Of a DNA stretch of 64,000 bases, positions 1-64,000 are shown one piece after another. Positions within the stretch are counted from its first letter, which is position 1, and each line of letters opens with the position of its first letter. The DNA is from an uncultured Sutterella sp. (GTDB taxonomy: Bacteria > Pseudomonadota > Gammaproteobacteria > Burkholderiales > Burkholderiaceae_F): positions 62,001 to 126,000 of the forward strand of contig CASDQM010000047.1 in the NCBI GenBank assembly GCA_949282745.1. The letters run 5' to 3'. The position numbers and the translations under genes were made by a program. The notes beneath the pieces were generated by a model. That model was not told the origin of the DNA and ran no database searches. It saw only the letters and a list, made by a program, of their open reading frames with translations.

Positions 1-1166
1 GTGAAGCCAGCCTTCGCGCCTTGCGGACCGTAAATGGCCGCCATCACGCGGGCCTGATGTTCTTCGTCCGGAGTGAAGATGGGCATGCCCATGACCTTGG
101 CCTTTTCGGCGTAAATGCCCGTCTGAATGGTTCCGCTCGTAGCGAGCAGACCGATTCGAGCCTCCTTGCCGAGCTTACGTTGAATTTCTTCCATCGTTAC
201 GCGCTGCATGTTGATGAAGGGGACCTTCACGTGGCGTTCCAGGAAGGGAACAAAAGCGTGGGCCGTATTGCAGGGAACGATCAATGCGTCGCAACCGTCC
301 TTTTCCAGGCGTTTTGCGCAGTCATAGAGCGCGAGGGTCGGATCATCTCCGCCATGCAACAGACAAGCGGTGCGGTCCGCCGTCTGCGGATTCTGCTCCA
401 CCACCACCTTGATGTGTTCCTGGTCTGTCTTGGCCGGCGTAAAACGCGTGATCTTGTCATAGAGGTCGACGGTCGCGGCCGGCCCCAAGCCTCCGATCAT
501 GCCAACCTTGAAAGGCTTGGCCAAACGCTTCCACTCGTGTTCCACCACGTAGTCCCCCACCAAGAGATAGGGATTGCAGACGGAGAAACCCTTTTCTTCG
601 AGCGCGGCAAGCGCTTCGACGGCATGCTCGCACCAAGGCAACAGCAACCCTGCTCCTTGGGCTTTCAGATCTTCTGCTACACACACGACATGCTTTGCAT
701 GATCAGCGGGATCACTGCAACAGCCGCTTTCAGCAGACGGGAAGACGAGTTCAAGGTCGGAGAATGCGGCAACAAGGCCCTTCTTTTCCGCTTCGTCACA
801 CCCACCGAGCACGCCGATCTTGGTGACGCCTTTCTTTCGGGCACAGTCAGCCACAACGCCCCACAGGGACACCACCGGAACTTGCGTCTCGGTCTGCACT
901 TCCGGAAGGAAGTTTTGAGCCTTCAACCCCGCCACCAACACGGCGGCAACACCTTCTTCGGCCAAAGCCGACACCGCGTCCATTACCGTAATCTTTTGGT
1001 CGGCCAATGCCGTACGGGCATCGGGAGCATCCGCAGGCGGAATACGGTCGTCCATCACCACTTCCACCTGAAGGCCCTTGTTCGCGGCTGCAGAGAGAAG
1101 AGCCGACTTCATGGTCACGGCGCCCTTGGGGGCGAGACCGGAAACAATACCGTAGGTCTTGAGCAT
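1..1166 (-). CDS. Tandem-domain aspartate/glutamate racemase family protein (partial)
   Basis: The frame is open from an ATG at 1166 to the left edge, so the C-terminus is missing; 388 residues are visible. It contains two consecutive copies of the Asp/Glu racemase fold. Domain 2 begins near residue 221 with a canonical GGLGPAATVDLYDKI start and carries the first catalytic cysteine in PCNTAH (Cys299); its second cysteine would lie outside the window. Domain 1 (residues 1-220) aligns by eye, but the PCNTAH position reads AGLKAQ, so one of the two catalytic cysteines is lost, while a PWCEH motif near the domain end may be the remnant of the second. Known members are single-domain, two-cysteine, cofactor-independent racemases making D-Asp or D-Glu. 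Here domain 1 is probably non-catalytic. The substrate cannot be assigned. It lies upstream of nothing obvious on the minus strand; sbcB ends 66 bp away. Confidence 0.8.
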   Translation of the reverse strand, partial: MLKTYGIVSGLAPKGAVTMKSALLSAAANKGLQVEVVMDDRIPPADAPDARTALADQKITVMDAVSALAEEGVAAVLVAGLKAQNFLPEVQTETQVPVVSLWGVVADCARKKGVTKIGVLGGCDEAEKKGLVAAFSDLELVFPSAESGCCSDPADHAKHVVCVAEDLKAQGAGLLLPWCEHAVEALAALEEKGFSVCNPYLLVGDYVVEHEWKRLAKPFKVGMIGGLGPAATVDLYDKITRFTPAKTDQEHIKVVVEQNPQTADRTACLLHGGDDPTLALYDCAKRLEKDGCDALIVPCNTAHAFVPFLERHVKVPFINMQRVTMEEIQRKLGKEARIGLLATSGTIQTGIYAEKAKVMGMPIFTPDEEHQARVMAAIYGPQGAKAGF

Positions 1167-1232
1167 AAGATGCCTCACATTCGGTTCTTAAGAGAGTTCT
1201 GTGGTTCTAAGTCTAGCGCCGGCGCGGTGCAA

Positions 1233-2717
1233 TTACGACGAGAAGTTGTCGCCAAGGCGTTCGCCCCACTCGTAGAGGAGCTCCAACTTCTCACAAGCGG
1301 CTTCGTCGTCGAGATGTTCTTCCTGCAATCGGTCGATCTCATCAAAGTACTGGGAAATGGTTCGGGCTCCGCCCTTTCCATCCCGCAGAGTCTCGGCACA
1401 GTGTTTGCGCCAACTCCGGCGCTCTTCGTCACTGAAACTTTCGGGAGCGTTGCGGCCTCGACTGCGGAACAGGAGTTCATTGAAATCTGCATCATCAAAG
1501 ACGGTATTTCCTTCACCAAGACCCGAGGTCGAGAGGGAAGCAATCCGCTTTTTCAGATCCCGGTCATGTCTCGTGCAGTCAAATCCTTTTTGATAAAGCG
1601 CTACGTCTACATCCGTTGACAGACTTTCCTCTCGTTCCCACTGTGCAGTCACCGCACCGCCCAACCTCGGAATCACATCGGCCAGGATTTCGGAGTTACG
1701 CAGACAAAGAGCCTTGTCGATCCCGTATTTTGCCGCCCGATCGTCCGAGAGAACCTTCAAGTTGGAGCAGACAAAGGGACAGGAGCTCACATTGATGCGG
1801 TAAATCGGCAGACGCTTTTCGCCCTCCTGCAGAGCCCCCTTTTTGGCAAACAGAAGACGTTGCCACTCCTCCTGCGTCAGGTTCGGAAGATTCGAAGGAT
1901 CTTCCGAGAGATCCCAAACCCACACTTCGTTCGGGCTTTGCGGATTGACCGCCAATTTCTTCACAATGGCCGTATACCCTCTTTGCTGTCCGAAAATCGT
2001 CTTGACGCAGACGACCGGCCCTTGCCCCAAGGCTTCGATCACCTTCGCTTTGGTTCGATTTTCCAAAGCCCAACGCCAGAACTTCGGCGCCTTTTCCTTC
2101 AGAAGCCTTGCCAAGTCTACAGTTGCCAACACATCACTCAGTGCGTCATGCGCATGGTCGTGCAAAATTCCATTGGCCTTGGCGAGTTCCTCCAAACGGA
2201 AGCAAACGCCGCTGCGTTCTTCTTCCGGTTGCCTGACCGTCACGTCCTTCCAGTCCGGCCAAACGATCCCGTCTCCCCGCAACGCCCAGTACGCGACAAT
2301 GACCGGATACAGATCCCAGATGCCACACCCATTCATCCACTGATGTGAATAAGGATCTTGAAAATTGCGCCAGAAGAGGAAGCGACAAACCTCGTTGTCA
2401 AATCCGAGCGTGTTGTACCCGATGCTGATGGTGCCCGGAGCATTGAAGCGACTCCACACCTCTCGGGCGAAGTCATGCTCGGGGAGTCCGCGTTCCAGGC
2501 ATTCCTGGGGCGTGATCCCCGTCAACAAAACGCTTTCGGGAGAGGGAAGATAGTCTTCGCTCGGCCGCATGTACAACGCTTCGCCCGAGCCCCCCTCCAA
2601 GAAATTCAAATCGGCATCGGTGCGGCAACCGGCAAATTGCGCAGGACGGTCTCGTCTGCGGTCCAATCCGAAAGTTTCCAGGTCATACCAATAGAACGTA
2701 TGATTCGCCTCTTCCAT
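1233..2717 (-). CDS. sbcB: Exodeoxyribonuclease I
   Basis: 494 aa, close to the 475 aa of E. coli ExoI. This is a single-strand-specific 3'-5' DNA exonuclease used in recombination and mismatch repair. The N-terminus has the FYWYDLETFG exonuclease motif (Asp12, Glu14), followed by the middle acidic residue in FDNE (about Asp107) and HAHDALSD (His190, Asp195), completing a DEDDh active site with E. coli-like spacing. The remaining residues match the SH3-like and helical C-terminal regions of ExoI. It starts at an ATG at 2717, 14 bp after the stop of rng, so it is probably co-transcribed with rng. Confidence 0.95.
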   Translation of the reverse strand: MEEANHTFYWYDLETFGLDRRRDRPAQFAGCRTDADLNFLEGGSGEALYMRPSEDYLPSPESVLLTGITPQECLERGLPEHDFAREVWSRFNAPGTISIGYNTLGFDNEVCRFLFWRNFQDPYSHQWMNGCGIWDLYPVIVAYWALRGDGIVWPDWKDVTVRQPEEERSGVCFRLEELAKANGILHDHAHDALSDVLATVDLARLLKEKAPKFWRWALENRTKAKVIEALGQGPVVCVKTIFGQQRGYTAIVKKLAVNPQSPNEVWVWDLSEDPSNLPNLTQEEWQRLLFAKKGALQEGEKRLPIYRINVSSCPFVCSNLKVLSDDRAAKYGIDKALCLRNSEILADVIPRLGGAVTAQWEREESLSTDVDVALYQKGFDCTRHDRDLKKRIASLSTSGLGEGNTVFDDADFNELLFRSRGRNAPESFSDEERRSWRKHCAETLRDGKGGARTISQYFDEIDRLQEEHLDDEAACEKLELLYEWGERLGDNFSS

Positions 2718-2731
2718 GAGCTCTTTTCCTT

Positions 2732-4189
2732 TTACGCCAACACGACGTCGTAGTCTTCCTGGTGATAGCTCGATTCCACTTCCAAGAGCACGGGCTTCTG
2801 CACGCAGTTTTGGAGAAGTTCCAAGGCCGCGGACTCTTCCTCGAGCAACATATCAATCACCACTTCACTCGCCACGATGCGGAACTCCTTGGTTTCCTGA
2901 TACTGCCGAGAAAGGCGAACGATCTCACGCATGATTTCGTAGCAGACCGTACGGGCCGTCTTGAGTTCTCCACGACCACCGCAGACCGGACAGGGTTCGC
3001 AAAGGACGTGCGCAAGCGATTCGCGGGTGCGCTTTCGCGTCATCTCGACGAGTCCAAGCTCGGTGAAGTCACTCACCGTCATGCGGGTGCGATCCGTCGC
3101 AATGGAACGGCGAAGCTCAGCCAACACTGCTTCCCGATGCTCGTCACAAGCCATGTCGATGAAGTCGATGATGATGATGCCGCCGAGATTGCGCAAACGA
3201 AGTTGGCGGGCAATGACCTGCGCCGCCTCCAGATTGGTCTTGAAAACCGTATCGCTGAAGTCTCGTTTCCCGACGAATCGCCCCGTATTGACGTCGATGG
3301 TCGTCATGGCCTCCGTCTGGTCGAAGACGAGATAGCCACCGCTCTTCAGATCCACGCGACGCTCGAGAGCACGGGCGATTTCCTCTTCTATACCATGCAA
3401 CTCAAAAAGAGGACGTTCCCCTCTGTAGAGCTTCAAATGCCCCCGCACGTCCGGAACGAAACGCTCGGCGAACTCGACGAGTTCCTCATAACTCTTTTCG
3501 TCGTCAATCTCGATGGCTTCGGTCGTTTGGTGAACCATGTCACGAAGCACTCGCTGCGCTAGAGACAAATCTTGATAGAGCAATGAGGGAGCCGGTTTCG
3601 TTTCTCTACTCGCACGAATTTCGTTCCAGAGTCGACCGAGGTACGCCATATCCTGCTCAAATTCTTCAGCAGTGGCGCCCTCTTCAGCACTGGTACGGAT
3701 GATATAGCCGCCCTTTTCCGTTTCCGGACGAATGCTCGTGAGCAATTCTTTGAGATGCTCACGCATCGCCTCGTCTTCAATTCGCTGCGAGACACCAATA
3801 TGAGGATCTCTCGGCAAGTAAACGAGTTTGCGTCCGGCCAGAGAGATCGTTGTCGTGAGGCGAGCACCTTTGGTTCCGATCGGATCCTTTGCGACCTGAA
3901 CCATCAAGGCCTGACCTTCATGCAGAACATGTTCGATCGGCTTGGCCTCACCGTCCTCAGTGTGTGCTTCAAACAAGTCCGCCACATGCAGAAAACCCGT
4001 TCGTTCGAGACCAATATCCACAAAAGCACTCTGCATACCCGGCAGGACCCGCACCACTCGTCCGAGGTAAACATTGCCCACCAGGCCTCGAGCAACAACA
4101 CGCTCTACAAAGATATCTTGTACCTCTCCATTTACAACAACTGCAATGCGGGACTCTCTAGGAGCCGCATTTATCAAAATGGTATCCAT
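2732..4189 (-). CDS. rng: Ribonuclease G
   Basis: About 485 aa; the RNase E/G family endoribonuclease that trims 16S rRNA 5' ends and takes part in mRNA decay. An S1 RNA-binding domain follows the N-terminus (GNVYLGRVVRVLPGMQSAF, about residues 38-57). The catalytic metal-site aspartates are in TIDVNTGRFVG and in IIIIDFIDM, and the zinc-link cysteines are in CEPCPVCGGRGE. I start it at the ATG at 4189 (MDTILINAAP), which matches the N-terminus of homologues. The same frame extends to a TTG at 4198 that would overlap the upstream GT8 gene. The gap to the GT8 stop codon is one nucleotide with this start. Confidence 0.94.
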   Translation of the reverse strand: MDTILINAAPRESRIAVVVNGEVQDIFVERVVARGLVGNVYLGRVVRVLPGMQSAFVDIGLERTGFLHVADLFEAHTEDGEAKPIEHVLHEGQALMVQVAKDPIGTKGARLTTTISLAGRKLVYLPRDPHIGVSQRIEDEAMREHLKELLTSIRPETEKGGYIIRTSAEEGATAEEFEQDMAYLGRLWNEIRASRETKPAPSLLYQDLSLAQRVLRDMVHQTTEAIEIDDEKSYEELVEFAERFVPDVRGHLKLYRGERPLFELHGIEEEIARALERRVDLKSGGYLVFDQTEAMTTIDVNTGRFVGKRDFSDTVFKTNLEAAQVIARQLRLRNLGGIIIIDFIDMACDEHREAVLAELRRSIATDRTRMTVSDFTELGLVEMTRKRTRESLAHVLCEPCPVCGGRGELKTARTVCYEIMREIVRLSRQYQETKEFRIVASEVVIDMLLEEESAALELLQNCVQKPVLLEVESSYHQEDYDVVLA

Positions 4190-4190
4190 A

Positions 4191-5123
4191 TCACACAAAA
4201 AGCGGTTTTACAAGAAATTTCTTTATCCTTTCATACAGGGATGGCGAATATCGCTTCATTACTCTCTCTTGCAATTCAGGAAATTTTCCTAAAAAACGCC
4301 AATACTCGCGTCCACCTGGAGAAGAAGGAAACTCCCACGGCTTCCGAGACCCAGCAAAATGAAGCATAACAGGATTTTCATACACCGCATCAACCTCATT
4401 TTTATCAAAATACCCCTCAGAAACCCCCAGCTCGTATGCTTTTTTCACAAGATACCCGGGGATAATGTTGTAATTCGCACCTATTTTTTTTATAAAAGGA
4501 TAGCATGAAATATTTAGAACATCCATATCATGATATTCAAACCTCTTCTGGCACAACTCTCGCCACCGAATCACGAGTTGGCGGTCTCTAATCTCTCTTA
4601 AATTCATTAAGAGAAGACCCGCCTGAAAATAGCTTCCCTTTCGCTTGCTGTAATACTCATTCCAATAAGGAAGATCAAGCAACTTTTTTGAAAAAGAACG
4701 TTCACGATTCAACCCAACATCTAACGAAGCAGCCAAACAATATCCACTTACATCTTCCGACCAAAGCCCCGCAAGTCCAGAAACGAAAATCACGTCCACG
4801 TCAGCATATATCACCTTTTCCTCAGGAATGACCTCAGGGATTTCCAGGCGTAAATACGTCGACCGATTAAGATGCCTGCTTTCATAAACATCCCCAATAA
4901 GATGATCAAGAGACACAAACCTCGAAAAACTTAAATTTCCAAACCCAGACAAATATGCATTAAAGTCTGAAACTATGTCATCCGAAAAAGGAGTCTCACT
5001 CAAAAAATAAAAACCATACTCATGACTTGCATCAGAATCCAAAAGACTCAAAGCCGCAATCAATCCCTGCAATTCATATTTTTTATCGAAGGTAAAAACT
5101 ACTTTTATTACTTCCTGATTCAT
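4191..5123 (-). CDS. Family 8 glycosyltransferase (LPS-type)
   Basis: 310 aa. The N-terminus (VVFTFDKKYELQGLIAAL) and the DxD metal/nucleotide-sugar motif in YADVDVIFV (residues 108-110) identify a GT8 retaining glycosyltransferase, as in WaaI/WaaJ-type LPS hexosyltransferases. A C-terminal LHFAGSRKPW motif is also typical of GT8. The gene is visibly AT-rich (many AAA, ATT and TTT codons) compared with its GC-rich neighbours, suggesting horizontal acquisition. A strong ribosome-binding site (GGAGGGGAG) precedes the ATG. It sits between sdaA (15 bp upstream) and rng (1 bp downstream), so it seems to have been inserted into an otherwise housekeeping transcription unit. The donor and acceptor sugars are unknown. 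Confidence 0.88.
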   Translation of the reverse strand: MNQEVIKVVFTFDKKYELQGLIAALSLLDSDASHEYGFYFLSETPFSDDIVSDFNAYLSGFGNLSFSRFVSLDHLIGDVYESRHLNRSTYLRLEIPEVIPEEKVIYADVDVIFVSGLAGLWSEDVSGYCLAASLDVGLNRERSFSKKLLDLPYWNEYYSKRKGSYFQAGLLLMNLREIRDRQLVIRWRELCQKRFEYHDMDVLNISCYPFIKKIGANYNIIPGYLVKKAYELGVSEGYFDKNEVDAVYENPVMLHFAGSRKPWEFPSSPGGREYWRFLGKFPELQERVMKRYSPSLYERIKKFLVKPLFV

Positions 5124-5138
5124 CTCCCCTCCCTACAA

Positions 5139-6524
5139 TCAACATTCCACCATACAAACAGCCAATCCTCCCTGACTCGTTTCCTTGTATTTGCTTTGCA
5201 TGTCCTTGCCCGTTTCATACATCGTTCGAATCACCTGGTCCAGGCTGATGTAGTGCGAGCCATTCCCACGAAGCGCCATGCGGGCGGCACAAATCGCCTT
5301 TACCGCGGCAATCGCATTACGTTCAATACAAGGAATCTGCACTTGTCCCGCGACCGGGTCACAGGTGAGACCTAAGTTGTGTTCCATCGCGATTTCGGCG
5401 GCATTTTCGACTTGTTGGACGTTTCCTCCCATGACGGAGGTCAGTCCTGCCGCGGCCATGGAGCAAGCAACGCCAACTTCCCCCTGACAACCGACTTCCG
5501 CACCGGAGATGGAGGCGTTTTCCTTGTAGAGAATGCCCACGGCACCTGCCGTCAATAAGAACTCCCGCACCTTGATCGGGTCGGCATCAGGCAGATGCTT
5601 CAGGTAATACTGAATGACCGCAGGAATAACGCCGGCCGCCCCATTCGTAGGAGCCGTCACTACGCGTCCGCCGGCGGCGTTTTCTTCACTCACCGCCATC
5701 GCATACGCCGTCACCCAATCCAAAACCGCCAAGGGATCATTGTCGGTTGCACGACGTAATTCATCCGCAAGACGTTTGGCGCGTCGAGCCACATTCAGAG
5801 GGCCGGGAAGAGGTTCGGTTTGCAGTAAGCCTCTTTCGAGTGAAGCATGCATCACGCCCCAGATCGCGTCCAATTTTTCATTCACAAGCTCTTTCGCCTG
5901 AAAAACGGACTCATTGGCCATCACGACGTCCGCAATGGATTGTTTAGTCGTGTGGGCGAAACCAATCAGATCTCGTGCGGTTTGATACGGATAGGGCACC
6001 TCTCCCAACTGTGACTTTGAATCCTTTTCCGAGACCTCCGGCAATTCGGGATGTTGCTCCTGACCGGCGACCACAAATCCACCGCCGATGGAATAAAAGC
6101 GTCTCTTGTAGAGGAGTTCAACCCCGTCGTAGGCCGAAAAATCCACGGCATTCGTGTGGAAGGAGGCGACCTCATCGGCGGCAAAGGAGATGTCCCTTTC
6201 CGGATCGAACGAAATGGAGAGCTCGCCGTTGAGGATCAACCGCAGATCTTCCTTCACCTGCTTCAGAGAAGTTTCCGCCAGATCAGGGCTCGTCGTTTCC
6301 GGAGGCAACCCCATCAATCCGAGTTGGCAAGCGGAATCGGTCCCATGTCCTTTCCCTGTCGCCGCGAGACTCCCCATAAGGTGAACCGAAACGCGGGTTA
6401 CACGACGAAGCACCCCTTTCTTAGCAAGTTGCTTCACAAAATCTAGGCCGGCTCGCATGGGACCGACGGTATGGGAGGAAGACGGTCCCAGTCCCACTCG
6501 AAAAATCGAAAGTACGCTGATCAT
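5139..6524 (-). CDS. sdaA: L-serine dehydratase (L-serine ammonia-lyase)
   Basis: 461 aa; the single-chain iron-sulfur serine deaminase that converts L-serine to pyruvate and ammonia. The N-terminal beta domain begins SVLSIFRVGLGPSSSHTVGPM, and the alpha domain carries conserved cysteines that bind the 4Fe-4S cluster in GCQGEVGVACSMAAAGL and GLTCDPVAGQVQIPC. The length matches E. coli SdaA (454 aa). The ATG at 6524 is taken as the start because family proteins begin at this motif. It ends 15 bp before the GT8 gene on the same strand. Confidence 0.95.
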   Translation of the reverse strand: MISVLSIFRVGLGPSSSHTVGPMRAGLDFVKQLAKKGVLRRVTRVSVHLMGSLAATGKGHGTDSACQLGLMGLPPETTSPDLAETSLKQVKEDLRLILNGELSISFDPERDISFAADEVASFHTNAVDFSAYDGVELLYKRRFYSIGGGFVVAGQEQHPELPEVSEKDSKSQLGEVPYPYQTARDLIGFAHTTKQSIADVVMANESVFQAKELVNEKLDAIWGVMHASLERGLLQTEPLPGPLNVARRAKRLADELRRATDNDPLAVLDWVTAYAMAVSEENAAGGRVVTAPTNGAAGVIPAVIQYYLKHLPDADPIKVREFLLTAGAVGILYKENASISGAEVGCQGEVGVACSMAAAGLTSVMGGNVQQVENAAEIAMEHNLGLTCDPVAGQVQIPCIERNAIAAVKAICAARMALRGNGSHYISLDQVIRTMYETGKDMQSKYKETSQGGLAVCMVEC

Positions 6525-6610
6525 TTTCGTTCAAACGAGAAGTGTTCTAAAAATCCAGTTCGCCTCAAGAAAGGCCCAAGGGAAACTGTGTCCGCTGAGT
6601 GTGTTTAACG

Positions 6611-7381
6611 TTACAAGAAGCCCCGCTTTTCCTTCAAGCTCTGATTATGACGTTGAATCTTTTCCACTTTTTTAGAAATTGACGGAAGCAGATCCTTCAA
6701 CTCATCCTGGCCATAGACTTTTGCAAAGCGCATAAAGTACGTGGAAGGAATGTCTTGCGATATCGACGAGAAATATAGGGAAGCAATGTCCTTCAGGAGC
6801 CATCGATGCGGGACGCTAGCCCGAATTTGAGAACGATGCAGGTCGATGATGTAGAGTCTGTTCTCTTCACGATTCCAGAGAAAGTGGCAGAGATAGCAAT
6901 CACGATGATTCACTCCTGCCTGATGCATCTTTTTCACCGTTTCGGCGAGCAATCGAACAAGATCTCTGCGCGCATTCACTGCCAGCGTTTTCCAAACGCC
7001 TTTCAAGAGCACGTCTTCGAGACTGATGCAGTTCTTGAGTTCTTCGGTGATTAAGAAAGACTCTGTCCACAAAGGGGCTACGCCACGGTACCCGTAGGCA
7101 ACGGCCGTCATGGTATCCACTCCGTGACGGCGCAGATGCCCGATCGCCTCCCACTCGTTTTTGGCACTGAACACGGGCATCCGAAGACTTAGGAGATTCT
7201 TCAACAATTCTCCAATACTACCGCCCTTATGGTACTTGGCGTAGTACGCACCTCCCTCCATTTCAAAACGAAGGGTCTTTCTCGTTTCCAACGAGCGCGC
7301 GACGGTTCCCTGCAGGGCTCGAACTTCGTCAAATGCCTTGGTTCCCCACTGATCGAACGGTTTCTTCAGAATCAACCTCAT
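6611..7381 (-). CDS. waaP: LPS core heptose (I) kinase
   Basis: 256 aa; it phosphorylates heptose I of the LPS inner core and is protein-kinase-like in fold. Catalytic-loop residues are visible in NHRDCYLCHFLWN and the metal-binding aspartate in YIIDLHRSQIR; YYAKYHKGGS holds the ATP-site lysine. The length and motifs match WaaP/RfaP. Its ATG overlaps the stop of waaG (ATGA, 7378-7381), so the two are translationally coupled, consistent with sequential inner-core steps. An 86-bp spacer separates its end from sdaA. Confidence 0.93.
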   Translation of the reverse strand: MRLILKKPFDQWGTKAFDEVRALQGTVARSLETRKTLRFEMEGGAYYAKYHKGGSIGELLKNLLSLRMPVFSAKNEWEAIGHLRRHGVDTMTAVAYGYRGVAPLWTESFLITEELKNCISLEDVLLKGVWKTLAVNARRDLVRLLAETVKKMHQAGVNHRDCYLCHFLWNREENRLYIIDLHRSQIRASVPHRWLLKDIASLYFSSISQDIPSTYFMRFAKVYGQDELKDLLPSISKKVEKIQRHNQSLKEKRGFL

Positions 7382-8457
7382 ACCCGCTCTCCCTGCAACA
7401 AGGTTCTCGCGATGTCATGATGAGAGGAATAAAAAGAGCCGGAAGTCATGAAGTCACGTGCATTGCGAGAGCATTCCGACAACCTGCCCTCGGAATTCAA
7501 CATGGCTTCCAACACTCTCACCAACTCCTTGGGATCGTCCGTATTGGGCACGATCTCGCCAGCCTTTGCCTCAGCTACGTACTGAGCATAACCGCACTCT
7601 TCCGAAGCAATGACAGGCAATCCTTGAGAAAGAGCTTCCAACAACACCAGTCCGCCGGCCTCTTTCCTTGCCGGATGAACAAGCAAAGTTGCCTCAGCAT
7701 AAATTTCTCGAAGAGCTTTCACCGGGCCAAGGAATTGAACCTTCCATCCCTTGGCACGCGCCTCCTTCAAGAAAGGAAACTCACACTCCTTCGAACCGGC
7801 AACCGTAAGAATTTTCTTTTTATCGCCGACCAAATGCGCCAAAGAACAAGCATGCAACACGCGATCCAAACCTTTGAGTCGCAGGTTGGAAGCGACAAAC
7901 AACAGACGATGTTCATTAATGCACTGTTCGGAGCGGACACATTGACGAAACTCCTTCCGCAAGTTGGGTTTCACCAGAACAAAGCGCTCCTCCGACACAC
8001 CGTAGGCTTGTTTGTAATCCTCTATTTGTCGTGTTGTCAGCCCGAAGCAAACCGTGTGCGGATTGTCGAAAACGCCAGCCTCCAGCGACAGGTACGTTCG
8101 ATAACGCGGCAACAACTTCTTGATCCAACTCTCACAGCGAGACTTCAGGCAACCATCGGCACAAAAATAAAAATCCAAACCGCCCATCTTCACGAACCCA
8201 AGACGGATTTGAATTTTTCTTTCTTCGGACAACCTCAAAGCCCGCCGCGCGAATTGCTTCGCACGCCCCGCATTGGTCCACCCGGGACAGTGAATTTTGT
8301 GAACCATCACGTTCTTGAGAGGCAGTTCTTCCGTTAGCTCCTGCAGAAAAACCTCTACCTCCGCCCCCTGATCTAGAAGGGCCTGGGCAATGCCTACAAA
8401 ATCTCGTTGCTGTCCACCAAACGGAAAGTATCGATGCAAAAACAAGCCGACTTTCAT
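7378..8457 (-). CDS. waaG: LPS core glycosyltransferase WaaG-like (GT4)
   Basis: 359 aa from the ATG at 8457. I prefer this start to an in-frame ATG at 8478 because MKVGLFLHRYFPFGGQQRDF aligns exactly with the WaaG N-terminus and has AGGG a few bases upstream. WaaG adds the first outer-core hexose (glucose in enterics) to heptose II at the inner face of the membrane. A C-terminal GT-B nucleotide-sugar site is seen at LVHPARKEAGGLVLLEALSQGLPVI. It follows msbA by 39 bp and overlaps waaP by 4 bp. The exact sugar used here is not shown by the sequence. Confidence 0.92.
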   Translation of the reverse strand: MKVGLFLHRYFPFGGQQRDFVGIAQALLDQGAEVEVFLQELTEELPLKNVMVHKIHCPGWTNAGRAKQFARRALRLSEERKIQIRLGFVKMGGLDFYFCADGCLKSRCESWIKKLLPRYRTYLSLEAGVFDNPHTVCFGLTTRQIEDYKQAYGVSEERFVLVKPNLRKEFRQCVRSEQCINEHRLLFVASNLRLKGLDRVLHACSLAHLVGDKKKILTVAGSKECEFPFLKEARAKGWKVQFLGPVKALREIYAEATLLVHPARKEAGGLVLLEALSQGLPVIASEECGYAQYVAEAKAGEIVPNTDDPKELVRVLEAMLNSEGRLSECSRNARDFMTSGSFYSSHHDIARTLLQGERV

Positions 8458-8496
8458 TTTTCCCTGCCAAACGTTCATCGCTTCGAGGTTGATGCG

Positions 8497-10248
8497 TCAG
8501 GTGTGCGTCAAGCGCTGCAAATGGCACAAATGCGCATATTCTCCGTCTTGAGCCAACAATTCATCGTGCGTGCCGACTTCGGTGACCTTGCCCTGATTCA
8601 TGACAACAATGCGGTCGGCATCGCGAATCGTGGAAAGACGGTGCGCCACAACAAAGGACGTACGTCCTTCCATCAGAGACTTCAGAGACTCCTGAATATA
8701 TCGTTCGCTTTCTGCATCCAAAGCACTCGTTGCTTCATCAAGAAGCAGAATCTTGGCGTCTTTTAGGAACGCACGGGCTATGGAGATGCGCTGACGCTGC
8801 CCGCCGCTCAGACGGTTGCCGGCATTGCCGACCTGTGTATCCAAGCCGTCGGGCAAAGTGGCGAGCCAATCGGTGAGAGCGGCGGCTTCCGCCGCCCGTT
8901 CGATTTGTTCGCGCGTCACCTTGTCTTTGCAACCGTATGCGATGTTCCCGGCAATCGTGTCGTCGAAAATGATGACTTCCTGGCTCACCAATGCGATCTG
9001 AGAGCGCAAGGACGCAAGCGTCAGTTCGCTCTGAGGAACACCATCGAAATAGATCTCGCCCTGCGTGGGCACCCAGAAGCGCGGAATCATGTTGATGAGC
9101 GTGGATTTCCCCGAGCCGGAACTTCCGACAAACGCGATCATTTCCCCAGGCTTCACGTCAAGCGTAAAGTTCTCCACGGCCGGCTTTTCCTGCCCCGGAT
9201 ACGTAAAGCCCACGTTTTCAAACCGAACCGCACCCTGATAGTTCACCAATTCGCGCGTGCCGGGATCCTTCTCGGGTTCCGCGTCAATCGTCTGGAAAAG
9301 ACTTTCCGCCGCCGCCGTCATTGCGGCGGTCGACCCGTTCAAAGTGGAAAGATGGCGAATCGGCGGCATGAGAAGAAGCATGGCAGAGAGGAAGGTCGTG
9401 AATTCTCCCATCGTCAAGGAACCCGACTGCGCCTGCAAAAGGGCCACGACAACCACGACTGATACGGCGGACATCGAGATGAGTTGAGTCAGAGGAGTCG
9501 CCGCCGCCTTCACGCGTTGCGTGCGCAAAGAGAGATCCTTCAGCGTGTTGTTGACCTTGAAGAAGCGCTTTGTTTCGTATTCGTAGCCGTCGTAGATCTT
9601 CACGACGCGCTGACCTTCGTAGGATTCCTGAAGCGTTCCGATGAGTTGCCCGAAGATGTTCTGCGTCTGCGTAGTGAGGCGCTTGATGCGCTTATTCACC
9701 CAGCGCAGAAGAATGGCCAAAAGCGGAGCAACCACAAAGGTAAGGAGCGTCAACCGCCAATTGTGGTAGATAAGCACGCAAACCAAACAGACGATCTGCA
9801 GACTGTCGCGAACGATCGTCGTCATAATGGAGGCGGCACCAGTCAGGGCGGTCGAGGCTTCGTTGATGAACTTCGCCTGAATACGAGCGCACTTGTTTTC
9901 CTGAATGAGGCGGTTGTCCCAATGCAGAACCCGATCAAACATCAAAGTTCGAACCTGGACCAATACGCTCTGCGAAACTCGGACGAGCAAAAACTGGCTC
10001 AAATACTGCGAGCCACCATGAATGATGGAGATGCCGATGAGGGCGATGGGCGCCCAGTAAATTACCGAAGGATCTTTGTCGTAAAACCCCATATCGGTCA
10101 ACTTTCCCAAGACCAATGCGATCAGGGACGAAGCGCCCCCTCCCACCACCATGGCGGCCGCTGCTCCGATGATGAGCCACTTGTAGGGCGGCAGGTAGCG
10201 GAACAACCGCATCATGGAGGGATTGCTGAGAATCGGAATGTTCTTCAT
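8497..10248 (-). CDS. msbA: Lipid A export ATP-binding/permease protein MsbA
   Basis: 583 aa ABC half-transporter that flips lipid A-core LPS across the inner membrane. The N-terminal half has six predicted transmembrane helices. The ATPase domain has Walker A FVGSSGSGKSTLINM, signature LSGGQRQRISIARA and Walker B AKILLLDEATSAL. The length equals E. coli MsbA (582 aa). It is the first gene of the minus-strand set msbA-waaG-waaP and has a sigma70-like promoter at 10285-10314. It is divergent from the GT9 gene. Confidence 0.95.
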   Translation of the reverse strand: MKNIPILSNPSMMRLFRYLPPYKWLIIGAAAAMVVGGGASSLIALVLGKLTDMGFYDKDPSVIYWAPIALIGISIIHGGSQYLSQFLLVRVSQSVLVQVRTLMFDRVLHWDNRLIQENKCARIQAKFINEASTALTGAASIMTTIVRDSLQIVCLVCVLIYHNWRLTLLTFVVAPLLAILLRWVNKRIKRLTTQTQNIFGQLIGTLQESYEGQRVVKIYDGYEYETKRFFKVNNTLKDLSLRTQRVKAAATPLTQLISMSAVSVVVVVALLQAQSGSLTMGEFTTFLSAMLLLMPPIRHLSTLNGSTAAMTAAAESLFQTIDAEPEKDPGTRELVNYQGAVRFENVGFTYPGQEKPAVENFTLDVKPGEMIAFVGSSGSGKSTLINMIPRFWVPTQGEIYFDGVPQSELTLASLRSQIALVSQEVIIFDDTIAGNIAYGCKDKVTREQIERAAEAAALTDWLATLPDGLDTQVGNAGNRLSGGQRQRISIARAFLKDAKILLLDEATSALDAESERYIQESLKSLMEGRTSFVVAHRLSTIRDADRIVVMNQGKVTEVGTHDELLAQDGEYAHLCHLQRLTHT

Positions 10249-10284
10249 CAGTTGTGTTTTTTTTCGTCTGTCAAAAGGCTACTC

Positions 10285-10314
10285 ATCATAGCGGCTTACC
10301 CGCTACAATGCCAA
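10285..10314 (-). promoter_or_regulatory. Putative sigma70 promoter for msbA
   Basis: Minus strand: -35 TTGGCA (10314-10309), an 18-bp spacer, and -10 TATGAT (10290-10285), about 37 bp upstream of the msbA ATG. The 105-bp divergent region also has TACAAT at 10304-10309 on the plus strand, a possible -10 for the GT9 gene, but no convincing -35 for it. Confidence 0.5.
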
Positions 10315-10353
10315 GGCTCCGCGCGAAATTCACAGTTGGTTAAAAGGACTGTC

Positions 10354-11295
10354 ATGCCCAACATTCTCTGTCGACTTCCCAATCACATCGGCGACTGCTG
10401 CATGGCGTTGCCCGGTCTTCAGTTGCTCGAGCAAAGCGGCTTCATGCCCGTCCTCGTCGGAAAGCGTTGGGCCGGAGACTTGTTTGCCGGCATGGGGTGG
10501 CGCTTCGACCCCATTGAGGGCCACGTAACGGAAGACATGGGCCGCATTCGCCGCCTTGCCGCTGTTCTGGGAGAAAAACCCCGCGGGCTTCTTTTCCCCA
10601 ACTCCTTCAGCTCCGCCCTGCTTTTTTCGATCGGTCGTGTGGCAAGCGCCGGTTTCGGAACGGACGGCCGTGGTTTTCTGTTGGACAAGAAACTCCCCGA
10701 ACCCGGAAAGATGCACGAAGTGGAGCGCTTCTTTACGCTCGCGCACTCGGCATTGCTCGCCTGGGGAGCGAAACCCGCTTGGGACGAAGTCCCGCCTCAG
10801 TTGGAATTAAAGCTTCTGACGCGTCACGAAGCCGGGGCCCGCAATCTCATTGAAAAGTACGACATCCCTGAACGTTTCGCTCTGCTCGCTCCGGTAGCGC
10901 GCGGCGTGCATCACGGTAAAAAGAAGTCCTGGCCGCACTTCAACGCGCTCTGCGCACCGCTTCGTGAAATGGGAATCGAGCCGATCGTCTTTCCTTCCCC
11001 CGACGAAGCGGCCGAAGCGAAGGAAGCCTGTCCGGACGCCCGCATTCTCCCCCCCACGACGCTCGGCACGTTTGCTGCGCTCGCCAAAAAGGCGGCGGTC
11101 GTCGTCGCCAACGACTCGGGCGTAAGTCATATCGCTGCCGCCGTTTCGGCGCCGCAGATCACGCTGATCGGCGTCACCGACATCACCCGCACGAGCCCAT
11201 GGAATCCCAAGGCAGTAGTTCTCGGCAATGAAAAAGATGGGTGGCCCTCCGTCGATACCGTGCTCGGAGAACTCACCCGCCTTTGCGCACCCTAA
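10354..11295 (+). CDS. Glycosyltransferase family 9 (heptosyltransferase-like)
   Basis: 313 aa from the ATG at 10354, preceded by AAAAGGACTGTC. The open frame extends far upstream, but that part is antisense to msbA. The N-terminus (ILCRLPNHIGDCCMALPGL) and the nucleotide-sugar site VVVANDSGVSHIAAAV are typical of GT9 ADP-heptose:LPS heptosyltransferases (WaaC/WaaF/WaaQ). An inner-core heptosyltransferase role fits its place beside msbA-waaG-waaP. Which heptose it adds cannot be told. It converges on recN with a 5-bp gap, leaving no room for a terminator. Confidence 0.85.
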   Translation: MPNILCRLPNHIGDCCMALPGLQLLEQSGFMPVLVGKRWAGDLFAGMGWRFDPIEGHVTEDMGRIRRLAAVLGEKPRGLLFPNSFSSALLFSIGRVASAGFGTDGRGFLLDKKLPEPGKMHEVERFFTLAHSALLAWGAKPAWDEVPPQLELKLLTRHEAGARNLIEKYDIPERFALLAPVARGVHHGKKKSWPHFNALCAPLREMGIEPIVFPSPDEAAEAKEACPDARILPPTTLGTFAALAKKAAVVVANDSGVSHIAAAVSAPQITLIGVTDITRTSPWNPKAVVLGNEKDGWPSVDTVLGELTRLCAP

Positions 11296-11300
11296 AACCG

Positions 11301-12956
11301 TCAGGCAGTCGGTTGCTCGAGCATTTCCCGCGCGACCGACTTGGTGCTGTCCGTAATGGAGATGCCGGCCAACATTCGCGCCACTTCCTCCACGCGATCG
11401 TCGGGCGACAACACGCGCAGATTGCTCTGCGTTTTTCCATCCCGCTGCGTCTTTTCCACTCGCCAGTGGTGATGCCCGCAGGCGGCCACCTGCGGGAGGT
11501 GCGTCACGCACAAAACCTGTCGATCGCTTCCCAACTGACGAAGGAGTCGCCCCACCACCTCGGCCGTAGCACCGCCGATGCCGCTGTCCACTTCGTCGAA
11601 GATCAAGGTGGGAACCGGCGTAATCTTGGCCGTGATGACGGCGATCGCCAAACTGATGCGCGCGAGTTCACCGCCGGACGCCACTTTCTGCAGCGACCGC
11701 GTTTGCACGCCTGCGTGACCGGCAATGAGGAACTCGCAATGCTCCGATCCGTTTGCCGAGGGCTGGTTCGGCACCAAGGCCGTCTCCATTCGAGCGCCCT
11801 TCATGGCCAACGTCTGCATCTCTTCCGTCACGGCGTTGGCCAGGCGTTTGCCCGCGTCTTCCCGCCGTTTGGTGAGTTCCGTCGCACGAGCGTAATAGGT
11901 TTCAAGAGCCTTCTTTTCCGCTTTCTCCAGAGCCTTCACATCCTTCACGGACGTAAGATTCTTGAGTTCATTTCGTGCGTTCTCCAGTCGTTCAAAGAGC
12001 GTTTCCGGTTCGCAACGGAATTTCCTTGCTAGCTCATAGTAGGCCGATACACGTCGGTCGACTTTTTCGAAACGATCTTCATCCAGATCGTTTCGGTCGA
12101 CATAACGCATCACGTCCTGCGCGGCTTCTTCCACCAAGTCCATTCCCGTGGAGAGCGTCTCGGCAATGGCGGCAAGCCGATCATCGTAACGAGCCAACCC
12201 CATCAGTTTTCCGTGAACAGAGGCCAAAAGTTCGGTGGCGTTCACTTCGCCGTCGTGCAACGTTTCCAGGGCCGCATCCAATCCTTCTCGAATGGCAACG
12301 CCATGGGCCAGGCGCGAGTGTTCCTGATTGAGCGTCTCCCACTCGTTTTTCTTGGGATTGAGCGACTCCAAGTCCTCAATCATCCACTGCAGGCGTTCCG
12401 TCTTTTCCGCCAAGGCGTCGGCATTGGCCGTCGCTTCCTCCAACGTTTTTCGGGCCTTGATCCAAGCATCGAACGCTTCCCGGACCTTTTTGAGGACGTC
12501 GCCGTTTTCCGCAAAATCGTCGAGAAGCTTCAACTGGTAGGAGGACTTGAGAAGCGATTGATGTGCATGTTGCCCGTGCACATCCACGAGCGTTTCACCG
12601 AGTTCGCGCAACTGCGCGGCCGTAACGGCGATGCCGTTTACCCAAGCTCGCGACCGCCCCTTCACGTCTACCGTTCTTCGAATTAAGAGCGTGTCTTCCC
12701 CCGTATCCAACTCGTTGGCGTTAAGCCAGGTCTTAGTGCGTTCAGCAAGCGTGAACTCCGCAACGATCTGCGTGCGTTCCGCTCCTTCCCGCACCACTCC
12801 AGCATCGCCTCTCGCTCCCAGAATGAGTTGCAGAGCATCGATGAGGATGGATTTCCCCGCTCCGGTCTCACCGGTCAGAACGGTAAAACCGGACTGTACG
12901 TCCAGATTGAGAGACTCGACGATGACGAAATCACGCAGGCTGAGCGTCAGAAGCAT
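11301..12956 (-). CDS. recN: DNA repair protein RecN
   Basis: 551 aa SMC-like ATPase of double-strand-break repair. Walker A is in VLTGETGAGKSILIDALQL (about residues 29-47). The central region is coiled-coil, and the C-terminal ATPase half has SGGELARISLAIAV and Walker B TLIFDEVDSGIGG. The length matches E. coli RecN (553 aa). It follows nadK by 38 bp on the same strand, a common nadK-recN pairing. Confidence 0.95.
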   Translation of the reverse strand: MLLTLSLRDFVIVESLNLDVQSGFTVLTGETGAGKSILIDALQLILGARGDAGVVREGAERTQIVAEFTLAERTKTWLNANELDTGEDTLLIRRTVDVKGRSRAWVNGIAVTAAQLRELGETLVDVHGQHAHQSLLKSSYQLKLLDDFAENGDVLKKVREAFDAWIKARKTLEEATANADALAEKTERLQWMIEDLESLNPKKNEWETLNQEHSRLAHGVAIREGLDAALETLHDGEVNATELLASVHGKLMGLARYDDRLAAIAETLSTGMDLVEEAAQDVMRYVDRNDLDEDRFEKVDRRVSAYYELARKFRCEPETLFERLENARNELKNLTSVKDVKALEKAEKKALETYYARATELTKRREDAGKRLANAVTEEMQTLAMKGARMETALVPNQPSANGSEHCEFLIAGHAGVQTRSLQKVASGGELARISLAIAVITAKITPVPTLIFDEVDSGIGGATAEVVGRLLRQLGSDRQVLCVTHLPQVAACGHHHWRVEKTQRDGKTQSNLRVLSPDDRVEEVARMLAGISITDSTKSVAREMLEQPTA

Positions 12957-12994
12957 GGGGATCCCCGGAGGCTGGAAATAAAGGTTCTACAAAT

Positions 12995-13897
12995 TTACCC
13001 GTTTTTCCCGTCGTTCGGATCCTGACGGGAACTCGTCGGCATGAAATTCCACTTAAGCTTGCGACGCAAAAGATCAAAGTAGTCGTACCCGATCGGATGA
13101 AGCATGGTGAAAGTTCGTTGAGAGGGGCGAATCTTCAGCACGTCCCCGGGCTGCACGTCCGCGAATTCCTGCATGTCGAAATAGGCGACCGCATCGCGGC
13201 TTTCCGTGATCTCGATGTCGATCGACGACTCACCCGGCAACACAATCGGACGGTTGGAGAGCGTATGAGGCGCCACAGGAACCAGGGTTACACCGTCGAG
13301 CATGGGGGCGAGCAAGGGACCGCCCGCCGCCAAGGAATACGCGGTCGACCCTGTGGGCGTAGAGCAAATGATGCCGTCGGCGGACTGACTCGCCATCTGA
13401 ATGCCGTTGACGTAAACAATGAACTCCACCATGCCGCCCGCACGACCGTGACTTACGCCGATGTCGTTCACGGCCAGACCGGAGAAGACGGTTTCACCGT
13501 TTCGCACGACCTCTGCACCCAGCATTCTCCGCACGTCCCTCGTGCACTGTCCCTGAAGCAAAGCGGGAAGAAGACGCTCCATGTCTTCGAGCACGATGTC
13601 GGTGATGAAACCCAAACGTCCGGCATTGACGCCCACGATGGGCGTACCGAAGGGAGCCAAGGAACGAGCCACCCCCAACATGGTGCCGTCGCCGCCCAAC
13701 ACAACGGCCAAATCACAAAGTTTCCCGAGCTCTGCGCGGGTGTACCCCTTGCTCCCCGCGCGGTCTCCCAATGTCTGGGCACTGCGTTCGTCCAGAAAGA
13801 CTTCCGCACCGGCCTTACGGATCACAGAGATCAGAGCGGTCAAAGGACCCGCCAAACTCTCGGTGGGTTTAACGAAAATGGCGACTTTTGAAAACAT
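12995..13897 (-). CDS. nadK: NAD kinase
   Basis: 300 aa; it phosphorylates NAD to NADP using ATP. The GGDGTMLG motif and the glycine-rich STPTGSTAYSLAAGGP motif are intact; the usual NE motif reads NDIGVSHG. The length is near that of E. coli NadK (292 aa). It lies upstream of recN on the same strand. The fabI terminator lies about 50 bp upstream of its ATG, so nadK-recN is probably a separate unit. Confidence 0.95.
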   Translation of the reverse strand: MFSKVAIFVKPTESLAGPLTALISVIRKAGAEVFLDERSAQTLGDRAGSKGYTRAELGKLCDLAVVLGGDGTMLGVARSLAPFGTPIVGVNAGRLGFITDIVLEDMERLLPALLQGQCTRDVRRMLGAEVVRNGETVFSGLAVNDIGVSHGRAGGMVEFIVYVNGIQMASQSADGIICSTPTGSTAYSLAAGGPLLAPMLDGVTLVPVAPHTLSNRPIVLPGESSIDIEITESRDAVAYFDMQEFADVQPGDVLKIRPSQRTFTMLHPIGYDYFDLLRRKLKWNFMPTSSRQDPNDGKNG

Positions 13898-13948
13898 GAG
13901 ATGGTTCCTCGGGACGTTCCGCTCTTCTTTTGATCTCTAGCCTCAGAC

Positions 13949-13979
13949 AAAAAGAGGAGAGACACACCGCCTCTCCTCC
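13949..13979 (-). terminator. Rho-independent terminator after fabI
   Basis: On the minus strand an 8-bp stem (GAGGAGAG with CTCTCCTC, 9-nt loop) is followed by a run of five T residues, 26 bp past the fabI stop codon. Confidence 0.7.
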
Positions 13980-14004
13980 TTTTACGCGTTCATGGACGCG
14001 GCCA

Positions 14005-14790
14005 TTACTCCGTGACGGCGACCGCCACGCTGTGGAAGCCGGCGTCAACATAGATCACGTCGCCCGTGATGCCGCTCGAGAGGTCCGACAAGAGGAAGGC
14101 GGCGGTATTGCCGACTTCGTCGATCGTAACCGTGCGGCCGAGAGGCGCCGTATGTTCCATGATGTGGAGCAGCTTGGAGAAGTCCTTGATGCCCGAAGCG
14201 GCGAGCGTCTTGATCGGGCCCGCAGAAATGGCGTTCGCACGGATGCCGCGAGGACCGAGGCTCGAAGCGAGATAGCGCGTGCTCGCTTCCAGAGCGGCCT
14301 TGGCAAGGCCCATCGTGTTGTAGTTGGGCACCACGCGTTCGCTGCCGAGGTAGCTGAGCGTCAGAACGGAGCCGTTGCGACCTTCCATCAGCGGGAGGCA
14401 GGCCTTCGCAAGGGCAGGGAAGGAGTAGGCGGAAATGTCCATCGCGATCTTGAAGGATTCGCGGGAAAGACCTTCGAGGAAGTCCCCAGCGATCGCTTCA
14501 CGCGGGGCAAAACCGATCGAGTGCACGACGCCGTCGAGCGCACCCCAGGCGTTGCCGATGCCTTCCACGGCGGACTGAATTTCTTCGTCGCTGCTCACGT
14601 CCATCTTGAAGACAAGTTCGCTGCCGAACTCTTCGGCAAAGGCGTGAACGCGGTCGCAGGAACGGTCTCCCGCATAGGTGAAGGCGAGCTCGGCCCCTTC
14701 ACGATGGCAAGCCTTGGCGATGCCGTAGGCGATGGAACGGTTGGAAAGCAGCCCCGTAATCAGAACCTTCTTACCAGCAAGAAAACCCAT
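14005..14790 (-). CDS. fabI: Enoyl-[acyl-carrier-protein] reductase (NADH)
   Basis: 261 aa; the last reductive step of fatty-acid elongation. It is an SDR-fold protein with the FabI N-terminus [19 protein letters not shown], the catalytic Tyr-x6-Lys at [13 protein letters not shown], and [18 protein letters not shown]. The length equals E. coli FabI (262 aa). It has its own promoter (14845-14873) and terminator (13949-13979), so it is probably monocistronic. Confidence 0.96.
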
Positions 14791-14844
14791 GGTCAGTACT
14801 CTTTATGAAATTGGTTGCGGAGAGTCTCTCTCCCGAAAGGAGGT

Positions 14845-14873
14845 ATTGTACCCATTCGAGCCCCTTTCGCCAA
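14845..14873 (-). promoter_or_regulatory. Sigma70 promoter for fabI
   Basis: Minus strand: -35 TTGGCG (14873-14868), a 17-bp spacer, and -10 TACAAT (14850-14845), about 55 bp upstream of the fabI ATG. The spacing is ideal and there is no competing gene in the 113-bp gap. Confidence 0.65.
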
Positions 14874-14903
14874 TTCTCGCCTACCATGGGAACGGGAATC
14901 CGT

Positions 14904-16976
14904 TTACGGGATGTTGAGTTCCTGACCGATGCGAAGACGATTGGAGCTGAGCCCGTTGGCGGAGCGCAACTTCGACACCGTAGTACCGTATCGACGTGCG
15001 ATTTCGGAGAGCGTGTCGCCGCTTCGGACTCGATGTACCTTGGCGTTGGAAGCGGCCGCGCCGCTGGACGAACGGGCGGGGATCACCAATTCCTGTCCCA
15101 CGCGGATCGTGTTGCGGCGAAGACCGTTCGCGGCCTTGAGTCGATCGACCGACACGCCGTAGCGCTTTCCGATCGTATAGAGCGATTCGCCCGAGCGCAC
15201 GCGGTGCGTGCGGCTCTTCGCCACGCGCTTGGGCGCGTCGGAGACCGCCACCTGCGTCGGAATTTCCAGACGATCGCCGATCCGCAGAGAGTCTCCCGAC
15301 AGGCGGTTGGCGCGCTTCAGACGCACCACGGACACGCCGTAGCGCGCCGCAATGGTCGAAAGCGTATCGCCCGCCTTGACCGTGTAGATCTTGGTATCCG
15401 ACACCGCGTCGGCACCGCCGAACGGAATGCGAAGGCGTTGCCCCGGACGAATGAGGTTCGTGCGGATGCGGTTCGTCATCTTGAGTTGCGCAATGCTCAC
15501 GCCGTAACGCGACGCAATGGTCGAGAGCGTTTCGCCCGAGCGCACGCGGTGGATGACGTGCTGCGACGATTCGGAGCGCTGCGTTGAAGCGATAGCCTGA
15601 CGAGGCACGTTCGGGACGGTCAAGACCAAGCGTTGTCCCACGCGCAAACGGTCGGACCGCAGACGGTTCGCCGTGACGATCGACTTCATCGTGATGCGCC
15701 AACGGCGTGCGATGCCCGAGAGCGTGTCGCCGCTTCGAACGCGGTAGGTCACACGACGCCAGGTCGTGGTGGGCGAGAGCTGCAGCTTGGCGTTTGCCAA
15801 TTCGGCCGCAATGTCCTGCTGATCCTCGGTTTCGGTGGAACGAACGAGCAAGGTGGAATTCGCCAAAACGCGACGGCCCTTAGGGATCCCGTTTACTTTG
15901 CGGAGTTCGTCCTCCGTCATACCGCTTCGACCCGCCACCTGCGCAAGAGTTTCACCCTGCTGCAGGCGATAGGTCGTCCACTGCGAAAGGGGCTGGCCGC
16001 TGTCCATCCAGCTCGCGAGGTTGTCGACAAAGAAGTCCACTTTGTCGGCGGGGAGAAGCATCACGTTGTTGTGCGACGCCACAATGACGGGAAGCTTGTA
16101 GCTCGGGTTCAGGCGTCGGAATTCTTCGAGCGGCATGCCGGCGAGTTCCGCCGCCGTTTCAATGTCAATGTCACGGGGCTTCGTGATCGTCACGAAGAAG
16201 GGTTCGTTCCCCACGTCGGGCAACGTGATGCCGTATTTGGAGGGATTCGAGATGATGCGCTTCACCGCCTCGAGTTTCGGCACGTAATTGGCCGTCTCCC
16301 GCGGCATTCTCAGGTGGAGGTAGTCGGTTGGCTGCTTGCGGCGCTTCGCGCGCTGAATCGCACGCTGAACGCTCCCTTCACCCCAGTTGTAGGCGGCAAG
16401 CGCCAGATGCCAATCTCCGAACATTCCGTGCAGGTATTCGAAATAGTCGAGTGCCGCGCGCGTGCTTTCCAGAATGTCGCGGCGGTCGTCGCGCCAGAGG
16501 TTCTGCGCAAGGTCATAGGCCTTCCCCGTCGCCGGCATGAACTGCCACAGCCCCGCCGCCTTGGCTCGTGAGAGAGCCTCCGCTTGGAAGGCGCTTTCCA
16601 CGAAGGGAAGGAGCGCCAATTCCGTCGGCATGCCTCGGTTTTCGATTTCCTCCACGATGTGGTATAGGTACTGCCCCGCCCGCTCGCTCATGCGGCGAAG
16701 ATAGGCCGGGTCCTTCGTGTAGAAGTCCACCCAGCGGTCCACCAACTTCGACTGCAGCACCGGCATGGCATACCCGCGTCGAATACGCTCCCACACGTCG
16801 GACGGAACACCGAGCTCCTCCACCGAACTCGCCTCGTCCGCGGGCAGGGCTTCGGCATTGGCGACACTCGCCGGAATGTCGTCGTCCTCCGACGCGGCGT
16901 GCGTACCGGGAGCAACGGTGAAGAGAGAGAGACTCAGGGCGAGGCCCAGGAGCGAACGAGAAAAGACGTGTGGCAT
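14904..16976 (-). CDS. mltD: Membrane-bound lytic murein transglycosylase D with six LysM repeats
   Basis: 690 aa from the ATG at 16976; the longer open frame upstream is antisense to the divergent methyltransferase. A signal peptide (residues 1-27, ending THA) leads to an SLT domain with the catalytic Glu in LLPFVESAFQAEALSRAKAAG and LWQFMPATGKAY. Downstream I count six LysM peptidoglycan-binding repeats, each starting like YRVRSGDTL and ending GQxLxIP, from about residue 335 to the end. E. coli MltD has two. No lipobox is seen, so despite the family name this copy may be periplasmic or soluble. It cleaves glycan strands with 1,6-anhydro product formation. The mltD-methyltransferase-rnhA order matches other Betaproteobacteria except that gloB is missing. 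Confidence 0.92.
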   Translation of the reverse strand: MPHVFSRSLLGLALSLSLFTVAPGTHAASEDDDIPASVANAEALPADEASSVEELGVPSDVWERIRRGYAMPVLQSKLVDRWVDFYTKDPAYLRRMSERAGQYLYHIVEEIENRGMPTELALLPFVESAFQAEALSRAKAAGLWQFMPATGKAYDLAQNLWRDDRRDILESTRAALDYFEYLHGMFGDWHLALAAYNWGEGSVQRAIQRAKRRKQPTDYLHLRMPRETANYVPKLEAVKRIISNPSKYGITLPDVGNEPFFVTITKPRDIDIETAAELAGMPLEEFRRLNPSYKLPVIVASHNNVMLLPADKVDFFVDNLASWMDSGQPLSQWTTYRLQQGETLAQVAGRSGMTEDELRKVNGIPKGRRVLANSTLLVRSTETEDQQDIAAELANAKLQLSPTTTWRRVTYRVRSGDTLSGIARRWRITMKSIVTANRLRSDRLRVGQRLVLTVPNVPRQAIASTQRSESSQHVIHRVRSGETLSTIASRYGVSIAQLKMTNRIRTNLIRPGQRLRIPFGGADAVSDTKIYTVKAGDTLSTIAARYGVSVVRLKRANRLSGDSLRIGDRLEIPTQVAVSDAPKRVAKSRTHRVRSGESLYTIGKRYGVSVDRLKAANGLRRNTIRVGQELVIPARSSSGAAASNAKVHRVRSGDTLSEIARRYGTTVSKLRSANGLSSNRLRIGQELNIP

Positions 16977-17112
16977 GAAGGACGAAAACGCAAAGAAAAG
17001 TCGGTTTCGGGGAGAATGCACTATTCTACGGAAGAGTCGGGGCGCAACGTGCGCTTCACGCGGATTGCGAAACAATCTGTTAAGGGGTCGAAGCGCGGAG
17101 CGCATCGACCTT

Positions 17113-17928
17113 ATGATGGCCGGGACCCTTCCTTTTTCACGCGACATGCAGACCGAAGAAACGCTCTCCTTTTTCCTCTCGCCTCCCGGACAAATTGTCC
17201 GACAGTGGGAATCCCGTCTTTTGGACGAGATGGTCGAGCACGTCTTGGGCGACCGGGCGCTGCAGATCGGACTGCCGATGCTCGACACGCTCCGCGCCAA
17301 CGGCATGAGGGAACACTGGCTCCTTCTCTCGGACACCCCGAATGAAAAGGAGGAGCCGCTCCGTGAAGACTGGCACCGCATCACGGCGCTTCCGGAAGCG
17401 CTCCCTTTTGCCAATGAAACTTTTGATCTGGCCGTTTTGCCGCACAGTCTCGACTTTTCTCCCGCACCGCAGCAACTCCTTGCCGAAGCGGTCCGGGTGT
17501 TGGCGCCGGAAGGACGGCTCATTCTCGCCGGATTCAATCCGCTTGGACTCTGGTGGTGGCGCCAACAGTTCGTTCGGTTCGGGTGCCGCCCCTATCTGCC
17601 GCCACACACCAATCCGATCGGCGTTCCCCGTCTCAAGGACTGGTTCGCACTCCTGGGGCTTACAACGCAGGAGGGTCACTTCGGCATCTATCGTCCCGCC
17701 AGACAGCGTCTCACTACGCTCAACCGCTGGCAGTGGCTCGACAAGGCGGGGGACCGGTGGTTCCCGCAGTGTGGAAATCTCTATCTGCTCTCGGCCGTGA
17801 AAAAAATCCCCGGCCACATTCCGCCCGTCACCGCCTCGTTTGCGGATACACTCAGCGCTCTTGCCGGCAAAGCGGGGCAGAAGACCGTTCCGCGCCCCAT
17901 GTCTTCAAAAATCGACACGCAACCATGA
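17113..17928 (+). CDS. SAM-dependent methyltransferase (class I)
   Basis: About 271 aa. The protein resembles the class I methyltransferase encoded beside rnhA in many Betaproteobacteria. Visible features are [18 protein letters not shown] (motif II/acidic-loop region), the [19 protein letters not shown] post-motif, and a GLWWWRQQF segment. The N-terminal SAM-binding glycine motif is weak (ALQIGLPML). The substrate is unknown. The start is uncertain among ATGs at 17113, 17116 and 17146; none has a good ribosome-binding site. Its stop overlaps the rnhA start (ATGA), so the two are coupled. Confidence 0.8.
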
Positions 17929-18389
17929 CAACGGACAACACGGAAAAGAAACTGGAAATTTGGACCGACGGTGCTTCCAAAGGCAACCCCGGAATCGGAG
18001 GCTGGGGCGCCTATCTCGTCTGGGGCGTCCACACGAAAGAAATTTTCGGCGGCGCGCCGAACGTCACCAACAACCAGATGGAACTCACGGCCGTCATCGA
18101 GGCCCTGAAGCTCATCCGTCGCCCCTGCCCCGTCATCATTCACACCGACAGTAGCTACGTTAAAGACGGCATCACCAAGTGGATTCACGGTTGGAAGAAA
18201 AAGAACTGGATGACCGCGTCCAAAACCCCCGTCAAGAACCGCGAGCTCTGGCAGGAACTTGATCGCCTCTGCGGACAGTTCGACATCGAGTGGCGATGGG
18301 TGAAGGGACACGCCGGAGAACCGGGCAACGAAAAAGCCGACGAGCTCGCCAACAAAGGCTGCGACAGTGTCGGCGGACGCAAGGGATGA
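17925..18389 (+). CDS. rnhA: Ribonuclease HI
   Basis: 154 aa, matching E. coli RNase HI (155 aa); it degrades RNA in RNA-DNA hybrids. All four catalytic acids are visible: Asp in [11 protein letters not shown], Glu in NQMELTAV, Asp in [10 protein letters not shown] and Asp in GNEKADELA, plus the basic handle GWKKKNW. Its ATG overlaps the stop of the methyltransferase gene. Confidence 0.97.
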
Positions 18390-18418
18390 GTTTTTGAACT
18401 TTTTTTCTTCCGAGCCCC

Positions 18419-18446
18419 TTGCATTTTTCCTCGAAGTCTGTATAAT
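18419..18446 (+). promoter_or_regulatory. Promoter for tRNA-Val
   Basis: -35 TTGCAT (18419-18424), a 16-bp spacer, and a perfect -10 TATAAT (18441-18446). This places the start about 9 bp before the mature tRNA 5' end. Confidence 0.75.
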
Positions 18447-18461
18447 ATGTCTTCTCAGTTG

Positions 18462-18536
18462 GCGCGGTTAGCTCAGTGGTAGAGCACTGCCTTCACACGG
18501 CAGGGGTCACTGGTTCGAAACCAGTATCGCGCACCA
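18462..18536 (+). tRNA. tRNA-Val (anticodon CAC)
   Basis: 75 nt including encoded CCA. The acceptor stem GCGCGGT pairs with ATCGCGC (one G-U). The D arm is TTAGCTCAGTGGTAGAGC. The anticodon stem CTGCC/GGCAG encloses the loop TTCACAC, giving anticodon CAC. The T arm ACTGG/CCAGT has loop TTCGAAA. It has its own promoter and terminator. Confidence 0.95.
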
Positions 18537-18544
18537 GAATTCCG

Positions 18545-18576
18545 AGGCGCAGAAGAGGCATCTTCTGCGCCTTTTT
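18545..18576 (+). terminator. Rho-independent terminator after tRNA-Val
   Basis: A perfect 12-bp stem (AGGCGCAGAAGA with TCTTCTGCGCCT), a 4-nt loop GGCA, then a T tract. It starts 8 bp after the tRNA and separates it from the licD-like operon. Confidence 0.9.
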
Positions 18577-18592
18577 GCTTGCGGGGTCCGCC

Positions 18593-19327
18593 ATGCAACT
18601 TGAACTCACCGACGACGAGCGCCGGCGCTATCACGAAAAACTCCGTGACCTTCTTTTTGCCTTCGATGATTTCTGCGAGGCCCACGGAATCGAGTACATG
18701 CTCTCCTTCGGAACGCTCCTCGGCGCCGTGCGGCACCACGGGTTCATTCCCTGGGACGACGACATTGACCTCATGCTCACGCGTCCCAATTTCGAAAAGC
18801 TCTGCGCCCTGCAGTCGGAATTGCCGCCGTATCTGAAGCTCGATCTCGGACGCATCCTCAAACTCCGAGACGACCGCTACCACTACGTTCGCGGCCAGGA
18901 CATGACGAAGTGGCAACCCATTTTTCTCGACCTCTTTGTGTTGCGTGAGACCGGTCCTGAATCGGAAACGCTGTTGCAGCTCAAAAAGTGGATCGACAGC
19001 CGTCACCGCTACCCCGCCTGGCACCCCTACAAGCTCCTTTTGAGTCTTTTGAAGTATCCCTGCCGCCCCATCCGCAATTACCTTCGCAACAAGGCGGACC
19101 ATGCCGCGCATTTCACGCGTCTGCGATACGAATCCAAGTACTATCAGGACAACAGCTTTCCGATCGACGGAATGCTGCCGGTCACGAGGACTCTTGATTT
19201 TTGCGGACGCAAGATGCCCGGGCCCCGTGTTCCCGACGTCTACCTCAAGGTAGAATACGGCAACGACTACATGACTCCGCTGCCGCCCGAAGACCGCCGT
19301 TTTCGCGTGCAGTACATCGACTTCTAA
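18593..19327 (+). CDS. LicD family phospho-headgroup transferase
   Basis: 244 aa from the ATG at 18593; the frame upstream runs through the tRNA. The LicD nucleotidyltransferase-type core is at residues 40-60 (GTLLGAVRHHGFIPWDDDIDL, with the aspartate cluster), followed by TWK-like and YxxPxDR-type regions. LicD proteins transfer phosphocholine or related phospho-alcohols from CDP-activated donors onto LPS, teichoic acid or glycans. It is followed 12 bp later by a cytidylyltransferase and then by a 2-aminoethylphosphonate-type importer, all on one strand with no terminator between. This suggests a dedicated headgroup import, activation and transfer pathway. The donor is not known. Confidence 0.85.
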   Translation: MQLELTDDERRRYHEKLRDLLFAFDDFCEAHGIEYMLSFGTLLGAVRHHGFIPWDDDIDLMLTRPNFEKLCALQSELPPYLKLDLGRILKLRDDRYHYVRGQDMTKWQPIFLDLFVLRETGPESETLLQLKKWIDSRHRYPAWHPYKLLLSLLKYPCRPIRNYLRNKADHAAHFTRLRYESKYYQDNSFPIDGMLPVTRTLDFCGRKMPGPRVPDVYLKVEYGNDYMTPLPPEDRRFRVQYIDF

Positions 19328-19339
19328 AAGGATCTCAAC

Positions 19340-19819
19340 ATGGACAAACCATTGCGCGTCATGGTCGACATGTCGGCCACGCTCCTCCACCACGGTCACA
19401 TCCGCCTTTTGAAGAAGGCGCACGAGATCGGGCAAGTCGTCGTGGCGCTCACCACGGACGAAGAAATCGAGAAGAAGAAGGGCTACGTTCCCGAACTCAA
19501 CTTCGAAGAGCGCAAGGAAATCCTCGAGGCGATCCGCTACGTGGACGAAGTCGTTCCCTGCCCCTGGCTCATCGACGACGCCTTCGTCGTAGCGCACAAC
19601 TGCGATCTGCTCGTGCACGGCAATGACAATTCGAACCACATTCCGGAAGAAAAACTCGTCATTTTCCCGCGCACGGAAGGGATCAGCTCGTCCATTCTTC
19701 GCGAACGCGTGCTCGACTGCCTCATTTCGCTCAATCTCAAGAACAAGTCGACAAGCACGTCTGACAAGATCGCGCGCCTTCTCATCGAAACGATCAAGAA
19801 AGAGTTCAAGCTCGAGTAA
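19340..19819 (+). CDS. Cytidylyltransferase-like protein (TagD/ECT type)
   Basis: 159 aa nucleotidyltransferase of the HxGH superfamily: HHGH at residues 17-20, HGND near residue 93 and RTEGISSSILRERV near residue 111 (the RTxGISTT motif). Relatives such as TagD (glycerol-3-phosphate) and ethanolamine-phosphate cytidylyltransferase make CDP-alcohols. AAAGGATCTCAAC precedes the ATG. Its stop TAA shares a base with the ATG of the next gene (TAATG), so it is coupled to the importer-binding-protein gene. Most likely it makes the CDP-activated donor for the upstream LicD protein; the substrate is inferred only from context. Confidence 0.82.
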   Translation: MDKPLRVMVDMSATLLHHGHIRLLKKAHEIGQVVVALTTDEEIEKKKGYVPELNFEERKEILEAIRYVDEVVPCPWLIDDAFVVAHNCDLLVHGNDNSNHIPEEKLVIFPRTEGISSSILRERVLDCLISLNLKNKSTSTSDKIARLLIETIKKEFKLE

Positions 19820-20820
19820 TGCGTCGTTTCTCCTCTCTTCACCGGACTGTACTCGCGGCGGTTCTTGCCACGGTTTTCCTTTCGGCCCCTCTCGGGGCCG
19901 AAACCCTACGGGTCTATACGGCTTCGCAGCCCGAGCTCCTGACGCTCTACAAAGAAGCCTTTGAAGCCCGCCACCCCGACATCGAAATCACGTTCCTGCG
20001 GGATTCCGCGTCCCCCATCGTCGCGCGTCTTCTTGCGGAGCGAAACGCTCCGCAGGCCGATGTTGTGCACGCGATTTCCGTGATCGGCATCGAAACGCTC
20101 GCCGCCGAAGGCGCCCTCACGCCGTACCGACCGAAAGACGCCGAGGTGCTCGATTCCCGCTTCCTCTCCAAGGATTCGATGTGGGTCGGCATCAACGCCT
20201 GGGGAAGCGCCATCTGTTTGAACGAAGAGCTTTTGGAGCGGCAAAATCTTCCCGTTCCGAAGCATTGGACCGACCTCACCGATCCCGTTTACCGAGGGAA
20301 AATCGCCATGCCTCACCCCGTCTCGTCAAGCACGGGCTACATGATTCTTCTGGGCTGGCTCGAACTCTTCGGTGAAGAAAAGACCTGGGCGTTTGTCAAG
20401 GCGCTTCACGAGAACATGCTCTTTTACACGTTCTCGGGATCGCGCCCGGTCTCCATGGTGGCGCAGGGAGAAATTGCGATCGGGTTGAGCTCCAACGCTT
20501 TTACGAAGCCCTATCGCAACCCGAAGATTCCCCTCAAGGTCGTCGAACCGGAAGAGGGCATCGGTTGGGACGCCGAAGGTAGCGCCTTGGTCGCCGGCAC
20601 GAAACACCCTGAAGCCGCCAAGGCCTTCCTCGACTTTTGCGCGGGCGAAGAAGTCGCCCGCATTGCGGCCGACTTCAGCGGCATCGCCGCCCGCGAGGAC
20701 TTCTCCACGCAGGAGGGTCAAAAGACGCTCGAGCACATGATTCCGATGAACTTCCAAAACGCCGCCCTGCGTAAAAACGAAATTCTCCAGAAGTGGCAGG
20801 AAGTGGTGGGCGAACGATAA
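19819..20820 (+). CDS. phnS: ABC transporter substrate-binding protein (2-aminoethylphosphonate type)
   Basis: 333 aa with a Sec signal peptide (about residues 1-27, ending PLGA). The mature part (ETLRVYTASQPELLTLYKEAFE) and the motif PHPVSSSTGYMILLGWLELFGEEKTW match the type-2 periplasmic binding proteins annotated as putative 2-aminoethylphosphonate binders, in the same superfamily as Fe(III) and polyamine binders. The ligand is therefore inferred. It starts inside the cytidylyltransferase stop codon and is followed 10 bp later by the ATPase gene. Confidence 0.8.
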   Translation: MRRFSSLHRTVLAAVLATVFLSAPLGAETLRVYTASQPELLTLYKEAFEARHPDIEITFLRDSASPIVARLLAERNAPQADVVHAISVIGIETLAAEGALTPYRPKDAEVLDSRFLSKDSMWVGINAWGSAICLNEELLERQNLPVPKHWTDLTDPVYRGKIAMPHPVSSSTGYMILLGWLELFGEEKTWAFVKALHENMLFYTFSGSRPVSMVAQGEIAIGLSSNAFTKPYRNPKIPLKVVEPEEGIGWDAEGSALVAGTKHPEAAKAFLDFCAGEEVARIAADFSGIAAREDFSTQEGQKTLEHMIPMNFQNAALRKNEILQKWQEVVGER

Positions 20821-20830
20821 GGACACGATC

Positions 20831-21841
20831 ATGAGTCACACGCTTCATCTTCGAGACCTCACGAAACGCTTCGGTTCGACCGTGGCGTTGCACCCGCTCA
20901 CGCTCTCCTTCCCGGGCGGACGCTTTACGAGCCTTCTCGGACCTTCGGGCTGCGGGAAGTCCACGCTCCTGCGCCTCATCACGGGGCTCGAACGTCCGAG
21001 CGGCGGTCGGATTTTCGTGGACGACTCGGAAATCACCGACATTCCGCCCGTTCGCCGCAAGATAGGCATGGTGTTTCAGCAGTACGCCCTCTTTCCGAAC
21101 CTTACGGTGGCCGAGAACGTTCTCTACGGTCTCCATGGGAAAGACGCGTCCGGTGCTACCCTGTGGCCGACTGACGCCCGCCAAGAGCGCATGCGCGAAA
21201 TGCTCGCGCTCGTGGGACTCGAAGCTTTTGCCGAACGCCGTCCTCATGAACTCTCGGGCGGTCAACAGCAACGCGTCGCCATCGCCCGCGCCCTCGCGCC
21301 CAATCCGAGCATCCTGCTTCTCGACGAACCGCTCTCGGCACTTGATGCCTGGAGCCGCACGGCGATCGGCGAGGAATTGCGGGAGATTCAGCGTAAAAGC
21401 GGCGTTACGACGCTCATGGTCACGCACGACCGTACGGAAGCGTTGACGCTCTCCGATTACGTGGCCGTTCTTCATGAGGGCAAGCTTGAAGACTTCGGCA
21501 CGCCCGACGAACTCTACGAACACCCGAAGAGCGCTTTCTCGGCCACGTTTGTGGGCGACATGAATCTTTTGACGCTCCCCGACTCTGACGGCACCGTCGG
21601 CATCCGCTACGCGGACGTAAAACTCAGCGAACCTACGGAACAGACGATCGCCGCGCCCGAGAGCTTCGTCGGCAAGGTGCAGCGCCTCGAATTTCGAGGC
21701 GACATGCTGCGCGCACACGTGCTGTTGAACGACTTCAAAACCAGCGTTACGGCGGACGTCGTGCGGGTGGAGCATCCCTGGCTTCGTGAGGGTGCGTTAC
21801 TCGTCGTGCGGCTCCCCAAGGCAAGGTGGTGCCGATGGTGA
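20831..21841 (+). CDS. phnT: ABC transporter ATP-binding protein (2-aminoethylphosphonate type)
   Basis: 336 aa. Walker A LLGPSGCGKSTLLRL, Q-loop VFQQYALFPNLTV, signature LSGGQQQRVAIARALAPN, Walker B ILLLDEPLSAL and the H-loop VTHDRTEAL are all intact, with a C-terminal regulatory beta domain of the TOBE type. It resembles the ATPases of putative 2-aminoethylphosphonate and polyamine importers. AAGGACACGATC lies before the ATG. Its stop TGA shares a base with the next ATG at 21841 (TGATG). Confidence 0.85.
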   Translation: MSHTLHLRDLTKRFGSTVALHPLTLSFPGGRFTSLLGPSGCGKSTLLRLITGLERPSGGRIFVDDSEITDIPPVRRKIGMVFQQYALFPNLTVAENVLYGLHGKDASGATLWPTDARQERMREMLALVGLEAFAERRPHELSGGQQQRVAIARALAPNPSILLLDEPLSALDAWSRTAIGEELREIQRKSGVTTLMVTHDRTEALTLSDYVAVLHEGKLEDFGTPDELYEHPKSAFSATFVGDMNLLTLPDSDGTVGIRYADVKLSEPTEQTIAAPESFVGKVQRLEFRGDMLRAHVLLNDFKTSVTADVVRVEHPWLREGALLVVRLPKARWCRW

Positions 21842-23400
21842 TGCGCCCCCTCCTTTTCCTTCTCACGATTCCGCTTGCCGTCGGGATTCTCTTCCCGTTG
21901 GGTGCGTTGGTGGGAGAAGCCTTTTCCGGAACGACGGCCGCCGGAGACGTCCTCGGGATGCTTCTGTCTCCCCCGATGTTGCGCGCCGTCGGCAATACGC
22001 TCTGGGTGGGGGGCCTCGCGGCGCTCTTGAGCACGGTTTTGGGCGGCATTCTCGCCTACACCATGACGATGACGAAGGCCCCGGGTCGTAAAGCGCTCGG
22101 ATGGCTTTTCATGGCCCCGCTTCTGGCACCCTCCTTCATGCCCGCCATGGGGCTCGTCTATCTCTTCGGCAACTACGGACTTCTTTTTCCAACGCAACTC
22201 TACGGTGTTCCCGGGCTGTTGGCGGGCAGCGTACTTTTTACGTTGCCGCATACGACCCTGCAGTTGTCGCTCGCTTTCCGCACGCTCGACCAACGGCTTC
22301 TCGACGCGGCGCTTTTGCTCGGAAGCGGCACGGGACGGCGCTTTTGCACCGTCCTTTTGCCGCACCTGCGCGACGCCGTCGTGAACGCCCTTCTAATCGC
22401 CTTCGTTCTCACCGTCACGGACTTCGGCGTGCCGAAACTTTTGGGCGGCAACGTTCCGATGTTGGCGACCGAAATCTACAAGTACGCGATCGGTCTCGCG
22501 GACTTTCAGCGTGCGGCCCTGCTGAGCTTCTGGCTTATGGTTCCGTCGCTTCTCGCCTTCGGTGCCTACACGCTTCTCTCGCGCCGCAAAGAGGAGCGCG
22601 GCACGCCGCAGGCCCTGAGAGTTGAACCGAACTTCGGACGTGACGCTTTCTTCGGGGGACTCTCCTGGTTCATTGTGGCGGGCATGCTCGCTTCGATCGG
22701 CGCCGTCGTGCTTGCTTCCTTCGTTCAGGCCTGGCCCTACGACCGCACGTGGACGCTTGAGGCCTATTCCCTGACGTCGCTTTCCTACGGCATCGCGCCC
22801 GTCGTCAACAGTCTGGGTCTCGCCTTCTCAACGGCTCTCGCAGGTGTCCTTCTCGCCTGGGTAACGAGCGTTCTCATGACTCGGCACAAGGAGGCGGTGC
22901 GCCCCGTCGGCGCCCTCTTTCATGCGGCGGCACTGCTTCCCATGGCTGTTCCGGGCACGATTCTGGGCTTGGGATTTGCCATGAGTTTGAGCGGTTGGGA
23001 GATTTTCTCGGGCGTGTGGGGAAATCGACTTCTCGTCCTCTTCAACACGCTTGTACACCTCTTTACAGTCGGATACCTGACGCTTAGCACGAGCCTCAAG
23101 ACGCTCCCCGGCACGTATGAGGCGGCGGGGCTTCTCTTGGGGCGCGGCTACGCCTACACGACGCTCAGAGTGCTCACGCCGCTCTGCGGGCGGCCGCTCA
23201 AGGAAACGTTCGCGTATTTCTTCTCGAACGCCCTCACCACGATTTCAGCTCTGGTGTTCCTCTACAGCCCCGAAACGATCACGGGGGCCGTAGCGGCCCT
23301 TCAAAGCCTTGACGCCGGATATCTCGCAAGCGGCGCCGCCATGGCGACGATCATCTTTGCGGTGAACGTCGCCTTCCGGGGACTCTTCATTCGTAACTGA
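21841..23400 (+). CDS. phnU: ABC transporter permease, fused two-domain (2-aminoethylphosphonate type)
   Basis: About 519 aa with two permease domains in one chain, each with about six transmembrane helices and an EAA-type loop (EAA-like segments LLDAALLLGSGTGRRFCTVLLPHL and TYEAAGLLLGRGYAYTTLRVLTPL). Such fused permeases occur in Fe(III) and putative 2-aminoethylphosphonate importers. Start choices are ATG at 21841 (TGATG overlap with the ATPase stop), ATG at 21835 or GTG at 21826. Its last 14 bp overlap tail-to-tail with the minus-strand kinase-like gene. Confidence 0.82.
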   Translation: MRPLLFLLTIPLAVGILFPLGALVGEAFSGTTAAGDVLGMLLSPPMLRAVGNTLWVGGLAALLSTVLGGILAYTMTMTKAPGRKALGWLFMAPLLAPSFMPAMGLVYLFGNYGLLFPTQLYGVPGLLAGSVLFTLPHTTLQLSLAFRTLDQRLLDAALLLGSGTGRRFCTVLLPHLRDAVVNALLIAFVLTVTDFGVPKLLGGNVPMLATEIYKYAIGLADFQRAALLSFWLMVPSLLAFGAYTLLSRRKEERGTPQALRVEPNFGRDAFFGGLSWFIVAGMLASIGAVVLASFVQAWPYDRTWTLEAYSLTSLSYGIAPVVNSLGLAFSTALAGVLLAWVTSVLMTRHKEAVRPVGALFHAAALLPMAVPGTILGLGFAMSLSGWEIFSGVWGNRLLVLFNTLVHLFTVGYLTLSTSLKTLPGTYEAAGLLLGRGYAYTTLRVLTPLCGRPLKETFAYFFSNALTTISALVFLYSPETITGAVAALQSLDAGYLASGAAMATIIFAVNVAFRGLFIRN

Positions 23401-24058
23401 TCGTCCGGCCCGTTGCGCGCTGATAGCGGCGGGCGAACTTCGCCCACTGGCGGTTGATCTTGAGGTTGCGGAACCACGGAATGTACTTCGCGGTCGGAAT
23501 GTGTTCCGGAATGTAGTAGCCGTCGAAGATCACGGGACGCAACACTCCCTTTTCCTCGACGATGAACATGTTGGAAGTTCCGATGTCGCTCACCACGACG
23601 CCCTTTTCGTGCATCTCGCGCTTCGTCGCGCGCAGGCCGTCCTCGAGGCGCTTCCATACCGACTCGTCTGCATCCTTGATTTCGTGTAGATAGTCGGCGA
23701 GCAACGAAACCTTTCGCTCTTCATTCGGGAGGATGGCCTCCACCGCGAGTCCCACGTAGGATGGAGACGAGAGAGAGCCGAGAAACTTCGGCATAAAGCT
23801 CGCCGTCACGCCCTTTTTGCGCAGGTAATTGAGGTAGTCGACCTCGCGCACGGTCTGCGGACAGCAAAAGCGCGCGCTCAGCTTCACGCAGCCCTCGGGA
23901 AAAAGGGGTGAAAAGCAGGTGAGGCGTTCGCCGCCTTTGCCGATCAACTCCCAACTGTCGACGTCGGCGTCCTCAAAATGAACGGAGCGACCGTCCAGGT
24001 CGCCCCGATAGACCGGATGAATTTTGGGAAATTCCGCCAGAATTTCACTGTTTTTCAT
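23387..24058 (-). CDS. YrbL-like (PhoP regulatory network) kinase-fold protein
   Basis: 223 aa. It resembles the YrbL family, a small protein-kinase-like fold. Candidate kinase residues all look present: Lys59 in GCVKLS, Glu72 in REVDYL, the catalytic loop SDIGTSNMF (Asp158, Asn163) and the metal-binding Asp179 in VIFDGY. The function of YrbL is poorly defined. It lies directly downstream of fur, overlapping it by 14 bp on the same strand, so it may be iron-regulated. It converges on and overlaps the end of the LicD/importer operon. A small-molecule kinase role is possible but unsupported beyond the motifs. Confidence 0.65.
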
Positions 24059-24518
24059 TCTTCGACTCTTCTTCTTTGCGGCACTCTTCGCAGATGCCGT
24101 AGAGGATCAGAGAGTGGTCGCACAGGTCATAACCGTACTTCTTCGCAACGTTTCGCTGCATGCGTTCAATGTCGACGTCCACGAACTCTTCGACGCGTCC
24201 GCAACGCATGCAGACGATGTGGTCGTGATGCTGACCTTCTGCGAGTTCGTAGGTGGCGCGGCCCGAATCGAAATGATGCCGCACCAGAATGCCCGCCGTT
24301 TCAAACTGCGTCAGAACGCGATAGACCGTCGCCAATCCGATGTCGCTTTTCTCTTCCACCAGCATGCGGTAGACGTCTTCGGCAGAGAGATGACGGACCA
24401 CACCCTCACCCTGTTCGGAGATTCGCTGGAAGAGTTCCAAAATCTTCATGCGGGGACCCGTGGCCTTCAAACCGACCGTTTTGAGTTCCGCGGATTGGTT
24501 TCGAGACGTTTCGTTCAC
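24045..24518 (-). CDS. fur: Ferric uptake regulator Fur
   Basis: 157 aa with a GTG start (24518-24516) behind a GGGAGCAAAAG ribosome-binding site. The winged helix has the recognition region [21 protein letters not shown]; the metal sites include the [16 protein letters not shown] motif and a second CEEC pair. The fur/bamE divergent arrangement is typical of Betaproteobacteria. A perfect palindrome in the divergent promoter region (24538-24559) is a candidate autoregulatory site. Confidence 0.95.
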
Positions 24519-24537
24519 CTTTTGCTCCCTCTTAGGA

Positions 24538-24559
24538 CCTTATGATGCGTATCATAAGG
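24538..24559. promoter_or_regulatory. Palindromic operator between fur and bamE
   Basis: A perfect 9-bp inverted repeat, CCTTATGAT and ATCATAAGG, separated by 4 nt (GCGT). It overlaps the likely fur promoter and resembles, without exactly matching, an AT-rich Fur box. Binding by Fur is inferred from position. Confidence 0.55.
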
Positions 24560-24609
24560 GGGCTTATGCCGATTTGCATTGAACCTTTTCAAAATAACAC
24601 CCTTTCACC

Positions 24610-25086
24610 ATGCAGTTCCAACGTTTCCTCGCACCCGCCGCCCTGCTTCTCCTGACCACGAATCTCACGGGGTGTTCGAGCATGGCGGACGCTTGGGAAA
24701 ACCCCACCGACTACATTCCCTACTTCCTGCAGCCCTATCGTGCCGACGTGCACCAGGGCAATCTCGTGACGAGCGAAATGGTCAATCAGCTCGAAGAGGG
24801 CATGACCGCCGCCCAGGTGCAGTTCCTCCTCGGTGTTCCGCTCATCCGCGACCAGTTCCATCGTTATCAGTGGGACTACGTCTACTATCTGCGCCGCGGC
24901 AACGGTGAAGAGCAGCTTCGTCGCCTCACCGTCTACTTCAACGACGAAGACCGCGTCAAGAGCTGGACGTCCGACGCCATGCCCGACGAAGAACAGGCCG
25001 ACCAACTGATTCTCGGAAACATTCGAAACTTCGCCCCGAAGGAAGACCTTCCCAAGGATAAGGCGAAGAAGGAGACTTCTGAATGA
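24610..25086 (+). CDS. bamE: Outer membrane assembly lipoprotein BamE
   Basis: 158 aa lipoprotein with signal peptide and lipobox LTGC at about residues 19-22. The SmpA/OmlA fold shows in EEGMTAAQVQFLLGVPLIRDQF and WDYVYYLRRGNG. BamE helps the BAM complex insert beta-barrel proteins in the outer membrane. The C-terminus is extended and charged. It overlaps the next small gene by 4 bp (ATGA). Confidence 0.93.
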   Translation: MQFQRFLAPAALLLLTTNLTGCSSMADAWENPTDYIPYFLQPYRADVHQGNLVTSEMVNQLEEGMTAAQVQFLLGVPLIRDQFHRYQWDYVYYLRRGNGEEQLRRLTVYFNDEDRVKSWTSDAMPDEEQADQLILGNIRNFAPKEDLPKDKAKKETSE

Positions 25087-25289
25087 AGGAAAAACTCGAG
25101 CGGCTTCGCCGCCTCATCGAGCAGCTTACGCTCGTACTGAGGGAAGAACGCCAGGAAAACCTTCGTCTTCGCAGTCGTTTGGCTTCCGCCCAGGCGGAAT
25201 TGGATCAGGCGCAGCAGCGACTCAAGAAACTCAACGCCCAGATCCAGCAACTCAATCGTCTGACGAATCCCGCCGAATTCGAATCGTAA
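25083..25289 (+). CDS. Small coiled-coil protein (TIGR02449-like), upstream of zapA
   Basis: 68 aa, almost entirely heptad-patterned (LxxLIEQLTLVLREERQEN and following). It matches the short coiled-coil protein usually encoded immediately upstream of zapA in Burkholderiales and gammaproteobacteria; a division-related role is inferred from this conserved position. It is coupled to bamE by a 4-bp overlap and lies 9 bp before zapA. Confidence 0.8.
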   Translation: MKEKLERLRRLIEQLTLVLREERQENLRLRSRLASAQAELDQAQQRLKKLNAQIQQLNRLTNPAEFES

Positions 25290-25298
25290 GGAGAGACG

Positions 25299-25823
25299 AT
25301 GCCCGAACTCAATTTGCGCATTTTCAGCCGCAACTATCGTCTGGCCGTGACGCCGGGCGAAGAGCCCGTGCTTGAGCAGTGCGCTCAGCGCGTGGATCAA
25401 CACATGGAGGCGATCCGCAGCGGCGGACGCGTCGTGGCGCTCGATCAGATCGCCGTCCTGGCGGCGCTCGAGATCGCGTACGACGACTCCAAGACGCAGA
25501 CCACCCTCGAAGCCCGCGTGGCGGAACTCGAAGAACGGGCCGCACAGACGAAGGCGGCTACACCCGAGCCCGAACTCCCGCTCGACCTCCCCGAAGAGGA
25601 AGTCGCCGCCCCCGCAGTTCCGGAAACACCGAGTCACCCAGAAGAACTTCAGGGCACGTTGCCGGTGGATGAGCCGACCGCAGAACCCGCGGTTGTCCAG
25701 TCGGCTTCCACTCCTGCCGCGACCGCCGATACGACCGTGTGGGAGAAGGAGATCGACGACCTTTGCCGACTCTGCGAGGAAGCGATCTACGCCGCGCCCG
25801 CCCGTGCTTCGGGATTCTTCTGA
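25299..25823 (+). CDS. zapA: Cell division protein ZapA (C-terminally extended)
   Basis: 174 aa. The N-terminal 85 residues are the ZapA fold (LRIFSRNYRLAVTPGEE, then DQIAVLAALEIAYD), which bundles FtsZ filaments. After a coiled-coil there is a Pro/Glu/Ala-rich stretch (about residues 85-145) and a short C-terminal helix, so the protein is longer than usual (about 100-110 aa). AAGGAGAGACG precedes the ATG. The 6S RNA gene follows directly, as in many proteobacteria. Confidence 0.9.
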   Translation: MPELNLRIFSRNYRLAVTPGEEPVLEQCAQRVDQHMEAIRSGGRVVALDQIAVLAALEIAYDDSKTQTTLEARVAELEERAAQTKAATPEPELPLDLPEEEVAAPAVPETPSHPEELQGTLPVDEPTAEPAVVQSASTPAATADTTVWEKEIDDLCRLCEEAIYAAPARASGFF

Positions 25824-25854
25824 TTTTCTCGAATCTTTCCGCTACAATGATCTC

Positions 25855-26034
25855 AATCCTGCGGTGAGAGCGTTCGGGCTCCAAGGTACCTAGAACCAAT
25901 GCTTTGACAAATAGGTTGGTGTACTCGAGGACCGATGGAGTGCGGTACACGCGTTGCACCGCCCAGTCCGTCCCGGAGCCGACCGCCCTGAACTCCCGGT
26001 TCAGGATACGTAGCCCGATTCCACTGCAGGAGCA
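25855..26034 (+). ncRNA. ssrS: 6S RNA
   Basis: About 180 nt between zapA and the EVE-domain gene, the standard location. The ends pair in a 10-bp closing stem (TCCTGCGGTG at 25857-25866 with CACTGCAGGA at 26022-26031, one G-U). The interior forms a long rod with a stem ending CCTGAACTCCCGGTTCAGG. A -10 box TACAAT lies at 25843-25848, putting the start at about 25855. 6S RNA mimics an open promoter and sequesters sigma70 RNA polymerase. A terminator follows at 26044. Confidence 0.88.
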
Positions 26035-26043
26035 TTTTCTTTC

Positions 26044-26072
26044 AGGGCAACTACGGTTGCCCTTTTTCTTTT
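26044..26072 (+). terminator. Rho-independent terminator after 6S RNA
   Basis: An 8-bp stem (AGGGCAAC with GTTGCCCT) with a 4-nt loop, followed by TTTTTCTTTTT. It ends 14 bp before the EVE-domain gene start. Confidence 0.85.
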
Positions 26073-26086
26073 TAGAGGCGACCCGC

Positions 26087-26590
26087 ATGTCTCTCGCGCC
26101 GAACCTTGTTGAGCGTCTTCTTCAGGCCCGCCGCTTTTGGCTGATGAAGTCCGAACCCGGAGAATGTTCCATCGACGACGCCCTCTCGGCTCCGAACCAA
26201 ACGGTCTCGTGGTTCGGCATCCGCAACTATCAGGCGAGAAACTTCATTCGCGACGACATGACGGTGGGCGACGCCGTGCTTTTTTATCACTCGAGCTGCG
26301 CCGAGCCCGGCATCGTGGGCGTCGCGGAAATCGCCTCCGCCCCCTATCCCGACGAACTGCAGTTCGATCCCGAAAGCGACTACTTCGATCCGAAGAGCCC
26401 CAAAGACAATCCCCGTTGGCTCACGATCGACGTCAAGGCCCTCGCCAAGTGCCCCGTCATCCCGATCAAGACGCTTCGCAACGACCCGGCGCTTGCCAAC
26501 CTCCGCATTCTGCAACGGGGCAACCGCCTCTCCATCACGCCGGTCGAGCGGGACGACTTCGCCCACATTCTCAAAACCCTCTTTCACTAA
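26087..26590 (+). CDS. EVE domain-containing protein
   Basis: 167 aa from the ATG at 26087; the frame upstream runs through 6S RNA. The EVE signature RFWLMKSEPGECSIDDAL opens the protein, with WFGIRNYQARNFIRDDM and DAVLFYHSSCAEPGIVGVAEIA following. EVE domains belong to the PUA-like fold and are thought to bind modified bases in nucleic acids. The location beside 6S RNA is conserved in Betaproteobacteria. The precise function is unknown. Confidence 0.9.
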   Translation: MSLAPNLVERLLQARRFWLMKSEPGECSIDDALSAPNQTVSWFGIRNYQARNFIRDDMTVGDAVLFYHSSCAEPGIVGVAEIASAPYPDELQFDPESDYFDPKSPKDNPRWLTIDVKALAKCPVIPIKTLRNDPALANLRILQRGNRLSITPVERDDFAHILKTLFH

Positions 26591-26618
26591 CTGATCTTCC
26601 CTTGGGAGTCCGCACATC

Positions 26619-27434
26619 ATGGAGCTTTGGATCGTTTTCTCCCTTGCCGCACTCGGCTGCTGCACGGGCTTTCTCGCCGGCCTTCTCGGCATCGGCGGCG
26701 GCATGGTTCTGACACCCTTTTTGACGCTTCTTCTCTCCTACGCGGACATTCCGACCGAACACATCGTGCATGTGGCGATCGCCACGTCCATGGGGACGAT
26801 TCTCTTTACGTCGCTCTCTTCCGTCCGTGCCCACGCTTCCCGCGGCGCGGTCCTCTGGAAAGTGGTCGCGGCTATCGCCCCGGGGATTCTTCTGGGCGGC
26901 ATTCTCGGTGCGCAGATTACGGGCTATCTCTCGACCTTCTGGGTGGCGCTCATCTTCGCGTGCTTCGTGGGCTATTCCGCGACGAAGATGTTCTTCTCGA
27001 AGAAGGTGGAAGCTTCCCGCGGCCTTCCCGGCACAGCCGGCATGGTCGGCGCGGGCACCTGCATCGGGACGATTTCGGCCCTTGTCGGTGCGGGCGGCGG
27101 CTTCATCTCGGTTCCCTTCCTCACCTACTGCAACGTTCCGATGCATAAGGCGATCGGCACCTCTTCGGCGCTCGGCTTCCCGATCGCCTTCGCGGGCACG
27201 ATCGGCTACATCGTGAGCGGTTGGGCGGAACCCACCCTTCCCGGCTTTCCCTTCACGCTCGGCTACATTCACCTTCCCGCGCTCTTTTCCGTCGCGGTCA
27301 TGAGCATCTTTACCGCTCCGCTCGGTGCCAAAGTGGCGCACTCCATCGACACGAAGCCTCTGAAGCGCATCTTCGCGTCGATTCTCTACGTGCTCGCTTC
27401 ATACATGCTCTACAGGGCGATTGTTGCTGTCTGA
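26619..27434 (+). CDS. TauE/SafE-family membrane transporter
   Basis: 271 aa with about eight hydrophobic helices and the paired TauE motifs GLLGIGGGMVLTPFL and ALVGAGGGFISVPFL in the two inverted halves. Members are proposed exporters of sulfite, sulfoacetate or other organic anions. The substrate is unknown. It follows the EVE-domain gene by 28 bp and ends just before the AT-rich islet. Confidence 0.88.
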   Translation: MELWIVFSLAALGCCTGFLAGLLGIGGGMVLTPFLTLLLSYADIPTEHIVHVAIATSMGTILFTSLSSVRAHASRGAVLWKVVAAIAPGILLGGILGAQITGYLSTFWVALIFACFVGYSATKMFFSKKVEASRGLPGTAGMVGAGTCIGTISALVGAGGGFISVPFLTYCNVPMHKAIGTSSALGFPIAFAGTIGYIVSGWAEPTLPGFPFTLGYIHLPALFSVAVMSIFTAPLGAKVAHSIDTKPLKRIFASILYVLASYMLYRAIVAV

Positions 27435-27531
27435 ATGAGAGAAAACAACGGACAAAGAGGGAAAGCTCGTTGCTTTTCCCAGCCAATCAGATTCAGCTCA
27501 TCTCCTGTTACTGTATCTTTCTTCCGTACAT

Positions 27532-28572
27532 TCAAAGTACTTTTAGTTGCTCAACTGAATAGTTTGTGGAATAAGATTTTCGCACCACACAAAATTTTAT
27601 TTCAAGAATCTTCTCATCCTTTTGAAAATCAAAAAGCTCCTTCGCATCCACAATACTCATAAACAAATTTTGTGGTTCAATGTTTGCACTAATCTTCTCT
27701 TTCGTCACCACATTCAAAAAAAGCACTTTCCAAGAGTCAGCGCTTTCAGTGTTAATTTGAATAATCTTATACTTACCAAATTTAATATCAGGTTTGGGCG
27801 AGGGCACTTCTGGTGACTGAATTTTCTTAATCATCTCGGCATTAAAAATTGTATTGCCCGTGCTGATTTTTGTTGCCCCTCTCGCACTTCTCACTACAGA
27901 CTCAATCCCTTCCTGAGCGTTCTTCTCAGCAACCTTACAAGCATCATACGCCTTGTCGTGCCGCACGGCTTGTTCTTTAATTACATCCAAAGCCTGCTTA
28001 ATCAATTGATCTCGTTGTCTATCTCGTTCAAGTTCAAACTTCGCTTTATCTCGAGCGACTTCGACCTCCATTTGAATTTTCGCAAGTTCAATTTCCTTCT
28101 GAGCCTCAATTTTGCTTGTTTCAACAATTTTATTAGAATAGGCCGAATAACACCCGTAACCAGCAAAGCATAAACTCACAAAAATTATTGTGCCCGCGCG
28201 AACCGAAGGAGGAAGAACATCTAAAATCGTTTTTCCTAAACCAATACCAAGCCCAATTCCCCGGAAGATCAATTCCAGAGATCCATCCTGAATTTGAATA
28301 GTTGTCCAAAGATTATCTTTCTGAAGTCCGCGCAGATCCTCCTTCCCATTTATAAGGAAGTTGTACGTTCTCATAGAAGAGGTTTGGAAATCAGAAAGCC
28401 CTTGCAACAGGAAGCCTGGGATACAAGCACAATATCCCTCACCTTCAATGTGAATCCTTCGCTCAAAAACTTTCGGATCGATTTCAGGAATCACAGTAGA
28501 AAGATCACCATCTCCGATATTTATAATCCGTTCGCAGAGTTGTTCGATGGTTGTGATACTGTACTTACTCAT
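27532..28572 (-). CDS. Unrecognised AT-rich-islet protein with one TM helix and a coiled coil
   Basis: 346 aa, not recognised. Residues 1-105 look like a soluble globular domain (DPKVFERRIHIEGEGYC, then GKEDLRGLQKDNLW). A Gly-rich segment is followed by one strong hydrophobic helix (127-146), then about 80 residues of charged heptad-like coiled coil (150-227), a Pro-rich linker (about 253-262), and a C-terminal beta-rich domain (263-346) starting FGKYKIIQIN. The coding sequence is strikingly AT-rich against GC-rich neighbours and no mobility gene or clear target repeat flanks it. The ATG has GAGAGATAAACC upstream. It may be a recently acquired single-gene cargo such as a defence, toxin or envelope protein, but nothing in the sequence fixes that. 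Confidence 0.7.
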   Translation of the reverse strand: MSKYSITTIEQLCERIINIGDGDLSTVIPEIDPKVFERRIHIEGEGYCACIPGFLLQGLSDFQTSSMRTYNFLINGKEDLRGLQKDNLWTTIQIQDGSLELIFRGIGLGIGLGKTILDVLPPSVRAGTIIFVSLCFAGYGCYSAYSNKIVETSKIEAQKEIELAKIQMEVEVARDKAKFELERDRQRDQLIKQALDVIKEQAVRHDKAYDACKVAEKNAQEGIESVVRSARGATKISTGNTIFNAEMIKKIQSPEVPSPKPDIKFGKYKIIQINTESADSWKVLFLNVVTKEKISANIEPQNLFMSIVDAKELFDFQKDEKILEIKFCVVRKSYSTNYSVEQLKVL

Positions 28573-28730
28573 GGTTTATCTCTCGTATTTTACGGTCGGG
28601 CTTCTAACCTACTATTACGTGACCTTCAACTTTACGGCCGCGATAAAAACAGGAGCGTTTATTGCAACAAATATCAAATCCTCGCAAAAAGTCGAAAATT
28701 GCCAATCAAATAAAAAAAATCCATTTCCAC

Positions 28731-29498
28731 TCACATATCGTTAAAAGTACCGTCCTTCATCTGATAAGGTTCGCCAATTCTCTTTTCATACGAAATACAG
28801 ATCTGACGCCACCAGCGAAGGGGATTCAATTGATGCCGCCAGGGGCGCTTGAAGCGCTTCGACTTGCGAAGACCAATGTCAGAGGGTGCACACACCGTGC
28901 GCACGAGTTGCGGGTCGAGTCGATAGACCTTGTGCGTACGCACAAAATCGAACCACGCAGAAAAGATCATGTAATCGACCGGGCAATTGAAGCGCTCCGT
29001 CATGGCGAGCAGATCCCGTGCAGCGGGCACAGAAAGGATGTAGCAGGCCAAGTTGAAGGGAGTCGGGCGGACCTGCCGGAAAATCGTCCCGACGCCGGGA
29101 ATCGGACGAATGTCCCGAGCCTTCACCGAAAGACCGCCGCTTCCCACCTTGAGGCAATCGACTTCATCGGGAATCCAATCCTCACGAGAGAAGACGTCAG
29201 CGAATTCCTTCGAAAGGCGAGCATCATCCTCGAGAATCATGCCCCATTTTTCTCCGGACGCCAAAAACGCCTCCCAAGCTTTGCGGTGACTCAGAAAACA
29301 CCCGATTTCCGAAGGCTGCAGAGGGTAGACGTAGCCGAATTCAATGGGTTTCAGCACCGCCGCCGTTTCTTCAGGCGACAGAGCCTTGCCCAGCACGCCC
29401 GAAATGCGTTCGACTTCGAGGCCGAAGGCGTCGAACTGCGACTTGATGCTGTGCCAGCGGTCAATGGAGGAATCCAGATTGATGACGCAACGAAACAT
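28731..29498 (-). CDS. Family 25 glycosyltransferase (LPS biosynthesis)
   Basis: 255 aa with the GT25 opening VINLDSSIDRWHSI, EIGCFLSHRKAWE and the acidic motif WGMILEDDARLSKEF (EDD). Relatives such as Lgt/Lex proteins add galactose or other sugars to LOS. It begins immediately after the lgt stop codon (lgt stop 29499-29501, this ATG ends at 29498), so the two are co-transcribed. Its 3' end becomes AT-rich next to the islet. Confidence 0.87.
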   Translation of the reverse strand: MFRCVINLDSSIDRWHSIKSQFDAFGLEVERISGVLGKALSPEETAAVLKPIEFGYVYPLQPSEIGCFLSHRKAWEAFLASGEKWGMILEDDARLSKEFADVFSREDWIPDEVDCLKVGSGGLSVKARDIRPIPGVGTIFRQVRPTPFNLACYILSVPAARDLLAMTERFNCPVDYMIFSAWFDFVRTHKVYRLDPQLVRTVCAPSDIGLRKSKRFKRPWRHQLNPLRWWRQICISYEKRIGEPYQMKDGTFNDM

Positions 29499-30275
29499 TC
29501 AGCGTGCTCTCCAAACCAAAAACGCGCCCAACAGAATGACGGGGATCGTCAGCCACTGTCCCTGCGAAAGGGAGAGGGCCTGAAGCCCCAAAAAGGCGTC
29601 GGGTTCGCGGAAAAATTCGACGATGAAGCGCGCCACGCCGTAGCCCAGACAGAAGAGCCCCGAAACGAAGCCGGGGTTCGTAGGCTTGCGGGATACGACG
29701 TAGAGCAGGATGAAAAGAAGAAGGCCTTCGCCCAGGGCTTCATATAGCTGCGAAGGGTGGCGGGCGATGCCGTCGGCCGCCTGCGGAAAGACCATCGCCC
29801 AGGGAAGGTCGGGCGAGGCGGGACGGCCCCACAGCTCCCCGTTGATGAAGTTTCCGATGCGCCCCGCCATGAGCCCGAGGGGAACAAGGGGTGCGACGAA
29901 GTCCGAGACGGTAAAGAGCGACTTTTTCTTTCGCCAGGCAAAGAGAATCATCACGAGGATGACGCCGAGAAGGCCTCCGTGCGCACTCATGCCGCCGTGC
30001 CAGAGCGCGAAGATTTCGCCCGGATGCGAGAGGTAGTAGCCCGGCTGGTAAAAGAGGCAGTAGCCGAGTCGTCCGCCCAACACCACGCCGAAGACGCCGT
30101 AAAAGAGCAGATCCTCCACGTCGTCGGGGGTGATGCCGCGCCAGGATTCCTTGGCGCGGACGCGCCCGAGGATCCAGAAGGCGGCGAAGCCCAGAAGATA
30201 CATCACGCCGTACCAACGCACGGACAGGGGGCCGAGCGTAAAAACGACGGGATCGAACTGCGGGTGAAGGAGCAT
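29499..30275 (-). CDS. lgt: Prolipoprotein diacylglyceryl transferase
   Basis: 258 aa from the ATG at 30275 ([10 protein letters not shown]), which matches the family N-terminus better than upstream in-frame starts. Seven transmembrane helices; the Lgt signature [14 protein letters not shown] and the catalytic HGG motif ([11 protein letters not shown]) are intact. It transfers diacylglycerol from phosphatidylglycerol to lipobox cysteines, a step needed for BamE in this window. Confidence 0.95.
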
Positions 30276-30406
30276 GTCGGCTTGGCGGTAACGAATCGAA
30301 GAAAACATTCTAGCCAAAGGAGTCGCCCGACGCTTTGGGGGACTGCTACTATCTCTTTCTCTTCGTACGAATCGCCTCCGGAAACACCGAGAGGCCGCAA
30401 GCCGTC

Positions 30407-31183
30407 ATGACCCTCTTTCCCGAATCCGAATTTCTTTCCCTTCTGAAGAAACTGCGCGACGAACGTCCGCTTGTGCATGTCTTGACGAACGACGTCGTGC
30501 AGGAAATCACGGCGGACGTGTTGCTCGCCGCCGGCGCGTCCCCGGCCATGGTCGTAGCACCCGAAGAGTCGGGCACCTTCGCGGGCATCGCCAACGGGGT
30601 TCTCATCAACATCGGCACGCCCACGGCCGAGCGCATCCGCGCGATGCACTGCGCCGCAGACGCCGCCAACCGGAAGCGCACGCCCTGGGTCCTCGACCCC
30701 GTGGCGGCGGGCGGCATTCCCTGGCGAGACGACGTCATCCGATCGTTCGTCGAAAAGCGCCCGACCGTGATCCGCGGCAACGCGAGCGAAATCCGCGCGC
30801 TTGCGGGCTTTTCGTCGTCGGGAAAGGGTGTCGACAGCTGCGACACCTCCGACTCGGCGCTGGAAGCCGCAGAGCTTCTCGCACGAACCGTTCCGACTGT
30901 CGTGCACGTCACGGGCGAAACCGACTACGTGACGGACGGCGAACGCACGGTGTCCGTCGCGGGCGGCCACGAGATGGCGACGCTCGTCGTCGGGACCGGC
31001 TGCTCGCTTTCGGCCCTCGTCGCCGCCTTCGCGGCGGTGACGGAAGACCGGGTTGCGGCGGCGGCCGCCGCCGCCATGCTTGCGAAACGTGCGGCCGAAT
31101 ACGCCGCGCAGCACGCCAAGGCACCCGGAAGCTTTCACGTGCACTACATCGACGGTCTCTACCTCACGGGAAGAACGGAATGA
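30407..31183 (+). CDS. thiM: Hydroxyethylthiazole kinase
   Basis: 258 aa from the ATG at 30407. ThiM of thiamine salvage phosphorylates 4-methyl-5-(2-hydroxyethyl)thiazole. Motifs: VLTNDVVQEITADVLLAAGASP, WVLDPVAAG, and the catalytic GTGCSLSALVAAF. It overlaps thiE by 4 bp (ATGA). I see no TPP-riboswitch-like structure in the 131-bp upstream region, which is shared with divergent lgt. Confidence 0.94.
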   Translation: MTLFPESEFLSLLKKLRDERPLVHVLTNDVVQEITADVLLAAGASPAMVVAPEESGTFAGIANGVLINIGTPTAERIRAMHCAADAANRKRTPWVLDPVAAGGIPWRDDVIRSFVEKRPTVIRGNASEIRALAGFSSSGKGVDSCDTSDSALEAAELLARTVPTVVHVTGETDYVTDGERTVSVAGGHEMATLVVGTGCSLSALVAAFAAVTEDRVAAAAAAAMLAKRAAEYAAQHAKAPGSFHVHYIDGLYLTGRTE

Positions 31184-31884
31184 AGAAGACGTTTGACCTC
31201 TCGCTCTACCTGGTGCTCGACCCCGACCTCTGCGGTGGGGCCGAAGGAATGGTCAGTACGACCCTGGCCGCCATTCAAGGGGACGTCACCGTCGTGCAAC
31301 TGCGTGCACCCACCTGGAAGAAGCGCGCCGTTGCCGAGTGCGCGCGGGAATTGTTGCGCCTCATGCCCGCGTCCGTCCCGCTCATCATCAACGACCATGC
31401 GGACGTCGCCCGCGCGGTCGGCGCGGCGGGCGTGCACGTCGGACAAAAGGATCTCTCGCCCGAAGACTGCCGACTCATCGTCGGCCCCGACGCCGTCGTC
31501 GGGCTCTCCATCTCGAACATTGATGAACTGTCGCGCCTCATCGTTGATGAACGGTCGCGCCTCTCGTCCGATGATGATGTGTCGCGCCCCGGCGTTGATG
31601 ATGTGTCGCGCTTTTCTCCCGCGGTGGATTACATCGGGATCGGCCCCGTCTTTCCGACGGGCACCAAAAAGGATGCGGCCCCTGTCGTGGGGCTCGAGGG
31701 CCTGCGAACGCTTCTGAAGACCGCTCCCGTACCCGCCGTCGCCATTGGAGGAATCAGCGAAGTGAACGCCCGCTCCGTTTATGAAACGGGCGTCTCCGGG
31801 ATCGCCGTCGTTTCCGCCATCTGCGGAAAATCCGACCCCGAAGCGGCCGCCCGAAGCCTGCTCGCGACGCGTTCGTCCTTCTGA
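31180..31884 (+). CDS. thiE: Thiamine-phosphate synthase with repeat-encoded insertion
   Basis: 234 aa, about 20 residues longer than typical ThiE. Core motifs are present: VVQLRAPTWKKR, LIINDHADVARAVGAAGVHVGQKD, VDYIGIGPVFPTGTKKDA and VAIGGISEVNA. Between VGLSISN and VDYIGIG, residues 114-144 are a low-complexity segment with four recurring Asp/Glu-x-Ser-Arg units encoded by a 17-bp repeat family (31520-31611). This replaces the usual short helix, so activity could be altered, although the flanking catalytic motifs look intact. It joins the thiazole and pyrimidine phosphates in thiamine synthesis. Confidence 0.93.
   Translation: MKKTFDLSLYLVLDPDLCGGAEGMVSTTLAAIQGDVTVVQLRAPTWKKRAVAECARELLRLMPASVPLIINDHADVARAVGAAGVHVGQKDLSPEDCRLIVGPDAVVGLSISNIDELSRLIVDERSRLSSDDDVSRPGVDDVSRFSPAVDYIGIGPVFPTGTKKDAAPVVGLEGLRTLLKTAPVPAVAIGGISEVNARSVYETGVSGIAVVSAICGKSDPEAAARSLLATRSSF
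31520..31611 (+). repeat. Four 17-bp repeat units inside thiE
   Basis: Units at 31520-31536, 31544-31560, 31571-31587 and 31595-31611, consensus TTGATGANNNNTCGCGC, spaced 24, 27 and 24 bp start to start (all multiples of 3, so the frame is kept). The second unit is the exact reverse complement of the unit at 32090-32106 in the next gene. Confidence 0.9.
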
Positions 31885-31897
31885 GGAGAGCCTCTTC

Positions 31898-33550
31898 ATG
31901 TTCCGGTTCTTCACAACCGACCGCAACGCCTACCGAACCGCTGCGATCATTCTCCTCTCAACCCTTTTCCTTACGCTCGCAGCCTTTTCCTGGCGCAGGG
32001 CACTCCAAATCTGGGCGTTGGAGTTTCCCTTCGTTCTCCTACTGCTGCTAAGAATTTCTCCAAAACCGGCGCGAGTGTTCATCAATGACGCGCGACCGTT
32101 CATCAACAAAGCGCGAGTGTTCATCAAGGCGGTTGCGTGGATCGGCCTCACGGTCACCTTCCTCGACATCGGCGTGCGGGGCTATCTTCTTCGCACCTAC
32201 GAGACCGATCCGGGCTCGTCCTACTTGCTGGAATCCGTAGCGAATACAACCTCCTCGGAAGGGCTCGAATTCCTTCAGAACGACTGGGGCGGCATTCTCC
32301 TCTGGACCGTGCCCGTCGTTTTTCTGATTCTTCTGTCGCTTTCTCTCATCTCGAAACTGCGCGAAGGCGACCGTCAGGTGTCGCGTTGGGCGGCGGGCAC
32401 CTTGGTGGTGTTTCTTGTCGTCGTCTCCGCCGTCGCCTACAGCGTGCGGCCCTGGCGGCGCTTCTCGCCGTTTCTCTATTGGCCGGGCTGGGTTGAGGAC
32501 GTCAAGGAAGTGAAGGCGAACTGGGCGAAGACCCTCGCTTCGCGCGACGCGCTCCTCGCTCGCGGCAAGGCGCTTCTCACGAAGGCTGACGCGGGTCCGC
32601 GCACGATCGTCTGGGTGATCGGCGAGAGCGTCAATCCGAAAGCCTGGTCGCTCTACGGCTATGAACTCGACACGACGCCGGAACTGCGCAGGCTTTCCAA
32701 GACGCTTACGCCGCCCATGGAAGTCTTCGAGAACGCCTGGTCCGTGTCGTCGAGCACCGTCGCGTCGTTTGAAGACATGTTCACCTTCGCCGCGACCGAA
32801 AAGGCGCCGAAGGAAAATCTCCTTTTACCTCTCTTCCGTGCCGCGGGCTACCGCATCACCTGGATCAGCAATCAGGAAGACGTGGCGATCCGTCAGCAGT
32901 TCGCGTCGCTCGCCGACCGAAGCCTTTTCCTCAATAAGCTTGGCGGCCGCTCCTCGGTGTCGCTCGACGAAAAGGTGATCGAGCCGCTTCGCGAAGCGCT
33001 CGCGGAACCCGCGGAAAAGCACCTCGTCATCGTGCATCTCATCGGCGCGCATCCGCACTATCGTCTGCGCGCTCCGGAAGACTATCCGGAAGTCTGGACG
33101 CCCGACAACGCCGTCGAGCAGCGTCTTGAAGAAAAGGGACGGTCCTTCCTCACGATCGAAACGCGCGAGGACTACGACCGCACCATGCACTACCACGACC
33201 ACATTCTCGCGGAGACGCTCAAGATGACGGCGGCCAAGTCCGGTCCCGTCACATGGTTCTATCTGTCGGATCACGGACAGGAAATCGGCGACCTTGCCGA
33301 CCGAACGGGTCATGCGGCGAACCTTCCGAGCGGCTACCGCATTCCGGCGCTCCTCTGGGAGCGCCCGGCCGCGGACCGCAAGGCCGCGTCGGAAAACTTC
33401 CGCACCGACTGGACGGCACCCCTGTTACTCGATCTCGCGGGTATTGAATGGAAGGGCGAAGATCCGACGGACTCGATCTTGGATCCTTCCTACCACTGGG
33501 AGACGCCCGATAACGCCGTCATCCGCAAAGCCTTGGGAGATGCGTCGTGA
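31898..33550 (+). CDS. Phosphoethanolamine transferase-like inner-membrane protein
   Basis: 550 aa from the ATG at 31898 behind GAGGAG. About five transmembrane helices occupy residues 1-190, and a sulfatase-fold periplasmic domain follows with VIGESVNPKAWS, the Ser/Thr nucleophile region SVSSSTVASF, LVIVHLIGAHPHY, WFYLSDHGQEIGD and RTGHAANLPS. This is the EptA/CptA/OpgE type, which moves phosphoethanolamine from phosphatidylethanolamine to lipid A, core sugars or glucans; the acceptor is unknown. Residues 58-77, between the second and third helices, are encoded by three 17-bp repeats related to those in thiE. Its stop overlaps the next start (GTGA). Confidence 0.85.
   Translation: MFRFFTTDRNAYRTAAIILLSTLFLTLAAFSWRRALQIWALEFPFVLLLLLRISPKPARVFINDARPFINKARVFIKAVAWIGLTVTFLDIGVRGYLLRTYETDPGSSYLLESVANTTSSEGLEFLQNDWGGILLWTVPVVFLILLSLSLISKLREGDRQVSRWAAGTLVVFLVVVSAVAYSVRPWRRFSPFLYWPGWVEDVKEVKANWAKTLASRDALLARGKALLTKADAGPRTIVWVIGESVNPKAWSLYGYELDTTPELRRLSKTLTPPMEVFENAWSVSSSTVASFEDMFTFAATEKAPKENLLLPLFRAAGYRITWISNQEDVAIRQQFASLADRSLFLNKLGGRSSVSLDEKVIEPLREALAEPAEKHLVIVHLIGAHPHYRLRAPEDYPEVWTPDNAVEQRLEEKGRSFLTIETREDYDRTMHYHDHILAETLKMTAAKSGPVTWFYLSDHGQEIGDLADRTGHAANLPSGYRIPALLWERPAADRKAASENFRTDWTAPLLLDLAGIEWKGEDPTDSILDPSYHWETPDNAVIRKALGDAS
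32069..32127 (-). repeat. Three inverted 17-bp repeat units inside the phosphoethanolamine-transferase-like gene
   Basis: Units at 32069-32085, 32090-32106 and 32111-32127 (plus-strand GCGCGANNGTTCATCAA) at 21-bp spacing. They are reverse complements of the thiE units and encode ARVFIN, ARPFIN and ARVFIK in frame. Confidence 0.9.
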
Positions 33551-34890
33551 AGGAAACCCTCCGTTTTGCCGTGACGCCCGAAGAAGCGGGCGTGCTGATC
33601 GCGGCCCGCGCTTCCGAAGAGATCGACGGTCCCGAGGCGTCGGCCGCCGCCGACGCCCGCCTCATTGCAGGGAAAGACCCGAAGGATCGGGCCCTCGCGC
33701 GCGCCAAGCTCGTGCTGAGCCGACGCGCCCTCAAGCCCTCCCGCATGCCGGCGCTCCCGACGGGGCTCGTTACGGGCGTATTGGTCTTTGCCGCCTATCT
33801 GCTCGGCGTGCTCACCGACCGCTTTACGTCGGAGGGCGCCGTCGTGAACCTTTTGTCGCCCGCGCTTCTTTTCGTCCTCTTCTGGCAGATCGTTCTCTAC
33901 GTTCTCCTTTTCGCGGGCGCCGTCGCCGGGCTCTTGGGCGTTGCGCCCAAGTGGCCGGGCCGCCGTCTCTTTGCGGAGTTGCTCGCCCGCGCTCGCATGC
34001 CCGCGGTGAAAAAGCAGACGCTCAAGGAGCGCCCCCTGTGGCTTTCACTTCTTACGCCCTCGCTTCGCTTTGACGCGGCGCGCGCCTTTCATCTCGCGGC
34101 CGCGGCTCTGGGCGCGGGGCTTTTGACGGGACTCGCCTTCCGCGGGATCGGCACCGCCTACACGGTCGGCTGGACGAGCACCTGGCTTGCGGGGCACGAA
34201 ACGTGGCTCGCCAACTTCTTTGCCGCCACCTACGGCCTCGTTCCGCTCGACGTCTTCGGTCTTTCCTTCCCGGACGCCGCGGCGATCGCCGACATGAATC
34301 TTCGCGTGAACCCCGAAGGGAGTCCCGATGCGGCCGCCTGGCTTCTTCGTCTCATGGGGCTTGTCGCATGCGTCGTGATTCTCCCGCGGCTCCTTCTCGC
34401 CTTCGTTGCGGACCGCCGCGCCAAGGCCGCCTGCTCGCGTTTCGTCTGGATAGAAGAAACGGAAGCGCCCGCTTCCCCGCAGGATCCGGCATCCGTCTCG
34501 CCCGTTTTGACGGACGCGACGGTGCTCGCCACCGTCCCCGCCGACGAAGCGCTTCGCCGCCGCACGGCCGCGCTCTTGATGGAGCCCGATCTTCACTGGC
34601 GAGCGGTCGACGTCTGGAAGGACGAGCCCGAGAACGTTCTCGCCTCGGTCGAGACCGGCGCCGTGGTTCTCCTCTTTGACGGCATCGCCACGCCCGAGGA
34701 CGAAGTCCACGGGCGCTGGCTCGAAGCGGTCGCGAAGCGCTGTTCCGGCGCCTCCGCGCTTCTTGTCGACCTCTCGGGACTTGAGCAACAATTCGGGGTC
34801 GATTCCGAACGCCTCACCGCAAGAAAGGCCCTCTGGGAAAGCTTCGCCGCCGAGCGTCATGCGACGCTTCACCTCCTGCGCCTACAATAA
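33547..34890 (+). CDS. DUF2868 family membrane protein
   Basis: 447 aa with a GTG start overlapping the previous stop (GTGA). Several hydrophobic segments (about residues 75-95, 100-140, 185-205 and 265-285) and a cytosolic-looking C-terminal domain are visible. It matches the DUF2868 proteins that occur next to DUF3482 GTPases in Betaproteobacteria, as here. No catalytic motif is apparent. The conserved pairing suggests the two work together at the membrane; function unknown. Confidence 0.8.
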   Translation: MKETLRFAVTPEEAGVLIAARASEEIDGPEASAAADARLIAGKDPKDRALARAKLVLSRRALKPSRMPALPTGLVTGVLVFAAYLLGVLTDRFTSEGAVVNLLSPALLFVLFWQIVLYVLLFAGAVAGLLGVAPKWPGRRLFAELLARARMPAVKKQTLKERPLWLSLLTPSLRFDAARAFHLAAAALGAGLLTGLAFRGIGTAYTVGWTSTWLAGHETWLANFFAATYGLVPLDVFGLSFPDAAAIADMNLRVNPEGSPDAAAWLLRLMGLVACVVILPRLLLAFVADRRAKAACSRFVWIEETEAPASPQDPASVSPVLTDATVLATVPADEALRRRTAALLMEPDLHWRAVDVWKDEPENVLASVETGAVVLLFDGIATPEDEVHGRWLEAVAKRCSGASALLVDLSGLEQQFGVDSERLTARKALWESFAAERHATLHLLRLQ

Positions 34891-34917
34891 GAGAAAACCA
34901 CCCGTTTTTCTTTTCAC

Positions 34918-36360
34918 ATGTTTTCTTCCGATCCTCTACGCGTACACCTGAGCCTCGTGAGTCACACCAACATCGGGAAGACCACGCTGGCCCGCACGCT
35001 TCTCTCACGCGACGTGGGAGAGGTCGCCGACCGTCCGCACGTCACCGAAACGACGGACGACTACGTGCTTGCGCGCGATCCGGCGGGCTGCGAGCTCGTC
35101 CTTTGGGACACGCCGGGCTTCGGCAATTCCGTGCGCCTCGCCGAGCGCCTTCGCGGCCGCTCGAATCCGATCGGATGGTTCTTGAGCGAAGTCTGGGACC
35201 GATTCACCGACAAGGCCTTCTTCCTCGATCAGCGCGTCGTGCGTCACATCCGCGACACTTCGAGCGTGGTGCTCTATCTCGTCAACGTGACGGAACGCCC
35301 CGACCGCGCGGGCTACATTCCCGCGGAAATGGAGATTCTCTCCTGGATCGGAAAGCCCGTCATCGTGCTTCTGAACCAGATGGGTGACCCGAGCCGCGCG
35401 AAGGAAAAGGAAGAGATCGAAGCCTGGCAAAAGGCGCTCGCACCCTATCCCTTCGTTCACAAGATTCTCCCGATGGACGCCTTCGCCCGTTGCTGGGTGC
35501 AGGAAGTGGCGCTCTTTGACGCGATCGGGGAGGCCCTCCCCGAATCGCTCACCGCCGCCTACGCTTCGCTTCGCGAAGTCTGGGTGCGGGGCCGCCGCGC
35601 CGTCTATGCGAGCTCCGTCGAAGCGATCGCGCATCACCTGACGCACCTTCTCACGATGACCGAGCTCGTCCCGACGCCTTCGCTCAAGGATCAGGCGATT
35701 TCGATGGCGCAGCGCTTCGGCTTTCTCAAGGACAAGACGGACGTCGTGAAAGACGCGCAGGCGTCCCTCTCGGCGGACGCCGCCGACAGCTTCTGCGCGC
35801 TCACCACGCGCCTTCTGTCGGTAAACGGTCTGCACGGCACGGGCGTGAACCGCGAGATCATCCGCCGCATGAAGAGCGACTGGCACCTCGCCGTCTACAC
35901 GGTCGACAAGAGTCAGGCGGCCGTGATCGGCGCCGCTTCGGGTGCGGCCTCGGGGGCCATCGCCGACACCGCCGCGGCGGGGCTCACCTTGGGCTTCGGG
36001 CTCCTCGTGGGCGCCGTCGTGGGAGCCCTCTCTGGTCTCGGCGCCGCCACCGTCTACAACGCTCGCCACCGCAAGGAAGGGATGGAACTCACCTGGAGCG
36101 ACAAGGCGCTCGAAGGCTTCGCGCTCGAAGCGCTTTTGCTCTACCTTGCGATCGCGCACTTCGGTCGAGGCCGCGGGGCCTGGAGGGCCGCGGAAAGCCC
36201 GCCCGAATGGAAGGATCAGCTCCAGGCGTTGCTTTCTGAAAACGACTTCGGGTTCGAGCACCTGCGCGACAATCCGACTTCGGCACAGCCGTCGCTTGTT
36301 CATCACGTCGACGGAATTCTTCGCAAAATCTTCGAGTCGCTCTACGGGCGAGGCGCCTGA
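34918..36360 (+). CDS. DUF3482 family GTPase
   Basis: 480 aa. The GTPase motifs are G1 SHTNIGKTTLARTL (residues 15-28), G3 WDTPGFGNS and a G4-like LLNQMGD in place of NKxD. A Gly/Ala-rich hydrophobic stretch (about residues 340-385) could form a membrane hairpin, as in other Era-like/DUF697-type GTPases. Paired with DUF2868 27 bp upstream. The role is unknown. Confidence 0.83.
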   Translation: MFSSDPLRVHLSLVSHTNIGKTTLARTLLSRDVGEVADRPHVTETTDDYVLARDPAGCELVLWDTPGFGNSVRLAERLRGRSNPIGWFLSEVWDRFTDKAFFLDQRVVRHIRDTSSVVLYLVNVTERPDRAGYIPAEMEILSWIGKPVIVLLNQMGDPSRAKEKEEIEAWQKALAPYPFVHKILPMDAFARCWVQEVALFDAIGEALPESLTAAYASLREVWVRGRRAVYASSVEAIAHHLTHLLTMTELVPTPSLKDQAISMAQRFGFLKDKTDVVKDAQASLSADAADSFCALTTRLLSVNGLHGTGVNREIIRRMKSDWHLAVYTVDKSQAAVIGAASGAASGAIADTAAAGLTLGFGLLVGAVVGALSGLGAATVYNARHRKEGMELTWSDKALEGFALEALLLYLAIAHFGRGRGAWRAAESPPEWKDQLQALLSENDFGFEHLRDNPTSAQPSLVHHVDGILRKIFESLYGRGA

Positions 36361-36416
36361 CGTCCGTCCTCTCTTTGGGTGCGGCCTTCGCGCCGCACCC
36401 CCACGCACGATTCCGT

Positions 36417-37415
36417 ATGTTTGAGAAAACCCTCCTCATCACGGGGGGCGCCGGCTTCATCGGCGCCAACTTCATCGACTACTTCACCGAACGGCATCCC
36501 CGCTATCGGCTCGTCAATCTCGACCTTCTCACCTATGCGGCCCGCAGGGAAGTCTTCGAGCGGCAGGGACGAATGGAAAACGTCGTCACCGTTCACGGCG
36601 ACATCCGCGACGCGGCGCTTCTGCACGATGTCCTTCGCAAGTTCGACGTCGAAGGGGTGCTTCACTTCGCGGCGGAGAGCCACGTCGACAATTCCATCCC
36701 CGATCCCCTTCGCTTCATTGAAACGAACGTGGTCGGCACGGCGACCCTTCTCAACGAGTGTCTTCTTTACTGGCGCGAGCGCGGCACCCTCGCAACCTCG
36801 CGCTTTCATCACGTCTCAACCGACGAGGTATACGGAAGCCTCGGTCCCGAGGGCTTCTTCACGGAAGAAACGCCCTACGCGCCGAGCAGTCCCTATTCGT
36901 CGAGCAAGGCTTCGTCCGATCTCCTTGTGAAGGCCTACGCCCGTACCTACGGGATGAACGTCACGATCTCGAACTGCTCGAACAACTACGGCCCCTGGCA
37001 GCACGACGAGAAGCTCATCCCCACGGTGATCCGCAAGTGTCTCGCGCACGAGGCGATTCCCGTCTACGGAACGGGCAGGAACGTGCGCGACTGGCTCTGG
37101 GTGGGCGACCATTGCCGCGCGATCGACCTCATCTTTCACGAGGGCCGCGCGGGCGAGCGCTACAACGTGGGCGGACACAACGAGAAGACGAACCTCGAAA
37201 TCGTCGGAGCGATCTGCGCGCTTCTCGACGAACTGCGCCCGTGGGCGGGGCATCGTTACGAGAAGCTCGTCACCTTCGTCGAAGACCGTCCGGGGCACGA
37301 CTTCCGCTACGCGATCGCGCCCGACAAGATTCAGAGGGAACTCGGCTGGCGCCCCCTCACGCCCTTTGCGGAGGGGCTTCGCCAAACGGTGCTCTGGTAT
37401 CTGAAGAGCGCCTGA
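36417..37415 (+). CDS. rfbB: dTDP-glucose 4,6-dehydratase
   Basis: 332 aa SDR-type enzyme: the TGGAGFIGANFI nucleotide site, HFAAESHVDNSI, the catalytic STDEVYG and YSSSKASSDLLVKAY, and SNNYGPWQHDEKLIP. It makes dTDP-4-keto-6-deoxyglucose for rhamnose or related deoxysugars. It starts at the ATG at 36417 (MFEKTLLITGG). rfbC is also in this window at 52 kb, not adjacent; rfbA and rfbD are not seen. A 9-bp GC-rich hairpin at 36377-36400 sits upstream of the start without a T run. Confidence 0.95.
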   Translation: MFEKTLLITGGAGFIGANFIDYFTERHPRYRLVNLDLLTYAARREVFERQGRMENVVTVHGDIRDAALLHDVLRKFDVEGVLHFAAESHVDNSIPDPLRFIETNVVGTATLLNECLLYWRERGTLATSRFHHVSTDEVYGSLGPEGFFTEETPYAPSSPYSSSKASSDLLVKAYARTYGMNVTISNCSNNYGPWQHDEKLIPTVIRKCLAHEAIPVYGTGRNVRDWLWVGDHCRAIDLIFHEGRAGERYNVGGHNEKTNLEIVGAICALLDELRPWAGHRYEKLVTFVEDRPGHDFRYAIAPDKIQRELGWRPLTPFAEGLRQTVLWYLKSA

Positions 37416-37434
37416 TTTTCTTTCCTCCGAACGC

Positions 37435-37476
37435 AACGAACCCCGCCTTTCCCAGGGAAAGAGCGGGGTTCGTTTT
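37435..37476. terminator. Bidirectional terminator between rfbB and secF
   Basis: A long hairpin: outer 12-bp stem AACGAACCCCGC/GCGGGGTTCGTT and inner 7-bp stem CTTTCCC/GGGAAAG, with T residues after it on the plus strand. It separates convergent rfbB and secF. Confidence 0.8.
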
Positions 37477-37496
37477 GTCGAAGAGACCGTCGGGCC

Positions 37497-38429
37497 TTAC
37501 GGCACCATTTCGTCGAGCTCTTCCTTCTTCACGACCTTCACGAGGTCCTCACGCTTGACGTTGAGGTAGAACGCGATGGCCGCCGCCACGAAGACGGAGG
37601 AATAGACGCCGAGCAGAATGCCGATCGTCAGCGCCAGAGCGAAGTAGTGCAGGGCCGGGCCCCCGAAGAAGAACATCGAGAGCGTCATGCACAGGGTCGA
37701 CGAGTGCGTGATCACCGTACGCGAGATCGTCGCCGTAATGGCCGAGTCGATGATTTCCATCGTGTCGGCCTTGCGCATCTTGCGGAAGTGTTCGCGGACG
37801 CGGTCGAAAATAATGACCGATTCGTTCACGGAGTACCCGAGCACCGCGAGCACGGCGGCGAGCACCGGAAGCGAAAATTCCCACTGCATCACCGAGAAGA
37901 TCCCCACCACGATCACGATGTCGTGGAGGTTGGCGATGATGGCCGCGATCGAGAACTTCCACTCGAATCGGAAGGCGAGATAGATCACGATCCCGAGCAC
38001 CACGAGCGCCAAGGCCGTGCCGCCGTCGCGGGCGAGTTCGTCGCCCACCTGCGGGCCCACGAATTCGGTGCGGCGAAGTTCCACGCCCGGGTTCTTCGCT
38101 TCGAGCACCTTCATGACGCTCGCGGCGATTTCGCCCGACGTGACGCCTTCCTTGTTCGGAACGCGGATCACCACGTCGCGGGCCGTGCCGAAGTTCTGCA
38201 CGAGCACTTCGTTGGAAATTTCCTTCAGGTCCGTTCGGATCTGTTCGGTGTTCGCGGCCTGCGGGAAGTTCACTTCCATCTGCGTGCCGCCCGTGAATTC
38301 GATCGAGAAGGCCAGACCGTGGGTGAAGATCCAGTAGACGGCGATCAGGAAGCTGACAAGCGAGATGCCGTTCAGAATGTGACGATACTTCAGAAACGGG
38401 ATCGTCTTATGAATGCGGAAAAACTCCAT
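37497..38429 (-). CDS. secF: Protein-export membrane protein SecF
   Basis: 310 aa with six transmembrane helices. SecF motifs: FSIEFTGGTQMEV, YLAFRFEWKFSIAAI, LGYSVNESVIIFDRVREHFRK and TISRTVITHSSTL. With SecD and YajC it uses proton motive force to help SecYEG translocation. It follows secD by 11 bp. Confidence 0.96.
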   Translation of the reverse strand: MEFFRIHKTIPFLKYRHILNGISLVSFLIAVYWIFTHGLAFSIEFTGGTQMEVNFPQAANTEQIRTDLKEISNEVLVQNFGTARDVVIRVPNKEGVTSGEIAASVMKVLEAKNPGVELRRTEFVGPQVGDELARDGGTALALVVLGIVIYLAFRFEWKFSIAAIIANLHDIVIVVGIFSVMQWEFSLPVLAAVLAVLGYSVNESVIIFDRVREHFRKMRKADTMEIIDSAITATISRTVITHSSTLCMTLSMFFFGGPALHYFALALTIGILLGVYSSVFVAAAIAFYLNVKREDLVKVVKKEELDEMVP

Positions 38430-38440
38430 TCTTCAGCTCC

Positions 38441-40327
38441 TCACTTCGCTTCTTTGTTGGGACGCCAGATCTGGCCCACGTGCAGACGCGCGAGCTTCTT
38501 CTGACGGCCGTAGATGAGGTTGATCATCGCGCGCGAGACGACGACCGAGGTAAAGATCGAGGTCAGAATGCCGAGGCAGTGCACGACGGCGAAGCCGCGC
38601 ACCGGACCCGAACCGAAGATGAGAAGCGCGATACCGGCGATCAAGCTCGTGATGTTCGAGTCCAAAATCGTCGCGAAGGCGCGTTCGTAACCTTCGGAAA
38701 TGGCCACCTGCGGGGTTCGACCTTCGCGCAGTTCTTCACGCACGCGTTCGTTGATGAGCACGTTCGAGTCGACGGCCATGCCGAGCGTGAGCGCGATGGC
38801 CGCGATGCCCGGAAGCGTCAGCGTCGCCTGCAGCATCGAAAGGAGAGCGACGAGCATCATCACGTTGCAGAGAAGCGACACGGCCGAAACGATCCCGAAG
38901 ACCTGGTAGTAGAGCGCCATGAAGATCGCGATGATGATGAAGCCGTAGAGGGTCGAACGGAAGCCCGCCTCAATGTTGGCCTCGCCGAGACTCGGCCCGA
39001 TCAGGCGTTCTTCGACGATTTCCATCGGAGCCGCCAGGGAGCCGGCACGAAGCACGAGGGCCGTGTCGGTGGCTTCGACGGTCGTCATCTGTCCGGAGAT
39101 CTGCACGCGGCCGCCGCCGATTTCCTGACGGATCACCGGCGCCGTCACGACTTCACCCTTGCCCTTTTCAAAGAGGATGATGGCCATGCGCTTGCCGACG
39201 TTTTCACGCGTGACGTCCTGGAAGATGCGCGCGCCCCGGTTGTCGAGCTCGAGGTTGACGGTCGGTTCCTGCGTCTGACCGTCAAAGCCCGGCTGAGCGT
39301 CGTTGAGGTTTTCACCCGTCAGAATGACGCGGCGCTTCACGAGGATCGGGCGGCCGTCGCGTTCCTTGAAGAGTTCGTCGCCAAAGGGAACGTTCCCCTG
39401 GGCGAGCTGCGCGAGCGCTTCGGGACTGTCGTCGACGAGACGCACTTCGAGGGTCGCAGTACGGCCGAGAATGTCCTTGGCCTTGGCCGTATCCTGAACG
39501 CCCGGCAGCTGCACGACGATGCGGTCGGCGCCCTGCTGGGCGATCACGGGTTCGGCAACGCCGAGTTCGTTGATTCGGTTGTGCAGCGTCGAGATGTTCT
39601 GCTTGAGGGCGTATTCCTGAATGTTCTGGAGCGCCTTCTGCGTAAGCGACGCGCGGATCACGTAGGGCTTCGTCGAGGTTTCGGGAAGCGTGAGCGTCAG
39701 ATCGGGCTGCGTGTTGCGAAGAAGGTCGTTCGCGCGGGCGCGTTCTTCTTCACTCGCGAAGTTGATCGTGATGTCGTTGCCGCTCCTCGAAATCCCCGTG
39801 TGACGGATGCGCTTGTCGCGAAGCTGCGTGCGAAGGTCGGTCGCGATCGCTTCGCCGCGCTTTTCAATCGCCGCGTGCATGTCGACCTGCAGGAGGAAGT
39901 GCACGCCGCCGCGCAAGTCCAGACCCAGATACATCGGGAGGGCGTTGATCGAAAGGAGCCACTCCGGCGTATTCGGAACGAGGTTGAGCGCCACGATGTA
40001 GGAGGGATCCGAAGGATTCGGATTGAGCGCCTTTTCAATCACTTCGCGCGCCTGCAGCTGCTTTTCGGCTTCCGTCGGCTCGAAGCGCACGCGGATGGAA
40101 TTCTGCTGAGCGCCCTGCTCGTAGAAGACGCCGTTGGGCTGGATCTTCGCCTCGGCGAGGAGCGTTTCGACGCGCTTGAGCGTGTCTTCCGTCACCTTGA
40201 CCGTGGCCTTGCCCGAGGAAACCTGCACCGCAGGCGACTCTCCGTAGAAGTTCGGCAGCGTGTAGACGAGGCCGATGAGGAGAGCGACGACGATGACCAG
40301 GTATTTCCAAAGAGGATATCGGTTCAT
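38441..40327 (-). CDS. secD: Protein-export membrane protein SecD
   Basis: 628 aa from the ATG at 40327 (MNRYPLWKYLVIVV), which has GGAGACAAGC upstream and matches E. coli SecD; an upstream in-frame start at 40342 is less likely. It has one N-terminal helix, a large periplasmic region with LGLDLRGGVHFLLQVDM, then five helices with TLGMAVDSNVLINERVREEL. Confidence 0.96.
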   Translation of the reverse strand: MNRYPLWKYLVIVVALLIGLVYTLPNFYGESPAVQVSSGKATVKVTEDTLKRVETLLAEAKIQPNGVFYEQGAQQNSIRVRFEPTEAEKQLQAREVIEKALNPNPSDPSYIVALNLVPNTPEWLLSINALPMYLGLDLRGGVHFLLQVDMHAAIEKRGEAIATDLRTQLRDKRIRHTGISRSGNDITINFASEEERARANDLLRNTQPDLTLTLPETSTKPYVIRASLTQKALQNIQEYALKQNISTLHNRINELGVAEPVIAQQGADRIVVQLPGVQDTAKAKDILGRTATLEVRLVDDSPEALAQLAQGNVPFGDELFKERDGRPILVKRRVILTGENLNDAQPGFDGQTQEPTVNLELDNRGARIFQDVTRENVGKRMAIILFEKGKGEVVTAPVIRQEIGGGRVQISGQMTTVEATDTALVLRAGSLAAPMEIVEERLIGPSLGEANIEAGFRSTLYGFIIIAIFMALYYQVFGIVSAVSLLCNVMMLVALLSMLQATLTLPGIAAIALTLGMAVDSNVLINERVREELREGRTPQVAISEGYERAFATILDSNITSLIAGIALLIFGSGPVRGFAVVHCLGILTSIFTSVVVSRAMINLIYGRQKKLARLHVGQIWRPNKEAK

Positions 40328-40476
40328 GCTTGTCTCCGTCACGCGAAGCGATGTGCGCCCCGGACGTGACCTAACGGGTAAAAATCGAACGCGAAGTCCG
40401 ACCGTTTGAATCGCCGAAAGGCGCCGAAGGCCGATTTGCGGCCTTCAACGCCTTTCTCGAATCGCTTTCGCGGGGC

Positions 40477-40818
40477 TTAGAACTTGAGCGTGCCCTTCGG
40501 AAGGACCGACTGCACCGCGGCGCGCTGCATGCGAACGCTCACGGACTTGCCTTCGACCGTCGCGATCGTCAGCGTTACGGTCTGTTCCTGGACGGCTTCG
40601 ATGCGGCCGGCGAGACCGCCGATCGTCATGACTTCGTCACCCTTCGTGAGCGCTTCGCACATCTGCATGTGTTCCTTCTGACGCTTCTGCTGCGGACGAA
40701 TCAGGAAGAACCAGAAGAGCGCGAAGATGAGAAGAAGGGGAACGACCTGAACCAGGAAACCTTCCATACCGCCCGGAGCGGCGGCTTCGGCCGCGTAGGC
40801 GTTGTCAATAAACCACAT
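40477..40818 (-). CDS. yajC: Sec translocon accessory protein YajC
   Basis: 113 aa from the ATG at 40818 behind GGAGTTCTCCC. A single helix (LVQVVPLLLIFALFWFFLI) leads to RPQQKRQKEH and the YajC soluble domain (GDEVMTIGGLAGRI). It lies between tgt and secD, the standard order. A 149-bp spacer to secD contains an imperfect hairpin and no gene. Confidence 0.95.
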   Translation of the reverse strand: MWFIDNAYAAEAAAPGGMEGFLVQVVPLLLIFALFWFFLIRPQQKRQKEHMQMCEALTKGDEVMTIGGLAGRIEAVQEQTVTLTIATVEGKSVSVRMQRAAVQSVLPKGTLKF

Positions 40819-40892
40819 GGGAGAACTCCACTTGTAAAAAACCAATGTTTCCTCCGCCCCCTCGCGGGGGCGGGAAGAGAGACGTGCGCATC

Positions 40893-40920
40893 ATTATACG
40901 AGCGAACGTCTTCACGCAAA
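40893..40920 (-). promoter_or_regulatory. Putative promoter for yajC-secD-secF
   Basis: Minus strand: -10 TATAAT (40898-40893) with TTTGCG at 40920-40915 as a weak -35, 16-bp spacing. It is between the tgt stop and yajC, so yajC-secDF may be transcribed apart from queA-tgt. A GC hairpin (40855-40872) lies in the leader. Confidence 0.5.
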
Positions 40921-40936
40921 CTTAAAACGAAGCTCG

Positions 40937-42097
<1,161 letters not shown>

Positions 42098-43144
42098 TTA
42101 GTCGATGTTTTTGGCGGCCTCGGGGTCGCGCTCGAGGAAGCAGGCGTCGCCGTAGCTGAAGAAGCGGTAGCGGCTTTCCACGGCGTGACGGTAGGCTTCG
42201 AGGATGCGCTTGCGGCCCACCAGGGCCGAGACGAGCATGAGAAGCGTCGACTTCGGAAGATGGAAGTTCGTGACGAGCGCGTCGACGATCTTGAATTCGT
42301 AGCCCGGCGTAATGAAGAGCGCCGTATCGCGTGCTCCGGCCACAACGTGGCCCGGACGGTCCGCGGCGCTTTCGAGCGTGCGAAGCGACGTCGTGCCGAC
42401 CGCGACCACGCGGCGGCCTTCGGCCTTCGCGCGGTTGATCGCTTCGGCCACGTCTTCGGGCATGCGGTACCACTCGGAGTGCATGTGGTGTTCAGAGAGC
42501 TTTTCGACGCGCACGGGCTGGAAGGTACCAGCACCTACGTGCAGCGTCACGTAGGCGATTTCGACGCCCTTGGCCTTCAAGCGCGTAAGGAGCTCTTCCG
42601 TGAAGTGAAGCCCCGCCGTCGGGGCCGCCACGGCGCCCGGATACTGGGCGTACACCGTCTGATAGCGGGTTTCGTCGTTCTTGCTGTCTTCGTGCTCGAT
42701 GTAGGGCGGAAGCGGCACGTGGCCCTCTTCGTCGAGGACGTCGAGGACGGGACGCTCAAAGGCGAGTTCGAAGAACTGTCCTTCACGCCCCATGACCGTC
42801 ACGACGGCGTTGCCGAAAAAGAGCTTGGTGCCGGGCTTCGGGGACTTGCTCGCGCGAAGCATCGAGATCGCGTGCGTTTCGTCGGTGACGCGTTCGATCA
42901 AGGCTTCGACGGCGCCGCCCGTTTCCTTCTTGCCCAAAAGACGCGCCTTGATGACGCGCGTGTTGTTGGCGATGAGAAGGTCGCCCGGGCGCAGGTATTT
43001 TTCGATGTCGGTGAAGGTGCCGTCCTCCATCACGTCGCGGGTGACGTGGAGAAGACGCGAAGCCGTCCGGTTTTCCAGAGGATATTGAGCGATGAGCTCC
43101 TGCGGGAGCTCGAAATCAAAGTCGGATAGGTATTGTTCTCGCAT
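42098..43144 (-). CDS. queA: S-adenosylmethionine:tRNA ribosyltransferase-isomerase
   Basis: 348 aa from the ATG at 43144 ([20 protein letters not shown]). It makes epoxyqueuosine in tRNA by transferring the ribosyl part of SAM. Motifs: [26 protein letters not shown] and [14 protein letters not shown]. First gene of queA-tgt; a TACAAT -10-like box lies 35 bp upstream (43179-43184). Confidence 0.96.
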
Positions 43145-43205
43145 GGCTTGACCGGCCAGGATGAAAAGAAAAGGACGTATTGTACTCAATCCGTACGGAG
43201 GGCTC

Positions 43206-44570
43206 TCAGGATTCGCCCGACAATTGCACGGGCCCGAGCAAAACCGAACCCGAGCGCCGCGCCCCGTTGTCGTAGACGTCCGCGCCCACCGCCTCGACGC
43301 TGCGGAACATGTCGAGAAGGTTCCCCGCCAAGGTCATCCCGCCCACGGGATGCACGATCACGCCGCGCTCGACCCAGAAGCCCGAAACGCCGCGGGAATA
43401 GTCCCCCGTCACGGGATTCAAACCGCGTCCGATCGTGTCCGTCACGTAAAGCCCCGTGCCGAGGCGCTCGAGCATCGCCTTTTCCGTCATGTCGGGGCTC
43501 GTCTCGGTACTGGTGAGAATCAGGTTGTAGGCACCGCCCGCGTTCCCGGTCGTGCGGCAGCCAAGTTTCCTCGCGGTGTAGCTCGAAAGGAATTTGCCCC
43601 GAAGCACGCCTTCTTCGACGATCGCGCGACGCTGTCCCGCGCAGCCTTCGTCGTCGAAGACGCCCGAGCCGATCGCGCCCGGAATGTAGGGATCTTCGAG
43701 CACCGACACGTGGGCGGGGAAAATCGTCGTTCCCTCCCGTCCGAGGAGACAAGAGGTTTTGCGGTAGAGCGCCCGTCCCGAAAGGAGGTCTTCGAGCATG
43801 TCCAGGAATTCGGTCGCGACGTAAGGTGCAAAGAGCACCCGGACCGATCCGCCCGGAATGGCCTTGCGGCCGAGCTTCGCCGCGGCCCGTTCGGCCGCGC
43901 GCTGTCCCAGCGTCTCGGGGTCGGGGAGTTCCAGAGCGCTTCGGCCCTGTCCCCACCAGGCGTCCTGTTCGAAGTCATCGCCCTTGGCCGCCACCGCCAC
44001 GCAGTCGACGTCGTGACGGGAATAGTCGTAACCCGCCGAAAAGCCGAGCGAATTGACGAGCGTGAAGCGCCCCGACGAAGTCGTGAAGACCGCGCCGTCC
44101 GTGTTCTCGACGGCCGGGTCGACCTTCAGGGCCGCCTCTTCGGCCTTCGCGAGATACGCGATCGCGTCCTCAGGCGTTCCTTCATAGGGGTGAGAGAGCG
44201 AGAGATCGCGAAAAACCGTCTGCAGGTCGCGCTCGTCGGGAAGTCCCGTCGCCTCGTCCTCTTCCGCGACGCTCGCGATCGCGACCGCCGCGCGCACCGC
44301 GCGCTCGACCGAGCGCTCGGAGAAGTCGGACGTGGTGGCGCTTCCCCGGCGCTTACCCCTCCAGGCGGCGATCGAGAGCACCTTTTCCGACGTGTATTCT
44401 AGGGCTTCGACCTCTCCCATTCGATAGGTCACGCTGAAGCCCCGGTCGGCGCTCACTTCGGCCGCGCACTCGTCGGCTCCGAGCGTCAGAGCACGCTCGA
44501 GCGCGGCCTTCGCCACGGCTTCGGTTTCGTTCGTTTTCGGGCTCTTCGCCTCTTCGCGTTCCATGCGCAT
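43206..44570 (-). CDS. pmbA: Metalloprotease subunit PmbA/TldE
   Basis: 454 aa. The TldD/TldE family shows in [24 protein letters not shown] and the [22 protein letters not shown] ending. TldD-TldE is a heterodimeric protease that processes unstructured peptides; TldE lacks the zinc site. tldD is not in the window. It is divergent from yjgA, with its own promoter, as in other proteobacteria. Confidence 0.94.
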
Positions 44571-44591
44571 CTCCCGCGACTGAAAGCCGTT

Positions 44592-44619
44592 ATCATACGG
44601 TTTTCTTTTAGGATTTCAA
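44592..44619 (-). promoter_or_regulatory. Promoter for pmbA
   Basis: Minus strand: -35 TTGAAA (44619-44614), a 16-bp spacer, and -10 TATGAT (44597-44592), 22 bp before the pmbA ATG. It lies in the 53-bp gap to divergent yjgA. Confidence 0.55.
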
Positions 44620-44623
44620 GGTT

Positions 44624-45181
44624 ATGCGTCAGGACTTCATTGAGGACGACGAAGAGATCGAGCGCGGTCCCTCCAAATCGCAGCTCAAGCGCGAACAGCT
44701 CGAATTGCAGGAGCTCGGACGCGAAATGACGAAGTTGGGCGACGACCAACTCAAGCGCATTCACCTCCCCGAAGACGTGCTCGCGGAAATTCTCGAATTC
44801 CGCCGCATGCGCTCGTTTGGCGCACAGCGCCGTCAGCTGCAGCTGATCGGCAAGAAGATGCGCAACATGGATCCCAAGGCCGTGCGCGAAGCGATCGACC
44901 GCGCCACGGGCGAATCCCGCGCCGCCGTCGCGCTTTTGCACCGCTGCGAAATGCTGCGCGACAAAATGATCGAAGGAGACGACGCCGTGAAGAAGTTCAT
45001 CGACGAACACCCCGAAGTGGACATTCAGGCGCTTCGCACGCTCGTTCGCGGCGCCCGCAAGGAGCGAGAACTCCAGAAGCCCCCGAAGAACGCGCGCGAA
45101 CTCTACCGCTTCCTCCACGCGACGCTCGAAGAACCGCTCGAACTCTTCCGCGAAGAGGAAGAGGACGAAGAAAACGCCTGA
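44624..45181 (+). CDS. yjgA: Ribosome biogenesis factor DarP (YjgA/DUF615)
   Basis: 185 aa: KSQLKREQLELQELGREM, RRQLQLIGKKMRNMD and the C-terminal QPPKNARELYRFL-type motif are diagnostic of the DUF615 family, a 50S assembly factor. The ends are acidic. The next gene starts 20 bp after its stop. Confidence 0.93.
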   Translation: MRQDFIEDDEEIERGPSKSQLKREQLELQELGREMTKLGDDQLKRIHLPEDVLAEILEFRRMRSFGAQRRQLQLIGKKMRNMDPKAVREAIDRATGESRAAVALLHRCEMLRDKMIEGDDAVKKFIDEHPEVDIQALRTLVRGARKERELQKPPKNARELYRFLHATLEEPLELFREEEEDEENA

Positions 45182-45201
45182 TCACAGACAAGGACATCGG
45201 C

Positions 45202-46740
45202 ATGAAACCGCCCCGCAAAACGGAAAACGAACTGATTCTCGGGCTCGTCTCGGTCTCCGACCGCGCGAGCCAAGGCGTCTATCGCGACGAAGGGATTCCC
45301 GCGCTCGAAGCCTGGATGCGAAAGGCCGTGAAGAATCCCCTCACGATTCACAAGCGCCTCATCCCGGACGAGCGCTTCGACATCGAGAAGACCCTTCGCG
45401 AGCTCGTCGACATCATCGGTTGCGACCTCATCCTCACGACGGGCGGCACGGGTCCGTCGCGACGCGACGTGACCCCCGAGGCGACGCTCGCCGTCGCGAC
45501 GCGGGAAATGCCGGGTTTCGGCGAACAGATGCGCGCGATTTCGGGACACTTCGTTCCGACCGCCATTCTTTCGCGTCAGGTGGGCGTCCTTCGTGAAACG
45601 CCCGACCATGCGGCCCTCATCATCAATCTTCCGGGCCGCCCCAAAGCGATCGCTGAAACGCTCGAGGGCCTCAAGGACGAAGACGGCCGCTCGATCGTAA
45701 ACGGCATCTTCGCGGCCGTTCCCTACTGCATCGACTTGATCGGCGGCCCCTACATCGAAACGAACGACGACGTCGTCAAGGCCTTCCGTCCGAAGAACGC
45801 TCAGAAGCCCCAAAAGTCCGAAACCAAGTCGGAAGAAAAGCCCAAGGCGCAGACGGGCATCAAGATCGAAGGGGCGGAACCGTCCCGCTCCGCGGAGGCG
45901 ACGAAGGTCGAAGTCAAGGCCGCGGAACCCGTCCGCACGCCCGAAGCGCCCAAGGCTCCGGTCGAACCCAAACCGGAACCGAAGCCCGAGCCCAAGCCGC
46001 AACCCAAGCCCGAGCCCAAGCCGCAACCCAAGCCCGAGCCGAAGCCCGAACCGGTCGAACCCTTCCGTGCGAATGATCTTCTGATGGTGTCGCCCCGCAT
46101 GAGCGTTCGTCCTCCGGAACTCACGCTCCTGTGGCTCCACGGGATGGGCGTCGACAACCGCGACTTCGTGAGCTTTGCCGACGAGATTCTCGACTTCGGC
46201 GGCCCTGCCTGCCGAATGATCCTCCCGAACGCCCCGGTCTGCGAAGTGAGCATTCACCCGGGTCACGCGCTTCGCGCCTGGTACGACATCCGCCATCCGG
46301 ACTTGGAGAAGAACGTCGACCTCTTCGGGATCAAGACGAGCGCCCGACGCATCGAAGCCCTTCTTCGCGAACTCGAAGAAAAGGGCCTTCGCCGCGACCG
46401 CATCGTGCTCGGCGGCTTCTCGCAGGGCGCGGCCATTGCGCTTTATGCGGGTCTGCGGTCCGAGACACCGCTCGCCGGCATCGCCGCGCTCTCGGGCTAC
46501 CTCCCCGACGCTGGGCGTCTCTACAACGAAGCGACCCCTGCGGGTCGCCGCACGCCCGTCTTCATGGGCCACGGCGAATTCGACTCGGTCGTTTCCCCCC
46601 TCATTGCGGAGCGAAGCGCCCGCGTCATTCACGAGGTGAATCCGAACTTCGAATACCACGCCTACGACATGGACCACGAACTCTGTCAGGAGGAAATGCT
46701 GCAGTTGGCGGCCTTCCTTCGCCGCGTGACCGAAGGCTGA
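45202..46740 (+). CDS. Fusion: molybdopterin adenylyltransferase (Mog) + alpha/beta-hydrolase
   Basis: 512 aa, continuous frame. Residues 1-195 are Mog/MoaB-type, with LGLVSVSDRAS and the GGTGPSRRDVTPEAT active loop, which adenylylates molybdopterin before Mo insertion. Residues 196-290 are a linker ending in a Pro-Lys-Pro-Glu/Gln repeat. Residues 305-512 are an acyl-esterase/acyl-protein-thioesterase-like alpha/beta hydrolase: WLHGMGVDNRDF oxyanion region, nucleophile Ser407 in GGFSQGA, Asp461 in GEFDSVV and His492 in DMDHEL. Each half normally is a separate protein. There is no stop codon, frameshift or ribosome-binding site between them that I can see. It follows yjgA by 20 bp (AAGGACATCGGC before the ATG) and ends at a terminator. 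Confidence 0.9.
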   Translation: MKPPRKTENELILGLVSVSDRASQGVYRDEGIPALEAWMRKAVKNPLTIHKRLIPDERFDIEKTLRELVDIIGCDLILTTGGTGPSRRDVTPEATLAVATREMPGFGEQMRAISGHFVPTAILSRQVGVLRETPDHAALIINLPGRPKAIAETLEGLKDEDGRSIVNGIFAAVPYCIDLIGGPYIETNDDVVKAFRPKNAQKPQKSETKSEEKPKAQTGIKIEGAEPSRSAEATKVEVKAAEPVRTPEAPKAPVEPKPEPKPEPKPQPKPEPKPQPKPEPKPEPVEPFRANDLLMVSPRMSVRPPELTLLWLHGMGVDNRDFVSFADEILDFGGPACRMILPNAPVCEVSIHPGHALRAWYDIRHPDLEKNVDLFGIKTSARRIEALLRELEEKGLRRDRIVLGGFSQGAAIALYAGLRSETPLAGIAALSGYLPDAGRLYNEATPAGRRTPVFMGHGEFDSVVSPLIAERSARVIHEVNPNFEYHAYDMDHELCQEEMLQLAAFLRRVTEG

Positions 46741-46762
46741 GAGTCCACTTGAAACGGAACCG

Positions 46763-46800
46763 GAAAGGGGCTTCGACATCGTCGGGCCCCTTTCTTCTTT
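46763..46800 (+). terminator. Terminator after the Mog/hydrolase fusion gene
   Basis: A 9-bp stem (GAAAGGGGC with GCCCCTTTC), 14-nt loop, then TTCTTT, 23 bp after the stop codon. Confidence 0.7.
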
Positions 46801-47071
46801 GGGAGGGGTTCAGAGAGCGCCCACTTCGCCGAAACCCAGTGCGAGCGACCATTTTGACAATCCTGTCAAAATGGTCCCGCTTCGAAGGGCAAGCGGAAAA
46901 CCCGAAGGAAGAAGACCGGTGCTTTTATAGGGGACAAATGGAGGAAACCGCGAGGACTTTTTCTTCTTAACCCCTATAAAAAAACCCTATAGAATTTTGA
47001 TTTCCGCCGTTTTGCTCCGCGATCCGTCCGGGAAAAAGTCGGATTCAAAATTTCCCGAATCGCCTGCAGGT
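46801..47071. other. Gene-free interval between the fusion gene and tRNA-Leu
   Basis: About 270 bp with no credible gene. Besides the inverted repeat at 46847-46876 it holds a second, wider one: TTTTATAGGGG at 46923-46933 and CCCCTATAAAA at 46971-46981, 37 bp apart, followed by a CCCTATAG echo. An AT-rich patch surrounds these. I see no promoter or IS remnant that I would defend. Confidence 0.5.
46847..46876. repeat. Perfect 13-bp inverted repeat, intergenic
   Basis: GACCATTTTGACA and its exact complement TGTCAAAATGGTC around a 4-nt ATCC centre. It contains a TTGACA -35-like hexamer on each strand. It could be an operator or a short RNA hairpin; there is no T run after it. Confidence 0.65.
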
Positions 47072-47107
47072 AAAAGAAAATCCCGCACTGCACACGACAG
47101 TACGGGA
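47072..47107 (-). terminator. Terminator after tRNA-Leu
   Basis: On the minus strand a 10-bp stem (TCCCGTACTG with CAGTGCGGGA, one G-U, 7-nt loop) is followed by TTTTCTTTT, 8 bp after the tRNA 3' end. Confidence 0.8.
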
Positions 47108-47115
47108 CTGGAATC

Positions 47116-47199
47116 TGGTCCCCGGGGTGAGACTCGAACTCACACGGTTTTACCCGGCGGATTTTGAATCCGCTGCGTCTACCATTCCGCCACCTGGGG
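47116..47199 (-). tRNA. tRNA-Leu (anticodon CAA)
   Basis: 84 nt class II tRNA with encoded CCA. The anticodon stem GCGGA/TCCGC holds loop TTCAAAA (anticodon CAA). The variable arm is about 13 nt, and the T arm GTGAG/CTCAC has loop TTCGAGT. The acceptor stem CCCCAGG against CCCGGGG has a C1-G72 first pair and an A-C mismatch at pair 5, which is unusual. Confidence 0.93.
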
Positions 47200-47230
47200 A
47201 GACTTCTCGTAAAGAAGAAGTCGAAGTTTA

Positions 47231-47731
47231 TCAGCTCCGCGCCAAAAAAGCAATGGACTGCGAAGGATCTTTGCGCCGAACCGCCGCAATCCATTCGCCG
47301 AGCGTCCGGCCTTCAAGGACAAACTCTTCGCCCGTAAGGTCGGCGAGCGGCACGAGGACGAACAGCCGCCCCGTCATCCTCGGATGCGGAATGAGGAGTT
47401 CGGGGTCATCGCTCGTAAGGTCATCGTAGAGAATGACGTCGAGATCAAGCGTTCTCGGAGCGTTCACGACGCCCGCGGGCCGCACGCGCCCGTAGCGGTT
47501 CTCCAACGCCTGCAGGCGATGGAGAACTTCCTTGGGATCGAGCGTCGTTGCAGCTTGCAGGACGGCGTTCACGTAATCGGGGCCCGAGGATTCGACGGGC
47601 GAGGTGTCATAAAAAGAACTCACCTTCACGTCCGTGAAGTCGGACGAGGCCTCGATCTCCGCGACGACCTTGCGGAGCGTCGCGAGGGGTTCGCCCAAAT
47701 TGGCCCCGAGGGCGATCGTGACGAGCGCCAT
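47231..47731 (-). CDS. folK: 2-amino-4-hydroxy-6-hydroxymethyldihydropteridine pyrophosphokinase
   Basis: 166 aa from the ATG at 47731, which shares a base with the pcnB stop (TGATG). HPPK motifs: IALGANLG at the N-terminus, LHRLQALENRYGRVR, and RTLDLDVILYDDL then LLIPHPRMTGRLFVLVPLADL. Folate pathway. The longer open frame upstream is antisense/out-of-frame over pcnB. The pcnB-folK order is widespread. Confidence 0.95.
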   Translation of the reverse strand: MALVTIALGANLGEPLATLRKVVAEIEASSDFTDVKVSSFYDTSPVESSGPDYVNAVLQAATTLDPKEVLHRLQALENRYGRVRPAGVVNAPRTLDLDVILYDDLTSDDPELLIPHPRMTGRLFVLVPLADLTGEEFVLEGRTLGEWIAAVRRKDPSQSIAFLARS

Positions 47732-49137
47732 CAGGCTTCTTCCTTCTTGTTGACGTTGCGGCGGCGATGCGGACGATGACGGCGCGTGCGCTTTCGCGGT
47801 TCCGCGGAGGGAGCCGCACCGTCCTTGGTACTCGGACGAGGCGGCTGATTCCTCGCCTCCTGCTGCGTCACGGCGAGCATGTCCTTTTGGGTGTCGGCGT
47901 CGGCCGCGGCAAAGCGCTCCCACCAATCGACGAGGTTCTTGTCGGCCATGTCGACGAGCGAGCGAAGAAGGAGGAAGTCCCAGCCCGCGCGGTAGCGCGG
48001 ATGGCGAAGCACCGCGTAGGCGGCCTTCCCCGTGCGGCGCTCGAGGCGACCCTGGAGCATCCAGAGGTCGTAGATGTCGTTTTGGATGCGGCGCTGCACG
48101 GCAAACTGCCCCGACTGGCCTTCGAGCACTTCGACGGCGGCGGAGTGCAGGGCCGGCAGACGCTTCATGCCGAGCTTCGTTTCGTTGTATTCCCAACGCT
48201 TCGCGGCCTGCGGCCAGAGAAGCGTCCCGAGAAGGAAGAAGGGAGAGAGCTTCTTTCCGATCGCGATGCGCTCGTCCGAGCGCTTCAAGGCCACCATGAG
48301 GAAGCGCTCCCATTCGGGATCCGTCACGATGCGCTCGAGCATCGGAAGGAGTTCCTGATCGAGCTTTTCATCGCGAAGCTTCTTCACGCAGTCGAGCGCG
48401 TGCCCGCAGGTGAGGATCTTGAGGAGTTCGTCCATGAGGCGGGGCTTCGGAACGTTGCGAAGCAGCACGCCCATCTTTCCGATCGGCCGCTCCGTCGCGG
48501 GATCGATCTTGAAGCCGAGCTTCGCCGCGATGCGCACCGCGCGGATCATGCGCACGGGGTCTTCGCGGTAGCGCTCTTCCGGAGCGCCGATCATGCGAAG
48601 GCGCTTCGCCTTGATGTCGTCAAAGCCTCGATGGTAGTCGAAGAGCTCCTCCGTCTTCGGGTCGTAGTAGAGCGAATTGCAGGTGAAGTCGCGGCGCGCC
48701 GCGTCCTCCCACATTTCGCCGAATTCGTTGTCGGAGACGACGCGGCCCGTCGCGTCCTTCGCGACGCCCGCACCCGCGAGCGCGCGGAAGGTCGAGCATT
48801 CGATCACTTCGTTGCCGAACATCACGTGCACGAGCCGGAAGCGCCGCCCGATGATGACGCCGCGGCGCACCGAACGCTTCACTTCTTCGGGACGCGCGTC
48901 GGTGACGACGTCGAAGTCCTTGGGCGTGACGCCCAACAAGAGGTCGCGCACGGCCCCGCCCACGATGTAGGCGCGGTAGCCGCGGGCCTGCAGCTGTTCG
49001 CAGGTCTTTCTCGCCTGCCAGGCGACGAGCTCGGGGTCGATCCCGTGTTCGTCGGGGCCGATTACGCGGGGCTCCTTGACGATGCCTTCGTGGGGCTGGA
49101 AAAAGGAGCGGACCCGATCAATGAAGGTTTCGATCAC
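47731..49137 (-). CDS. pcnB: Poly(A) polymerase I
   Basis: 468 aa from a GTG at 49137, chosen because AAAGGAG lies 6-7 bp upstream and the GTGA overlaps the stop of the HAD gene; an ATG at 49176 is also in frame. The nucleotidyltransferase head has AYIVGGAVRDLLLGVTPKDFDVVTDA and RRFRLVHV, then EDPVRMIRAVRIAAKLGF. The C-terminus is basic (RKRTRRHRPHRRR), as in bacterial PAPs rather than CCA-adding enzymes. It adds poly(A) tails to RNA for decay. Confidence 0.94.
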   Translation of the reverse strand: MIETFIDRVRSFFQPHEGIVKEPRVIGPDEHGIDPELVAWQARKTCEQLQARGYRAYIVGGAVRDLLLGVTPKDFDVVTDARPEEVKRSVRRGVIIGRRFRLVHVMFGNEVIECSTFRALAGAGVAKDATGRVVSDNEFGEMWEDAARRDFTCNSLYYDPKTEELFDYHRGFDDIKAKRLRMIGAPEERYREDPVRMIRAVRIAAKLGFKIDPATERPIGKMGVLLRNVPKPRLMDELLKILTCGHALDCVKKLRDEKLDQELLPMLERIVTDPEWERFLMVALKRSDERIAIGKKLSPFFLLGTLLWPQAAKRWEYNETKLGMKRLPALHSAAVEVLEGQSGQFAVQRRIQNDIYDLWMLQGRLERRTGKAAYAVLRHPRYRAGWDFLLLRSLVDMADKNLVDWWERFAAADADTQKDMLAVTQQEARNQPPRPSTKDGAAPSAEPRKRTRRHRPHRRRNVNKKEEA

Positions 49138-49829
49138 TGGGAACTCCTTTCCGGAAAGAGCCGCAGAACATTCCAACCGCGCTCGAGCGCGACGGCGCGA
49201 AGCGCTTCGTCGGGGTGCACGGCGTAGGCTTCGCCTCCCGCCTTTTCGGCAAATTCGAGAAGCGGCAGATCGTTGATCGAATCCGAGAAGGCGGCCTCAA
49301 TCGTCACGTCTTCGCCGCTCGTTTCCGCGAGCTCCTTGATCTTTTCCTTCAGAAGGATCACCTTCCCCTCTTGATAGCTGTGCGAACCCGCGACGCGGCC
49401 GGTGAATTCGCCCGCGGCGTCGGTTTCGGGGGTCGCCGCCACGAGATGCTCGAACCCGAAGAGCTTCGCGACGGGTTCGGTGACGAAGCGGTGCGTGCCC
49501 GTTGCGAGAACGAGCGTGCAGCCGCGCTCGCGCCACTGCTCGAGATAATCAAGCACCACGGGATCAATGTGGGGCGCCACCTTTTCGCGCACGAATTCGT
49601 CGCGCCAGGCTTCAAGCGTCTTTCGCGGATAGCGGGCGAGAAGCCCCATGGCTAAGCTCATCATTTCGTCGAGCGAGAAGGTGCCCGCATGATATTCGCG
49701 GTTGAGCCGTCGGCTCGTTTCGAGAAATTCCTCGCCCAGGCCCGCCTTTTCGATCAGAAAGACGGTCCAGCCGTCTCCCGTGTCGATCGGCAGAAGCGTG
49801 TGGTCGAGGTCAAATACGGCCAGTTTCAT
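49134..49829 (-). CDS. HAD-IB family phosphatase (SerB-like)
   Basis: 231 aa. HAD motif I FDLDHTLLPIDTGD, motif II VLATGTH, the Lys of motif III in GKVILLKEKI and motif IV FSDSINDLPLLEFA are present. It resembles HAD-IB hydrolases next to pcnB in Betaproteobacteria. The substrate is not known; phosphoserine phosphatase is a relative rather than a proven function. Confidence 0.88.
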   Translation of the reverse strand: MKLAVFDLDHTLLPIDTGDGWTVFLIEKAGLGEEFLETSRRLNREYHAGTFSLDEMMSLAMGLLARYPRKTLEAWRDEFVREKVAPHIDPVVLDYLEQWRERGCTLVLATGTHRFVTEPVAKLFGFEHLVAATPETDAAGEFTGRVAGSHSYQEGKVILLKEKIKELAETSGEDVTIEAAFSDSINDLPLLEFAEKAGGEAYAVHPDEALRAVALERGWNVLRLFPERSSQ

Positions 49830-49866
49830 GTTGTTCTGTCTCCGTTGCGCAGGGCTTCGGCTACCC

Positions 49867-50556
49867 TCAGGGTTGCGTCGAAGACTGCGCCGGGTTTGAG
49901 AAGTGCGGATCTCTCTGCAGCACCTGCACGGCCTCGCGCAGAAGCGGGAAGGTGACCGGACGCTGCGTCATGAGGCTCAGCCGGTCCACCGCCGCCAACA
50001 CGCGGGAAAGCGTTCTCATATCCCGAGGCAGGGTGCGTTCGATCCAGTTCGTCATTTCATAGGTGAGGGCGAAACCCCTCTGATGGGCCTGCCGCATGAG
50101 TTCGGCCGTGCGGTCCGCTTCGTTGAGCGGCGCGATGCCGAACGAGACGCCCGCGTGCAGGCGGCTCTTGATGTCGTCCCCCAGGGGGAGCGCGTCGATG
50201 GGACAACGCCCCGCGCAGACGAGTCGGGCGTCGGGCACCCGCATCACTTCGTTCTGCAGATTTCGCAACTGACGGGAAAAGCCCAGGTCGAGCTCGTCGA
50301 TGTCGTCCACCGTATAGAGCTTGACGGCGGGATCAAAGGGTTCGACGCGAAAGCGGCTCGGAGGGCGCAGGGCCGTGAGGAGGTGCGTAAGGCCCGCTCC
50401 TTTGGGGCCGTGCAGATACACGAATTTCGGACCCGCTCCGCGGGCCACTTCCCGCAATACCATGACGGCCTGTCCGTTGGCCCCGACCACGAAGTTGTCG
50501 AGTGTGGGCGTGTCTTCCGCGGGCATAGCCAGCAAGTATTGTTCCGAGTCGTGCAT
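49867..50556 (-). CDS. hda: DnaA regulatory inactivator Hda-like protein
   Basis: 229 aa from the ATG at 50556 (MHDSEQYLLAMPAEDTPTLDNFVVG). It is a DnaA-like AAA+ domain without DnaA DNA-binding: TLDNFVVGANGQAV, the P-loop GPKGAGLTHLL (Leu where Lys or Arg is usual), TVDDIDELD and a sensor region RDMRTLSRVLAAVDR. In E. coli, Hda with the sliding clamp triggers DnaA-ATP hydrolysis. The usual N-terminal clamp motif (QLxLP) is degenerate here (EQYLLAMP). It lies 37 bp upstream of the HAD gene. Confidence 0.85.
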   Translation of the reverse strand: MHDSEQYLLAMPAEDTPTLDNFVVGANGQAVMVLREVARGAGPKFVYLHGPKGAGLTHLLTALRPPSRFRVEPFDPAVKLYTVDDIDELDLGFSRQLRNLQNEVMRVPDARLVCAGRCPIDALPLGDDIKSRLHAGVSFGIAPLNEADRTAELMRQAHQRGFALTYEMTNWIERTLPRDMRTLSRVLAAVDRLSLMTQRPVTFPLLREAVQVLQRDPHFSNPAQSSTQP

Positions 50557-50844
50557 GAGGCGTGGAAGAAGTCCTGAGGGAATTCCGCTTGAGTGGGCCC
50601 CGTGGGGTCCGGCGGCAACATCTAGAAAGGAAGAGTTTACCGCGAATGCGAAAAACGTGCCGCGCCGATCGGGTCCCGTGCGAAGAAAAGAAAAGCCGAG
50701 GGAAGACGCTTCCCGCGTCTTCGCGTATACTCTCAGCCAATTCTTCATTGAGCCCTCCGACGGGCTCCATCCCTTGAGCGGCAAGGTTTTCCTTCACAGG
50801 AAGACAAATCCTCCGCCGCTCCTCTTTTCCTGATTGGTAAGGCA

Positions 50845-51873
50845 ATGACCCAACTCTCCTACGCAGCTGCCGGCGTGTCGATCGACGCCGGAGACGAACT
50901 CGTCGAACGCATCAAACCCGCCGCCAAGCGCACCCTCGTTCCGGGCGTTCTCGGCTCCATCGGCGGCTTCGGCGCTCTCTTCGAAGTGAGCAAGGAATAC
51001 AAGAACCCCGTTCTCGTCACGGGCACCGACGGCGTGGGAACGAAGCTCATGCTCGCCTTCCGCCTCGGCCGTCACGACACCGTGGGCCAGGACCTCGTCG
51101 CCATGAGCGTGAACGACATTCTCGTGCAGGGCGCCAAGAGCCTCTTCTTCCTCGACTACTACGCCTGCGGCAAGCTCGACGTGGACGTCGCCTCCCGCGT
51201 CGTCACGGGCGTCGCCAAGGGCTGCGAGCTCGCGGGTTGCGCGCTCATCGGCGGGGAAACGGCCGAAATGCCGGGCATGTACCCCGAAGGCGAATACGAC
51301 CTCGCGGGCTTTGCCGTGGGCGTCGTCGAAAAGGACGAAATCATCGACGGCACGACGATCGACGAAGGCGACGTGATTCTCGGTCTCGCTTCGAGCGGTC
51401 CGCACTCGAACGGCTTCTCCCTCATCCGCAAGGTGGTCGAAGTCGCGGGCGCCGACTGGAACATGCCCTTTGACGGGGCGACCCTTGCCGACCGCGTGAT
51501 GGAACCGACCCGCATCTATGTGAAGCCCGTTCTCGAAGTCCTCAAGTCGGTGCGCATCAAGGGCATGGCCCACATCACCGGGGGCGGCCTCATCGAAAAC
51601 GTGCCCCGCGTTCTTCCCGAAGGCGTGCAGGCCGTGATCGACGGTCAGTCCTGGACGCGTCCGGCGATCTTCGACTGGCTCGAAGAAAAGGGCAACATCG
51701 ACCGCCACGAAATGCACCGCGTCTTCAACAACGGCATCGGCCTCGTCGTAATCGTCTCGGCGCAGGACGCCGAACGCGCCAAGGCGCTCTTTGAAGAACA
51801 GGGCGAAAAGGTCTTCACGATCGGCCGCATCGAAAAGCTCCCCGAAGGGGAAGCTCCCTGCGTCGTCCGCTAA
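50845..51873 (+). CDS. purM: Phosphoribosylformylglycinamidine cyclo-ligase
   Basis: 342 aa; the AIR synthase step of purine synthesis. Motifs: [55 protein letters not shown] and [16 protein letters not shown]. It starts at the ATG at 50845 and ends at a terminator. It is divergent from hda across 288 bp, where a TATACT -10-like box (50726-50731) lies upstream; I see no other gene there. Confidence 0.97.
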
Positions 51874-51895
51874 ATCGACCTTGATTTCTCTTTGA

Positions 51896-51926
51896 GGGGA
51901 CTGCCGCCCGCCGGGCGGCGGTCCCC
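51896..51926 (+). terminator. Terminator after purM
   Basis: A GC-rich hairpin with stems GGGGAC/GTCCCC and GCCGCCC/GGGCGGC, followed on the plus strand by CCTTACTTTT. Convergent rfbC ends just beyond it. Confidence 0.7.
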
Positions 51927-51927
51927 C

Positions 51928-52506
51928 TTACTTTTGGACGAGCTCGAGGAAATCTTCGGGGAAGTCTTCCGCGCGGACGCTCTCGAGAAGCGGTGCCGCG
52001 GCGTCCTTGACGGAGAGAGTCGGATTCGCCGTGTCCCAACGGACGGCGAGCGTCTGATCGTCCCAGCGTACCGAACGTTCGCTCTGCGGTGCGTAGTAGT
52101 TGTCGACCTTGTAGGTGACGAGCGTGTCCGCCGTTCGCGTGACGTAGCCGTGGGCATAACCCGCCGGGATGTAAAGCGACGCGCGCTCGCGCGCGTCGAG
52201 CGTGACGCCCACCCATTTTCCGAAGTTGGGACTTCTCGGACACACGTCCGCCACCACGTCCCAGATCACGCCCGAGAGCACCCGCAGAAGCTTCGCCTGC
52301 GCGTGGGGCGCCGCCTGCCAGTGAAGCCCCCGAATCGTGCCCGCTTCCTTCGTGAAGGCTTCGTTTTCCTGCACGAAGGGGCGCGTAATGCCGAGCCGCG
52401 CGAAGTCGTCCGCGCGAAAGCTCTCGAGGAAATACCCCCGCGCGTCTTCGTGCACGGCGGGCGTCAGAAGAAGGACGCCCGGCAAATCGAGAGACTGAAC
52501 TTTCAT
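51928..52506 (-). CDS. rfbC: dTDP-4-dehydrorhamnose 3,5-epimerase
   Basis: 192 aa cupin-fold enzyme: DARGYFLESFRADDF, PFVQENEAFTKEAGTIRGLHWQ (catalytic His), VWDVVADVCP-type strand, PAGYAHGYVTR and YKVDNYYAP. It acts after RfbB in dTDP-rhamnose synthesis. Its ATG overlaps the miaA stop (ATGA), so it is expressed with mutL-miaA rather than with rfbB. Confidence 0.95.
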   Translation of the reverse strand: MKVQSLDLPGVLLLTPAVHEDARGYFLESFRADDFARLGITRPFVQENEAFTKEAGTIRGLHWQAAPHAQAKLLRVLSGVIWDVVADVCPRSPNFGKWVGVTLDARERASLYIPAGYAHGYVTRTADTLVTYKVDNYYAPQSERSVRWDDQTLAVRWDTANPTLSVKDAAAPLLESVRAEDFPEDFLELVQK

Positions 52507-53441
52507 GCTCCGAGTCCCATTTCGAGCGTTTCGACCATGCCGTCGAGCGTCGTGAGCGTCGCCGGATCGTCGGGGTCGAGCAGCGTCAGGTCCGGCATCG
52601 AGCGCATCCAGGTCATCTGGCGCTTCGCGAGCTGCCGCGTCGCGGCAACGCCCGCGAGGCGGAATTCGTCAAAGCCGCACTCGCCCAAGAGATACTCGAT
52701 CGCCTGGCGATACCCCACGGCCCGCATGGCGGGGCTCTCCCGATCGAATCGGGGGCTCTTCATGAGGTCTCGCACTTCGGCGAGGAACCCGGCGTCGAGC
52801 ATCGCGTCGAAGCGCTCTTCGATGCGGCGGTGAAGAAGCTTTCGGTCGGGCGGCAACAGGCCCACCGAGAGCATCGGAAAAAGCGGCTCCGCCGCCTTGG
52901 CGTGAAAGCTCGAAAGGGTCTTTCCCGTCATGCGCCAGACTTCGATCGCGCGGCCGATGCGCTGACGGTCGGCAGGCTGCAACCGCGCCGCCGTTTCGGG
53001 GTCGATCTCGCGGAGTTTCTCCCACATGGCGGGCCAGCCGAGGCGTTCGCCTTCTTCTAGGACTTCGCTTCGCACTTCCGGCGTGGTCGTCGGGAGGTCG
53101 TTCAGGCCTTCGCGCAGGGCCTTGGCGTAGAGCATCGTGCCGCCCACGATGAGGGGCACGCGCCCGCGGGCGCGGATTTCCGGTACGAGCTTCGCCGTGT
53201 CCGTCAAAAAGTCGGCCGCGCTGTAGGGCTCGTCAATCTCGCGCACGTCGATCAGATGGTGCGGACAGACCGAGCGCTCTTCGGGCGTCGGCTTCGCACT
53301 TCCGATGTCCATCCCCCGATAAACGAGGGCGGAGTCGATGCTGATGATTTCGACGGGATGACGTTTGGCGAGCGCGAGCGACAGCGCCGACTTTCCCGAG
53401 GCCGTGGGCCCGAGAAGAAGGAGTGCGAGGGGCGCCGTCAT
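52503..53441 (-). CDS. miaA: tRNA dimethylallyltransferase
   Basis: 312 aa from the ATG at 53441, which shares a base with the mutL stop (TGATG). Motifs: LLGPTASGKSALSLALA, IISIDSALVYRGMDIGSAKP, HHLIDVREIDEPYSAADF and RAVGYRQAIEYL. It adds dimethylallyl to A37 of tRNAs reading UNN codons. The mutL-miaA pairing is common. Confidence 0.96.
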   Translation of the reverse strand: MTAPLALLLLGPTASGKSALSLALAKRHPVEIISIDSALVYRGMDIGSAKPTPEERSVCPHHLIDVREIDEPYSAADFLTDTAKLVPEIRARGRVPLIVGGTMLYAKALREGLNDLPTTTPEVRSEVLEEGERLGWPAMWEKLREIDPETAARLQPADRQRIGRAIEVWRMTGKTLSSFHAKAAEPLFPMLSVGLLPPDRKLLHRRIEERFDAMLDAGFLAEVRDLMKSPRFDRESPAMRAVGYRQAIEYLLGECGFDEFRLAGVAATRQLAKRQMTWMRSMPDLTLLDPDDPATLTTLDGMVETLEMGLGA

Positions 53442-55483
53442 CACTGCCCCCGCAGGAAAAGTTTGTCGAGTTCGTCCGTCGTGAGAAGCTTCCACGTGGG
53501 CCGGCCGTGATTGCACTGATCGATCCGTTCGGTCTTCTCCATCGAGCGCAGGAGCGCGTCGATTTCGGGGAGCGTAAGCTTGCGGTTCGCCCGCACCGAG
53601 CCGTGACAGGCAACGGTGGCGAGGACCTTGTTGCGCATCACTTCGGTGAGGTTCGACGTGCCGAAGCTCTCGAGCTCGTCGAGGAGTTCGTGCACAAGCG
53701 TCTCAAGACTGTCGGCGGGCGCTTCGGCGATAATCGCGGGGACGGCACGAAGCGCCGCGGCGTTTTCGCCCGTCACGCTCACGTCGATCCCGAAGGCGAG
53801 GAGCTCTTCCTTGTGCGCTTCGATCGTCGCGATTTCGGCGGGCGTCACGCGGAAGACCTGCGCGATGAGGAAGGGCTGCACGGGCAGATCCTTTTCGTCG
53901 AGCGACTTCTTGAGCCGTTCGTAGGTGACGCGCTCGGCCGCCGCATGCATGTCGACCACCACGATCCCGTCCTCCCTTTCGGCGAGGACGTAGACGCCCG
54001 CCACCTGGCCCAAGGCTCGTCCGAAATAGGGACGGTCGGCTTCGAAATTCTCGAGTACGGGTTCGAATCCCCCCTTCTCCGCCGAACCTTCTGCGGGGAC
54101 GGTCACGGGGATCGGTTCGGGTTCGACCGCAGCCGATTCAGGCGTTCCCGCCCCGGACGACACGGCGTCGCCGAGACGCTTGGTGAGCGTCTGCGAAGCC
54201 GCCGAGGCGAAGCGGTTCGACTCGGAAATTGGGAGGGAGGCTTCCGCCTTTTCTTCACCGGAAAGCGTGTCGTTCAGGAAGGGCGCGGAGGCGGGGACCG
54301 TTTTTCCCGACTCAGCGGCGAGCGCCGTATCGAGGTCCGCCCCGAAGAGTCGCATGGCGTTCGCGACGGGCGGACGGTCTTCGCGCACCGGCTTGCGGGC
54401 ATCAAAGTCCCGCTTCGCGCCGCTCCCCGCGTGGAAGACCCGTTCGGGCCGGGGAAGGCTCCCTTCCTGCACCGTCGCTTCCGAGAACGAGAGCGCCGCC
54501 CGCACGGAGGAGGAGACCGCCGTGTGGATGCGCTGACCCTCGGCGAAGCGCACTTCGCTCTTCGTGGGGTGCACGTTCACGTCGACCGCCGTCGGGTCGA
54601 TTTCGAGGTAAAGACAATAGAGCGGCTGCGTCTGACCGTGCATCACGTCCTGATAGGCGGAGCGCACGGCGTGCGAGAGAAGCTTGTCGCGCACGAAGCG
54701 GCCGTTTACGAAAAAGTACTGGTCCTGCGTACGGGCCTTTCCGATCACGGGAAGACCCACGAGCCCCGTCAGGCGAATGCCGTCGCGAAGCGCAAGGACC
54801 GGTCGGCAGTTCTCCCGGAATTCCTTCGGAAGCACCGCCGCGATGCGGGCTTCGGGCGTCTGCGGAGGCAGCGTCAGCACGTCGCGGCCGTTCGCGACGA
54901 CGCGGAACCCCGCCTCGGGGTGCGCGAGCGCGAGGCGCTCGACCTGCGTCAAGATATGCGCCGTCTCGGTCGCGTCCGACTTCATGAACTTGCGTCGGGC
55001 AGGAGTTTTGTAAAAGAGGTCGCAGACTTCGATGCGGGTGCCGGGGCTTCCGGCCGCGGGCGTCACGCGCCCTTCCTTCCATTCCCAGGCGTGCGAATCC
55101 TCGGGCGTGCGGCTTCGGATCGTCATGGCGGAAACGGAGTCGATGCTCGCCAAGGCTTCGCCTCGGAAGCCGAGCGTCATCACCTCTTCGAGTTCGAGGA
55201 GGTTGCGGATCTTGCTCGTCGCGTGCCGCATGACGGCGAGCGGCAGATCGTCCTTCGCGATCCCCGAGCCGTTGTCGGTCACGACGAGGCGCTTCAAGCC
55301 GCCCCCGTCCACGCGGACTTCGATGTCGGTGGCGCCGGCGTCGAGCGAATTTTCCACGAGCTCCTTCACCACCGAAGCGGGCCGTTCGATCACTTCGCCG
55401 GCCGCGATCTGGCTCACCAATTCGTTGGGGAGCGCCGCAATCGGGCGGCGCGTCTTCTTTTCGGGCGTTTGAGTGTCCTGCAT
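53441..55483 (-). CDS. mutL: DNA mismatch repair protein MutL, endonuclease type
   Basis: 680 aa from the ATG at 55483 (MQDTQTPEKK); an in-frame ATG at 55528 would add 15 residues not seen in homologues. The GHKL ATPase head has ELVENSLDAGATDIEV, VTDNGSGI and GFRGEALASI. After a long acidic linker, the C-terminal domain has the metal/nuclease motif DMHAAAERVTYE (near residue 511), ACHGSVRAN and CNHGRPT, the set found in nicking MutLs of organisms without MutH, such as Neisseria. Thus a MutH-independent repair mode is likely. Confidence 0.95.
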   Translation of the reverse strand: MQDTQTPEKKTRRPIAALPNELVSQIAAGEVIERPASVVKELVENSLDAGATDIEVRVDGGGLKRLVVTDNGSGIAKDDLPLAVMRHATSKIRNLLELEEVMTLGFRGEALASIDSVSAMTIRSRTPEDSHAWEWKEGRVTPAAGSPGTRIEVCDLFYKTPARRKFMKSDATETAHILTQVERLALAHPEAGFRVVANGRDVLTLPPQTPEARIAAVLPKEFRENCRPVLALRDGIRLTGLVGLPVIGKARTQDQYFFVNGRFVRDKLLSHAVRSAYQDVMHGQTQPLYCLYLEIDPTAVDVNVHPTKSEVRFAEGQRIHTAVSSSVRAALSFSEATVQEGSLPRPERVFHAGSGAKRDFDARKPVREDRPPVANAMRLFGADLDTALAAESGKTVPASAPFLNDTLSGEEKAEASLPISESNRFASAASQTLTKRLGDAVSSGAGTPESAAVEPEPIPVTVPAEGSAEKGGFEPVLENFEADRPYFGRALGQVAGVYVLAEREDGIVVVDMHAAAERVTYERLKKSLDEKDLPVQPFLIAQVFRVTPAEIATIEAHKEELLAFGIDVSVTGENAAALRAVPAIIAEAPADSLETLVHELLDELESFGTSNLTEVMRNKVLATVACHGSVRANRKLTLPEIDALLRSMEKTERIDQCNHGRPTWKLLTTDELDKLFLRGQ

Positions 55484-55626
55484 CCCTCGTCGTTTTCCGT
55501 TACGGTTTTGATTTTCGTCACACCCCATGCGGGTGAAGCATTCAGTATGATAGGGGGCAATTTGGTTTTTTGCATCCCGACGCCCTTCGATGCGACCGAA
55601 GGTGCGCGCCTTATCGCTTACCCATC

Positions 55627-56301
55627 ATGGACATCTTCGGTCTTATCGTCGATCTCTTCACCAACGCGGATCACTTTCTCGTCTCGCTCGCCACGGACTA
55701 CGGCACGCTCATCTACGTCGCGATGTTTCTGATCTTCTTCCTCGAAACGGGCTTCGTGATCATGTCGTTCCTGCCGGGCGACTCGCTCCTCTTCGTCGCG
55801 GGCACCGTCGCCGCGTCGGGCACCGCAAGTCCCTGGATCATCATGCTCGCCGTGGCGCTCGGCGCGATCTTCGGAAATTCGGTGGGCTACGCCACCGGGA
55901 AGTGGCTCGGCAACAAGATCTACGACGGGAGCGTCTCCTGGATCAATCCGAAGAAGCTCGCGACGGCGCACGACTTCTACGTGAAGCACGGCGGCAAGAC
56001 GATCCTCCTTGCCCGTTTCGTTCCGATCGTGCGCGCCTTCGCTCCGCTCATCGCGGGGGCGGCCCGCATGAACGGGCTTCGCTTCGAACTCTTCAGCGGC
56101 GCGGGCGCCGTCCTCTGGGCCGTCTCGATCATCGGGGCGGGCTACCTCTTCGGCAACATCCCCTTCATCAAGAACAACCTCTCCCTCATTCTCGTTCTCG
56201 GCATCGTCGCCGCCATTCTCGGCCCCGTCCTCGTGGGCCTCGCCTGGAAGGCCCTGCAAAAGCATCAGGCCGCCAAGAAGGCGGCCCTCGAAAACAAGTG
56301 A
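55627..56301 (+). CDS. DedA family inner-membrane protein
   Basis: 224 aa from the ATG at 55627. Family motifs: FFLETGFVIMSFLPGDSLLFVAG (with the membrane acidic residue), GNSVGYATGKWLGNKI and ARFVPIVRAFAPLIAGAARM. DedA proteins support undecaprenyl-phosphate or phospholipid transport and membrane homeostasis. The terminator lies inside the 3' end of convergent dnaQ. Confidence 0.92.
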   Translation: MDIFGLIVDLFTNADHFLVSLATDYGTLIYVAMFLIFFLETGFVIMSFLPGDSLLFVAGTVAASGTASPWIIMLAVALGAIFGNSVGYATGKWLGNKIYDGSVSWINPKKLATAHDFYVKHGGKTILLARFVPIVRAFAPLIAGAARMNGLRFELFSGAGAVLWAVSIIGAGYLFGNIPFIKNNLSLILVLGIVAAILGPVLVGLAWKALQKHQAAKKAALENK

Positions 56302-56325
56302 TTCGTCGGGAAAGCTTCGAAAGAA

Positions 56326-56357
56326 CTCCTTACGCGCCGCGCGTGAGGAGCTTTTTT
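56326..56357 (+). terminator. Terminator after dedA, inside the dnaQ 3' end
   Basis: A stem of CTCCTTACGCG with CGCGTGAGGAG (one mismatch/wobble), then CTTTTTT. The T run and part of the stem are coding for the last residues of convergent dnaQ. Confidence 0.65.
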
Positions 56358-56875
56358 GTGACTTCCGCCAGAAGTTCCGCGTCGAGCAACGCCCCGTGCT
56401 TCACGCGCCGGGAATCGTCGACGCCGAAATAGCGGCATAGGTCCGTGAGCGAATGCCGGATCCCCGGATAGAGAAGTCTCGAGAGCGTGAGCGTGCAAAG
56501 CGCCGTGCAGCCGTTTTCTTCAAGCGACGGAAACCCCGCGATCGAGAGCTCGTTGTTGACGAAGCCCACGTCGAAGACCGCGTTGTGGGCGATCAGCTCC
56601 GCCCCTCTCGTAAAGGCGAGAAAGTCGGGGGCGATCTCCGCGAAGGTCGGGGCTTGGGAGAGGAACTCGTCCGAGAGGCCGTGCACCCGAAAGGCGCCCT
56701 CGCTCATCGGGCGCTGCGGATTCACGTAGCTGTGAAAACGGGCGACGGGGCGAAACGCCTCATCGAGGCGCACCGCCCCGATTTCACACACCCGGTCGCC
56801 CGAGCGCCAGTAGAGTCCCGTCGTTTCCGTGTCGAAACAGATGCGGGGGCGTCGGGCGAAGCGTTGATCGGTCAT
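56330..56875 (-). CDS. DnaQ-like 3'-5' exonuclease (Pol III epsilon type, short)
   Basis: 181 aa, shorter than E. coli epsilon (243 aa); the C-terminal polymerase-binding tail is absent. DEDDh residues: FDTETTGLYW, the middle Asp in AHNAVFDVGF and the final KHGALLDAELLAEV. It could be the proofreading subunit or another short epsilon-like exonuclease; the length leaves this open, so no symbol is given. Confidence 0.85.
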   Translation of the reverse strand: MTDQRFARRPRICFDTETTGLYWRSGDRVCEIGAVRLDEAFRPVARFHSYVNPQRPMSEGAFRVHGLSDEFLSQAPTFAEIAPDFLAFTRGAELIAHNAVFDVGFVNNELSIAGFPSLEENGCTALCTLTLSRLLYPGIRHSLTDLCRYFGVDDSRRVKHGALLDAELLAEVTKKLLTRGA

Positions 56876-56918
56876 GCCGTGGTTTCCTTTCGAATTCTTC
56901 GAAAGGAAAGTGTAGCCT

Positions 56919-59699
56919 TCAGACCGCGTTTTTCGCCATCGCGTCGAGGCGCGGCTTCATGCGAAGCATCCGCATGCCGTTGGCGACGACGATGAGGCAG
57001 GTGCCGACGTCGGCGAAGACCGCCATCCACATCGAGGCCATCCCGAAGAGCGCGAGGGCCGCAAAGAGGAACTTGATGCCGAGCGCGATCGTGATGTTTT
57101 CGACGAGCACCGCATGCGTGATGCGGGAGAGTCGAACGAGCGTCGCAATCGACCCGATCTTGTCGTCCATCACCGCGACGTGGGCCGCTTCGATCGCGCT
57201 GTCCGTGCCGCGCACGCCCATGGCGATGCCGATGTCGGAGCGCGCCAGGGCCGGCGCGTCGTTGATGCCGTCGCCCACCATGGCGGTGAGGCCCTCCTTC
57301 TGCATGGCTTCGATTTCGCGAAGCTTGTCGTCAGGGAGCAGTCCCGCACGGACGTCTTCGAGACCGAGTTCGTTCGCGAGCGCCTTCGCGGCGGCCGGCG
57401 TGTCGCCCGTCAGAAGTCGCGGCGTAAGACCCACGGCACGGAGCTGCCGCAGACCTTCGGCGGCGTCCTCCTTCACCGTGTCGGCGAGCCCGAAGACCGC
57501 CCGCACGCCGAACCGGTCGGCCAAGGCCACGGTCGACATGCCGGCTTCGGCGTAGCGCACGAAGGCTTCATGCACGTCGGACGTCAGAATCCCCATCTTG
57601 TCGAGCGTGCGCTCGTTCACGAGCCAGAGCGTGCCGCTCCCCACGCGGCCCGTCACGCCGCTTCCCGGCAGGGCCGAGAAGCCCTCGACCGCCTGCGGCT
57701 CAATCCCCTTCGCTTCGGCCCAGCGCACGATCGCCTGCGAGAGCGGGTGCTTGTTCATGGCGGCGAGACTTACCGCCATGCGGTCGGCCGAGGCACGGTC
57801 GAAGTCGTCCGGATAGGTGACGTCCGCCACCGCGGGTTCGCCCTTCGTGAGCGTGCCGGTCTTGTCGAGCCCCACAAAGCGAAGCTTCCGTGCTTCTTCG
57901 AGGTAAAGGCCGCCCTTCACGAGAAGGCCGCAGCGCGTGGCCGTGGCGAGCCCCGACACCACCGTGACCGGCGTCGAAATCACGAGCGCGCAGGGACAGG
58001 CGATGACGAGAAGGCAGAGCGCCTTATAAAACCATCCGCCCCAGTCGCCGACAAAGAGCGGCGGCACGATCGCGACCACCAAGGCGACGAAGAAGACGAG
58101 CGGCGTGTAGACCGTCGCGAAGCGGTCGACGAAGCGCTGCACCGGCGACTTCGCGGACTGCGCGTTTTCGACGGCGTCGATGATGCGCGCCGTCAGACTG
58201 TTGCTTGCGGCCGCCGTCACGAGCACTTCGATCGTGGCCGTGAGGTTCACGGTGCCCGCCCAAACGGTTGCGTTCTCGCTCTTTTCGGCGGGGAGACCCT
58301 CGCCCGTCACCATGGATTCGTCAAGCGACGTGGAACCGGTCAGAATCTTGCCGTCCAAAGGCACGCGGTCGCCCGGCGACACGCGCACCACGGCGCCTGG
58401 CAGAACGTCCGCCACGGCTTCTTCCACATAGCGGCCGTCCGGCTGACGAACCGCCGCCTTTTCGGGTGCGACGCTCATCAGATCGCGAATCGAATTGCGG
58501 GCGCGGTTCATGGCGAGTTGCTCGATCGATTCGGAAATCTGGAAGAGCACCATCACCATGGCAGCCTCGGGCCAGGCCCCGATCAGACCGCCGCCGATCA
58601 CGGCGACGCTCATGAGCGCGTTCATGTTGAGGTTGCCGTGGCGCAACGCCACGAGACCGCTTCGGAAGGTCGCAAGGCCCGCAAGCAGAATCGCGATCAC
58701 CGCAAAGACAAGCGTGATCGTCGAGGCCGTCGATTCGCTCACGGGAAGGCTCTCGGTCGCGTAGTGCGACCAGAGTTCCATCCCTTCCGAAAGAAGCGCG
58801 ATGACAAGCGCCGTGATGTAGCGGCTCCAGGGAATGGGGTCGGCTTCGGGAGCCACCGCCGCGCGCTTTGCCTGCACGCGGGTCGCCTCATATCCGCAGG
58901 ATTCGATCGCCGCCTTCACGGCTTCGGCCGTCGCTTCGTCGCCCGAGATCGTGAGCGTGCGGCTTTCGGTGTTGCACTCCGCCCCTTCGATCCCGCGCTT
59001 CGTGAGGGCCTTCTGGATTTCGGCCACTTCCACGGGACAGTCCATGTCGGGGACCTTGAAGACGATCCTCTCCGACGTCCGAATACGCTCCGCCCCGTAA
59101 CCGCAGGATTCGATCGCTTCCTTCACGGCTTTTGCCGTCGCCTCGTCACCCGAAATCGTGAGCGTGCGGCTTTCGGTGTCGCACTCGGCGCCTTCGAGCC
59201 CGCGCTTTGCGAGCGCCTTTTGGATTTCGGCCACTTCCACGGGGCAGTCCATCTCGGGCACCTTGAAGACGATCTTCGCCGCTTCGCGAAGCAGTTCGGC
59301 GCGATAGCCGCAGGACTCGATCGCCGCCTTCGCGGCTTCAAAGGAAGCCGCCACGCGCACGACGCGCTTTTCCGTGTCGAAGGTCGCCTTGGGCAGCCCC
59401 TTCGCGGCGAAGGCCTTTTCAATCTGCGCCGCCTCGACGGGGCAGTCCATTTCCGGGACGCGGATCGAAATCGCCGCGGCGGCGCTCTTGGGCGCATCCG
59501 AGACGCGGGCGCTCATGCCGAGCTTTTCCACTTCGCGCACGAGCGTCTCGACAGAGGCTTCTCCGTGCGTCACGCGAACGGTGCGCGCCGCATAGTCGCA
59601 CAGAATCTCCTCGACGCCCTCGATCGCACGCAGGGCCTTCTCCACGGCCCGTCCCTCGACGGGGCAACACATTTCCTTTATGGACAAAACGGTGATCAT
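56919..59699 (-). CDS. Heavy-metal translocating P1B-type ATPase with four N-terminal HMA-like domains
   Basis: 926 aa, unusually long at the N-terminus. Four HMA-type domains lie at about residues 1-65, 75-133, 142-202 and 211-271, each with a one-cysteine xMxCPVE motif (CCPVE in the first) instead of GMxCxxC; such CP[TV]E motifs are known in Zn/Cd pumps. Domains 3 and 4 are near-identical with a 69-residue period, a recent duplication. The core has the CPC helix (VIACPCALVIS), phosphorylation site DKTGTLTKG, HP motif (MNKHPLSQA) and TGD and GDGINDAPALA motifs. Zn/Cd/Pb export is most likely (ZntA/CadA group). It is transcribed from a MerR-type promoter. Confidence 0.92.
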   Translation of the reverse strand: MITVLSIKEMCCPVEGRAVEKALRAIEGVEEILCDYAARTVRVTHGEASVETLVREVEKLGMSARVSDAPKSAAAAISIRVPEMDCPVEAAQIEKAFAAKGLPKATFDTEKRVVRVAASFEAAKAAIESCGYRAELLREAAKIVFKVPEMDCPVEVAEIQKALAKRGLEGAECDTESRTLTISGDEATAKAVKEAIESCGYGAERIRTSERIVFKVPDMDCPVEVAEIQKALTKRGIEGAECNTESRTLTISGDEATAEAVKAAIESCGYEATRVQAKRAAVAPEADPIPWSRYITALVIALLSEGMELWSHYATESLPVSESTASTITLVFAVIAILLAGLATFRSGLVALRHGNLNMNALMSVAVIGGGLIGAWPEAAMVMVLFQISESIEQLAMNRARNSIRDLMSVAPEKAAVRQPDGRYVEEAVADVLPGAVVRVSPGDRVPLDGKILTGSTSLDESMVTGEGLPAEKSENATVWAGTVNLTATIEVLVTAAASNSLTARIIDAVENAQSAKSPVQRFVDRFATVYTPLVFFVALVVAIVPPLFVGDWGGWFYKALCLLVIACPCALVISTPVTVVSGLATATRCGLLVKGGLYLEEARKLRFVGLDKTGTLTKGEPAVADVTYPDDFDRASADRMAVSLAAMNKHPLSQAIVRWAEAKGIEPQAVEGFSALPGSGVTGRVGSGTLWLVNERTLDKMGILTSDVHEAFVRYAEAGMSTVALADRFGVRAVFGLADTVKEDAAEGLRQLRAVGLTPRLLTGDTPAAAKALANELGLEDVRAGLLPDDKLREIEAMQKEGLTAMVGDGINDAPALARSDIGIAMGVRGTDSAIEAAHVAVMDDKIGSIATLVRLSRITHAVLVENITIALGIKFLFAALALFGMASMWMAVFADVGTCLIVVANGMRMLRMKPRLDAMAKNAV

Positions 59700-59750
59700 T
59701 CAAAACTCTCCGGGTCGTTTCCTTGGAAACGATTCTTGACTGTTATCGGC

Positions 59751-59781
59751 ATTACACACCTTCAAGAAACTTGAAGGTCAA
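59751..59781 (-). promoter_or_regulatory. MerR-type metal-responsive promoter of the P-type ATPase gene
   Basis: Minus strand: -35 TTGACC (59781-59776), a long 19-bp spacer, and -10 TGTAAT (59756-59751). The spacer carries a perfect dyad, ACCTTCAAG and CTTGAAGGT around 3 nt (59758-59778). The 19-bp spacer with an internal dyad is the hallmark of MerR-family activation (ZntR, CadR, CueR, PbrR). No merR-like gene is in the window. The leader to the ATG at 59699 is about 45 bp. Confidence 0.8.
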
Positions 59782-59927
59782 GCCGCCGGAGACAAAAATT
59801 CGACACGTTTCGTCACGTTTGGAGGGAGGAAAATTTTTCTTTTGCCGCGTCCCCGTCCCTCGGGGCGATAATAATGGGAACAAACGTTCCATCTTTTCTT
59901 CGACTTCTTTTCGGGCCCCTCGACAAC

Positions 59928-62450
59928 ATGTCCAAATTTCTGAAAGTTTCCGGCATCACCGTCGCCGTGGGCGCCGCGCTCTACGCGGGCCTCGGCTACT
60001 TCGGCGTCCCCTACGTCGCGAGAACCGTGCTCGAGCGTTTCGGCAGCACCGAACTCGGCCGCACCGTCGCGGTGAAGGACATCCGCTTCAATCCCTGGAC
60101 CTGGCGCTTTGAATTGGAGGGGCTCTCCATCAAGAGTCAGGAGGGTGCGGGGTACTTTCTCACGCTCGACGAACTCGCGGTGGACGCAAGCGGCGCCACG
60201 ATCACCAACATGGCCCCCGTCATCGAGGAGGTGACCGTCAAGGGGTTGCACGGCACGCTCACCTGGTCGGACGAAAACCTGAAGGAAGCCGAAAAGTACG
60301 AGTCCTCCGACGCACCCGCCGAAACGGCGGCCGATTCGACGCTTCCCGCCTTCGCGGTCTACAACGTGAACGTTTCGGACACGTCGCTTCGCTTTGTCGA
60401 CAAGACGCGCGGGATCGATCAGAAAATCGAGGACCTGACGATTGCTTTGCCGTTCGTGAGCACGCTGCCCGCCGAGCGCGAAAGCATCGTGACGCCGAAG
60501 CTCTCGCTCAAGCTCAACGGCACGCCGATCGTCGCGACGGGTTCGACCCGTCCCTTCGGACAGTCGCTCGAAGCGCAGCTTCGCCTCAACGTCTCGAAAC
60601 TCGACGTCGTGCCGCTCCTGCAGCTCGTGCCGGCCTTGCGCACGGCCCCGGCGCACCTCGAAAAGGGGCTGCTCACGAGCGACCTTTCGCTGGTATTTCG
60701 CAATCCCACGGGCGGCAACCCCGCGCAGCTGCTCGTTTCGGGGAAGGTGGGGCTTGACGACGTGCTCGTCGAACAGCGCGTCGCGGGGAAGGACGCTCTC
60801 CTTTTGAGCGCCAAGTCACTTACGGTCGACGCCAAGGAAATCGATCCGATCGGACAGAAGATCGACATCAACACCGTCGCGATCGAAAGTCCCAAGGCCA
60901 ACCTCACGATGGGTGACGGCGTCCTCGCGACGACCGCCGCCTCATCCGACGCGACGGCCACGCAGGCGGCTCCGCAGAGCGCCGAAGCCGCTTCCGCACC
61001 CTGGGCCTGGTCGCTCGGCGCCCTGTCTGTGCGCAACGGCACCCTCACCTGGCACGACGGCAAGGTCCGTCCGGCCGTCAACATGACGGTTTCGAACCTC
61101 AAGGCCGACCTTACGAAACTCACGTCGGCCGAAGGGGCCGCGCCCGCGGGCTTCGCACTCTCGGCGCGCGTCCTCGACGGCACGACCAACCTCAAGGGCA
61201 CGGTGTCGCTCTCGCCCCTCAAGGTGGCGGCGAGTCTCTCGGGCGACAAGATCAACTTCCGTCAGGCGGCGGGCTACGTGCAGAGCGCCACGGGGCTTGA
61301 CGTCGCAGGCCTCGCGAACTTTACGGTGAACGCCCGTCACGACGAAGCGAACACGACCGCAAGCGGCAACCTGACGCTCACGCGCATCACCGTGAAGAAC
61401 CGCCTCGACACGCTCCTCTCGCTCAAGAACGCCAACGTGGCCGTGAGCGCCTTCGACCTCGCGAAGAAGAACGTCGCCGTCGACACGGTGCTCTTTGACA
61501 CCGTCATGGTGAATCTCCGGAACACGAAGTCGGGCCTCAACCTTCCCTTCGTCGGCGGCGACACCGCCGAGAAGAAGGAGGCCGCCCCCAAGACCGAAAA
61601 GGTCGCAACGGCGGAGGCAACGGCCCCCTGGAACTGGTCGCTCGGCAAGGCGACGCTTCGCAACGCCACGGTCAACTACAAGGATCAGACGACCTCGCCC
61701 CAGACCGCGATTTCGGTCTCAAAACTGCAGGTATCCGCCTCGAAGTTCTCGTCCGCGAAGGACAACGTGGGCGACCTTTCGCTTTCCGCCAACGTGGCGG
61801 GCGGGTCGCTCTCCGTCAAGGGGAAGGCGGGCGCGAATCCGGTCGCCGCGAACCTTGCGGTCGCGACGAAGAACCTGCAGCTCTCGCCCTTCTCGCCGCT
61901 TGCGAGAAAATTCGCGGGCTACGGCGCGAAGTCGGGCACCCTCAACGTCGCGGGCGATCTGGCGCTTGCCATGAACAAAGACACGCCGGTCGTGCAGTGG
62001 AAGGGCGACGCCTCGCTCACCAAGTTCGACCTCGTCGACGCGGGCAACAAGTCGCTTGCGACCCTGAACGGGCTTCGCCTCACGGGCATGGACGTCGACA
62101 CGAAGGAACCGCTTCGCGCGGCGGTGAAGACGCTCGTCATCGAAAAGCCCGGCACCAAGGAAACGAAGCAGATTGAAAAGGTGGCCGAGATCGCTTCGAT
62201 CTTCGGGGCGCTCACCGGCAAGAAGAGCGTGGAAAAACAGGCGGGGAAGGTCAACAAGGTCCTGAACGCCCGCATTACGTTGAACGACCTCAAGTATGAA
62301 AACGGCCGCGTCTCGGCGGCGGGGCTCGACCGCGACGCCCTCGCCAAGGGGATCGTCGACGCTCTGAACGACGCGATCGCCAAGAAGACCGCGGACGACA
62401 AGAGCGTCGACGCGGACAAGGCGGCTGCGAACAAGACGCCCGCCCGCTGA
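59928..62450 (+). CDS. DUF748/AsmA-like envelope protein
   Basis: 840 aa from the ATG at 59928. One N-terminal membrane helix (about residues 7-25) is followed by AsmA-like beta repeats. The motif VKDIRFNPWTWRFELEGLSI at the start is characteristic of DUF748 proteins. A PWxWSLG unit occurs twice (about residues 356 and 566), marking two repeats of about 210 residues, consistent with a long periplasmic beta-rich rod. AsmA-like proteins are implicated in lipid transport between membranes; function here is inferred. The C-terminus is Lys/Ala/Asp-rich. It is divergent from the P-type ATPase gene. Confidence 0.82.
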   Translation: MSKFLKVSGITVAVGAALYAGLGYFGVPYVARTVLERFGSTELGRTVAVKDIRFNPWTWRFELEGLSIKSQEGAGYFLTLDELAVDASGATITNMAPVIEEVTVKGLHGTLTWSDENLKEAEKYESSDAPAETAADSTLPAFAVYNVNVSDTSLRFVDKTRGIDQKIEDLTIALPFVSTLPAERESIVTPKLSLKLNGTPIVATGSTRPFGQSLEAQLRLNVSKLDVVPLLQLVPALRTAPAHLEKGLLTSDLSLVFRNPTGGNPAQLLVSGKVGLDDVLVEQRVAGKDALLLSAKSLTVDAKEIDPIGQKIDINTVAIESPKANLTMGDGVLATTAASSDATATQAAPQSAEAASAPWAWSLGALSVRNGTLTWHDGKVRPAVNMTVSNLKADLTKLTSAEGAAPAGFALSARVLDGTTNLKGTVSLSPLKVAASLSGDKINFRQAAGYVQSATGLDVAGLANFTVNARHDEANTTASGNLTLTRITVKNRLDTLLSLKNANVAVSAFDLAKKNVAVDTVLFDTVMVNLRNTKSGLNLPFVGGDTAEKKEAAPKTEKVATAEATAPWNWSLGKATLRNATVNYKDQTTSPQTAISVSKLQVSASKFSSAKDNVGDLSLSANVAGGSLSVKGKAGANPVAANLAVATKNLQLSPFSPLARKFAGYGAKSGTLNVAGDLALAMNKDTPVVQWKGDASLTKFDLVDAGNKSLATLNGLRLTGMDVDTKEPLRAAVKTLVIEKPGTKETKQIEKVAEIASIFGALTGKKSVEKQAGKVNKVLNARITLNDLKYENGRVSAAGLDRDALAKGIVDALNDAIAKKTADDKSVDADKAAANKTPAR

Positions 62451-62472
62451 CGGCGGAATGCCGGATGACGAA

Positions 62473-62508
62473 ACGCCCGGCCGGGTTTCCGGTCGGGCGT
62501 GCGCTTTT
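62473..62508 (+). terminator. Terminator after the DUF748 gene
   Basis: A 12-bp GC-rich stem (ACGCCCGGCCGG with CCGGTCGGGCGT, one G-U) with loop GTTT, followed a few bases on by TTTT. Confidence 0.6.
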
Positions 62509-62544
62509 GGGGGGTCGAGAGAAGTTTTCCGACGCCCGAATAGG

Positions 62545-62580
62545 AAAAAAGCCTAAAACAAGAAAACTTGTTTTAGGCTT
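62545..62580 (-). terminator. Terminator after tRNA-Thr
   Basis: A perfect 14-bp inverted repeat (AAGCCTAAAACAAG with CTTGTTTTAGGCTT, 4-nt loop), followed by a T run on the minus strand. It begins 10 bp after the tRNA end. Confidence 0.85.
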
Positions 62581-62590
62581 CTCTGTTTGA

Positions 62591-62666
62591 TGGTGCCGGA
62601 GAAGAGATTTGAACTCCCGACCTTCGCATTACGAATGCGCTGCTCTACCAGCTGAGCTACTCCGGC
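62591..62666 (-). tRNA. tRNA-Thr (anticodon CGT)
   Basis: 76 nt with encoded CCA. The acceptor stem is GCCGGAG, the anticodon arm GCGCATTCGTAATGCG gives anticodon CGT, and the T loop is TTCAAAT. The D and anticodon arms match E. coli tRNA-Thr(CGT) closely. Confidence 0.95.
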
Positions 62667-62711
62667 TTCCCATTTTGTTCTCCGTCGAGCAGTGCTCATC
62701 GGAGAATTGAA

Positions 62712-62740
62712 ATTATGCAGGAACCACCAGAAAAAGGCAA
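62712..62740 (-). promoter_or_regulatory. Putative promoter for tRNA-Thr
   Basis: Minus strand: -35 TTGCCT (62740-62735), a 17-bp spacer, and -10 CATAAT (62717-62712). The predicted start is about 40 bp before the tRNA 5' end. The rest of the 204-bp gap to tsaE holds no gene. Confidence 0.5.
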
Positions 62741-62870
62741 GCGTTGTTTACAACTTGTTACATCTACCTCTTGCATTGCTTCGTTTCACGTCTTTGTATT
62801 CGATTGCGGGCGGCGGATCCTCCGCGTCGCTTACAATGATCCATCTTTCTCCTATTCACACAGGTGCTCC

Positions 62871-63374
62871 GTGTCCGACTCCGTTTTGACCCTTGCCCTT
62901 CCGACGCCGGAAGACACCGACCGTCTCGGCGCCCGGCTCTCCGAGGCCTTCGGCCGCAACGCCGAACTGCTCCGGGAAAAGGGCTTTGCACTGCGTCTCG
63001 AAGGCAATCTCGGCGCGGGCAAGACGTCGCTCGTGCGCGCCATGCTGCGCGCCGCGGGGTTTGCGGGTCCGGTCAAGAGCCCCACGTTTTCGCTCGTCGA
63101 AACCTATCCCCTCTGGGGCGTCACGCTCGCGCACTTTGACTTCTACCGCTTCGAAGATCCGATCGAATTCGAAGACGCGGGCTTTCGCGACGACTTCGCG
63201 CCGGGCACCCTGGCCGTCACCGAGTGGAGCGAAAAGGCGCTCCCCTATCTCCCCGACGCCGACGCCGTGATCGAACTCGAGCACGACGGGCTCGGCCGCC
63301 GCGCGCGCCTTCGCGCCCTCACCCCCGCCGGCCGGCAGATTTTCGAGGCTCTCGAATGCGACGCCGCGAACTGA
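62871..63374 (+). CDS. tsaE: tRNA threonylcarbamoyladenosine biosynthesis ATPase TsaE
   Basis: 167 aa from a GTG at 62871; the frame upstream lacks family similarity. P-loop EGNLGAGKTSLVRAML, then VKSPTFSLVETY, HFDFYRF and TEWSEKA, all diagnostic of TsaE, which assists t6A37 modification of tRNA. Its last 19 bp overlap the amidase gene in another frame, so the two are coupled. In related bacteria tsaE-amiC is often followed by mutL-miaA; here mutL-miaA lie about 9 kb away. Confidence 0.94.
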   Translation: MSDSVLTLALPTPEDTDRLGARLSEAFGRNAELLREKGFALRLEGNLGAGKTSLVRAMLRAAGFAGPVKSPTFSLVETYPLWGVTLAHFDFYRFEDPIEFEDAGFRDDFAPGTLAVTEWSEKALPYLPDADAVIELEHDGLGRRARLRALTPAGRQIFEALECDAAN

Positions 63375-64000
63375 TCGCCGGCGCCGCCGGGACGCTCCTC
63401 TTTTCCTTCCTGCCCGCGGACTTCGCGCACGGGGCCCACATGGTCGCCGTGCGCATGTGGCCTGCGCAGGAATATACGCGCGTCACGCTCGAGCACGACG
63501 CGCCGCTCAAGTTCAAATACTTCTTCGTTCGCTCCTCGCGCCCGCTTCGACTCGTGGTCGACATCGAAGGACTCGACTTCACGGCCGCGCTCAAGCAGCA
63601 GATCGAGGCCGTCAAGGCGGACGACCCCTACATTCAGGCGATGCGCATCGGCCAGTATCAGCCCGGCATCGTGCGCCTCGTCATGGACCTCAAAACGGAC
63701 GTGAAGCCCGAGGTCTTCCAGTTGAAGCCTTTTGCGAACTACAAGTACCGCCTGGTCTTCGACCTCTATCCCGTCGTCCCCGTCGACCCCATCAGCAAGA
63801 TTCTCGCGGGCGTCGCCGAGGGCGACGACGACACCGACGCCGCGCCCGAGGACGATCCCCTCGCAGCGCTTCTCGCGGATCTCGAGAACGGGAAGAAACC
63901 CGAACCGGCAAAGGAACCCGAACCCTCGAAGCCCGTTAAGAAGCCGCCCGTCACGACGGCGAAGGACGACAAGAAGCCGACCAAGAAGCCCGTCAAGCAG
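63356..64000 (+). CDS. amiC: N-acetylmuramoyl-L-alanine amidase, AMIN domain (partial)
   Basis: 215 codons are visible before the right edge. The N-terminus MRRRELIAGAAGTLLF is a Tat-like signal. The AMIN domain (PLRLVVDIEGLDF, MRIGQYQPGIVRLVMDLK, YKYRLVFDLYP) targets division-site peptidoglycan, and a Pro/Lys-rich linker follows. The amidase domain would be outside the window. tsaE-amiC is a conserved arrangement. AmiC-type enzymes split daughter cells by cleaving septal peptide cross-bridges. Confidence 0.88.
   Translation, partial: MRRRELIAGAAGTLLFSFLPADFAHGAHMVAVRMWPAQEYTRVTLEHDAPLKFKYFFVRSSRPLRLVVDIEGLDFTAALKQQIEAVKADDPYIQAMRIGQYQPGIVRLVMDLKTDVKPEVFQLKPFANYKYRLVFDLYPVVPVDPISKILAGVAEGDDDTDAAPEDDPLAALLADLENGKKPEPAKEPEPSKPVKKPPVTTAKDDKKPTKKPVKQ

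Follow-up and report, generated by a model that had tools for sequence, protein, structure and literature searches.

The window analysed here is a stretch of 64,000 nucleotides from an uncultured Sutterella sp. The features of the locus, with coordinates in the window, are the following.

18462-18536, plus strand: tRNA-Val (CAC), found with ARAGORN, the left border of an inserted segment
18544-18573, plus strand: terminator-like hairpin in the interval from the tRNA to licD (13 pairs, loop of 4, T-rich tail)
18593-19327, plus strand: licD, LicD-family phosphotransferase, 244 aa (PF04991)
19340-19819, plus strand: HxGH cytidylyltransferase (CT), 159 aa, of a phosphonate-linked family (PF01467, family context)
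19819-20820, plus strand: periplasmic binding protein of AepX/PhnS2 type, 333 aa (TIGR03261, tree)
20831-21841, plus strand: ABC importer ATPase, 336 aa (PF00005, PhnT2)
21841-23400, plus strand: fused two-domain ABC permease, about 519 aa (PF00528, PhnU2)
23387-24058, minus strand: YrbL-like kinase-fold protein (PF10707, 47.7 bits, cut-off 31.5)

Gene calls and family matches agree with the initial annotation, which had placed five plus-strand genes for a LicD protein, an HxGH CT and an ABC importer at 18593-23400. The tight spacing that it described, with gaps of 12 bp or less and two stop/start overlaps, also agrees with the coordinates: 12 bp separate licD from the CT gene and 10 bp the binding-protein gene from the ATPase gene, while the CT and binding-protein genes overlap in TAATG (19817-19821) and the ATPase and permease genes in TGATG (21839-21843). 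Weak sites in this region mean little, because the hairpin scan returned 17 terminator-like sites in 7 kb where 9.0 were expected. In four of the six congeners examined (G062, G052, G054 and G053) rnhA and tRNA-Val are followed directly by fur; in the window genome a 5.5-kb insert separates the tRNA from fur. The YrbL-like gene is within this segment, convergent with the permease gene and overlapping it by 14 bp. It is not conserved with the system, being found in one of the best 80 of 129 CT loci, that of the congener record L106.

The CT matches PF01467 with 54 bits (cut-off 21). This is its only Pfam match at E up to 0.01, and PF12804, the LicC-type family, is not matched. The operon also lacks LicA and a LicB-type choline permease, its transporter being an ABC importer, and membership in lic1 is not supported. 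An AF2 model of the CT (mean pLDDT 90.2) has choline-phosphate and ethanolamine-phosphate CTs as its nearest solved folds, then the Fom1 CyTase and TagD. The best NCBIfam model is the glycerol-3-phosphate CT, at 71.8 bits and below its cut-off of 165.4, which runs against the reading that we prefer.

Comparison places the window CT in a rare family, of which we surveyed the best 80 loci of 129 found. A PEP mutase with the EDKx5NS motif is encoded in 44 of these 80 loci and an AepX-type importer in 13, and comparison shows no locus with both among those examined (0/80). The other 23 have neither, five of them with TagB-like or sulfatase-like genes, and fit our reading less well. PEP mutase is the starting step of phosphonate synthesis. 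The CT also shares one frame with a PhnW-like transaminase of 2-aminoethylphosphonate (AEP) in ten of the best 80 of 129 loci; six of the fused domains are 32-33% identical to PhnW, and four weak ones (23-25%) are unconfirmed where family models were tried, again a point against us. In L126 the fused domain scores 387.2 bits with TIGR03301 (cut-off 360.8), and the second gene upstream of it exceeds the PEP mutase cut-off (430.4 against 319.55); the L133 genome passes TIGR03301 at the matching place (408.1). Family context and transaminase fusion thus point to a phosphonate-specific CT, as far as sequence comparison goes. Against our reading, an HxGH-bearing CT-like domain already forms the start of the PEP mutase frame in 38 of the 44 loci for biosynthesis, which makes the job of the separate CT there less certain, and the CT tree, built on 125 columns, has many open forks. 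Six PEP-mutase-fused CT domains form a branch in it separate from the window CT.

LicD matches PF04991 with 103.6 bits (cut-off 22.6), and its residues 27-62 align to the FKRP structure 6kaj (E 3e-05). Its sole NCBIfam match is the Mf1 cholinephosphotransferase, at 79.7 bits and below the cut-off of 225. CDP-choline is among the donors of the LicD family, and the best solved relative of the CT is an ethanolamine-phosphate CT by sequence and a choline-phosphate CT by fold. These matches would suit a lic1- or Kennedy-like route, in which phosphocholine or phosphoethanolamine is imported, turned into CDP-choline or CDP-ethanolamine by the CT and transferred by LicD. We consider this route improbable, since the CT family keeps company with PEP mutase and AEP transaminase and the importer falls inside an AEP clade (see below). 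The choline kinase family (LicA, PF01633) has no match in the window's own genome, which is 92.5% complete; this too speaks against the route, although imported phosphocholine would need no kinase.

All 13 importer loci of other records, among the best 80 of 129, carry the genes for CT, binding protein, ATPase and permease in this order on one strand, a recurrence that makes the gene order more than chance. The initial annotation had proposed conservation of the gene order elsewhere as a test. Comparison shows a conserved CT-importer unit, but LicD is not part of it. The titles of these records name Sutterella, Parasutterella, Duodenibacillus, Mailhella, Deltaproteobacteria, Photobacterium, Shewanella marina, Ignatzschineria and Planctomycetota. 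Members of the putative salvage branch would come from both gut and marine habitats and bear the labels Pseudomonadota, Deltaproteobacteria/Desulfovibrionaceae and Planctomycetota.

The best NCBIfam models for the window importer are phnS2 (TIGR03261), PhnT2 and PhnU2, with 301.4, 333.1 and 390.5 bits; all three lie under the equivalog cut-offs (392.75, 457.7 and 593.25), and the binding-protein score counts against our reading. The second-best model of the binding protein reaches 89.0 bits. In Pfam the ATPase matches PF00005 with 135.6 bits (cut-off 25) and the permease PF00528 with 52.7 (26.4). Two other CT-linked binding proteins pass phnS2 (Photobacterium, 421.1; S. marina, 415.4) and a third, from L112, falls below (353.2). 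Less favourably, two homologues in DeoR contexts, outside the AEP clade, outscore the window protein on this model (343.1 and 329.2).

In a tree of sampled importers, rooted on AfuA/P5PA, the 14 binding proteins with a linked CT fall into a single clade (100/99) nested in a clade of 31 rows (98/95), and comparison thereby places the window protein within the AEP-importer clade. The larger clade holds, besides these 14, all 16 AEP-catabolism rows, as labelled in this analysis (15 beside phnW or phnA, one beside an FAD oxidoreductase), and one unannotated row; three homologues in DeoR contexts and three PhnS-like rows lie outside. The binding protein's AF2 model (mean pLDDT 91.3) has organophosphate binders as its nearest solved folds; on Fe(III) or polyamine as ligand, which the initial annotation had named as refuting, such comparisons bear only indirectly. 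A Trp250-Asp/Glu251 pair occupies the place of the AfuA ligand residue Glu229, and the Trp is present in 31/31 members of the AEP-importer clade and 0/8 proteins outside. The phosphate-loop Ser/Thr residues are retained (Ser63, Ser170, Thr172 and Ser206), with Ala64 replacing AfuA Ser37.

Is the ligand AEP itself? It may not be, because at the AfuA His205/Asp206 loop all 14 CT-linked proteins deviate from the FEYR/FDYR of 12 same-family AepX importers, a finding that weakens our reading. Salvage of a different phosphonate, such as N-methyl-AEP, 2-hydroxyethylphosphonate or 1-hydroxy-AEP, would explain this difference. It would also suit the crystallisation of the CT's solved relative, the Fom1 CyTase, with HEP-CMP (5x3d), and the presence in the genome of a separate AEP locus with an importer of its own, which leaves the second free to take another ligand. 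We rate it as rather unlikely, in view of the CT-AEP transaminase fusions of some lineages and the two CT-linked binding proteins that pass phnS2. The loop is moreover variable among importers for AEP catabolism: those of S. meliloti, Plesiomonas and Vibrio, beside phnWX or phnWAY, also deviate.

The separate AEP locus, on contig C53, encodes PhnW and PhnX with another importer. That importer was left out of the binding-protein tree; it is only 27-28% identical to the window importer, so the 31-row clade does not take in every AEP importer. Both this and the existence of a second AEP-type importer in the genome count against our reading. Breakdown of AEP by PhnW-PhnX is probably within the genome's capacity, and the window importer might then serve catabolism or phosphate supply, with its place beside the CT and LicD due to chance. 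This we think very unlikely, as catabolism has its own importer and the order of CT and importer genes recurs in very different bacteria. PhnW exceeds its cut-off in 9/9 CT-bearing genomes of the family and in 23/58 others, counts that are not phylogenetically independent. PEP mutase (TIGR02320) has no match in the window's own genome; it exceeds the cut-off in none of 12 related genomes (nine with the importer, three with TagB-like genes only) and in 5/5 PEP-mutase-linked control genomes.

LicD is the least conserved partner, beside the importer in 2 of 14 loci, which again weakens our case. Within the DNA fetched, the complete five-gene order is confined to the window genome and its congener G060 (record L106). 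Among the best 80 of 129 CT loci, LicD occurs in 1/13 importer loci and 4/44 PEP-mutase loci, and a TagB-like gene in 8/13 importer loci; strong TagB-like matches occur in two of the 44 PEP-mutase loci (L135, on the divergent strand, and L178) and weak ones in ten more. The TagB-like protein beside the CT in L034 matches PF04464 (25.8 bits, cut-off 22.1), the L036 copy does not, and PEP-mutase locus L136 also has a PF04464 protein. The transferases thus appear to be exchangeable, LicD here and TagB-like elsewhere, and to occur with either phosphonate source.

In relatives the CT adjoins, besides TagB-like proteins, a YidC-like protein whose sulfatase/phosphodiesterase-like part scores under the Pfam cut-offs. 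Together with the CT's best NCBIfam model and a homologous importer that accompanies glycerol-3-phosphate dehydrogenase, such neighbours recall teichoic acids: glycerol-3-phosphate or a glycerophosphodiester would be imported, the CT would make CDP-glycerol, and LicD or a TagB-like protein would transfer glycerol phosphate. We think this very unlikely. PEP mutase in 44 of the best 80 of 129 CT loci is not expected for glycerol-3-phosphate, TagB-like or PF04464 proteins also occur in PEP-mutase loci (L135, L178 and L136), and the importer with the glycerol-phosphate context lies outside the AEP clade.

We therefore favour, with a probability of roughly 0.6, a salvage type of phosphonyl tailoring. 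The AepX-type importer would take up a ready phosphonate, most likely AEP, the HxGH CT would use CTP to convert it to a CMP-phosphonate, and LicD would transfer the phosphonate from this donor to a surface glycan. Import of a finished C-P compound would stand in for PEP mutase and the remaining biosynthetic module, and therefore no kinase would be needed. Comparison supports the import and activation steps, and with them the earlier proposals of a ready-made headgroup, which the clade of the binding protein makes most likely to be a phosphonate, and of its activation with CTP, in line with the ties of the CT family to PEP mutase and AEP transaminase. We infer exactly which ligand is bound, which donor is formed, what LicD catalyses and which glycan is the acceptor. 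For the branch as a whole, we lean slightly towards a dedicated AEP-type importer having replaced PEP mutase ahead of the phosphonate CT, with LicD or a TagB-like protein plus YidC-like fusion as interchangeable partners.

The cassette appears to be a scavenging route to a decoration described for bacteria that make their own phosphonate. No paper describing such a cassette was found in the open library searched, and the phosphonate surface-decoration pathways found in print begin with PEP mutase. The later phosphonyl tailoring steps are termed enigmatic in the abstract of PMC6697681; the binding protein, CT and LicD are a small expressible set for their direct study. If our reading is true, genome surveys based on PEP mutase only will overlook bacteria with surface phosphonates, and the C-P bonds on some surfaces are the work of other organisms, reaching the cell from diet, host or neighbours. 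C-P compounds would then travel from one gut or marine organism to another and end up in surface structures, and in a gut commensal group the chemistry of the cell surface may vary with diet or with neighbouring species.

The lic1 operon of Haemophilus and pneumococci is a phosphocholine pathway with the LicA kinase, the LicB transporter, LicC and LicD. The cassette works like lic1, in that import of a headgroup precursor, CTP activation and a LicD-family transferase are combined in one operon. It is not a member of lic1: LicA was not found, the operon is without LicB, the CT is of another family and a phosphonate probably takes the place of phosphocholine. With the Fom1 CT domain (5x3d) and the glycerol-3-phosphate and ethanolamine-phosphate CTs, the window CT shares the HxGH PF01467 fold and would share the transfer of a cytidylyl group to a phosphonate or phosphate; unlike the Fom1 domain, it is not fused to PEP mutase and branches apart from such fused domains. 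According to PMC8316502, AepX of Stappia is AEP-specific and described AepXVW copies typically stand with phnWX or phnWAY for breakdown. The window importer consists of the same parts, a binding protein, an ATPase and a permease of pfam13343/phnS2 type, but is linked to a CT and LicD and forms a separate clade in the tree. Another close system is the Pnt phosphonyl tailoring of Treponema denticola, Atopobium rimae and others, in which, according to PMC6697681, AEP made by PEP mutase is CTP-activated for surface glycans, the AEP CT tested is PntC of PF12804, a family with LicC as exemplar, and LicD-like phosphotransferases are noted near the clusters. Like Pnt, the cassette would, as proposed here, activate AEP with CTP on its way to surface glycans, and it has a LicD-like phosphotransferase; it differs in its PF01467 CT and in an importer that takes the place of PEP mutase, which was not detected in the window genome.

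The five plus-strand genes that the initial annotation placed in one operon at 18593-23400 are borne out. Two of their junctions are gaps, of 12 and 10 bp, and two are overlaps, TAATG and TGATG. Family scans identify them as follows:

18593-19327, plus strand: LicD (PF04991)
19340-19819, plus strand: cytidylyltransferase (CT) with an HxGH motif (PF01467)
19819-20820, plus strand: binding protein (SBP_bac_6 and others)
20831-21841, plus strand: ATPase (ABC_tran)
21841-23400, plus strand: permease (BPD_transp_1)

The importer had been likened to 2-aminoethylphosphonate (AEP) systems, and its top NCBIfam models are indeed the putative AEP set phnS2/PhnT2/PhnU2, all scoring below their equivalog cut-offs. 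The reported lack of a choline kinase also stands, as this family was not found in the genome that holds the window. Membership of lic1 can be set aside: no LicA was found and the CT belongs to another family.

In order to place the CT we built a profile from nine orthologues and searched a collection holding one genome per species. This gave 129 loci, of which the best 80 were kept, and all counts of CT loci given here refer to these. Genes were called mechanically, and some CT frames escaped these calls; tblastn supplied the CT positions. In the fetched DNA, PEP mutase, which starts phosphonate synthesis, is found with its EDKx5NS motif in 44/80 loci, and an importer of the type of the AEP-binding protein AepX in 13/80. 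The two never occur together (0/80), and 23/80 loci have neither. The gene order of the cassette recurs in part: CT, binding protein, ATPase and permease follow each other on one strand in 13/13 importer loci, while LicD joins an importer only in the window genome and in a congener, G060 (record L106), with an identical CT.

Ten of the 80 loci carry the CT and a transaminase resembling PhnW, the AEP transaminase, in a single frame, six at 32-33% identity to PhnW and four as weak matches. At one locus (L126) the CT-fused domain passes the AEP aminotransferase model and, two genes upstream, a protein passes that of PEP mutase; the intervening gene matches phosphonopyruvate decarboxylase below the cut-off (180.6 against 312.5). 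Searched whole, the genomes of L126 and L133 (G080 and G081) pass the aminotransferase model at these same places. At L136 the gene of about 330 aa before the CT has no Pfam match and a weak one to the aminotransferase model (65.3 bits, cut-off 360.8). The PEP mutases of L126, L129, L136, L170 and others start with a CT-like domain of their own, with HxGH in 38/44, and these clusters hold two cytidylyltransferase-like domains each, counting the separate CT.

Nineteen columns, including His17, Gly19, His20, Arg111, Thr112 and Ser117, are invariant across importer-linked, PEP-mutase-linked and fused CTs in a 31-row alignment. In a tree of 125 columns rooted on six PEP-mutase-fused domains, with 43 of 83 inner branches open, 14/14 importer-linked CTs fall in a 25-row group (SH-aLRT 93) together with one PEP-mutase-linked row; the remaining 43 such rows lie outside. 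Biosynthesis first and import later would be the simplest history for this weak tree. The family appears rare, since the window genome was the sole match among 398 genomes drawn from the phylum (1e-25); plasmids gave no match at 1e-15. Two congeners without the cassette (G052 and G055, loci L011 and L016) have another LicD (29-30%) beside another, distant CT (32-34% identity).

The transferase end varies as well. Using LicD and TagB profiles that were built in part from loci they later matched, we found a TagB-like protein in 8/13 other importer loci, weak to PF04464 at L034, and in every case the locus also encodes a YidC-like fusion protein. The sulfatase/phosphodiesterase-like part of this fusion falls below Pfam cut-offs where tested. 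Examples beside a TagB-like protein are:

L034, 11212-15380: YidC-like (60KD_IMP) and sulfatase/phosphodiesterase-like fusion
L036, 10705-14920: the same fusion
L117, 12174-16135: the same fusion

In L034 and L036 the TagB-like protein has YLDPGTGSM close to its start. Distant bacteria also have the fusion/TagB-like pair together with the CT. Among the PEP-mutase loci, LicD is present in 4/44 (PF04991 confirmed for L138 and L161), and TagB-like matches are strong in L178 and, divergently oriented, in L135, with ten more weak. LicD and TagB-like proteins are both found with either source, so the CT stays constant in the middle of the proposed pathway, with an exchangeable source (synthesis, import) and an exchangeable sink (LicD, TagB-like). 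This pattern is the main argument for a salvage model.

Neither the window genome nor any of the eight further genomes of its family that carry the CT gave a match to PEP mutase. The enzyme was over the cut-off in 0/12 importer/TagB-type genomes and in 0/3 genomes whose locus has CT and LicD and lacks both sources, against 5/5 PEP-mutase-linked controls (completeness not stated for the genomes of these three sets). PhnJ was not found in the window genome. Another contig of this genome, C53, carries PhnW (446.7 bits, cut-off 360.8) and PhnX (357.8, cut-off 220) with another ABC importer, in the order ATPase, fused permease, binding protein, PhnW, PhnX (L212, 3578-9046); this binding protein is 27% identical to that of the cassette. 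The order is repeated in G060, G019, G059, G017 and G002. By its gene content the locus is predicted to serve AEP breakdown, and its importer is more distantly related. PhnW is over the cut-off in 9/9 CT-bearing genomes of the family compared with 23/58 others (one-sided p 0.0007, kinship ignored), in 9/9 compared with 8/22 within three gut genera (p 0.0012, likewise one-sided and ignoring kinship), and in 4/4 compared with 0/6 in genus g4. Three genomes (G017, G019 and G059) have the CT without a CT-linked importer, each with a PhnW-PhnX locus and its own importer, which offers a possible substrate source.

Within the family, 6/67 genomes have an importer orthologue above 50% identity, and all six adjoin a CT. 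A second tier at 36-43% identity comprises 15 importers, 13 of which were fetched (all but those of G032 and G029) and 12 aligned, the one from G010 being left out for a frame merged with a neighbour. PhnW and/or PhnA adjoins 11/12 of these, and the twelfth (L086) lies beside an FAD oxidoreductase (TIGR03364); neighbours were checked with NCBIfam at L096 and, for aldehyde dehydrogenase, at L087. From 138 plasmid records of AepX-like proteins, 40 were listed and 8 fetched. Importers beside phnWAY/phnWX from S. meliloti, Aminobacter, Plesiomonas and Vibrio parahaemolyticus, one unannotated Vibrio importer and three importers in DeoR contexts were added to the binding-protein tree. Rooted on AfuA and P5PA, it gathers the 14 CT-linked proteins into a single clade (100/99) nested in an AEP-importer clade (98/95), with the DeoR-context importers and three PhnS-like rows outside. 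The single clade is owed to this larger, AfuA-rooted tree; in a smaller, earlier one without plasmid importers the CT-linked proteins were spread over several open branches, next to a single catabolic clade. The plasmid importers of L190, L191 and L192, of PhnS2 type, lie beside DeoR/GlpR regulators and, depending on the record, an aminotransferase, HAD hydrolase or glycerol-3-phosphate dehydrogenase; their ligand is probably another organophosphate.

Import of iron or hexose phosphate was considered and rejected. Among solved structures, the fold of the binding protein is closest to three organophosphate binders, AfuA, VcA0625 and P5PA, then to PhnS STM0429 and after that to iron binders; by sequence profile AfuA, VcA0625 (8x1a) and P5PA again come first, with several iron binders above PhnS 4r6y. 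The sugar residues His205/Asp206 of AfuA correspond to Ala227/Phe228, and matches to polyamine binders are weaker. In the phosphate loops known from AfuA and P5PA (PMC4546632, PMC8427247), Ser63, Ser170, Thr172 and Ser206 are kept and Ala64 replaces AfuA Ser37. AfuA Glu229 corresponds to Asp251, directly preceded by Trp250, a Trp found in 31/31 clade members and 0/8 others. AF2 models did not distinguish substrates. Two observations count against a simple claim that the ligand is AEP: in the 225-228 loop the CT-linked proteins depart from 12 AEP-type importers of the same family, and two homologues outside the AEP-importer clade have higher phnS2 scores than the window protein.

In the salvage model a phosphonate would cross the outer membrane, as we assume, be captured by the binding protein and imported via the ATPase and permease. 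The CT would then transfer CMP to it, and LicD would move the phosphonate to a putative glycan acceptor in the cytoplasm, with export together with the decorated glycan a further assumption. Import and activation are the steps for which the comparison of loci gives support.

The cassette occupies a variable site. Eight congeners have rnhA and lack the CT, and rnhA, tRNA-Val(CAC) and then fur directly are found in 4/6 of those examined (G062, G052, G054 and G053); fur was unmatched in the stretch examined from G058, and in G061 the contig ends. In the window and G060, tRNA-Val and fur lie about 5.5 kb apart, with the five genes and, convergent to them, one YrbL-like gene in between. In G059, the third congener to carry the CT, this tRNA-Val is followed by the CT and a sulfatase-like gene. 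Composition does not mark the cassette as recent, since its G+C (0.598) equals that of the window (0.599). Between tRNA-Val and the licD start lie only 56 bp, most of them taken up by a hairpin (18537-18592; G060 is alike by distance). This leaves no room for a usual promoter, so transcription may run on from tRNA-Val. A promoter scan found none. The YrbL-like gene (23387-24518 with fur) shares 14 bp with the 3′ end of fur, and the two may form one transcript. It is a component of the insert, missing from the junction in the four empty-site congeners, but was rejected as the missing kinase and not counted in the system because it is found in 1/80 CT loci alone, that of the congener. Elsewhere in the window are genes for a family 25 glycosyltransferase (28731-29498) and a sulfatase-fold protein (31781-33550), neither tied to the cassette.

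A search of open PubMed Central, with most subscription papers and preprint servers outside it, found no paper on an importer feeding such a CT. In Rice et al. (PMC6697681), AEP is made by PEP mutase and activated by CTP, and LicD-like genes are mentioned near such clusters, whereas the cassette has an importer and PEP mutase is unmatched in its genome. AepXVW, as described by Murphy et al. (PMC8316502), is AEP-specific and typically adjoins breakdown genes, while the importer of the cassette lies beside a CT and LicD.
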